DNA of 35,957 nt, taken from positions 1-35,957 of the forward strand of contig JADFYF010000015.1 in NCBI GenBank assembly GCA_015233165.1, written 5' to 3'. Source of the stretch: Candidatus Omnitrophota bacterium (GTDB lineage Bacteria > Omnitrophota > Gorgyraeia > Zapsychrales > Fredricksoniimonadaceae). The notes under the pieces were generated by a model. That model searched no databases. It was not told the DNA's origin and saw nothing but the letters and a program-made list of their open reading frames with translations. The translations under genes and the position numbers were made by a program. Shown here piece after piece: positions 1 to 35,957 of this stretch; the first letter of the stretch is position 1; every line of letters starts with the position of its first letter.

Positions 1-130
1 CCCATAAACTGTCCTATAATAATATTTGATATAAAATAATAAAAATCATATAATAACGCTTCATTTTGCTTGATGGGAAACCTAGGTTTCATCCTATGAG
101 GGGTGGGATTTATTGAAGAGAGGAAAAGCT

Positions 131-415
131 ATGGGAGCCTTACATTTAGACCAAAACAATTTTAAAAGTGAAGTTTTAGACAGCCAGACGCCGGTCTTGG
201 TGGATTTTTGGGCCGAGTGGTGTGGGCCTTGCAAAATGCTGTTGCCCATTATAGAGCAGTTGGCAACGGAGTTAACCGGGAAGATGAAGATAGGGAAGGT
301 TAATGTGGATGAATGTCCGGATTTAGCGGGTCAATTCAATGTCATGTCTATTCCGACCTTATTGGTTTTCAAGAATGGTGAGGCGGTGGATCAAATTGTC
401 TGGGGCTATGCCTAA
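131..415 (+). CDS. trxA: Thioredoxin; C-terminus apparently frameshifted (restored ORF would end at 452)
   Basis: WAEWCGPCK active site and cis-Pro motif [14 protein letters not shown]-like AGAGGAAA precedes ATG at 131. The expected thioredoxin C-terminus [16 protein letters not shown] lies in the +1 frame just after 400. Confidence 0.9.
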
Positions 416-453
416 GGATAAGCTTTTAGCGAAATTAACACCGCATTTGTAAT

Positions 454-483
454 GTAGGGGCTGGGCATGCCCAGCCCGTACGG
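454..483. repeat. Short palindromic repeat, GTAGGGGC family (20-bp perfect palindrome GGGCTGGGCATGCCCAGCCC at 458-477)
   Basis: The same palindrome with matching flanks occurs in opposite orientation at 16266-16295, inside a CDS. Confidence 0.85.
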
Positions 484-491
484 AGGAATTT

Positions 492-845
492 ATGTTTATT
501 GAAGTTTTAAAATCAAAAATCGGCCATGCCCGTGTCACAGCGGCGGAACTTCATTATGAAGGCAGTATTACTATTGATTCCACGGTTATTAAAGCGGCAG
601 GGATTATTCCTGGAGAAAAGGTTCATGTGTTGAATGTGAACAATGGTTCTCGTCTGGAAACCTATGTGATTGCTGGAAAACCCCAATCAGGTGAAGTCTG
701 TCTCAATGGTCCTGCCGCTCGTCATGGGTATGTGGGAGACACGTTAATTATTTTAAGTTATGCCATCTGTACCCCAGAAGAAGCCAAACAAGTCCAATCA
801 AAGGTTGTGTATCTAGATCCCAAAAATCGGATTAAAAAAGCGTAG
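492..845 (+). CDS. panD: Aspartate 1-decarboxylase
   Basis: Full-length PanD-like protein with G-S autocleavage site (YEGSITID) and NGPAARHGYVGD motif. SD CGGAGGA upstream. Confidence 0.95.
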   Translation: MFIEVLKSKIGHARVTAAELHYEGSITIDSTVIKAAGIIPGEKVHVLNVNNGSRLETYVIAGKPQSGEVCLNGPAARHGYVGDTLIILSYAICTPEEAKQVQSKVVYLDPKNRIKKA

Positions 846-850
846 ATATT

Positions 851-1399
851 ATGCAATTAAAAGTTCGATTATACGGCGATTCTTGTCTGACAGCTAAATC
901 CAAACCAGTGAAGGAAGTCGGCCCTGCGGAGCGTATGCTCATTGCCTCCATGTTTGAAACCATGCGTGCTCAGAAGGGAATTGGTTTAGCTGCACCCCAG
1001 GTGGGAATTAACGAGCAGATTTTTGTGGTGGATACGGGAAAGAATGCGTTTGCTGTGATTAACCCTAAGATTTTGAGAAGCGTTGGTTCTGAGGTGGGTG
1101 AAGAGGGCTGTTTAAGTATTCCTTTTCTTCAGGTCAGCGTCAAAAGAGCTAAAGAAGTTGAAGTGGAGTTTATCGACGAGAACAATGAATTGGTACGGGC
1201 TAAGATTTCTGGGCTTTTAGCGAGGGTATTTCAGCACGAGAATGATCATTTATACGGAAAGTTGATAACGGATTACCTGACAGCTCAGGAACGTCGTGAT
1301 GTTCTTAAAGATATGAAGGACGGGGTTTATTCTCCGAATGTAGAGAAGGTTTCTGTGAAGCAAAGAAGAGCTAAGGATTATGAAGACGATCGTACCTGA
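851..1399 (+). CDS. def: Peptide deformylase
   Basis: GIGLAAPQVG, EEGCLSIP and QHENDHL motifs. Confidence 0.95.
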   Translation: MQLKVRLYGDSCLTAKSKPVKEVGPAERMLIASMFETMRAQKGIGLAAPQVGINEQIFVVDTGKNAFAVINPKILRSVGSEVGEEGCLSIPFLQVSVKRAKEVEVEFIDENNELVRAKISGLLARVFQHENDHLYGKLITDYLTAQERRDVLKDMKDGVYSPNVEKVSVKQRRAKDYEDDRT

Positions 1400-2282
1400 A
1401 AAATTTGAAAATGGTTTAACCAAGTTGCCGTCTTGGTTTAATCAGCCGGTACCTGATATGGATAAGATTAAATCCATGAAGGCGATGTTTCGAACCTCAG
1501 GTCTGCATACCGTCTGTGAAAGCGCCAACTGTCCTAATATGGGAACCTGCTGGAAGGCGGGGGTGGCTACCTTTATGATTTTAGGCGGGACCTGTACCAG
1601 AGCCTGCCGTTTTTGTTCTGTGCCTGCCGGAAGACCCGATACGTTGGATCCCCACGAACCCAAGGAAGTGGCGTTGAATGTTTTGAAAATGAAGTTGCGT
1701 TATGTTGTGATTACATCCGTAGCTCGGGATGATCTTGACGATGATGGTGCGACTCACTTTGCCCAAACCATTGATGCGATTCGTCGTGTTAGCCCTGAAA
1801 CTAAGATTGAAGTATTGATTCCTGATTTTTCTGCTAAGGAAGAGGCGTTAAAAATTCTCAGTGATGCTGCTCCGGAAGTGATTAGTCATAATGTGGAGAC
1901 GGTACGTCGCTTAAGTCCATCGGTTCGTTCTAAGGCCTTGCATGACAGATCTCTGCATGTTCTCAAAAGATTTAGTGCGCTTAATCCAACGTCGTTTGTT
2001 AAAACATCCTTTATGGTCGGACTTGGGGAGAGCGAAGACGAAGTGATAGGACTTATGAAGGAAGTGTTGGATTCTGGTTGTCAGATTCTAACGATTGGTC
2101 AGTACTTGGCGCCTACCCAGATGAAACGTCATATTCCCGTCGATCGATTTGTGACTCCCGAGGAGTTCGAGCGATTCCGTCAGAGTGGGATGGAGTTGGG
2201 TTTTAAGTATGTCGAAAGCGGTCCTTTGGTGCGCAGTTCGTATATTGCGGAAAAAGGTTATCGGGAGGCGTTGGCGAGATGA
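1380..2282 (+). CDS. lipA: Lipoyl synthase (radical SAM)
   Basis: CESANCPNMGTCW and CTRACRFCSV Cys motifs; overall LipA-like sequence. Confidence 0.96.
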   Translation: MKTIVPEKFENGLTKLPSWFNQPVPDMDKIKSMKAMFRTSGLHTVCESANCPNMGTCWKAGVATFMILGGTCTRACRFCSVPAGRPDTLDPHEPKEVALNVLKMKLRYVVITSVARDDLDDDGATHFAQTIDAIRRVSPETKIEVLIPDFSAKEEALKILSDAAPEVISHNVETVRRLSPSVRSKALHDRSLHVLKRFSALNPTSFVKTSFMVGLGESEDEVIGLMKEVLDSGCQILTIGQYLAPTQMKRHIPVDRFVTPEEFERFRQSGMELGFKYVESGPLVRSSYIAEKGYREALAR

Positions 2283-3295
2283 AGGAACGGTTAAAAGCAG
2301 TATGGTCATTTTTTTTACGATTTGGTCTAAGCGCTATCTTGCTTATCTGGCTTTTTAGCCGTATCGATTATAAACATACATGGGCTGCTCTTAAAGGAGC
2401 GGATCAAACGTATTTGTTGGTATCTTTGATTGTATTCCTGTTGAGTTCTATTTTTATTTTGTGGCGATGGTTTATTTTGTTAAAGGCCCTCGGGGTGAGT
2501 TTTAAGAAATTAAGCGCTTTAAAATGGTTTTTGATTGGAATGTTTTGTAATTTATTTTTGCCAACTTCCGTTGGTGGTGATGTTGTTAAAGGTTTGGGGT
2601 TAGCCAAGGAAACAGGGGATAGGCCAAAGGTTTTTATTTCTATTGTTCTGGATCGTCTGACGGGGTTTGTGGGAATTGTGATTGTCGCTTGTGTTGCTTT
2701 TTTCTTTGGGAGGAAGATTGTTGGAGATTCGTCGTTGATGATATCCATCGCTTCGATGGCGGGGGTTTCGATTGTTTTGGGCGTTGTTCTTTTTAGTCAG
2801 CGTATTTATTCCTTAGCCTGTAAGGTTTTTAAACCATGGCCTAAGATTAAAGATGCTTTGATGAATCTGCACGGTGATATAATCTTGATGCGCGGCAAGT
2901 ATAAGGAGTTTGCCTTTACGATTGGTATTTCCGTCTTTTCTCAGGTTGTTTATGCTTATGTGTTTTATCTCATTGCGTTAGGCTTGCATCAGAAAACAGC
3001 TTTTGTGTATTTCATTATTTTTTCTCCTCTGGTCTGTGTGGTGACGTCCCTGCCTTCTATCGGAGGTCTTGGAGTCAGAGAAATGGGATGGGTTTATTTG
3101 CTTTCTAAGGTGGGGATTCCTCAGGGCGTGGCGTTAGGTTTAAGCCTTATCAATTTTGTTTTCATTATTTTAATCGGACTTGTCGGGGGTGTCTGGTATG
3201 TCTCTTCATTTTCTTCTCGACGGTTACAACATCATCAAGCAGACGTCCAGCCTCAATCAGGGAACGCTTCAGAGTCAGCGTCAGGCGTTAGTTAA
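2279..3295 (+). CDS. UPF0104 / lysylphosphatidylglycerol synthase TM region family protein
   Basis: Multi-TM protein with LPTSVGGDVVKG and SLPSIGGLGVREMG motifs typical of the family. Confidence 0.85.
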   Translation: MKERLKAVWSFFLRFGLSAILLIWLFSRIDYKHTWAALKGADQTYLLVSLIVFLLSSIFILWRWFILLKALGVSFKKLSALKWFLIGMFCNLFLPTSVGGDVVKGLGLAKETGDRPKVFISIVLDRLTGFVGIVIVACVAFFFGRKIVGDSSLMISIASMAGVSIVLGVVLFSQRIYSLACKVFKPWPKIKDALMNLHGDIILMRGKYKEFAFTIGISVFSQVVYAYVFYLIALGLHQKTAFVYFIIFSPLVCVVTSLPSIGGLGVREMGWVYLLSKVGIPQGVALGLSLINFVFIILIGLVGGVWYVSSFSSRRLQHHQADVQPQSGNASESASGVS

Positions 3296-3692
3296 CTGGA
3301 TTCATCATTCTGCTCCTCAAGGCAGTATTCAAAACGGCGTAACGATTGTTTTTGACGGCAAGGAAGAGTTCTTTGGTTCTCATGAATCTTCAAGTGTTCG
3401 GGTTATCTTTACTGCAGGGGAATCCGCGGACGATTTAATCAAGAGAATTGTGGAGCAGTATCCGGCGAAAAAGAGTTTAGTTGTTGTGAGTAACGATAAA
3501 GATATTAAGCTGTATGTCAGAGCCTTGGGAGCAGCTGTTTTGAGTGTTAAAGAGTTTATGAGAACAGCCTTAGAGAAAAAGCATCAATCCTCCCAATGGG
3601 GTTCAAAAGAGGCTACCAGTAAATATATCTCGTTAACCGATCAGGCTAGAATCAATAAAGAATTTGAACGGATTTGGATTAAGAAAAATTAA
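3198..3692 (+). CDS. NYN domain protein, YacP-like (putative RNase)
   Basis: LLDGYNIIKQ N-terminus, TAGESADDLIKRIV and VVSNDKDI motifs. ATG at 3198 is preferred over the ORF-track TTG at 3180. Confidence 0.85.
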   Translation: MSLHFLLDGYNIIKQTSSLNQGTLQSQRQALVNWIHHSAPQGSIQNGVTIVFDGKEEFFGSHESSSVRVIFTAGESADDLIKRIVEQYPAKKSLVVVSNDKDIKLYVRALGAAVLSVKEFMRTALEKKHQSSQWGSKEATSKYISLTDQARINKEFERIWIKKN

Positions 3693-3706
3693 GAAACATC
3701 AACCTT

Positions 3707-4474
3707 ATGAATATTTTTAAGAATATTTCTAATAGTATTAAAGCCCTAGGAGATGCTGTTTTCTTTTTAGGGGATATTCTTAAGGTGGTATTTTCTGGTC
3801 GTGTGCGTTGGCCTTTGGTTTTAGAGCAGATGTATTATCAAGGGGTGCAGTCGATTGTGATTGTTGTTCTATCGTCGATGGCCTCTGGAGTTGTTCTGGG
3901 GTTGCAGGGTTCCATTACCTTGCAACGTTTTGGTGCTCGTGAGTTTATAGCACCTCTGGTCGGATTGTCCCTGCTTAGAGAGTTGGGTCCAGTGTTTACT
4001 GCTTTTATTTTTTCTGGGAAATCAGGGGCTGGGATTACCGCAGAGCTTGGGACTATGAATACGCATGAGCAAATCCAGGCGACTCGGGTGTTGGGGGTTG
4101 ATCCTGTTGAATTCTTGGTTGTTCCAAGATTCTTAGCATGCATCCTGGTGTTGCCGGTGCTGGTCATCATATCCGAGATGATAGGTATGGCCGGAGGATA
4201 TGTCGTCGGGGTTTGTCATGCCCAGGTACCTTCAGCGATTTATATCAGACATACGTTGCAGTCGATTGACTTTGTGGATTTTTTCAGCGGGATGATTAAG
4301 ACGTTCTTTTTTTCTGTGATTATTGCCTGGATTTGTTGCTATCAGGGATTTTTTACAACAGGTGGCGCCTTGGGAGTAGGGAGGTATACGACGCGTGCTG
4401 TCGCTTTTTCGTATATAGCTGTTATTCTTTCTAACGCATTGTTAACGATGATTATTTTAACACTTTGGGGATAA
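3707..4474 (+). CDS. mlaE: MlaE-type ABC transporter permease
   Basis: LREXGPVFTAFIFSGKSGAGITAELGTM motif of the MlaE/YrbE family. Confidence 0.92.
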   Translation: MNIFKNISNSIKALGDAVFFLGDILKVVFSGRVRWPLVLEQMYYQGVQSIVIVVLSSMASGVVLGLQGSITLQRFGAREFIAPLVGLSLLRELGPVFTAFIFSGKSGAGITAELGTMNTHEQIQATRVLGVDPVEFLVVPRFLACILVLPVLVIISEMIGMAGGYVVGVCHAQVPSAIYIRHTLQSIDFVDFFSGMIKTFFFSVIIAWICCYQGFFTTGGALGVGRYTTRAVAFSYIAVILSNALLTMIILTLWG

Positions 4475-4475
4475 T

Positions 4476-4826
4476 ATGAATCATAAGAAACTCGTAGCTT
4501 TTAGTTTATTGTCTTTAATTGCCAGCGTTTGCTTATTGGGCTGCGCTCATAGCCCCAACGATAATGAAGGGCAATTGCAGAGTTATCCTGCTCCTGTCAT
4601 TGAGCCAGCCTGGATTCGTGACGGAGAACCAGTTGAGTTTGGCGGTCAGAAATGGTATCCGGTCAATGATGTGGAGATCTTATTAGACTCAGAAGTTTAT
4701 CAAATTGGTGAGTATAAAGGAGTTCAGGTTTTTGTGGATAAGGTGGATACCAAACCCTATGAGCGTATTTATACGAAATTTGCAAAAAACAAGTTTCGTT
4801 ATTATGAAACCAGGGATCATGATTAA
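4476..4826 (+). CDS. Small putative lipoprotein of unknown function in the mla cluster
   Basis: N-terminal MNHKK...SVCLLGC lipobox; located between mlaE and mlaF. Confidence 0.65.
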   Translation: MNHKKLVAFSLLSLIASVCLLGCAHSPNDNEGQLQSYPAPVIEPAWIRDGEPVEFGGQKWYPVNDVEILLDSEVYQIGEYKGVQVFVDKVDTKPYERIYTKFAKNKFRYYETRDHD

Positions 4827-5553
4827 AGTTGAACATCTTTCTAAAACATTAGGGGAGCAAAAGGTCCTCGACGATATCAGCTTCCAGGTCGCTAGCGGCG
4901 AAATTGTCGCCTTTCTAGGGCCCAGTGGAACAGGAAAGACGGTTCTTCTTAAGCATTTGATTGGTCTTTTAAAACCAGATTGTGGATCCGTCATGATTGA
5001 TGGTAAGGATATCACTCAGATTTCTCAAAAGAAGCAGCTTGAAATGCGTAAAGATTTTGGTTACCTGTTTCAAGAGGGGGCTTTGTATGACTTTATGAAT
5101 GTTTTTGAGAATATCGCTTTTCCGTTAAGAGAACACTCCTCGCTTAGTGAAGAACAAATCTGTCAGCGTGTTCGTGAAGTGTTGGAAATGGTTGATCTGC
5201 ATGACGTAGAAACCAAGATACCTTCTGAACTCTCGGGAGGGATGAAGAAACGTGTGGGGTTAGCCCGGGCGATTGTGTTGGGGGCTAAGGTGCTTTTGTG
5301 TGACGAACCAACATCAGGTTTAGACCCTATCAGAAGCTATGATATTTCTAATTTAATTCGTCAGGTGGTTAAGAAGATTGGGGCTACGACGGTGATTACG
5401 TCCCATGATGTGGAGAATTCCTTAAGAATCGCGGATCGAATAGCTATTCTTAATGAAGGTCATATTGAAGTCATGGGAACCAGGGAGGATTTATTATCCT
5501 GTCCGCGTCCTTTTGTTAAAGAATTTTTAAAGCCATCATCGGTTGCTTTGTAA
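4819..5553 (+). CDS. mlaF: MlaF-type ABC transporter ATPase
   Basis: Walker A GPSGTGKT, signature LSGGMKKRVGLARA, Walker B VLLCDEPTSGLD. Start assigned to MIKVEHL (4819). Confidence 0.93.
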   Translation: MIKVEHLSKTLGEQKVLDDISFQVASGEIVAFLGPSGTGKTVLLKHLIGLLKPDCGSVMIDGKDITQISQKKQLEMRKDFGYLFQEGALYDFMNVFENIAFPLREHSSLSEEQICQRVREVLEMVDLHDVETKIPSELSGGMKKRVGLARAIVLGAKVLLCDEPTSGLDPIRSYDISNLIRQVVKKIGATTVITSHDVENSLRIADRIAILNEGHIEVMGTREDLLSCPRPFVKEFLKPSSVAL

Positions 5554-5594
5554 TGGATGTGGGTTAACCGGACACTCGGTATAAGGGGACATTT

Positions 5595-6188
5595 ATGGAA
5601 GATCATAACGCAGCAAAAAAGTTCTTTGCCGGATTATTCTTTATTGCAGGAATGGCTTTGATAGGGGGTTTTATTTTTGTCATTGGATTTAATAAGGGGT
5701 TAACACAGCCTAAGTTTCAGGTCATTGTTCTTTTTAATGAAGTGGGCGGGTTAATTGAAGGTTCTCCGATTCATTTGTCGGGGGTTAACGTGGGGGTTGT
5801 CGGGAATATTGATTTCTTAAGTCAAACGATTGAGAATAAGAGCCTTAAGGTGACCTTAAATATTTTTAAGAAATATGAAAGTCAGCTTCATAAATGTTCT
5901 AAGGTCAGTATCAGAACAGAGGGTGTTTTGGGGCGGAAATTAGTTGAAATTGGCGAGGATCATTCCCGTAAAGTATTTGATTTGACAAAGCCTATTATTG
6001 GCGAAGATCCTTTGGACGTGGAAGATATGGCGGCCGTCATTACACGGACAGCGACTTCTTTACAGAAGACCAGTGAAGGCGCGGATGATGTGCTAACGGA
6101 ATGGAAATATATTTCTCATAAAGCCAGACGGGTTGTTAATCGGGTAGAAGATAAATTAGTCGGTGGAAATTTGTTTAAGTTGTTTTAA
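5595..6188 (+). CDS. mlaD: MCE-domain substrate-binding protein, MlaD-like
   Basis: N-terminal TM helix, then the MCE pattern EVGGLIEGSPIHLSGVNVGVVGNI. Downstream of mlaEF. Confidence 0.88.
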   Translation: MEDHNAAKKFFAGLFFIAGMALIGGFIFVIGFNKGLTQPKFQVIVLFNEVGGLIEGSPIHLSGVNVGVVGNIDFLSQTIENKSLKVTLNIFKKYESQLHKCSKVSIRTEGVLGRKLVEIGEDHSRKVFDLTKPIIGEDPLDVEDMAAVITRTATSLQKTSEGADDVLTEWKYISHKARRVVNRVEDKLVGGNLFKLF

Positions 6189-6204
6189 TGAAGAGGAGTC
6201 AGAT

Positions 6205-6498
6205 ATGTTTGTTTTGAGTAATTTCATAAGTGCCTTTGCCTACATGGTGGACATTGCCTTAACGATTTTATATTGGTGTATTTTGGTCAGGGCTCTTATT
6301 AGTTGGGTTTCCCCAGATCCCTTTAATCCGATCGTTCAGTTTCTCAACAGAATCACAGAGCCCTTGTTGGAACCTATTCGTCGTTTGATGCCGCCGAATT
6401 TGCCTGTCGATTTATCTCCCATCATTGCTTTTTTTGTGATTATTTTCTTGAAACAATTCTTAGTTAAATCTCTTTTTGATTTGGCTGCTCGTTTTTAA
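6205..6498 (+). CDS. YggT family membrane protein
   Basis: ILVRALISWVSPDPFNPIVQFLNRITEPLLEPIRR is characteristic of YggT. Confidence 0.92.
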   Translation: MFVLSNFISAFAYMVDIALTILYWCILVRALISWVSPDPFNPIVQFLNRITEPLLEPIRRLMPPNLPVDLSPIIAFFVIIFLKQFLVKSLFDLAARF

Positions 6499-6571
6499 GG
6501 GAAGCAGACAATTGCTTGCAAATATATTTAAATTAATGTATATAAATAAACGTAATTAGAAAGGAACAAAC

Positions 6572-6868
6572 ATGTTTGATAAAGTTAAAGAGCTTATGGA
6601 GCTCAAAAAGAAGGCCGATCAATTAAAGAAAGAGTTGGAAGGGGTTATCATTGAGGTGAATGATGTCCGTCCGATTAAAATAAAGATTAATGGTGCTCAG
6701 ATTTTTCAATCCATTGAGATTGATGAAAGTATTTTAACGCCGGCGCAAAAGAATCGTGTTCAGATGGATTTGTTACGGAGCATTAATACCGCGGTCAAGA
6801 AGTCTCAACAGGCAGCGGCCAATAAAATGAAAAGTATGCCTGGATTTAATATCCCGGGATTAACATAA
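6572..6868 (+). CDS. YbaB/EbfC-like nucleoid-associated protein
   Basis: Small protein with N-terminal helix, central beta segment and helical C-terminus (LLRSINTAVKKSQQAAANKM); YbaB-like layout. Confidence 0.7.
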   Translation: MFDKVKELMELKKKADQLKKELEGVIIEVNDVRPIKIKINGAQIFQSIEIDESILTPAQKNRVQMDLLRSINTAVKKSQQAAANKMKSMPGFNIPGLT

Positions 6869-6870
6869 CA

Positions 6871-6890
6871 CCTGCCTGCCGAAAGGCAGT
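6871..6890. repeat. Degenerate copy of the CCTGCCTGCCGGCAGGCAGG palindrome
   Basis: CCTGCCTGCCGAAAGGCAGT; compare intact copies at 22465 and 32983. Confidence 0.5.
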
Positions 6891-6908
6891 CTTTGAAAGG
6901 ACAATATT

Positions 6909-7139
6909 ATGCCGTACGATGCAACGTTGGATGCTTCCACATTTAAAGAAGTGATTGATTTTCAGAATACTCGTTTAACCGTCGGGGTTTTTTCCTATAA
7001 TGGAGCTCCTAAGAAACTTCAGATCAGTCGTGAGAATTTGATTGAAGAGAAATGGAGTTTTACAAAATTAGGTCGTTTAAACAAGGAAGAAGCTCAGGCT
7101 GTTGCTCCCATTATTATGAAGGCTATCGAAACGATGTAA
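6909..7139 (+). CDS. Hypothetical protein (76 aa)
   Basis: ORF in the same operon context; followed by a strong terminator. Confidence 0.6.
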   Translation: MPYDATLDASTFKEVIDFQNTRLTVGVFSYNGAPKKLQISRENLIEEKWSFTKLGRLNKEEAQAVAPIIMKAIETM

Positions 7140-7160
7140 TTGGTGGTTTTTAGTAAATTT

Positions 7161-7200
7161 CTTATCCCGTCCTTGTTATAAGGGCGGGATAAGTTTTTTT
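7161..7200 (+). terminator. Rho-independent terminator
   Basis: CTTATCCCGtCCTTgttatAAGGgCGGGATAAG stem-loop followed by TTTTTTT. Confidence 0.93.
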
Positions 7201-7253
7201 AATGTCTGCCTACGGCAGTCAGATTGCCTGCTGGTAGAAAAAAAGAGGTGAAT

Positions 7254-7733
7254 ATGGCCAATGAAGTGTATTTAACGCGTAAAGGTTTTTTGAAGTTACA
7301 AGAACAATTAGAAAGTTTAATGACGACCGAGCGTCAGAAGATTGCTAAGGCGATTGGGGAGGCTCGTGCTCAAGGGGATATTTCCGAGAATGCGGAATAC
7401 GATGCAGCTAAGGATGCTCAGGCGCATAATGAATCGCGTATTGCGGAACTTGAGTCTAAATTGACCAATGTTCGTATTATTGAAAATGAAAATATTCCGT
7501 CTGATAAGATTTTTATCGGAGCGATTGTGAGTTTAAAAGATTTGGATAATGATGAAGAGTTGACCTACACTCTTGTTTCTCCTGAAGAAGCGAGTTATGA
7601 AGAGGGGACGATTTCTATCTTCTCACCTATTGGCAAAGGTTTATTAGGGCACAAGGCGGGTGAGACGGTGGCTATTAAGGTGCCGGCAGGAATTCTGAAT
7701 TATAAAATTAAAAAGATTAGTCGTTTGTCTTAA
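7254..7733 (+). CDS. greA: Transcription elongation factor GreA
   Basis: AIGEARAQGDISENAEYDAAKDAQ and SPIGKGLLGHKAGE motifs. Start at MANEVYL with SD AGAGGTGA. Confidence 0.96.
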   Translation: MANEVYLTRKGFLKLQEQLESLMTTERQKIAKAIGEARAQGDISENAEYDAAKDAQAHNESRIAELESKLTNVRIIENENIPSDKIFIGAIVSLKDLDNDEELTYTLVSPEEASYEEGTISIFSPIGKGLLGHKAGETVAIKVPAGILNYKIKKISRLS

Positions 7734-8997
7734 GACTTAAACCCACCCAAAGAAACACAGTAGGCATCAGCGCAAAAAGAATACGGTTCAGGGTGTTTTT
7801 CATCCACCAGTCAATCTCAAAGAAGGTGTTTATTTGATAATAGACCAGGACGATACCTAAATAACCAACGATAAAGAGCCCCAGAATAATCAGGGGCTTT
7901 TTTATCGCCCGTTGTCCTGAAATAATCAAGGCCGCTGCAGCACAGATCCAAAGACCACCCCATTGAAGTCCGATGAATTCAACTAGAGGATACAGTAGAA
8001 CATATTGAAGTCTTGCCAAGGTCGATGGCTTAGAGGCAGAGGTCAGACCGTTGATGAAGGCTTCATTATGAGGAGCCATGCCCAGGCTAAAGATTACCAT
8101 CGGTAAGGCGGCCGCAAGGAGAATGCTTATAAATTGAAAGGGTTTTTGAGGTTTAAGGTAAAGGACAAGCAGAGCAAAGAGGCCTGAGGCGACCAATCCC
8201 TCATTCTTGGTAAAACTCAATAATCCGGCGAAGATCGCGGAAAGAATCAACCATCGATCATTCTTCTGTTCGACCGACAGCAGATAACAGATAAAGGCAC
8301 ACAGAAGAAATAGACTTGAAAGCATATCACTGTATTGGCTGATAGATAGAGTATTTCCCAGAGCTAAGGTAAATACAGCGACGGTGATCAGAATAGAGAT
8401 CTTCTTAGAAACCTTGAATTCTTGGAGCCCTAGGAGTAAGACGCCTGCAGTTAACAGGGTTAAGACAACCGCATTGAACATGGCAGAGCTTTGGGAGAAC
8501 CCAGTCCAGTGCCAGAACCAGACAGTAATCGTTGGAAGAGCCAGAGGATAGTTGGTATTGCTTCTCCACAAATTAGGGGCCAGCATATCCTTCCATTGCT
8601 CGGCGCCTAAATAAATAAACTTTGCTTTCAAATTCCAGCACGACCAGGCATCCCATCCGCCTAAAGGATAGTAGTTGGCTTCCATCCAAAGGACGATGGC
8701 TAGGAGAGGTAGAATAAGAAGACTGAGATTTTTAGAGAATTTCAAAGGAGTTGTTTTTTTGGACTTATTTAAGACGATAAGAATTCCTAAGAGAATAAGA
8801 GAAAATACGGGAGGAAGAAAATGGTTAAAGTTGTTCCCCAGCAACTGAAGATAGAAAATAATTTGGCCGACGATCCCGAAACCTAAAGCGGCTCCGAGAA
8901 ATAAATCCAGATAGGAAGGCTGTTTGGTTCTTAGAATAAGACGCAGCGTCAGAATTCCCAATCCAACAGCAATACATAAGGCAATAAGATACATCAT
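7717..8997 (-). CDS. Polytopic membrane protein, ArnT/PMT-like glycosyltransferase-type topology
   Basis: Many TM segments; GGWDAWSCWNLKAKFIY near the N-terminal third resembles GT-C fold proteins. Confidence 0.65.
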   Translation of the reverse strand: MMYLIALCIAVGLGILTLRLILRTKQPSYLDLFLGAALGFGIVGQIIFYLQLLGNNFNHFLPPVFSLILLGILIVLNKSKKTTPLKFSKNLSLLILPLLAIVLWMEANYYPLGGWDAWSCWNLKAKFIYLGAEQWKDMLAPNLWRSNTNYPLALPTITVWFWHWTGFSQSSAMFNAVVLTLLTAGVLLLGLQEFKVSKKISILITVAVFTLALGNTLSISQYSDMLSSLFLLCAFICYLLSVEQKNDRWLILSAIFAGLLSFTKNEGLVASGLFALLVLYLKPQKPFQFISILLAAALPMVIFSLGMAPHNEAFINGLTSASKPSTLARLQYVLLYPLVEFIGLQWGGLWICAAAALIISGQRAIKKPLIILGLFIVGYLGIVLVYYQINTFFEIDWWMKNTLNRILFALMPTVFLWVGLSLKTND

Positions 8998-9407
8998 GGT
9001 TTTAAATTCTGTAGTTGAGGATTGATAGCTAAAACAATGCCGGTGTTGTTGGCCTTAAGCGGTTGTAATCCCAGCTCTTTGATTTTATTAATAGCCACTT
9101 CAGCAGAGGTGCAGTCAAAGAGAACAAAGGGGTGATTCGTTTGGTTGAGATCTAAGACGGTAGGCGCTAGCAAGTACTGGGCTTGTTCAAATTGAGCGAT
9201 AGCCAAGGTGTTATCCATGTTCTTGTCGGTGTAGTAGCCGACGGTTCTTTCATGGCCCAGAATAACTTCAAGGCCTTTAAATTGATCACCTAAACTATGA
9301 AACGGGCGGGTTGAAGGGTGAATTTGATGCCCAAGTATTTGCAGAGTCAGTTGCAGGACATTAAAAGCAGCGCATAGGATCAAAAGTATTAAAACGGCTT
9401 TACGCAT
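8994..9407 (-). CDS. Hypothetical protein with one N-terminal TM helix
   Basis: Start assigned to MRKAVLILLILCAA. The stop overlaps the start of the downstream membrane protein by 4 nt. Confidence 0.65.
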   Translation of the reverse strand: MRKAVLILLILCAAFNVLQLTLQILGHQIHPSTRPFHSLGDQFKGLEVILGHERTVGYYTDKNMDNTLAIAQFEQAQYLLAPTVLDLNQTNHPFVLFDCTSAEVAINKIKELGLQPLKANNTGIVLAINPQLQNLKP

Positions 9408-9443
9408 GGAAGGGATTCTACTGAGATAAATCCGACAATGCAA
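9408..9443 (-). promoter_or_regulatory. Candidate promoter for the 9407 (-) gene, close enough to suggest a leaderless mRNA
   Basis: On the minus strand: TTGCAT, 17 nt, TAGAAT, 7 nt (cccttcc), ATG; no SD. Confidence 0.5.
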
Positions 9444-9490
9444 CAGAATTTGAGAAGACTATAGTGGTGAGTATGTCGAACCATAAAAAT

Positions 9491-9510
9491 CCTGCCTGCC
9501 GGTAGGCAGG
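9491..9510. repeat. CCTGCCTGCCGGTAGGCAGG near-perfect palindrome
   Basis: One mismatch from the 20-bp palindrome at 22465 and 32983; lies in the divergent intergenic region. Confidence 0.75.
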
Positions 9511-9537
9511 GATACTCAAGATTCGACAATAAATAGT

Positions 9538-9571
9538 TTGCGAGAGAGGATTGTTTCAGTATAATCTCCCT
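9538..9571 (+). promoter_or_regulatory. Candidate promoter for the Gfo/Idh gene, close enough to suggest a leaderless mRNA
   Basis: TTGCGA (9538-9543), 16 nt, TATAAT (9560-9565), then ATG at 9572 after only 6 nt; no SD. Confidence 0.55.
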
Positions 9572-10585
9572 ATGATTTCTATTGGAGTAATCGGCTGCGG
9601 TCATTGGGGCCCTAATCACGTTCGTATTTTTTCACAACTACCTGGTTCTAAGGTGGTCATGTGCGCGGATTTAGATGATAAGCGTCTAGCTGCGATGGCA
9701 GCCCTTTATCCTCAGTTACAAACGACTAAAAATTATCAGGATATCCTCAACAATCCCTCTATTGACGCTGTTGTTGTTGCCCTTCCGACCAATTTTCATT
9801 TTAAAATAACCCAAGAAGCTCTTTTGGCGAATAAGCATGTTCTTTGTGAAAAGCCGCTTTCGTTATCAGCGCAGGAATGTTTGACATTAAGGGATTTAGC
9901 TATTGGGCAGAAGAAGCATCTGATGATAGGACATATTTTTGTCTTTAATCAGGGGGTGGTTCGTCTGCGTGAATATATTAAGAACGGGGAATTAGGTCAA
10001 ATTCATTATGCGAATTCTCAGCGTACTAATCTTGGTCCTTTTCGTTATGATGTCAATGCCCTATGGGATTTAGCTCCTCATGACGTTTCAATATTTAATT
10101 ATTTATTTGATGGCGCCCCGATCAGCGTTTCTGCCCGCGGACACAAATGTTTAGGAGGGAAGTTAGAAGACCTGGCTTTTGCAACCCTGGATTATCCTAA
10201 CAATATCATGATTAATATTCATGTCAGCTGGATTGACCCTAAGAAGGTTCGTCATATTACCATTGTTGGTGATAAAAAGATGGTTGTCTGGGATGACCTG
10301 GATATTGAAGGGCCTATCAAGCTGTATGATAAGCACGTCGAGAAGACAGATGTGTATTACGCGACCTATGGAGAGTTTCAGCTGTTGTCTCGTGAGGGTG
10401 GCATCATGATTCCTAAGGTTGGGATCAATGAACCTTTAAAGAATCAAGCGCAGTATTTCTTGGATTGTATTAATAACAATGCCTCTCCGGTTCTGTCGGA
10501 TGCCCAGAAGGCTTACGATGTGGTGCGCACGTTATCGGCGATTTCTGAGTCGATTAATAAAAAGGGTGAATTAGTAAAATTATGA
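9572..10585 (+). CDS. Gfo/Idh/MocA family oxidoreductase
   Basis: Rossmann [27 protein letters not shown] and HVLCEKPLS motifs. Confidence 0.93.
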
Positions 10586-11139
10586 AATATTTCAAACACG
10601 AACAAGCGTTAGTTCATCCTCAAGCTCAAATTGGTGAGGGAACCCGTATTTGGGCTTTTGCCAATATTCAGCAAGGAGCTGTCATCGGAGAGAAATGTAA
10701 CATTTGTGACGGTTGTTACATTGAAAAGGGAGCTGTGATTGGTAATCATGTCACCATTAAGAATGGAGTGGAACTTTTCAGTGGAGTTACGGTTGAAGAT
10801 GATGTTTTTTTAGGAGCGCACAGTACCTTTATTAATGACCGTTATCCTCGAAGTCATCGTCAGGATGAGTGGACGCTAGAGACAACCCTGGTGAAAAGGG
10901 GAGCAACCCTTGGCGCTAATGCCACGATTCTTTGCGGTGTTACTATCGGTGAATATGCTGTTGTTGGAGCTGGTTCCGTTGTCACTAAGAATGTTCCTGC
11001 CTATACCATTGTGATGGGTAATCCTGCACGTATTTCCGGCCATGCCTGCCGTTGCGGCCGTAAACTTGATAAGAATTTAGGATGCACTTGCGGTCTAAAT
11101 TACCGTATCGAAGAAAACCATGTGGTCCCAAAATCCTAG
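10582..11139 (+). CDS. Left-handed beta-helix acyltransferase, WbpD/WlbB-like (UDP-2-acetamido-3-amino-2,3-dideoxyglucuronate N-acetyltransferase type)
   Basis: Hexapeptide repeats; [27 protein letters not shown] and [14 protein letters not shown]. Confidence 0.85.
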
Positions 11140-11140
11140 T

Positions 11141-11878
11141 ATGATGCCTAAAATTCTCGTCTGTCCTGTTGCCTTTAATGAGCACGTTAAATTACGTCTT
11201 GTGATTAAGAGATTCTTAAACAGCCGCATGTATGGTAAGGTGGATTATTTAATCGTCGATGACGGTTCTACCGATGGAACAACCGAAATGATTGCGGAGT
11301 ATAAAGATCAGGGAGTCAAAACGATTAAGCATGCTCAAAGAAGTGGCGTCGGAGCGGCCATCCGCACAGCGATTGAGTATGCCCGTCAGAGTGGCTATGA
11401 AGTGATTGTGATTATGGCGGGTAATGATAAAGATAATCCGGAAGAGATCCCTTTTTTGCTAGATCCTATTGTTGAAAGAGGTTTTGATGTGGTGCAGGGG
11501 TCTCGTTATTTCGGCAAGGTTGGAACCGGTGGCCAGATGCCTTTTTATCGCAAATTAGCGACGAGGATGCATCCGTGGGTGTTTTCTTTGTTTACCGGTC
11601 GTCATTTGACAGATACAACCAATGGTTTTCGTGCTATTCGTCTTTCTTTATTTGATGATCAGCGGATTAACCTTAATCAGAAGTGGCTCGACACCTATGA
11701 GCTTGAACCGTATATTTTGTGGAAGACGATTACCTTAGGGCATAAATTTACGGAAGTATTTGTCACCAAGATTTATCCGCCCAAACAATTAGGCGGTTAT
11801 ACGAAGATGATTCCATTGATAAGCTGGTGGAGTATCCTTAAGCCATTATTTTATTTGAGATTGGGAATTAAGAAATGA
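11141..11878 (+). CDS. Glycosyltransferase family 2
   Basis: YLIVDDGSTDGTTEMI and DNPEEIPFLLDPI..VVQGSRY; DPM1-like pattern. Confidence 0.88.
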   Translation: MMPKILVCPVAFNEHVKLRLVIKRFLNSRMYGKVDYLIVDDGSTDGTTEMIAEYKDQGVKTIKHAQRSGVGAAIRTAIEYARQSGYEVIVIMAGNDKDNPEEIPFLLDPIVERGFDVVQGSRYFGKVGTGGQMPFYRKLATRMHPWVFSLFTGRHLTDTTNGFRAIRLSLFDDQRINLNQKWLDTYELEPYILWKTITLGHKFTEVFVTKIYPPKQLGGYTKMIPLISWWSILKPLFYLRLGIKK

Positions 11879-12594
11879 AATTATACGGCAAGAATCCTGT
11901 TTTAGAACGATTAAAGAGTAATCCAAAAACCATCAAATGTATATTCATTGAACAGGGACATGCGGAGTCTGCCTATATTCATCAGAAGGGAAAGCAATTT
12001 GGCATTTCTGTGACCGCTGTGCCTTATACCAAGATTCAAAGGTTGGCTCAGAATGTGAATTCACAGGGGATTGTGGCGGATGTGGAAGATTTTGCCTATG
12101 TGATGCTCGATGATCTGTTAGAAACAGCCATTAGCAAGCATTGGAGTATTCTGTTTTTGGATAATTTAACGGATCCTCAGAATCTCGGTGGTATTATTCG
12201 TAGCTGCGGCAGTTTAGGTGAGTTTGGGATTGTTCTTCCGACGTCAGACTCTGTCAGTGTAACGGAATCTGTTTTAAGAGTTGCCTGCGGAGGAGACAAT
12301 TTTGTGTCTATTGCCCGCGTATCCAATCTGGCTAATGCCATCGAAAAGGCTAAGAAAGCGGGTTTTTGGATTATGGGAACAGCCATTACGGATTCTAAAT
12401 CCATTTTTGATGTCAAGATGCAGTATCCCTTAGGGTTGGTTTTGGGTTCTGAAGAAAAAGGTGTTCGTGAGATTATCCGTAAAAAACTGGATCAAGAAGT
12501 TATGATCCCCATGAAGGCTGCTCGTATGTCGCTGAATGTGGCTCATGCGGCTTCTATTTTATGTTATGAAATCATCCGTCAAAAAAACAAGTAA
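11875..12594 (+). CDS. rlmB: 23S rRNA 2'-O-methyltransferase RlmB-like (SPOUT/TrmH)
   Basis: LDNLTDPQNLGGIIRS, GLVLGSEEKGV and IPMKAARMSLNVAHAASILCYE motifs. Confidence 0.9.
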   Translation: MKLYGKNPVLERLKSNPKTIKCIFIEQGHAESAYIHQKGKQFGISVTAVPYTKIQRLAQNVNSQGIVADVEDFAYVMLDDLLETAISKHWSILFLDNLTDPQNLGGIIRSCGSLGEFGIVLPTSDSVSVTESVLRVACGGDNFVSIARVSNLANAIEKAKKAGFWIMGTAITDSKSIFDVKMQYPLGLVLGSEEKGVREIIRKKLDQEVMIPMKAARMSLNVAHAASILCYEIIRQKNK

Positions 12595-13198
12595 GTCAAA
12601 AACCACGAAAGTACCATCCCAAACGGAGTTAAAGCATGCGCTCAATTTTTTTGCGGAAGCGGGATTGTTGAAGCGTGTCAAAAGAAGTGGTTGGTGGGTG
12701 GCAGGTATAGAGAATCCTGAAACAGTGGCCGAGCATTGCTTCCGGTGCGCCTTGATTGGTTATTACATTGCCCATTGCGAAGGGGTGGATCCTTTTGCTG
12801 TTATGGGGATGACGCTGTTTAATGATATTCACGAAGCGCGTATTAATGATTTGCATAAAATGGGACATTATTATATTGAATTCCGTGCTGCTGAACAAAA
12901 AGCTTTTGATGATCAAATTCAGAACCTTAATGCTAAGGTTAAGGGTGAGTTGTCTGGTATGCGACAATCCTATAATCAGCAGGTTACTCCTGAAAGTATC
13001 GTGGCGCGGGATGCCGATATTCTAGAATGTCTGATTCAGGCTAAGGAATACATGGACAATGGGTATCCTGTGGCTAAAACGTTTTTTAAGCGAGCCCCGG
13101 ATCATCTTAAAACCAAGACGGCTAAAGAATTATGGAAAACAGCTCTGACGTGGGATAGTCATGAATGGTGGCAGAGTGTTGTTAAATTTGAGCGATGA
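12566..13198 (+). CDS. HD domain hydrolase (HDDC2/YfbR-like)
   Basis: PETVAEHCFRCALIGYYIA, NDIHEARINDLHK and RDADILECLIQAKEY. Confidence 0.83.
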   Translation: MKSSVKKTSKSKTTKVPSQTELKHALNFFAEAGLLKRVKRSGWWVAGIENPETVAEHCFRCALIGYYIAHCEGVDPFAVMGMTLFNDIHEARINDLHKMGHYYIEFRAAEQKAFDDQIQNLNAKVKGELSGMRQSYNQQVTPESIVARDADILECLIQAKEYMDNGYPVAKTFFKRAPDHLKTKTAKELWKTALTWDSHEWWQSVVKFER

Positions 13199-13258
13199 GT
13201 ACTTGGTGAGTTTTACTTTCAATGGTATTATTTAAAGCAGTTTTAAAAGAGATTAATT

Positions 13259-13555
13259 ATGCAACGTATAGGGTTAGCTGCCAGTAAGATTGCGAAGGGA
13301 AATATCTGGTTTTATCACCTAGCGGTGGTATTGATTTCTCTTCTTTTTGCGGCTTTTGTGTTTTTGGTTTGTGGTTTTATTATTGTGGTTGCCGTATTCC
13401 TAGTTTCATTAGTGGTTCAGCGCTTTTCACAGCCGGATAGTCCACATGATTGGTTTAAAGTGTTGAGAATTTGTTTAAAGCTTTTAGTGATTCTTATGGG
13501 AGTTTTTACCTTGGCTGCTATTTTAAAGAATATTAAATTACGATTTAAAATATGA
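13259..13555 (+). CDS. Hypothetical membrane protein
   Basis: Two hydrophobic segments; overlaps the next gene by 4 nt. Confidence 0.6.
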   Translation: MQRIGLAASKIAKGNIWFYHLAVVLISLLFAAFVFLVCGFIIVVAVFLVSLVVQRFSQPDSPHDWFKVLRICLKLLVILMGVFTLAAILKNIKLRFKI

Positions 13556-15150
13556 CCCATCAACACCATCCACAGCAGCTTCCTCAAGAAAATTTTTCAG
13601 AACAAAAAGAAATGTTTCGTGTTATTTTTGAGCATTCCCCTGCCGCTATTACTGTCGCTGATGCTAATGAGAGAATTGTGACGTGGAATCGCATGGCTGA
13701 AAAGATGTTGGGCATGTCGAAGAAGGAACTTTTTAATAGACCTGTTCATGAATTTTTCCCCGTAGAAGAATGGGAACGTTTACGTTCTTTGAATATTCGA
13801 AAAAAGGGAATGCAGTCGGATATTATGACTAAGGTCATCTGTCATGACGGAACAACCCTGGATGTAAACGCTTCCATCACTGTTCTTAAAGATTCTAAAG
13901 GGGAGATTATTGGTTCTATTTGTATTTTAAATGATTTAACTCAATCGAAAGTGGTCGAAAAAGAATTGGTTCAGGCTAAGCTGGTCGCTGAGGAAGCTAA
14001 TCATGCCAAAAGCGTTTTCTTGGCTAAGATGTCCCATGAGGTGCGGACTCCTATGAATGCCATTATTGGGATGATTGATTTAACCCTGGACACCTCGTTA
14101 TCAGAGGAACAAAAAGATAATTTGGTGGTGGCTAAGGACTCGGCGCAGAATTTATTGAGTTTGATTAATGATATTTTAGATCTTTCTCGAGCTGAAGCCG
14201 GTAAGGTTGTTATTGAGGAGATGGAGATTCAGGTTGCGGATATTGTCAAGAATGTCTGCAAAGGCCTAGCCGTTTTAGCGCGCAGCAAACAGATTGATTT
14301 GGTTTGGACGATTGATCCTAAATTGCCTCGAGTGTTGATTGGAGACGCGGTGCGTTTGCGTCAGATTTTGATGAATTTAGTTAATAATGCCATCAAGTTT
14401 ACTCATCAAGGTAAGGTGGAGGCTCGGGTTCATGTGGAGTCTTTATCAGAAGATGATTGTGTTGTTAAGTTTGAAATCGTTGATCAGGGGATTGGCATCC
14501 CTAAGAAAAATATTGAGACAGTTTTTGATGTTTTTACGGAAGCGCATAATACAACTGCCCGTCGCTATGGAGGGACAGGTTTAGGTTTGGCCATATGTAA
14601 GAAGCTAGTAGAGATGATGCGTGGGCAGCTATGGGTTGATAGTGTGGAAGGACAAGGAAGTACTTTTTGTTTTACAATCATTTTTGGTTACAAGCCCCAT
14701 GCCATTTCAACGGTACAAGATAAGACGGGACAGAATGTTAGCGTTGCTTTGCCAGAAGAAGTTAAACATTTGCGCATTTTAGTGGCTGAAGACAATTTGA
14801 TTAATCAAAAAATCACGGTTAAGATTTTAGAGAAATTTGGCTGGCAAAGTACAGCGGTTATTAATGGTCAGGAAGTTCTGGATATTCTTTTGAAGCAGTC
14901 TTTTGATGTTATTTTGATGGATGATCAAATGCCTGTCTTAGACGGTGTTGCCACGACCCAGGTGATACGCCGGGAAGAGAAGCAGACGGGTATGCATGTG
15001 CCCATTATTGCGATGACAGCCAATGCCATGTCTGGGGACCGTGAACGATATTTGACTTCTGGCATGGATGGGTATGTTTCTAAGCCCATAGAACGAACAG
15101 TTCTTTACAATGAAATAGTGACCTTGGTTTCTCAACGCATGAAGAATTAG
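13552..15150 (+). CDS. PAS - HisKA - HATPase_c - REC hybrid histidine kinase
   Basis: PAS segment, SHEVRTPMNAIIGM H-box, NLVNNAIKFT N-box, YGGTGLGLAI G-box, and C-terminal receiver VILMDDQMPVLDG. Confidence 0.95.
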   Translation: MTHQHHPQQLPQENFSEQKEMFRVIFEHSPAAITVADANERIVTWNRMAEKMLGMSKKELFNRPVHEFFPVEEWERLRSLNIRKKGMQSDIMTKVICHDGTTLDVNASITVLKDSKGEIIGSICILNDLTQSKVVEKELVQAKLVAEEANHAKSVFLAKMSHEVRTPMNAIIGMIDLTLDTSLSEEQKDNLVVAKDSAQNLLSLINDILDLSRAEAGKVVIEEMEIQVADIVKNVCKGLAVLARSKQIDLVWTIDPKLPRVLIGDAVRLRQILMNLVNNAIKFTHQGKVEARVHVESLSEDDCVVKFEIVDQGIGIPKKNIETVFDVFTEAHNTTARRYGGTGLGLAICKKLVEMMRGQLWVDSVEGQGSTFCFTIIFGYKPHAISTVQDKTGQNVSVALPEEVKHLRILVAEDNLINQKITVKILEKFGWQSTAVINGQEVLDILLKQSFDVILMDDQMPVLDGVATTQVIRREEKQTGMHVPIIAMTANAMSGDRERYLTSGMDGYVSKPIERTVLYNEIVTLVSQRMKN

Positions 15151-15181
15151 ACTTTGGAGAGTTTAAAAGAAAGGAAAAGTG

Positions 15182-15535
15182 ATGGCCGACGATATTATAG
15201 ATCTACCAGATGTGCTTGAAAGAGTTCAAGATGATAAAGAGTTGTTGTTGGAATTGTTAGATATTTATCAGGAAGATTTTGTGCTGAAGCGTGAAGCTTT
15301 AGCGACGGCTATTGCTTCAAAAGATTTTGTAAAGATTAAAGAAGTGGCTCATTCGATGAAGGGGGCTTCTGGTAATATTTCCGCCAAACGTCTTTATGCA
15401 ACCTGTCTACAAATGGAGCAGGCCGCTAAGGAAGGTAACGCGACAAGTATGGAGGAGTTGCTTAAAGTGGTTGATGGTCAATTCGAGGAAGTTAAGGTCA
15501 ATGCGATCAAGCTTAAGCAGCAGTTTGCATCATAA
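15182..15535 (+). CDS. Hpt (histidine phosphotransfer) domain protein
   Basis: VAHSMKGASGNISAKRL contains the Hpt His motif; directly downstream of the hybrid kinase. Confidence 0.9.
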   Translation: MADDIIDLPDVLERVQDDKELLLELLDIYQEDFVLKREALATAIASKDFVKIKEVAHSMKGASGNISAKRLYATCLQMEQAAKEGNATSMEELLKVVDGQFEEVKVNAIKLKQQFAS

Positions 15536-15899
15536 TTTTTTTCAGAAGGTTTTAAAGAGCCTTATCATCGCTTTTTTTCTTTTGTTCACCACCCCTTATC
15601 CCCCTTGTCAAGCTCAGCAGGATTTAGGGCAATCTCCAGAGGATGTTGTTTTAGAAAACAGGGGATTAATCTATATGAAAACCCATCATTATAAGGAGGC
15701 CATTGATACCTTTAATCAAGCCCTTGTCCTGACTCCTCGCAATGTCAAATTACTTAACGATATTGGTCTCTGTTATATCCAGGAAGGTGATAAATTGCAG
15801 GCGGAACAATATTTTAAAATGGCGTTAGGATTAAACCCCTCCTATAAAGAAGCGCGCAAAAACCTCGATCAAATCATCGATTATCAAGCTACCCAATGA
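15525..15899 (+). CDS. Exported TPR protein
   Basis: Hydrophobic signal-like segment (LIIAFFLLFTTPYPPCQAQ) then TPR-like repeats (NRGLIYMKTHHYKEAIDTFNQALVLTP...). Start codon uncertain (TTG 15525 proposed). Confidence 0.65.
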   Translation: MHHNFFQKVLKSLIIAFFLLFTTPYPPCQAQQDLGQSPEDVVLENRGLIYMKTHHYKEAIDTFNQALVLTPRNVKLLNDIGLCYIQEGDKLQAEQYFKMALGLNPSYKEARKNLDQIIDYQATQ

Positions 15900-15943
15900 T
15901 TCAAGGTACAAGATTTGCCCTGACTGGAATTTGGTTAAGAATA

Positions 15944-15952
15944 TGCTATACT
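15944..15952 (+). promoter_or_regulatory. Candidate extended -10 promoter element (TGcTATACT)
   Basis: Extended -10 in the intergenic region before 16008; the -35 is weak. Confidence 0.4.
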
Positions 15953-16007
15953 CTCGCAACGTTTTATTTCTAAATATCTAAATAATACTTTTTGGAGGTT
16001 TTTGACA

Positions 16008-18809
16008 ATGGTTGGTTTAAACCAGAGAAAGTCTTTTTCTTTTCGTTTGATCGTGGGCGTTGTGAACCTGTGCTTTATAGCCAGTTTTCTAGTTCCAGCT
16101 CGCGCCTTGGCTCAAAGTCCGGCGGATTTGGGGATGCCCAAGCCAGGGACCATGCTCAATTTGACATCGTCCTTTGTTCCTGTCATTGCTAAGGGGCTGC
16201 ACGTTCATCCTGAAAACCCGATTCTTTTTGATTTTCTGATTGATACTGGTAATTCTGGGTTGGATGTACGGGCTGGGCATGCCCAGCCCCTACGGGCAGA
16301 ATCTGAGAAACTTATTAAATATTTCCTCGCTAGTCTGACTATCCCTGAGAACGATCTGTGGGTGAACCTGTCTCCTTATGAAAAAGACCGCATTATTCCG
16401 GATCAATTAGGTCAAACGGAAATGGGTCGGGATATGTTGGCACAGGATTACGTTTTAAAACAGCTGACAGCTTCTTTAATATATCCCGAGAAGGATTTGG
16501 GGAAGGAATTCTGGAATAGGGTTTACGCGAAGGCGCAGCAAGTCTATGGTTCCAGTCAGGTGCCGGTGAATACCTTTAATAAGGTATGGATTGTGGCGGA
16601 TAAGGCGAAGGTCTATGTTCATGACAACACCGCCTTTGTGGTGGCTTCGCATTTGAAGGTAATGTTGGAGGAAGATTATTTGTCGATGGAGAAACATAAC
16701 AATCCTTTGTTATTCCCGAATGCTTCTGTCGGGAACCTAGAATATGCAATCCCTGGATCCCCGACAAAAACATTCGGGGATGACAAGCAGGCGCATAGTA
16801 TCGGTTCTCAAATCATCCGTGAAATTGTTCTGCCTGAGCTCGACAAAGAAATCAACACCGGCAAGAATTTTGCTAATTTGCGTCAGATTTTTCATTCCAT
16901 GATTCTAGCTGCCTGGTACAAGAAGAACCTGAAAGAAGCTCTGTTGAATCAGGTGTATAGCAACAAAGATAAGATTAACGGCGTTGACGTGTCGGATAAG
17001 ACGATTAAGGAACAGATATATCAGGAGTATCTTAAGGCGTATAAGAAGGGGGTCTTTAACTATATTAAGGAAGATGTCCAAAGTGGCCAGGCGATTCCTA
17101 GAAAGTATTTCTCCGGCGGGCTTGAAGTTCATCCTGATCCTAAGATTGTTCCAATAACAGATCCAGATGCGGCGATGTTTGCGCGGCACTCTGTAGATGG
17201 AGCGATGATTTTTGTAACAACAATAATGAATCGGAGTGATCAAGAGAATGGTGTGCAAAAACAGAAACTCATTTTGGAGAATATTCAACAGGTAACGGGA
17301 GTTTCTGACGGAGCCATGTCATCGGTTTCTCCAGTGTTAAAGGTGACAAGTCTTTTTAAGGGGATAGATCAGCAAACGCGCAAGCGGTTTGATACGACGT
17401 TGTCGGATACAAGTATTGCAACCTTGGCGTTTGCCGTGGAGCAGAATTCTTCTGATGAAGGTCTGGATAAAAAACGAGATGAAGTGGTTGGTGTTTTTGA
17501 TCAATTACGGCAGAAAATGAAAAAGGATTTTCTAATGATATCAGACACCTCCTTGGCAACGCTAGTGCTGGCGATGATGAATCCTGAAAAGATTTCTTTA
17601 GACGATAAAACAAATGAAATGATTCATCTTTTTAAGACGTTTAATAGGGAAGCCTTGCGTAAGTCTTATATCCCTTCAGATACCACCGTAGCAACCTTGG
17701 TGCTGGCTTCGGTGATGGCTTTATCTAAGGAAGGAAATGTTGATCAGATTATTGCTCTTTTTAAGAGATTGGATCAGGAATTTTCAGGGGGTTATAACGA
17801 GACTCTTTCCAGCGAAGCTTTGGCAACGATGGTTTTATCTGTTGTTGCGAATAGATTGTCTTCAGAGATATTCAACAGTCATATAAGTGAGGATATTGAT
17901 CTTTTTGAAGAGATAAAAAAGGATTTCCGTGAGAAGCATAGTAGGGATTTAACGGATTCTTCCGTGGCTTGGATGGTGTTAGCGATTCAGATGGATCGTT
18001 CCCGAGACAGCCTGGATCAGAAGAAGACCAGAGTTGAAGAGTTGTATCGGGATATTCTTGATCAGGAGGTCAGGAGGATTCTATCGCAGGATTCAGTGTC
18101 AATGATGGTCTTAGCTGCTGTCGCCGGTAAGAGTGATGCCGCGATGAATATAACCGAAGATGTGTCGGCATCTTTAAAACATGATTTCCATGGTAAAACC
18201 ATACTTTTTGTTGATCATTCTGATTTGAAGGAGACGTATCAGAGGTATGATCAAGTAAACAATTCTAAATCAAGGTTTGTTTATAATTTCAGAAATCTTG
18301 AGGAAGAATTGAGTCATAAGAATAAACCTGATGCTATTGTTATTGGTAGTGGTTTTTATAGAGAGGATACTGCAACGTTAAGAAACATTGTCAATACGAT
18401 TCAGAGATTAAGTCCGAATACTTTGATTGTGGGATTTTCGCCGACTTCAGTTGGTCGAGAGACTCATGAAGCAATTTTAAGTGGTTTTGAAATAGAGTCA
18501 ACGCGGGGGATTGCGGATTTGTTTATTTGGTTAGACACAAAGATGAAGGATAAAGCTGCTGTAAGTAGCGTTGCAAAATCTCCTGAGCTTATCCAGGGGG
18601 GTATTGATCTTAACGCTAAGAATCTTTTGATGGATGTTGATGGGCAGACAATTTCTCTTAAGTTTGATGCCGCTATGTTAGCTCAGTTTCAAAAAGGCAA
18701 TTTCTCCGGGGTGCATCCGGTGATTATTAAGATCGCTCCGATTCCAAGTATTCTTCCTATGATGGGTTTCGTATCGCGTAAAGAAGATGAGATATTGGCT
18801 AAGCTTTAA
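16008..18809 (+). CDS. Large exported modular protein: conserved N-domain, tandem helical repeats, receiver-like domain, conserved C-terminal 'GGIDL' module
   Basis: SD GGAGG and signal peptide ending PARALAQS. N-domain and C-module align with the 32219-35452 protein. Confidence 0.88.
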   Translation: MVGLNQRKSFSFRLIVGVVNLCFIASFLVPARALAQSPADLGMPKPGTMLNLTSSFVPVIAKGLHVHPENPILFDFLIDTGNSGLDVRAGHAQPLRAESEKLIKYFLASLTIPENDLWVNLSPYEKDRIIPDQLGQTEMGRDMLAQDYVLKQLTASLIYPEKDLGKEFWNRVYAKAQQVYGSSQVPVNTFNKVWIVADKAKVYVHDNTAFVVASHLKVMLEEDYLSMEKHNNPLLFPNASVGNLEYAIPGSPTKTFGDDKQAHSIGSQIIREIVLPELDKEINTGKNFANLRQIFHSMILAAWYKKNLKEALLNQVYSNKDKINGVDVSDKTIKEQIYQEYLKAYKKGVFNYIKEDVQSGQAIPRKYFSGGLEVHPDPKIVPITDPDAAMFARHSVDGAMIFVTTIMNRSDQENGVQKQKLILENIQQVTGVSDGAMSSVSPVLKVTSLFKGIDQQTRKRFDTTLSDTSIATLAFAVEQNSSDEGLDKKRDEVVGVFDQLRQKMKKDFLMISDTSLATLVLAMMNPEKISLDDKTNEMIHLFKTFNREALRKSYIPSDTTVATLVLASVMALSKEGNVDQIIALFKRLDQEFSGGYNETLSSEALATMVLSVVANRLSSEIFNSHISEDIDLFEEIKKDFREKHSRDLTDSSVAWMVLAIQMDRSRDSLDQKKTRVEELYRDILDQEVRRILSQDSVSMMVLAAVAGKSDAAMNITEDVSASLKHDFHGKTILFVDHSDLKETYQRYDQVNNSKSRFVYNFRNLEEELSHKNKPDAIVIGSGFYREDTATLRNIVNTIQRLSPNTLIVGFSPTSVGRETHEAILSGFEIESTRGIADLFIWLDTKMKDKAAVSSVAKSPELIQGGIDLNAKNLLMDVDGQTISLKFDAAMLAQFQKGNFSGVHPVIIKIAPIPSILPMMGFVSRKEDEILAKL
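16266..16295. repeat. In-CDS copy of the GTAGGGGC-family palindrome (GGGCTGGGCATGCCCAGCCC at 16270-16289)
   Basis: Inverted copy of the 454-483 repeat; encodes VRAGHAQPLRA in frame. Confidence 0.85.
16708..16785. repeat. In-CDS TGTCAT...ATGACA inverted repeat (78 bp)
   Basis: TGTTATTCCCGAATGCTTCTGTCGGGAACC ... GGATCCCCGACAAAAACATTCGGGGATGACA; related to 22458-22557 and 27420-27500. Confidence 0.85.
17400..18132 (+). repeat. Six tandem ~45-aa protein repeats within the CDS
   Basis: Cores SDTSIATLAFA, SDTSLATLVLA, SDTTVATLVLA, SSEALATMVLS, TDSSVAWMVLA and SQDSVSMMVLA at regular spacing. Confidence 0.88.
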
Positions 18810-18845
18810 TGGTATACTGCACTATCATTAATGATTGGAGAAAAT

Positions 18846-19547
18846 ATGTTTTGGATGATTCTTGTCGGTTTAATTGTACTAGGGATATTAGGATGGATTA
18901 TTTATACCATGCCTTCAGAGTCGACGACTAAGGCGAAGAAGAAGGTTAAGGAACTTAAGTCGCAGGTGGCTTCTGATTCTGCGGCAAAGCTTGAGGCTAG
19001 TCGTGACTGGAAGGTGATTGCGGAACGTTGGGAGAAGCAGAATAATAATCTTATAGGGGAACTTGAAAAGATTAAGATGCATCAGAAGGATTTAGAGAAA
19101 CAGATTTCTTCCCAAAAAGACCATGATAAGAATTTAGTGGATAAGCTGTCTCAGGAGAAAAGCTGGCGCGAGAAGGAACAGGTGAATCTGGATAAAGCCA
19201 AGGCGAATGAAAAAGAATTGAAGGCTCAGCTGATTCGTACCGAGTCGGATTTGGAAAAGGAACATTCTTCTCGTATTCGCCTGGAGCAGCAGATCGCTGA
19301 ATTGAAATCCAAGTTGGATGTCTCGCAAGATGAGAAGAGGGCTTCAAACACAAAGGCCAATAGTTTAGAAACAACCCTGCTTCAGGCTAATAAGGATCTC
19401 AAAGAGCTGCGTGATCAGAATAAAGAGCTTTCGAAACGTAAGGCAGATATTCAGTGGGTGGCGAAATCGGATTACGATGAATTAAATAAAAAGCTTAAAG
19501 CTAAAGAACAAGAATTAGCGCAGTTAAAAACTCCTCCGACGGCATAA
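18846..19547 (+). CDS. Membrane-anchored coiled-coil protein
   Basis: N-terminal TM (MFWMILVGLIVLGILGWIIYTM) then a long charged heptad-rich region. SD GGAGA before ATG 18846. Confidence 0.75.
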   Translation: MFWMILVGLIVLGILGWIIYTMPSESTTKAKKKVKELKSQVASDSAAKLEASRDWKVIAERWEKQNNNLIGELEKIKMHQKDLEKQISSQKDHDKNLVDKLSQEKSWREKEQVNLDKAKANEKELKAQLIRTESDLEKEHSSRIRLEQQIAELKSKLDVSQDEKRASNTKANSLETTLLQANKDLKELRDQNKELSKRKADIQWVAKSDYDELNKKLKAKEQELAQLKTPPTA

Positions 19548-19551
19548 AACG

Positions 19552-20718
19552 ATGTCTTTGTATCCATTCGCCAAACGTATCAACTGGTCTTTAGAGAATA
19601 ATCCTTTAAGTTTAGCCATCGAGAAGATGCGAAGCGATGGGACGCCTATCTTGGATTTAACCGAATCCAATCCTACCCGTTGTGGTTTTCAATATCCTAA
19701 GAATTGGTTGGAAGAGTTATCCTCGTCTGAGGCATTGACCTACGCCCCGGAGTCCAAGGGAACGATCAAGGCTCGTCGAGCGGTAGAGAGTTATTATCAG
19801 CAAAGACAGTATGCTCTAAGCCCTGAACATCTGGTGTTAACCTCCGGCACTTCCGAAGGGTATTCTTTTTTATTAAAGCTTTTAACCAATCCCGGAGATC
19901 ATGTTTTAATCCCTAAGCCCAGCTATCCGCTATTTCAATTTCTTATCGAACTTCATGACGTGGGCTTTGATTATTATCCCATGGTCTATGAAGAGGGACG
20001 TTGGCAGATCGATCGAGAGGCGTTTTTGGATTTGGTCACATCTAAGACAAGAGCTGTGATTCTTGTTAATCCAAATAATCCGACGTGTTCCTATATCAGC
20101 AAGGATGATCTGACATTCTTAAATGAGCAGTGCGCGTCGCACCAGATGGCGATTATTTCCGATGAGGTCTTTCTGGACTATCAGTTGAAGAAGGATTTGC
20201 CGGCGGTGAGTCTGGTCGAGAATACGAAGGTATTGACCTTCGTCTTAAGTGGAATATCCAAGGTGTTGGGTCTTCCTCAGATGAAGCTCTCCTGGATTGC
20301 TGCTAATGGTCCTAAGAAAACTCTGCAAGAGGCTCTGGAGCGTCTGGAGATTATTGCGGATACCTATTTATCTGTGAACACACCTGTTCAAAATTCCCTG
20401 GCCTCCTGGTTGCCTCAAGCCAGCCAGATTCAGGGACAGATTCTCCAAAGAGTTCAGGCGAATTTAGAGACATTGCGACACTATCCCTTGAAGGTGTTGT
20501 CGGTCGAGGGGGGATGGTATGCCATCATTGATGTCCCGTCCTTGTATTCAGAAGAAGATTTTATTTTAGATGTATTAAGGACAGAACAGGTCTTGGTACA
20601 CCCGGGGTATTTTTTTGATTTTGATAGGGAAGGGTATTTAATTTTAAGCCTTCTGCCTCAAGGGGAAGTCTTTAGAGAAGCTATTGAAAGAATTTCTCGG
20701 AAGATTCAGAATTTGTAG
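19552..20718 (+). CDS. PLP-dependent aminotransferase class I/II
   Basis: LTSGTSEGYSFLLKLL, VNPNNPTCSYIS and SGISKVLGLPQMKLSWI (PLP Lys region). Confidence 0.93.
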   Translation: MSLYPFAKRINWSLENNPLSLAIEKMRSDGTPILDLTESNPTRCGFQYPKNWLEELSSSEALTYAPESKGTIKARRAVESYYQQRQYALSPEHLVLTSGTSEGYSFLLKLLTNPGDHVLIPKPSYPLFQFLIELHDVGFDYYPMVYEEGRWQIDREAFLDLVTSKTRAVILVNPNNPTCSYISKDDLTFLNEQCASHQMAIISDEVFLDYQLKKDLPAVSLVENTKVLTFVLSGISKVLGLPQMKLSWIAANGPKKTLQEALERLEIIADTYLSVNTPVQNSLASWLPQASQIQGQILQRVQANLETLRHYPLKVLSVEGGWYAIIDVPSLYSEEDFILDVLRTEQVLVHPGYFFDFDREGYLILSLLPQGEVFREAIERISRKIQNL

Positions 20719-20731
20719 TAGAATGGTGACT

Positions 20732-21202
20732 ATGAAACGACCTAATTGGGATGAATATTTTTTGAAGTTAGCCATGTTAGCCTCTGAGAGGGCCACCTGT
20801 CCTCGGATGCATTGTGGTTGTGTTTTGGTTAAGAATAAGAATGTAATTTCTACAGGTTACAACGGCTCCATTCCTGGGGATGAGCATTGTGAAGATGTTG
20901 GGTGCATGGTTGTCGATAATCACTGTGTGCGGACTGTTCATGCCGAGATGAATGCCTTGGTTCAGGCTGCCCGTCGTGGAAATGCTGTTGAAGGATCCTC
21001 AGCCTATGTGACCAATATGCCTTGTACCACCTGCGCTAAATCGTTGATTGTGGCAGGGATCAAACGCGTTGTCATATTCTCCGATTATCATGATACCTTG
21101 GCAGAAACATTCTTTTCTAAAGCAGGCGTCGCTATTGAACGCATTGCCATGCCCAATAAAGAAATTACCTACGATTTAAAGAAGTATTCATCAGCCCGTT
21201 AA
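20732..21202 (+). CDS. dCMP deaminase / cytidine-deoxycytidylate deaminase family (ComEB-like)
   Basis: TVHAEMNAL and MPCTTCAKSLI zinc motifs; ATCPRMHCGCVLVKNKNVISTGYNGS. Confidence 0.92.
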   Translation: MKRPNWDEYFLKLAMLASERATCPRMHCGCVLVKNKNVISTGYNGSIPGDEHCEDVGCMVVDNHCVRTVHAEMNALVQAARRGNAVEGSSAYVTNMPCTTCAKSLIVAGIKRVVIFSDYHDTLAETFFSKAGVAIERIAMPNKEITYDLKKYSSAR

Positions 21203-21233
21203 GATTTAATTATTACCTATACTGGTTTTTTAT

Positions 21234-21626
21234 ATGGCCTCTCTTAAAATCCTTATCGCTGATGATGAACCCGCCGTTCTTGAAATTATGGCTCTTAAAT
21301 TAGTTTCTGCCGGATTTGATGTCGTTTCGGCGAATGATGGAAAGGAAGCCTGGGAGAAGATTCAGAGCGAAAATCCAGATGTTATTCTTTTAGATTTGAA
21401 CATGCCGCATTTAACTGGCTTTGAGGTTTTAAGTCATCTGCGCAATACGCCACCTTCCAAGAAATGGATTCCAGTGATTATTGTCTCCGCTCAGGGCGAA
21501 ATGGAGAGTTTGCAAAAAGGTTTTGAGCTGCAAGCCGATCATTATTTAGTCAAGCCCTGCCGTATTGAAGATATTATTAAGGCCATCCGGTTAATGATTG
21601 CTTTGATTCCTTTAAGAAATCTCTAA
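21234..21626 (+). CDS. Stand-alone response regulator receiver protein
   Basis: ILIADDEPAV, VILLDLNMPHLTGFEVL, IIVSAQ and LVKPCR. Confidence 0.94.
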   Translation: MASLKILIADDEPAVLEIMALKLVSAGFDVVSANDGKEAWEKIQSENPDVILLDLNMPHLTGFEVLSHLRNTPPSKKWIPVIIVSAQGEMESLQKGFELQADHYLVKPCRIEDIIKAIRLMIALIPLRNL

Positions 21627-21628
21627 AC

Positions 21629-22450
21629 ATGTCTCCTCGCTTTATGACGATTCTAGCGATTCTTTTTCTGATTGTATTGACCTCTCTTTATCTTCTGGTG
21701 AAGTTTATAGAACGATCTTCGGTTTTTTATCCCGGGAAGCTTATTCATACAACACCGGCGAGTGTTGGTTTAGCCTACGAGGATATTTTTATTTCAACGT
21801 CGGATGGAGTTAAGATTAATGGCTGGTTTGTGAAAAGTGCTGTACAGCCAGCCTCGACGATTATATTTGCGCACGGGAATGCTGGCACGATCGGTGAACG
21901 TATCCTGAAGGTTAAGTTCTGGCATGATATGGGATGTAATATTCTGATCTTTGATTATCGAGGCTATGGGAAAAGTGAAGGTCATCCCTCAGAGAAGGGG
22001 ATCTATCTGGACGCCTTGGCTGTTTATGATTATTTACAGACAAGAAGCGATATTGATCACGCTCGTATTATCGCCTATGGGGCTTCCTTAGGGGGGGCGG
22101 TAGTTGTTGATTTAGCAACCAAGAGAAAATTAGCAGCCTTGATGGTGGAGTCGTCGATCACGTCAGCGGCGGATATGGCCCGGCGATTGTATCCTTCACT
22201 CCCTGCGTTTTTTATGAGTATTAAGTTTGATTCAATTGGTAAAATAGGTAAAATCACGGTACCTAAAATTTTTATGCACAGCCGAGAAGATCACATTGTT
22301 CCCTTTGAGATGGGACGTAAGCTTTATGAGAAGGCGAAAGAACCTAAGGCCTTTCTTGAGATTTATGGTGGACATTATGAGGGTGGCATTGTTCATGATT
22401 TCAGAGTAAAAGAGGGTTTAAAACAATTTCTACAGAAGTATTCTTTATAG
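21629..22450 (+). CDS. Alpha/beta hydrolase (BEM46/ABHD13-like)
   Basis: N-terminal TM; FAHGNAGTIGER, FDYRGYGKSEG, nucleophile elbow AYGASLGGA, C-terminal GGHYEG. Confidence 0.9.
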   Translation: MSPRFMTILAILFLIVLTSLYLLVKFIERSSVFYPGKLIHTTPASVGLAYEDIFISTSDGVKINGWFVKSAVQPASTIIFAHGNAGTIGERILKVKFWHDMGCNILIFDYRGYGKSEGHPSEKGIYLDALAVYDYLQTRSDIDHARIIAYGASLGGAVVVDLATKRKLAALMVESSITSAADMARRLYPSLPAFFMSIKFDSIGKIGKITVPKIFMHSREDHIVPFEMGRKLYEKAKEPKAFLEIYGGHYEGGIVHDFRVKEGLKQFLQKYSL

Positions 22451-22457
22451 GTAAAGC

Positions 22458-22557
22458 TGTCATCCCTGCCTGCCGGCAGGCAGGCCCGAATGTTTTAGTC
22501 GGGGATCCAGGGTTGGCCAAAGTTCTAGGTTCCCGACAAAAGCATTCGGGAACGACA
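22458..22557. repeat. TGTCAT...GACA inverted repeat with a nested 20-bp palindrome (22465-22484)
   Basis: Outer arms CCCGAATGTTTTAGTCGGGGATCCAG / CTAGGTTCCCGACAAAAGCATTCGGGAACGACA; CCTGCCTGCCGGCAGGCAGG interrupts the left arm. Confidence 0.87.
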
Positions 22558-22571
22558 GACTATATAAAATT

Positions 22572-23768
22572 ATGAAAGCATCTTTTTTAAAGACAAATAA
22601 AACAACCATCGTCGACGCTAGTGGCAAGCCTGTCCTGCTTCATGGAATTAATTTTGGCGGCTGGCTGATGATGGAAGGTTATTTCATGGGAGCGCCGAAT
22701 AAGGCGGAGCAGGTGTTTAAGAAGAATTTTGCTCAAGAGTTAGGGGCGAAGGCTCTTGAAGAGTTTGAATTTGAATTTCGAAAGGCGTTTATCTTAGAAC
22801 AGGATTTTAAGAATGTGGCTGCCTGGGGGATGAATGTCATTCGTTTACCATTTAATTACCGTCTCATTGAAACGTCGCTGTATCAATACAGCGCTTCGGG
22901 GTTGGCCTATCTGGATGAGGCGGTGCGTTTGGCTAAGAAACATGGCCTATGGGTGATTTTAGATTTGCATGCAGCACCTGGTGCCCAGAATCATGACTGG
23001 CATTCAGATAGTTTAGGGCAGGCGGATTTGTGGACGAATAGCGAGAATCAAAAGAGAACAATCGCTCTGTGGGAATACCTAGGTGATCATTTTAAAGATG
23101 AACCTGCGGTGGCCGGATATGATCTTCTCAATGAACCTGTGCTAGAGGATATGGCGCTCTTAAATCGTTTTTATAAGGAACTGATTGGGAAAATTCGGGC
23201 GATTGATCAGAAACATATTCTTTTTGTCGAGGGGAGTCGTTGGTCTCAGGATATTGATATTTTAGAAGACTTCAACGATGACAATCTGTGCTTAAGTATC
23301 CATTATTATGGAGCCTTAGAGTTTTCATTTAATTTTATTCCTGGTTTACGGTATCCCTTGAAGTCAAAGGCAGGAACTTGGGATAAGGGAGCTATCCGTC
23401 AATTCTTATCCGGTTACGCCAAGACGGCTAAGAGGCGTCAATGTCCTATTTTCGTCGGAGAATGGGGAACGCATAGCCGGGGCGGCGCCTATGGTGAAGA
23501 TAAGTCTATTGAAGATATCTTAGGCTGCTTTGATGAGTTTGGTTTTCATCGCGCGTATTGGACGTATAAAGCCATCAAGAATCATATGTTTCCCGACGGG
23601 GTTTTTAGTTATTATCCCAATAGTCCCTGGGTGAATCGTCCCGGGCCTAAGTCGGGATGGGATACCTGGGCGTCGTTGTGGCCGACGAAGAAGAACGAGA
23701 TGATTCGTTCCTGGTCGACCAAGGCGTTTGATGTGAATCAAGAGATTGAGAAGGTTTTAATAAGCTAA
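22572..23768 (+). CDS. Glycoside hydrolase family 5 (cellulase / exo-1,3-beta-glucanase-like)
   Basis: LHGINFGGWLMMEGYF, WVILDLHAAPGAQN, YDLLNEPV and VGEWGTHSRGG. Confidence 0.9.
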   Translation: MKASFLKTNKTTIVDASGKPVLLHGINFGGWLMMEGYFMGAPNKAEQVFKKNFAQELGAKALEEFEFEFRKAFILEQDFKNVAAWGMNVIRLPFNYRLIETSLYQYSASGLAYLDEAVRLAKKHGLWVILDLHAAPGAQNHDWHSDSLGQADLWTNSENQKRTIALWEYLGDHFKDEPAVAGYDLLNEPVLEDMALLNRFYKELIGKIRAIDQKHILFVEGSRWSQDIDILEDFNDDNLCLSIHYYGALEFSFNFIPGLRYPLKSKAGTWDKGAIRQFLSGYAKTAKRRQCPIFVGEWGTHSRGGAYGEDKSIEDILGCFDEFGFHRAYWTYKAIKNHMFPDGVFSYYPNSPWVNRPGPKSGWDTWASLWPTKKNEMIRSWSTKAFDVNQEIEKVLIS

Positions 23769-23773
23769 CTGTA

Positions 23774-23871
23774 TTCCTCCCCCTTTATGGGGGAGGCTAG
23801 GTGGGGGTATAAATAGAGAGATATCTCTTTTTGTGCCCCCTCCCCTAGCCCCTCCCACAAGGGGAGGGGAA
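23774..23871. repeat. CT-rich inverted repeat (TTCCTCCCCC ... GGGGAGGGGAA)
   Basis: Arms CCTCCCCCTTTATGGGGGAGGCTAGG / CCCCTAGCCCCTCCCACAAGGGGAGG; same family as 32899-33026. Confidence 0.83.
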
Positions 23872-23891
23872 TTTAAAGGAGTATTGATTGT

Positions 23892-24737
23892 ATGCATAAA
23901 GAAATCATCACCAGTCTTCAGAACGATTCTGTTAAACAAGCCATTGCTCTTAGGGAGGCAAAGACGCGAAGAGAGTATGGACTGACCATTATCGACGGTA
24001 TCCGTGAGATTTATCGGGCTTTTGATGCCGGTGTCGATATTGAAAAGATTTTTGTCTGCCCCTCGCTGTTGCCGGAACAAGATGAACAGCATTTGCTGGC
24101 GCTTCTTAAACATCGGAATATTAAGATTGTGGAAGTCAATGAGGCTGTCTTTGAGAAGTTGGCCTTTGGTCAGCGACTGGAAGGTCTCTTAGCCCTGGGC
24201 CGTATTCCCCAGAAGGCCTTATCGGATTTAAAACCTGCCGGAACATCCTTGTATGTCATTGTTCAGGCTCTTGAGAAGCCGGGGAATATTGGTGCGATTT
24301 TACGCACCTGTGATGCCGCCGGTGTGGATGGTTTGATCTTGGTCGATGCCAAAACAGATTTGTTTAATCCTAATGTGATTCGTGCCAGTACAGGAACGGT
24401 TTTTAGTGTTCCGACGGCCATCGCCGATAGTCAGGCGGTCTTGGATTTCCTGACGCGTTACAAAATTAAAACCTGCAGTCTGTTTCCTCAAAGTACCAAG
24501 AATTATACGGATGTAGATTTTACAGGTCCTGTGGCGATTGTTCTGGGTTCTGAGGATCAGGGGTTAAGCGAGTTCTGGGTGAAGCATACGGATATCGATA
24601 TGAAAATTCCTATGAATGGCAAGGCTGATTCTTTGAATGTTTCTGTTTGTGGAGCCATTGTCATTTACGAAGCCCTGCGTCAACGGGGGTTAGTCGAAGA
24701 TTCTCCTGTTCTTCGTCGGTCAGCCAAGAAATTCTAA
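23892..24737 (+). CDS. TrmH/SpoU family RNA 2'-O-methyltransferase
   Basis: ALEKPGNIGAILRTCDAAGVDG, VLGSEDQGLSEFW and IPMNGKADSLNVSV. Confidence 0.92.
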   Translation: MHKEIITSLQNDSVKQAIALREAKTRREYGLTIIDGIREIYRAFDAGVDIEKIFVCPSLLPEQDEQHLLALLKHRNIKIVEVNEAVFEKLAFGQRLEGLLALGRIPQKALSDLKPAGTSLYVIVQALEKPGNIGAILRTCDAAGVDGLILVDAKTDLFNPNVIRASTGTVFSVPTAIADSQAVLDFLTRYKIKTCSLFPQSTKNYTDVDFTGPVAIVLGSEDQGLSEFWVKHTDIDMKIPMNGKADSLNVSVCGAIVIYEALRQRGLVEDSPVLRRSAKKF

Positions 24738-24739
24738 TC

Positions 24740-25456
24740 ATGCGTTTGCAAGTCTTTCTATCCCATAACGGTGTTTGTTCCAGGCGTGAAGCCATGGCGC
24801 TGATTCAAGACGGGCAGGTGAAGGTGAACGGCCGTGTTGAATGGGAACCTTCTTTTGATGTCAGTGGGGATGAGGATATTTCGGTCGACGGAAAAAAAGT
24901 TGTTGTTAAGTCCTATACCTATGTGATGTTGCATAAGCCTCCGGGGTATACGACAACCCGAGACGATCCTTTTGCGGATAAGATTGTTTTGGATTTGTTG
25001 CCTAAGAATTTGCAGCATCTGTCTCCGGTGGGACGTTTGGATAAGGACAGCGAAGGATTGCTGTTGATGACCAATGATGGGACCTGGGCCTACGGTCTGA
25101 CACATCCTAAGTTTCATCTGGATAAAACCTACGTGGTGCATGCCCATGGCAAGCTCAGTCAGGCGAATCAGAGCAAACTGCAGCAGGGAGTGATGATTGA
25201 GGATGAAAAAACTGCTCCTTGCCGTATAGCTCAAGTTCGCTATAATGTCGCGGATACGGAGTTCCAAATCACCATTCATGAAGGCAAAAAGCGTCAGATT
25301 CGTCGGATGCTCTGGAGTGTGGGGCATAAAGTATTCTTTTTAAAACGCATCAGCATTGGCCCTTTGCATTTAGGGTCGTTAACCATCGGTCAGTATCGAG
25401 AACTGACACAACAGGAGATTCAGTCGTTATCAACAGTGACGTCTAACAAATCATGA
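24740..25456 (+). CDS. Pseudouridine synthase, RsuA/RluB family
   Basis: S4 domain start MRLQVFLSHNGVCSRREAM, catalytic GRLDKDSEGLLL, and KKRQIRRM. Confidence 0.94.
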   Translation: MRLQVFLSHNGVCSRREAMALIQDGQVKVNGRVEWEPSFDVSGDEDISVDGKKVVVKSYTYVMLHKPPGYTTTRDDPFADKIVLDLLPKNLQHLSPVGRLDKDSEGLLLMTNDGTWAYGLTHPKFHLDKTYVVHAHGKLSQANQSKLQQGVMIEDEKTAPCRIAQVRYNVADTEFQITIHEGKKRQIRRMLWSVGHKVFFLKRISIGPLHLGSLTIGQYRELTQQEIQSLSTVTSNKS

Positions 25457-27396
25457 TTACCTTACTTAACATTTCAAAAAACTTCGATACACGCCTTTTA
25501 CTGAAGAACATTACGCTGAGTATTTTTGCGAATGAACGTATTGGGTTAGCCGGTCCTAACGGGGCAGGTAAGACAACTATTTTTAAAATCATTTTAGGTC
25601 AATTAGAACCGTCGTCAGGAAGTGTTCAGATCCAGAAGGGGATTAAGATTGGATACATGGCGCAGGAATCGAGTTACCCGTCGAATCGTACAGTTATGGA
25701 CGAGATGACGTCGGGGAATGATGAGATCCGAAAGCTGTTGGAAGAAAAACATAAGCTGGAAGAGGAAAATAAGGCGGATTCTAATCGTTATGGGGATATT
25801 CTGGAGTTGTTAGAGACGGCAGGGATTTATGATCTGGAGCATAAGGCTGAGAAAATCTTAAGCGGTTTAGGATTTAAGGAGCCTGAGTTTCACAAACCCA
25901 TTGCGAATCTCTCCGGTGGTTGGCAGATGCGCGCGCAGTTGGCTAAGCTTTTGGTCTATCAATACGATCTTCTGATGCTCGACGAGCCGACCAACTATTT
26001 GGATTTGGAAGCTACCCTGTGGTTGAAAGGTTTCTTAGCCGACTATCCGGGAACCTTTCTGATGATTTCCCACGATAAGGTTTTCTTAAACGATGTCACC
26101 AATTACACCATGATTCTAGAAGACGGCAGGGCTACCAAGATTAAGGGTAATTACGAGGAGTATGAGGAAGCTAAGGCGATGCGTTTGAAGTCCCTGGAGA
26201 AACAGGCTAAGGTGGTGGATAAGAAGCGTGAACAGTTGGAGCGTTTTGCGGAACGTTTTCATGCTCAGCCTAACTTCTCCGGAGCTGTTCGTAACAAACG
26301 CCGTCAGTTAGAGCGTTTAGATGAGATTGATATTCCTCAGGAGAAACATTCCATTCGTGATTTTGATTTTCCAGCGACGCGTGAAAGCGGGTATACCGTC
26401 CTGACAATGACGAATATTTCTAAGGCGTATAAAGATAAGGTCGTCTATGAAAAGGTGGATCTGGAAATTATCCGTGGGCAGAAGATTTGTCTGGTGGGTC
26501 CCAACGGGGCTGGTAAATCGACGTTATTGAAGATGGCTGCCGGTGTTGTGCCATTTGACTCGGGAACCTACAAGCTGGGTCATCAGGTCGACCTGGGATA
26601 TTTCTCTCAGACTCGTCTGGATGTTCTTAATCCTAATCGTACGGCGATGGAAGAGTTGATGTCGGCCTCCAGTAAAAGTGTTCCTCAAACTCAGGCCAGA
26701 ACTCTTCTGGGAGTTTTTAACTTTAGAGGCGACGACGTGTTTAAACCTGTCAACGTCCTCTCCGGGGGAGAGAAAAGTCGTTTGATCTTAGCGAAGCTGT
26801 TGGTTAATCCTCCTAACTTTATCTGCCTCGACGAGCCTACGACCCACTTGGATATCGACGGGGTTGAAGCGTTGACGACCTGCTTTAGAAATTATCAGGG
26901 AACGTTGTTGTTTATCAGTCACGATTTGTTCTTCATGAAGGAAATTGCCACGCATATGATTGAGGTGGATAATGGCGGTCTGAAGCATTATCACGGCGGA
27001 TTGGATTATTATCTCGAGAAGAAGGCGGGGATTGATATTAATCAGAAGCAAAAATCTCAGGCTCAGGTCGCTATGGCTTTAGAGCAGGCTAAGAAGCAAA
27101 AGCAGAAGGAAGACAGTAAGCCTCAGTCTCTGGTGATGGATGCGCATGCCAAACACAATCAAGCTCTTTTGCGTTTAGAAGCTATTAAAAGAGAAACGAA
27201 GAATTTAGAGAAGGAAAAGAGCGAGCTGGAAACAGAAAGCTACGTGAAGTCCAGATTCCTCAGTGATTCTTTTGGCCGTGATCAGGAGATGATCAAAGAA
27301 TGCGGGATCAGGCTTAAGGATATTCAAAAACGTTTAAGAGAAATCACTGTCAAGATCGATAATTTAGCACAAGAAAAAATCGATATTTCTAAATGA
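25453..27396 (+). CDS. ABC-F family ATPase
   Basis: Two ABC domains (GPNGAGKTT / GPNGAGKST; LSGGWQMRAQLA / LSGGEKSRL), linker, and C-terminal coiled coil. Confidence 0.95.
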   Translation: MITLLNISKNFDTRLLLKNITLSIFANERIGLAGPNGAGKTTIFKIILGQLEPSSGSVQIQKGIKIGYMAQESSYPSNRTVMDEMTSGNDEIRKLLEEKHKLEEENKADSNRYGDILELLETAGIYDLEHKAEKILSGLGFKEPEFHKPIANLSGGWQMRAQLAKLLVYQYDLLMLDEPTNYLDLEATLWLKGFLADYPGTFLMISHDKVFLNDVTNYTMILEDGRATKIKGNYEEYEEAKAMRLKSLEKQAKVVDKKREQLERFAERFHAQPNFSGAVRNKRRQLERLDEIDIPQEKHSIRDFDFPATRESGYTVLTMTNISKAYKDKVVYEKVDLEIIRGQKICLVGPNGAGKSTLLKMAAGVVPFDSGTYKLGHQVDLGYFSQTRLDVLNPNRTAMEELMSASSKSVPQTQARTLLGVFNFRGDDVFKPVNVLSGGEKSRLILAKLLVNPPNFICLDEPTTHLDIDGVEALTTCFRNYQGTLLFISHDLFFMKEIATHMIEVDNGGLKHYHGGLDYYLEKKAGIDINQKQKSQAQVAMALEQAKKQKQKEDSKPQSLVMDAHAKHNQALLRLEAIKRETKNLEKEKSELETESYVKSRFLSDSFGRDQEMIKECGIRLKDIQKRLREITVKIDNLAQEKIDISK

Positions 27397-27866
27397 GACA
27401 AAAACATTTTTTTGAATTCTGTCACCCCCGAATGTTTTTGTCGGGGGTCCAGAGGTTGGCTGAAGTCCTAGATGCCCGACTCAAACATTCGGGCATGACA
27501 ATTTTTTTAATTATTAGTTTTTCCGGCTGTGCCGTTATTAATCATGCCGACGAGCTGATTATGATGGGAGGGTATTCCCGGGATAAGAATGTTCAGGGCA
27601 AGTTGGTTGATCAAATCAATGCTTCCTATGATGCCCTGTTGGTGGCCATCAATACCAATAAAATTAAGAATTACCCGGATCAAACAGCGATTCTGACGAA
27701 TTTTGGTGAACCGATTGCTAAAAAAACCGTGACTATTGACGGACTTCCCCGGGATCGCTGGCTTTATCGTAACGCCATCCCACAAAAGGCTAAAGATAAA
27801 GTGTATCTATACTTTGATACCCATGGTCAATTAATGAAATTTACACAGGAAAAAATAGAATGGTAA
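27393..27866 (+). CDS. Putative lipoprotein with a repeat element interrupting its signal peptide region
   Basis: ATGA overlap with the ABC-F stop; lipobox IISFSGC. The 27420-27500 repeat lies between the N-terminal MRQKHFFEF and the hydrophobic core. An alternative start at 27495 lies inside the repeat. Confidence 0.6.
   Translation: MRQKHFFEFCHPRMFLSGVQRLAEVLDARLKHSGMTIFLIISFSGCAVINHADELIMMGGYSRDKNVQGKLVDQINASYDALLVAINTNKIKNYPDQTAILTNFGEPIAKKTVTIDGLPRDRWLYRNAIPQKAKDKVYLYFDTHGQLMKFTQEKIEW
27420..27500. repeat. TGTCAC...ATGACA inverted repeat (81 bp) inside an ORF
   Basis: TGTCACCCCCGAATGTTTTTGTCGGGGGTCC ... GATGCCCGACTCAAACATTCGGGCATGACA; same family as 16708 and 22458. Confidence 0.87.
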
Positions 27867-28984
27867 TGATGATTGTCTTAGTGATTGTGATGACGGTCGC
27901 TGTGGCGTTATTGATTATGCTTCTGACCCGTCAAAGCGCGTTGGAGAAGAATCAGGATCGCGGACAACAGGTCATGACGCAGAATCTCAATGCCTTTTCT
28001 GCCATGCACGAACAGAAACTTGAGCGTATTCGTGAATCGGTGGAAAAGAAACTGAGTGAGATTCAGCTGGATAACAGCAACAAGTTAGAGAAGATTCGTC
28101 AGACGGTGGATGAAAAGTTGCATGAAACCCTCGAGAAGCGTTTGGGAGAATCCTTTCAGTTAGTCAGTGATCGATTGGAGAAGGTGCATCAGGGATTAGG
28201 GGAGATGCAGACGCTGGCGGCCGGTGTGGGCGATTTGAAGAAGGTTCTGACCAACGTCAAGACGCGCGGCACCTGGGGAGAAATTCAGCTGGGGAATTTG
28301 TTGGAACAGATCCTGACGCCGGAACAGTATGAGAAGAATTACATCACCAAGAAGGGGAGCAATGACCCTGTGGAATTTGCTATCAAGCTGCCTCGTGAAG
28401 AGGGGGTTTATATTCCGATTGATGCAAAGTTTCCTAAAGAAGATTATGAACGACTGATGCAGGCGCAGGAAGAAGGCCATTACGCCATGATCGAGGAATG
28501 CACCAAGGCGATTGAAGCCAGAATTAAGTTGGAGGCTAAGAAGATCAAGGATAAGTATATTGATCCGCCTTACACGACGGATTTTGCAATTTTGTATCTG
28601 CCCATTGAAGGTCTATATGCCGAGGTTCTTCGTCGAACAGGACTTTGTGAATTTCTTCAACGAGAGTATCGTATCTCCGTCGCAGGTCCGACCACGATTG
28701 CGGCGCTTTTAAACAGTTTACAGATGGGCTTTCGTACGCTGGCTGTTGAAAAACGAGCCTCCCAGGTCTGGGAGCTCTTGGGTGTGGTCAAAGGTGAGTT
28801 TGGCAAGTTCGGAGATCTGTTAGATAAGACGAAGGAGAAATTGGATTTAGCGAGTAAGAATATCGAGGACGCTACCAGAAAGTCTCGCACGATCGAGCGT
28901 AAACTGCGTGATGTTCAGGACCTGCCTGCCGGACAGGTCGGTCTGCCAACACCGACGACTCACATTGTGTTGGAGGATCTATGA
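27860..28984 (+). CDS. rmuC: DNA recombination protein RmuC
   Basis: TRGTWGEIQLGNLLEQILTPEQYEKNY and PIDAKFPKEDYERL are RmuC hallmarks. Confidence 0.95.
   Translation: MVMMIVLVIVMTVAVALLIMLLTRQSALEKNQDRGQQVMTQNLNAFSAMHEQKLERIRESVEKKLSEIQLDNSNKLEKIRQTVDEKLHETLEKRLGESFQLVSDRLEKVHQGLGEMQTLAAGVGDLKKVLTNVKTRGTWGEIQLGNLLEQILTPEQYEKNYITKKGSNDPVEFAIKLPREEGVYIPIDAKFPKEDYERLMQAQEEGHYAMIEECTKAIEARIKLEAKKIKDKYIDPPYTTDFAILYLPIEGLYAEVLRRTGLCEFLQREYRISVAGPTTIAALLNSLQMGFRTLAVEKRASQVWELLGVVKGEFGKFGDLLDKTKEKLDLASKNIEDATRKSRTIERKLRDVQDLPAGQVGLPTPTTHIVLEDL
28921..28941. repeat. Degenerate CCTGCCTGCCGG... palindrome in the rmuC 3' end
   Basis: CCTGCCTGCCGGACAGGTCGG encodes in-frame LPAGQVG near the RmuC C-terminus. 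Confidence 0.6.
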
Positions 28985-29670
28985 GATTCTTTGAAGGACA
29001 GGATGTTGTTGCCTTTATCAGCGATAAGAGTATGGATTTTCAGCCGACGGATTTTGATGCGCCCTTGTTGCTCAAGCAGCGGGAGTATTTAAAGAAGGAA
29101 TGCTCTCTGGATGTGCCTTTCGTCTTCTGGCGTAAGCAGGTGCATGGCGATGACGTTCTTGTTGCTAAGGATTCTCCTCGGAGCGCATCAGGCTGTCCGG
29201 ATGCCGATGCCTATGTGACCTGCCAGAGCAATCTGCCTTTGGCTATTCGCACGGCGGATTGTGTTCCGATTCTTTTTTTTGATCCTGTGAAGCACGCTAT
29301 TGGCGTGGCTCATGCCGGATGGAAGGGGACGCATAAGGAAATAGCTCTTAAGACGATCGAACGCATGAAGAATGTGTTTGGTAGTAAGCCTGAAGATATC
29401 CAGGTCGTCCTGGGTCCGTCGATTCAGCCGTGCTGTTATCAGGTGGGAGAAGAGTTTCGTCAGTATTTTCCGAATGAAATTATCGAGCGGGCCGGCAAGT
29501 TATATGTCGATATCACGAAGAGTAATTACAAGCAGCTGTTAAAGGCAGGAATCAAAAAAGAGAATATCAAGAACACAGGGATCTGCACCTGCTGCAATCC
29601 TAAATATTTTTCTTTCCGACGGGATGCAGAGAAATCAGGTCGGATGATTTCCCTGATGGTGTTGCTATGA
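28981..29670 (+). CDS. YfiH/PgeF (multicopper polyphenol oxidase / laccase domain) family protein
   Basis: RTADCVPILFFDPVKHAIGVAHAGWKGT and GPSIQPCCYQVG. Confidence 0.95.
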   Translation: MRFFEGQDVVAFISDKSMDFQPTDFDAPLLLKQREYLKKECSLDVPFVFWRKQVHGDDVLVAKDSPRSASGCPDADAYVTCQSNLPLAIRTADCVPILFFDPVKHAIGVAHAGWKGTHKEIALKTIERMKNVFGSKPEDIQVVLGPSIQPCCYQVGEEFRQYFPNEIIERAGKLYVDITKSNYKQLLKAGIKKENIKNTGICTCCNPKYFSFRRDAEKSGRMISLMVLL

Positions 29671-29996
29671 AAACAAACTCCACCATTGTGGTATTGGTCA
29701 CTGCCAAGAATAAAACTGAAGCCAGAAAGATTGCAGGAGAGCTTCTTAAGGATAAGCTGATCGCCTGTGCTAATTTGGTGGAAGGTGTAGAATCATGGTT
29801 TACGTGGCAGGGAAAGACGGATCACAGCACGGAGACCTTGATGATGTTAAAGACGCAGCAGAGACTTTTTAAGAAGCTGGTCGCTAAGGTTCAAAAGTTA
29901 CATAGTTATCAAACCCCGGAAATCATTGCCTTGCCCATTGTGGAGGGAAGCGGGGATTATCTTCAATGGATCGATGACGTTGTTACCAAGGAGTGA
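29667..29996 (+). CDS. cutA: Divalent cation tolerance protein CutA
   Basis: LLKDKLIACANLVEGVESWFTWQGK and SYQTPEIIALPI. Confidence 0.95.
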   Translation: MKTNSTIVVLVTAKNKTEARKIAGELLKDKLIACANLVEGVESWFTWQGKTDHSTETLMMLKTQQRLFKKLVAKVQKLHSYQTPEIIALPIVEGSGDYLQWIDDVVTKE

Positions 29997-29998
29997 TT

Positions 29999-30496
29999 AT
30001 GTTTATTCGTTTATGTGTCATGATGCTGTTATTGTGCGCGCCTCAGGCAGCTTTTGCCATGGCTAATTTGCCTTCACAAGAGGTGGCGAATGTTTTGGTC
30101 GGGAAACCTGCTCCTGAGTTTAAACTGGGAAATACGGCTGGGGTCACTCAGACGCTGACACAGGCTCGGGATGGAAAAAGATCAGTGATGATTTTTTGGG
30201 CCACCTGGTGTCCCAATTGCCGTGAAGAATTAGATGCGCTTAAGGGGCGTCTGGATCAAATCAAGAAAGACGGCGTTTTGATTCTCTTAGTGAATGCGGG
30301 GGAAACAAAGGAAGAGGCTTCGTCTTATTTGAAGCGTCAGAAAATCCCGTTAGAGAGTCTTGTGGATGATGACAACACGGTGTCAGGTCAATACAGCGTC
30401 GTTGGAATTCCCACTCTTATTTTTATGGATGAGAAAGGTGTGATCCGCGCTGTTGAACACCGATTCCCTGCCGACTACAATTCCAAGTTTAATTAA
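29999..30496 (+). CDS. Exported TlpA/ResA-like thiol-disulfide oxidoreductase
   Basis: Signal peptide, then FWATWCPNCREEL and VVGIPTLIFMDEKG. Confidence 0.92.
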   Translation: MFIRLCVMMLLLCAPQAAFAMANLPSQEVANVLVGKPAPEFKLGNTAGVTQTLTQARDGKRSVMIFWATWCPNCREELDALKGRLDQIKKDGVLILLVNAGETKEEASSYLKRQKIPLESLVDDDNTVSGQYSVVGIPTLIFMDEKGVIRAVEHRFPADYNSKFN

Positions 30497-30505
30497 ATAA
30501 GAAAT

Positions 30506-30611
30506 CTGTCATTCTGAACCCGCTGTTTTCTGGCGGGTGAAGAATCTTGAAAGAACTGCTTCTTAGAAAGGTTTGTTCTTTTTAGATCCTTCACTTCGTT
30601 CAGGATGACAG
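30506..30611. repeat. CTGTCATTCTGAA ... TTCAGGATGACAG inverted repeat with a nested ACCCGC..GCGGGT hairpin (30518-30538), between convergent genes
   Basis: Terminal inverted repeats; lies between the tlpA-like stop (30496) and the ppiD-like stop (30617). Confidence 0.8.
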
Positions 30612-30616
30612 GTTTA

Positions 30617-32086
30617 TTATTTAGCCTTGTGTTTATCGATTTGACTTTGAATGTTGGCTTTTAATCTTAGCTGGGTGACGAATTCAGCGGTGATTTGGCT
30701 TCTCTTTTGAGCGAGCATCATTTCTTTGAAGTTGGTTTTATCAGATTCAAATTGTTTCTCGTCAATCCCTTCGATACTATCTAGATAAACAATGGCTGGA
30801 CCTTGCGAGGTGCTAATCACTTCGCTTAATCTGTTTTGCATGTTCATTTTTAAGGTTTCTTCCTGAAACTCAGCAATCAGTCCCATATTGGCGACGTATT
30901 CTCCTCGACCAAAGGAGTTGGTTTGATCCACCTTCGCATCAACCCCTAACGCTAAATCCTTGAAGCTTTTGTTGGCCTTGAGTCCCTGACTAATCACTTT
31001 AAGAGCCGCATCCGCCTTGGTTTTAGCTAGAGTGAATCCTTTATCGGTCAGAAGAGAATTTTTGACATCTTCTTTAATGGCCGCTAAGGCGGGGATGGAA
31101 GAGTCTTTGTATTCTTTGATTCTTAAGATTTGCCAGCCGTCAGGCATTTCAAACGCAGGGCTGAACTGGCCTTGCTTCATGGCGAAGATTTTCTCCACCA
31201 GTTCCGGCGACCAGGCAAAACTTAACAGAGGCTGGGCCTGAGAGAAGAGTCCGCTTTCCTTGACTTCAATTTTGTGTGCTAAGGCTAGGGCTTTAAAGTC
31301 GGTGTTGGTTTTTAATTCTTTAGCTAAGGCGGTGATGGCTTTTCTGGCAACTTCCTTTTGTTCCGTCGTAGCCTTTTCAGGGAAGTTGACTGTAGCAGAT
31401 TCCACATTCACCATGATGGGCTTACGGAATTGTTCTTGATGGGCGTCGTAGTATTTTTTAATTTCATCGTCGGAAACTTTTATATCCTTGGCAGCCTTTA
31501 GGGGTTCAAAGAGGGCGTAGACCAACTTGATTTTTTCATTCTTAAGAATGTATTCTTTTTTGACTTCCGGATCCGTCATGGAAAGCTCACCAGTGACTTG
31601 TTCTAGAAGTTTCTTAATCATCAGCTGAGTGCGGATGCCCCCTTCAAATTCGATGGTTTTACGGTCAAAGCCTCTGGGGTCTGAAACGATGGATTCATAT
31701 TTGTATTGATCAAATTTGCCCTGAGTTTGAAAGAAGGGCATGGTGGCAATGAAATCAACAATTTCTTGATCAGAAACTTGAACATTTCGTTTTTTAGCTT
31801 CTTCCAAAAGAACCAGACGATCCCAAGTTTGTGCTTCGAGATTCAGACGGTTGCCGTACTTAAAGAAATTATCGCCATACATCAGGATGGCAGAGTCGCG
31901 CGTGTCGTAATAGGCTTTTTGCCAATCCATCAAGGAGACGGTGTGACCGAAGATTTTACCGGCGCTATTGACGCTTTTATCTAATCGCCAGGCTGTTCCA
32001 AAAACAGCAAACGAAAGGATGATAATAACAGAAACAACCCAGAGGATCTTTCTGGAGACACCTTTGTGACGAAGAACGCTAAGCAT
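30617..32086 (-). CDS. PpiD/SurA-like membrane-anchored periplasmic peptidyl-prolyl isomerase/chaperone
   Basis: MLSVLRHKGVSRKILWVVSVIIILSFAVFG anchor, SurA_N-like region, and parvulin-like central segment. Confidence 0.85.
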   Translation of the reverse strand: MLSVLRHKGVSRKILWVVSVIIILSFAVFGTAWRLDKSVNSAGKIFGHTVSLMDWQKAYYDTRDSAILMYGDNFFKYGNRLNLEAQTWDRLVLLEEAKKRNVQVSDQEIVDFIATMPFFQTQGKFDQYKYESIVSDPRGFDRKTIEFEGGIRTQLMIKKLLEQVTGELSMTDPEVKKEYILKNEKIKLVYALFEPLKAAKDIKVSDDEIKKYYDAHQEQFRKPIMVNVESATVNFPEKATTEQKEVARKAITALAKELKTNTDFKALALAHKIEVKESGLFSQAQPLLSFAWSPELVEKIFAMKQGQFSPAFEMPDGWQILRIKEYKDSSIPALAAIKEDVKNSLLTDKGFTLAKTKADAALKVISQGLKANKSFKDLALGVDAKVDQTNSFGRGEYVANMGLIAEFQEETLKMNMQNRLSEVISTSQGPAIVYLDSIEGIDEKQFESDKTNFKEMMLAQKRSQITAEFVTQLRLKANIQSQIDKHKAK

Positions 32087-32179
32087 AGGAACCTTTCTGT
32101 ATAGTGGTGTAGGGGTATGTGAAAATGACCCGTATTTGTATTCCAAGAAATGCCGTGATTATATCGACGCTCCTAGCAA

Positions 32180-32218
32180 TTGGCAATATATAAATATAAA
32201 TGTTAAACTTGCCCCACC
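32180..32218 (+). promoter_or_regulatory. Candidate promoter for the 1077-aa protein with a very short leader
   Basis: TTGGCA (32180-32185), 18 nt, extended -10 TGtTAAACT (32204-32209), then ATG at 32219 after 9 nt with no SD. Confidence 0.45.
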
Positions 32219-35200
32219 ATGAAGAAGCTTATATCTATCGTCTTGCTGGTGTCCTTTCTGACAACCACTCAGGGTTCCCATATTGTTCAGGCGCAGGAGT
32301 TGACCTTGCCTGTTGCTGGCGTCAGGGGGCATTTAAGTCCTGAATTTAATCCTCCGATTCTAAGAGGGATTAAGGTCTATCCGGATAATCCGTTTCGGTT
32401 TGAATTCGTCTTGGACCAAGGGGACAGGACGTCCTTGGAAGCCAAAAGCGAAAGCATTTTGGCGAAGGAGGATTACCTCAAAACCGAATCCACCAAACTC
32501 ATCAAATATTTCCTCGCCAGCCTCACCGTCCCCGAAAAAGACCTTTGGGTCAATCTAAGCCCCTACGAAAAAGACAGAATTGTCCCAGAATCCTTTGGTC
32601 AAACTGAAATGGGCAGAGACTTGTTGGCGCAGGATTATATCTTGAAACAGATAACAGCGAGTTTGATTTACCCCGAGGATGAGGTTGGAAAGAAGTTTTG
32701 GAAGAGGATTTATGAAGAAGCTGCTCGCAGATACGGAACAACTTCTGTTTCTGTGAATACGTTTAATAAGGTTTGGATTGTTCCTGAGAAGGCGGTGGTG
32801 TATGAGAATACCAGGGCTGGAACGGCTTATGTGGTCGAGGCTCGTTTGAAGGTGATGTTGGAGGAAGATTACCTATCGCTGGAGAAATATAATTCTGATT
32901 CCCCTCCCCTTGACCCGCCTCTGGCGGGTCTTGTGGGAGGGGCTAGGGGAGGGGGCGATTCGCAAAATCCCCCCTCCCTAACCCTGCCTGCCGGCAGGCA
33001 GGCCTCCAACACAAAGGGGGAGGGAATTAATAATTTAGGCTCCAATATCATCCGAGAAATCATCATCCCCGAACTCACTAAGGAAATCAACGAAGGCAAA
33101 AACTTTGCTCAACTGAGACAGGTTTACAATTCTTTAATCTTAGCGACGTGGTACAAGAAGAAGATTAAGGAAAGTATCTTGTCGCAGGTGTATGAGGATA
33201 AGAATAAGGTGGCGGGGGTTGGTTTTGAAGACGTAGGGGCGGGTTCCAAACCCGCCCAAGAACAACGGGCAGGCCTGCCTGCCGGACAGGCAGGTTTAGA
33301 ACCTGCCCCTACGGTATTGGACGTTACAACCATCTACAAACAATATCTCACTGCCTTCAAAAAAGGCGTCTACAACTATATCAAGGAAGAATCTGATCCT
33401 GTCACTCAACAACCTACCCCCAGAAAGTATTTCTCCGGCGGATGGACAGCTCTCCCATTAGATCATGCCATGACCATTGTGACCCGTATGTCCGGCTCTT
33501 TACCACATTCAGCGATGAAGGTTGATGTCCGATTAGATCAGGCGATGAATAGCTATACCCGCTTAGATCCTGCGTTAGAAACAATTATTAGGAGTCATCG
33601 ATTGGCTTTGGATTTGACCGGAGCAGCTTCGGACGGATCCTTAAAAGATATTCCGACTATTGAATATGGACGTTATCTTCAGGAATATATCTGGCATGAC
33701 TCTCAAGAGAGTCTTAAGCGTTTTGATTTTTATCGAGACGCTACTTCGACGCCTGACAATGGCCATATCGGTTCTCAGGTGGGGCCTTTTATTTTTATGG
33801 AAGAAGAATTCTTTGATACCCTTAGTGCTCAGGAGAAGGAGCAGATTCAAGACCGGGTTGTAAGATACCATCGCAAGGATTCGTTGTGGAGGTATGCGCC
33901 TTATGCGACGGGAATGATTTTTGCGCTTATGCATTATCCGGTTAGTGAGTATGGTTTTATTGATAGTGGGGCAGGAAAAGGAATTCTTGCTTTATCCACT
34001 CTTAAAATGGGAGCCCCCTTTGTGTATTTGGCAGATCATGATCCAGAAGCCTTAGCAGCGGCGAGAAGGACATTAATTTTAAATAATTATGAAGAGGGAA
34101 AAGATTTCTTTATAGAAGACATTGATCTAAGGAATTTTGACTTGATTAAAGAGTTAACGAAAAAAGTAAAAGCTGAGGCTATTAAAAGAGGAAAGAAGTT
34201 AGCCTTGATATCTAATATTGGAGAGTGGGAAGAATTTAGTGTTTCTAATACGAATAGTTTGAATTTTGTTAAAGCATCCGAAGGTTTAATAAGCCTTGCG
34301 TTTTTAACCGGATATAATCTTAGAAATTCAGTGACCAATTCTCGAGTTGTAGCGAATGATGAAAAAGTTTTTAAGGAATTTAAGATGCAAAGTCAACGGA
34401 TCGTTACAGCTTCAAATCATATGGATGTCGTTCTCCTCGGTGAGCTTAATCCATCAGAAGATCGGTGGAATAAAAATAATATTGCAATGATTTTTACACC
34501 CAAAATGATCAAGCACCTTCCTGTAAAGATAGAACTTGCTAATATTACGAAAAAAGATGGTCCTCCTGTTATTTTGCAGATTAGTAAATATAGTGACGAT
34601 ATTTATGATATTAAGGTGTTCGTTAATGACGAATATACAGGTAGCTTTCAAATAGAAACATTAACCGATCTTTTATATGTGATTAATTTCTTTCATCCCA
34701 TTGGAGATTTTGATTCCCTTGTGAATTTTGACAGGGAAGTCAACTTGGAATGGAGCGGGAAGGGGGTTGCATCGACAATACTTAATTGGCTTGCTTGGAC
34801 AGCCAAACAAAATAACGTTCAATTAGGTAACTCTGGAACAGAAACCTTTAGCCTGCTTCGTCTGTATCAATTATTTTTTGCAGGGGAGATCTTTAATAAA
34901 GATTTCTATAATAATCATGAATTGTTTCTTGGATTGGGCCCGTTAACTTCAGCGTCGGTTATTATAAAGGTCAAATCTATTGAGGGAAGTTCGGATATCT
35001 ATAAAATTACAAATCAAGATTGGATTGTTGAAGACAAATTTGAATTAGGGTCTTTAATAAGGATTGATGAGAATGGGTGCGTTTGGTCAGAGAATAAGGA
35101 TCATAAAATTGGAAATATTATTCAAGTAAGTTTAACTCAGCGCAAAGGGACTCCTCAATACAAGGAACTACCAAGAATCAAAATTCTCGATAATGCCCAA

Positions 35201-35452
35201 TTGGTTCAATCAGTTAAGAAGGGTCAGGAGATGGGGTCTCAAGGTCCTGGCGGTATTGATTTGACTTCTGATCAAGCCTTGCAAGTTAAAAACGATGGCA
35301 ATGGAGAGCTTGAGTTCCACCTCGATTCCGCGCAGCTCGCCCAACTGCAAAACGCTCCGGGATTTGTGCCGGTGATTATTAATATAGAACCGCTGATCGA
35401 TTTGGAAGATTTCTTGGGGATAAGCTCTCAAGAAAAGCTTGCAAACGTATAA
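32219..35452 (+). CDS. Large exported modular protein: conserved N-domain, methyltransferase-like payload, conserved C-terminal 'GGIDL' module
   Basis: Signal peptide (MKKLISIVLLVSFLTTTQG..VQAQE). TESTKLIKYFLASLTVPEKDLWVNLSPYEKDRIVPESFGQTEMGRD matches the 16008-18809 protein. SAM-binding-like FIDSGAGKGILALSTLKMGAPFVYLADHDPEAL. Confidence 0.88.
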   Translation: MKKLISIVLLVSFLTTTQGSHIVQAQELTLPVAGVRGHLSPEFNPPILRGIKVYPDNPFRFEFVLDQGDRTSLEAKSESILAKEDYLKTESTKLIKYFLASLTVPEKDLWVNLSPYEKDRIVPESFGQTEMGRDLLAQDYILKQITASLIYPEDEVGKKFWKRIYEEAARRYGTTSVSVNTFNKVWIVPEKAVVYENTRAGTAYVVEARLKVMLEEDYLSLEKYNSDSPPLDPPLAGLVGGARGGGDSQNPPSLTLPAGRQASNTKGEGINNLGSNIIREIIIPELTKEINEGKNFAQLRQVYNSLILATWYKKKIKESILSQVYEDKNKVAGVGFEDVGAGSKPAQEQRAGLPAGQAGLEPAPTVLDVTTIYKQYLTAFKKGVYNYIKEESDPVTQQPTPRKYFSGGWTALPLDHAMTIVTRMSGSLPHSAMKVDVRLDQAMNSYTRLDPALETIIRSHRLALDLTGAASDGSLKDIPTIEYGRYLQEYIWHDSQESLKRFDFYRDATSTPDNGHIGSQVGPFIFMEEEFFDTLSAQEKEQIQDRVVRYHRKDSLWRYAPYATGMIFALMHYPVSEYGFIDSGAGKGILALSTLKMGAPFVYLADHDPEALAAARRTLILNNYEEGKDFFIEDIDLRNFDLIKELTKKVKAEAIKRGKKLALISNIGEWEEFSVSNTNSLNFVKASEGLISLAFLTGYNLRNSVTNSRVVANDEKVFKEFKMQSQRIVTASNHMDVVLLGELNPSEDRWNKNNIAMIFTPKMIKHLPVKIELANITKKDGPPVILQISKYSDDIYDIKVFVNDEYTGSFQIETLTDLLYVINFFHPIGDFDSLVNFDREVNLEWSGKGVASTILNWLAWTAKQNNVQLGNSGTETFSLLRLYQLFFAGEIFNKDFYNNHELFLGLGPLTSASVIIKVKSIEGSSDIYKITNQDWIVEDKFELGSLIRIDENGCVWSENKDHKIGNIIQVSLTQRKGTPQYKELPRIKILDNAQLVQSVKKGQEMGSQGPGGIDLTSDQALQVKNDGNGELEFHLDSAQLAQLQNAPGFVPVIINIEPLIDLEDFLGISSQEKLANV
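32899..33026. repeat. CT-rich inverted repeat inside the CDS, with two nested palindromes (32912-32930 and 32983-33002)
   Basis: TTCCCCTCCCCTT...GGGAGGGGCTAGGGGAGGGGG ... CCCCCCTCCCTAACC...AAAGGGGGAGGGAA. Nested GACCCGCCTCTGGCGGGTC and CCTGCCTGCCGGCAGGCAGG. Confidence 0.87.
33233..33312. repeat. GTAGGGGC...GCCCCTAC inverted repeat inside the CDS, with nested CCTGCCTGCCGGACAGGCAGG (33274-33294)
   Basis: Termini match the 454-483 / 16266-16295 family. Confidence 0.83.
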
Positions 35453-35585
35453 ATGGAGTGATACAAAGAATCCTGTACCGGCGCCTACCTAACTGTTTCT
35501 TCTTGCCGCAATCCGGTATTTCACTAATCCATTAAAAAGGAGAAACGGCTAAAATAATGGAACGAAAATTGCTCATAAATATCAG

Positions 35586-35656
35586 TTGCCCAGCAAGGAT
35601 TCGAACCTTGACAACGAGATCCAAATTCTCGGGTGCTACCTTTACACCACCGGGCA
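35586..35656 (-). tRNA. tRNA-Gln (UUG)
   Basis: Minus-strand cloverleaf: acceptor TGCCCGG/CTGGGCA, anticodon stem-loop CGAGA-ATTTGGA-TCTCG (anticodon TTG), T-arm CAAGG-TTCGAAT-CCTTG. CCA not encoded. Confidence 0.93.
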
Positions 35657-35662
35657 ATAACT

Positions 35663-35957
35663 TCAATATGTTGAAACCACAAAAACTTGGGAAAACCGTT
35701 TATCAAATTTGTCCCGGAGGCAAAGCGCGTGTTCTCGTGATTCAGCTAAAGCATAAACTGACGGTCCACTGCCGGAAAAACACACCCCAACAGCTCCAGC
35801 GTCGAGTAACCTTACTTTTAAACGCCCTAAATGAGGCTGCAAAGACAAAAGTGCCGGCTCCAAATCATTGGTTAAATGCGAGCCTATAGAATATAAATTA
35901 TTCTCCCTAAAAATAGGAAGCAAAATGTTAACATCATCCCTTTTTTTTGTCAACTTT
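35663..35957 (-). CDS. ispE: 4-diphosphocytidyl-2-C-methyl-D-erythritol kinase, C-terminal part (continues beyond window)
   Basis: TNDLEPALLSLQPHLGRLKVRLLDAGAVGVCFSGSGPSVYAL matches the IspE GHMP C-terminal motif. The listed start is internal; the frame is open to the window edge. Confidence 0.88.
   Translation of the reverse strand, partial: KLTKKRDDVNILLPIFRENNLYSIGSHLTNDLEPALLSLQPHLGRLKVRLLDAGAVGVCFSGSGPSVYALAESREHALCLRDKFDKRFSQVFVVSTY

What the first reader, a model, noticed from the sequence alone, without database searches (positions are those of the whole stretch)
33930..34215. SAM-methyltransferase-like domain embedded in the second exported paralog
Sequence: EYGFIDSGAGKGILALSTLKMGAPFVYLADHDPEALAAARRTLILNNYEEGKDFFIEDIDLRNFD fits class I methyltransferase motifs I and II (G-x-G-x-G with an acidic residue at the end of strand 2). 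A SAM-dependent enzyme after a signal peptide is unusual, since SAM is cytosolic. Inference: the protein is delivered into another cell, is not actually exported, or the domain is repurposed.
Basis: partly seen in the sequence, partly recalled or inferred. Interest (0 to 1): 0.62.

Follow-up and report, generated by a model that had tools for sequence, protein, structure and literature searches.

The report
Methyltransferase payload in exported modular proteins
A tiny uncultured bacterium (phylum Omnitrophota) carries dozens of exported proteins that share the same two ends but have unrelated middles, and this one's middle is a methyltransferase enzyme that would normally only work inside a cell, which suggests the proteins are made to act inside other cells.

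Summary
Gene 32219-35452(+), 1077 aa, has a Sec-type signal peptide and a genuine class I SAM-methyltransferase domain (aa ~508-755). Pfam PrmA scores above its cut-off; the AlphaFold core is canonical; Foldseek finds PrmA, KsgA and METTL5. Among 29 Omnitrophota sequences the GxGxG glycines, the acidic residue ending strand 2 and an N-I-G-x-W motif are nearly invariant.

The larger finding is the setting. The protein belongs to a family of about 45 paralogs in this genome. They share a signal peptide, a ~400-aa N-terminal region and a ~65-aa C-terminal segment, but most middles are unrelated: kinases, SNF2 helicases, an AAA ATPase, CheR-like and other methyltransferases, NUDIX, phosphoesterases. 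The N region occurs in 134 of 384 Omnitrophota genomes sampled. The same methyltransferase module recurs across the phylum in large ORFs (up to 57,099 aa), never as a compact stand-alone enzyme, and all 14 carriers with a visible start begin with a signal-like peptide.

Best reading: a polymorphic exported effector family whose cofactor-dependent payloads act in another cell's cytosol. Delivery is inferred, not shown. Novelty: new variant of a known kind, which also gives a concrete enzyme domain to the poorly understood Omnitrophota giant ORFs.

The parts
32219..35452 (+). whole gene, 1077 aa: signal peptide + conserved N region + methyltransferase payload + second payload module + conserved C-terminal segment
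32219..32293 (+). Sec-type signal peptide, aa 1-25, predicted cut VQA|QE
32294..33445 (+). conserved N-terminal region (aa 26-409, ends at KYFSGG), shared by about 45 paralogs in the genome; no Pfam or NCBIfam family
   Evidence: DNA identity of 89% with paralog L058 stops at gene base 1227 = aa 409
32894..33034 (+). dispersed repeat carried in frame inside the N region (aa 226-272)
33227..33328 (+). second dispersed repeat carried in frame (aa 337-370)
33740..34483 (+). class I SAM-methyltransferase domain (aa 508-755)
33956..33988 (+). motif I, F-I-D-S-G-A-G-K-G (aa 580-590)
34034..34036 (+). acidic residue ending strand 2 (D606), D or E in 28 of 29 sequences
34214..34228 (+). family motif N-I-G-E-W (aa 666-670); N and G in 29 of 29
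34535..35218 (+). second payload module (aa 773-1000), shared in this genome only with the kinase-bearing paralog L052; relatives in G003
35240..35449 (+). conserved C-terminal segment (aa 1008-1077, GGIDLTSD...GFVPVIINIEP), found in 34 family ORFs
16002..18809 (+). first exported paralog in the window: same N region and C-terminal segment, unrelated payload

Best explanation
This is one member of a large polymorphic family of exported proteins in Omnitrophota. A signal peptide takes the protein across the inner membrane (inferred from sequence). A conserved N region and a short C-terminal segment serve as common trafficking parts (inferred). The middle is an exchangeable payload (shown by comparison). 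Here the payload is an intact-looking PrmA-like class I methyltransferase followed by a second module. Because SAM and ATP are cytosolic, I infer that the payloads act in the cytosol of a prey or host cell, where the methyltransferase modifies a macromolecule, most likely a protein, with that cell's SAM. The same module has been fitted onto other exported scaffolds and into giant proteins of the phylum.
For: Methyltransferase fold and motifs. Export: signal peptides in 28 of 35 paralogs (strict) against 10 of 103 other ORFs, and in 14 of 14 intact module carriers (loose) against 28 of 103. No downstream membrane segment in this protein. Carriers use at least two unrelated N-terminal scaffolds (the N region here; a 'QDAH' type in L143, L144, L150, L159), so the link with export was made more than once. 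Polymorphism: about 45 paralogs, 31 of 46 payloads without detectable similarity to any other, DNA identity ending at the N region/payload border. Sibling payloads are intracellular enzyme types with catalytic motifs readable: kinases (HND...DFG), SNF2 (GTGKT, DEAH), AAA (GSGKS), CheR, Methyltransf_11, NUDIX, metallophosphoesterase. Lifestyle: most Omnitrophota are proposed predators or parasites (PMC10066038), and intron RNA of the predator V. archaeovorus was reported in archaeal cells (PMC13153191 abstract).
Against: No delivery machine was tied to the family. A type IV secretion cluster lies beside two paralogs in this genome, but that adjacency is absent at eight homologous clusters in relatives, and no T6SS sheath (VipB) was found. 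About half of the payloads have no recognisable domain. No catalytic activity, SAM binding or localisation has been measured. The N-region model was too weak to read.
Confidence: 0.55

Rival explanations
1. The protein is exported but stays in the producer's periplasm, surface or coat, and the methyltransferase fold is used only for binding or structure.
For: Signal peptide and large size fit surface proteins; giant Omnitrophota proteins have been proposed to form a coat or adhesins (PMC10066038). Some distant members have lost residues, for example L146.
Against: The SAM-site glycines (27-28 of 29), acidic residue (28 of 29) and N-x-G motif (29 of 29) are kept across the phylum, though the profile search favours sequences with motif I. 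Sibling payloads keep catalytic residues of ATP-using enzymes.
Confidence: 0.25
2. The protein is not really exported: the hydrophobic start is not used as a signal, and the enzyme works in the producer's own cytosol.
For: Most recognised payload types are normally cytosolic. No clear Shine-Dalgarno sequence is seen upstream of the ATG.
Against: Positive N-terminus, hydrophobic core and A-x-A-type cut are kept in diverged paralogs and in unrelated scaffolds. An uncut anchor of this charge would still leave the enzyme outside (positive-inside rule, general knowledge). The conserved N region begins right after the signal peptide, so a downstream start would destroy it.
Confidence: 0.12
3. A decayed, chance fusion of the cell's own PrmA gene to an unrelated exported protein.
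For: Best Pfam match is PrmA.
Against: The cell has a separate PrmA-type ORF (C132, 297 aa). The module has its own family motifs (NIGxW, GGY), relatives in many Omnitrophota genera, and no NCBIfam PrmA membership (22.5 against a 183-bit cut-off).
Confidence: 0.04

Closest known systems
PrmA, ribosomal protein L11 methyltransferase
   Same: Class I fold, motif I and II, N-I at the motif IV position (general knowledge for PrmA); top Pfam and near-top PDB match
   Different: No PrmA equivalog match, only about 50-60 residues align by sequence, embedded in an exported protein, own NIGxW and GGY motifs, separate PrmA-type ORF exists in the genome
Omnitrophota giant ORFs (PMC10066038; also a giant-gene preprint by West-Roberts and colleagues, from memory)
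   Same: Same phylum; the same methyltransferase module sits in ORFs of 57,099, 33,383, 26,531, 22,742 and 20,993 aa
   Different: This protein is only 1077 aa, soluble after its signal peptide, and belongs to a multicopy family with fixed ends; the start of most giant ORFs is not visible here
Polymorphic toxin and effector systems with shared trafficking N-termini and variable payloads (general knowledge)
   Same: Conserved ends, many unrelated enzymatic middles, many copies in one genome
   Different: Shared parts match no family in Pfam or NCBIfam; payloads are regulatory-type enzymes; no immunity gene or delivery machine identified
Secreted bacterial methyltransferase effectors such as Chlamydia NUE or Legionella RomA (from memory)
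   Same: A SAM-dependent enzyme made by a bacterium to act in another cell
   Different: Those are SET-domain enzymes with different secretion routes; this is a Rossmann-type enzyme behind a Sec signal

Membership tests
Class I SAM-dependent methyltransferase superfamily | Rossmann-like b1-aA-b2-aB-b3-aC-b4-aD-b5-aE-b6-b7 order | tested here: met
   Model secondary structure follows this order; core pLDDT 83-96, last strands low confidence; Foldseek 494 matches at E<=0.001, the listed top 50 mostly methyltransferases
Class I SAM-dependent methyltransferase superfamily | Motif I glycines and acidic residue ending strand 2 | tested here: met
   G 28/29, G 27/29, G 27/29, D or E 28/29
Class I SAM-dependent methyltransferase superfamily | SAM binding and methyl transfer | not testable with these tools
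   needs purified protein
PrmA (L11 methyltransferase) | NCBIfam equivalog score above cut-off | tested here: not met
   22.5 bits against 183.15
PrmA (L11 methyltransferase) | PrmA N-terminal substrate-recognition domain | tested here: not met
   Only profile positions 162-213 of 296 match; nothing upstream
Polymorphic exported effector family | Export signal on the members | tested here: met
   28 of 35 by strict rule, control 10 of 103; prediction only
Polymorphic exported effector family | Conserved ends with unrelated middles | tested here: met
Polymorphic exported effector family | Delivery into another cell | not testable with these tools
   no conserved link with a secretion machine
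Type IV secretion substrate | Conserved linkage with the T4SS cluster | tested here: not met
   Adjacent in 2 own-genome clusters, absent upstream of VirB4 at 8 clusters in relatives
Anti-phage defence protein or phage protein | Match in PADLOC or PHROGs; relatives in phage, plasmid or viral records | tested here: not met
   none

The most novel reading that the evidence does not exclude
Omnitrophota possess a phylum-specific arsenal in which a common exported scaffold delivers dozens of interchangeable intracellular enzymes (methyltransferases, kinases, helicases, ATPases) into prey or host cells, and the giant ORFs of the phylum are extended versions of the same arsenal carrying the same methyltransferase module.
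Probability: 0.4. Interest if true: 0.88.

Novelty: new variant of a known kind. Interest (0 to 1): 0.68.

Why it matters
What the giant and multicopy exported proteins of Omnitrophota do is an open question; [quoted passage not shown] A conserved, expressible 250-aa enzyme domain found both in small exported proteins and in the giants gives a direct biochemical test. It also points to a large, unexplored set of putative inter-cell effector enzymes in an ultra-small, probably predatory phylum.

Tried and rejected
Stand-alone enzyme elsewhere: none among phylum genomes at full length, none in viral contigs, phages or plasmids; phyla other than Omnitrophota could not be sampled properly (the single genome-contig scan returned only two Omnitrophota loci). 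T4SS cargo hypothesis: two paralogs lie upstream of an HTH gene and a conjugative T4SS on C113 and C143, but eight homologous clusters in relatives have the HTH gene and T4SS without the paralog, so it looks like variable element cargo. GNAT-like reading of aa 773-1000 by eye: not supported by any search. N-region structure: mean pLDDT 47.8, so no fold search was run on it. Giant ORF starts: three were followed to contig or fetched-stretch ends and their N-termini are not visible; one 12,257-aa ORF does show a signal-like start (L159).

Full report
What was claimed and what is there. The given interval 33930-34215 covers motif I, strand 2 and strand 3 of a larger domain that runs from about 33740 to 34483.

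The domain is a real class I methyltransferase fold. Pfam PrmA (PF06325) scores 27 bits, E=3.8e-6, above its gathering cut-off; MTS is weaker. A nine-sequence profile (A1) finds PrmA (3grz, E=9.6e-9) and arginine methyltransferases in the PDB. AlphaFold with a three-sequence alignment gives mean pLDDT 63.9, but the core around residues 100-200 of the 302-aa piece is 83-96, and the element order is the canonical seven-strand methyltransferase order. Foldseek returns METTL5, KsgA, PrmA and RlmCD, with PrmA 3grz at TM 0.71-0.72 normalised by target. It is not a PrmA by the equivalog test, and the genome's own PrmA-type ORF is elsewhere (C132).

SAM-site residues. In 29 aligned sequences the three motif-I glycines are kept in 28, 27 and 27, the acidic residue at the end of strand 2 in 28, and N and G of the NIGxW motif in all 29. 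The relatives were collected with a profile that rewards motif I, so the motif-I figure is somewhat biased; the NIGxW and GGY motifs downstream are less so. PrmA also has N-I at the motif IV position (general knowledge), which makes a protein or other nitrogen substrate plausible, but that is inference.

Export. The start MKKLISIVLLVSFLTTTQGSHIVQA|QE has all parts of a Sec signal peptide, and no other start precedes the conserved region. Of 35 paralog starts examined, 28 pass a strict home-made rule, against 10 of 103 non-family ORFs from the same genome. The rule is crude and is no substitute for a trained predictor. This protein has no later membrane segment.

The family. The own genome, an Omnitrophota MAG of 2.29 Mb and 78% estimated completeness, gives about 45 ORFs with the N region and 34 with the C-terminal segment, including contig-truncated ones. 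The phylum was established from named relatives: G007 and G048 correspond to 'Candidatus Omnitrophota bacterium' records. N regions are about 50-90% identical, yet only 15 of 46 payloads show any detectable similarity to another payload. At the DNA level the closest paralog (L058) is 89% identical up to gene base 1227, which is aa 409 at the KYFSGG border, including a dispersed repeat inserted in the N region (141 of 141 bases identical), and unrelated afterwards. This is what recent exchange of payloads behind a common front would leave.

Other payloads. Pfam above or near cut-off: tandem Ser/Thr kinases (L069), a weaker kinase (L052), SNF2 helicases (L075, L090), AAA_5 ATPase (L053), CheR methyltransferase (L056), Methyltransf_11 (L071), NUDIX (L071, L087), calcineurin-like phosphoesterases (L066, L074), FHA (L066, L073), DnaJ (L081), HlyD (L080), HEAT repeats (L082, L086). 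Key catalytic residues are readable in the kinases, SNF2, AAA, NUDIX and phosphoesterase payloads. Roughly half of the payloads have no recognisable domain. In the window protein, aa 773-1000 is a second module shared with the L052 kinase paralog.

Spread. The N region is found in 134 of 384 Omnitrophota genomes sampled, in nearly every genome of this order, with up to 41 matches in one genome. The methyltransferase profile finds 56 of 384 genomes at E<=1e-9. The long matches lie in ORFs of 440 to 57,099 aa, including 33,383, 26,531, 22,742, 20,993 and 18,962 aa; the roughly 300-aa hits match mainly around motif I and look like ordinary PrmA-type enzymes. The 440-aa case (G007) follows directly on an N-region ORF and is separated from it by a frame change at an A-run, so it is not an independent stand-alone gene. 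All 14 carriers whose start is visible begin with a signal-like peptide by a loose rule that 28 of 103 background ORFs pass; they use the N region described here, or an unrelated 'QDAH' front (L143, L144, L150, L159), or others (L140, L151). The association of this enzyme module with export is therefore repeated, although carriers sharing a front are not independent.

Mechanism. Shown by sequence: exported-type N-terminus, methyltransferase fold with its SAM-site residues, fixed ends with exchanged middles. Inferred: that the payload works where SAM exists outside the producer's own cytosol, that is, inside another cell. The lifestyle literature supports this: most Omnitrophota are proposed predators or parasites, and giant ORFs are described as poorly annotated and hard to assess (PMC10066038); V. 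archaeovorus intron RNA was reported in archaeal cells (PMC13153191, abstract). The route is unknown. The genome has five secretin matches and many type II secretion/type IV pilus ATPases, no VipB, and conjugative T4SS clusters whose adjacency to two paralogs is not conserved. I give 0.95 to the fold, about 0.9 to export, about 0.9 to the polymorphic architecture and about 0.55 to action in another cell.

Literature limits. Full-text searches for Omnitrophota with giant, effector and related terms returned, as far as titles, abstracts and the passages read go, no description of this family, but preprints and most subscription papers are not held, so novelty is provisional.

Noticed in passing
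window 32894-33034, 33227-33328, also 22464-22486 and 23835-23861: GC-rich dispersed repeats with palindromic cores sit in frame inside the coding region of the exported protein and also elsewhere in the window; many paralog loci carry copies, L058 an identical one.
   Followed up: partly
window 16002-18809: The first exported paralog has a payload with several short repeats of the type S-D-x-S-V-A-x-x-V-L-A and, by eye, a receiver-like stretch (KTILFVDHS...PNTLIVGFSPTS) before the C-terminal segment; no Pfam match.
   Followed up: no
L179 and L180 (G000 C113 and C143), L181: Three copies of a conjugative T4SS cluster with tyrosine integrase; in two of them an exported-family paralog occupies the position upstream of a conserved HTH gene, where relatives carry other genes.
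   Followed up: yes
L143, L144, L150, L159: A second exported scaffold with an N-terminal 'QDAH...EAQ.NI' region carries the same methyltransferase module in other Omnitrophota, including the start of a 12,257-aa ORF.
   Followed up: partly
G178 C6 around 166816; L155: A 57,099-aa open frame holds the methyltransferase module; its ends were not examined.
   Followed up: no
L099 around 2699-2712: In G007 the N-region ORF and the methyltransferase ORF overlap in different frames at a run of seven A; genuine split or assembly artefact cannot be told.
   Followed up: no
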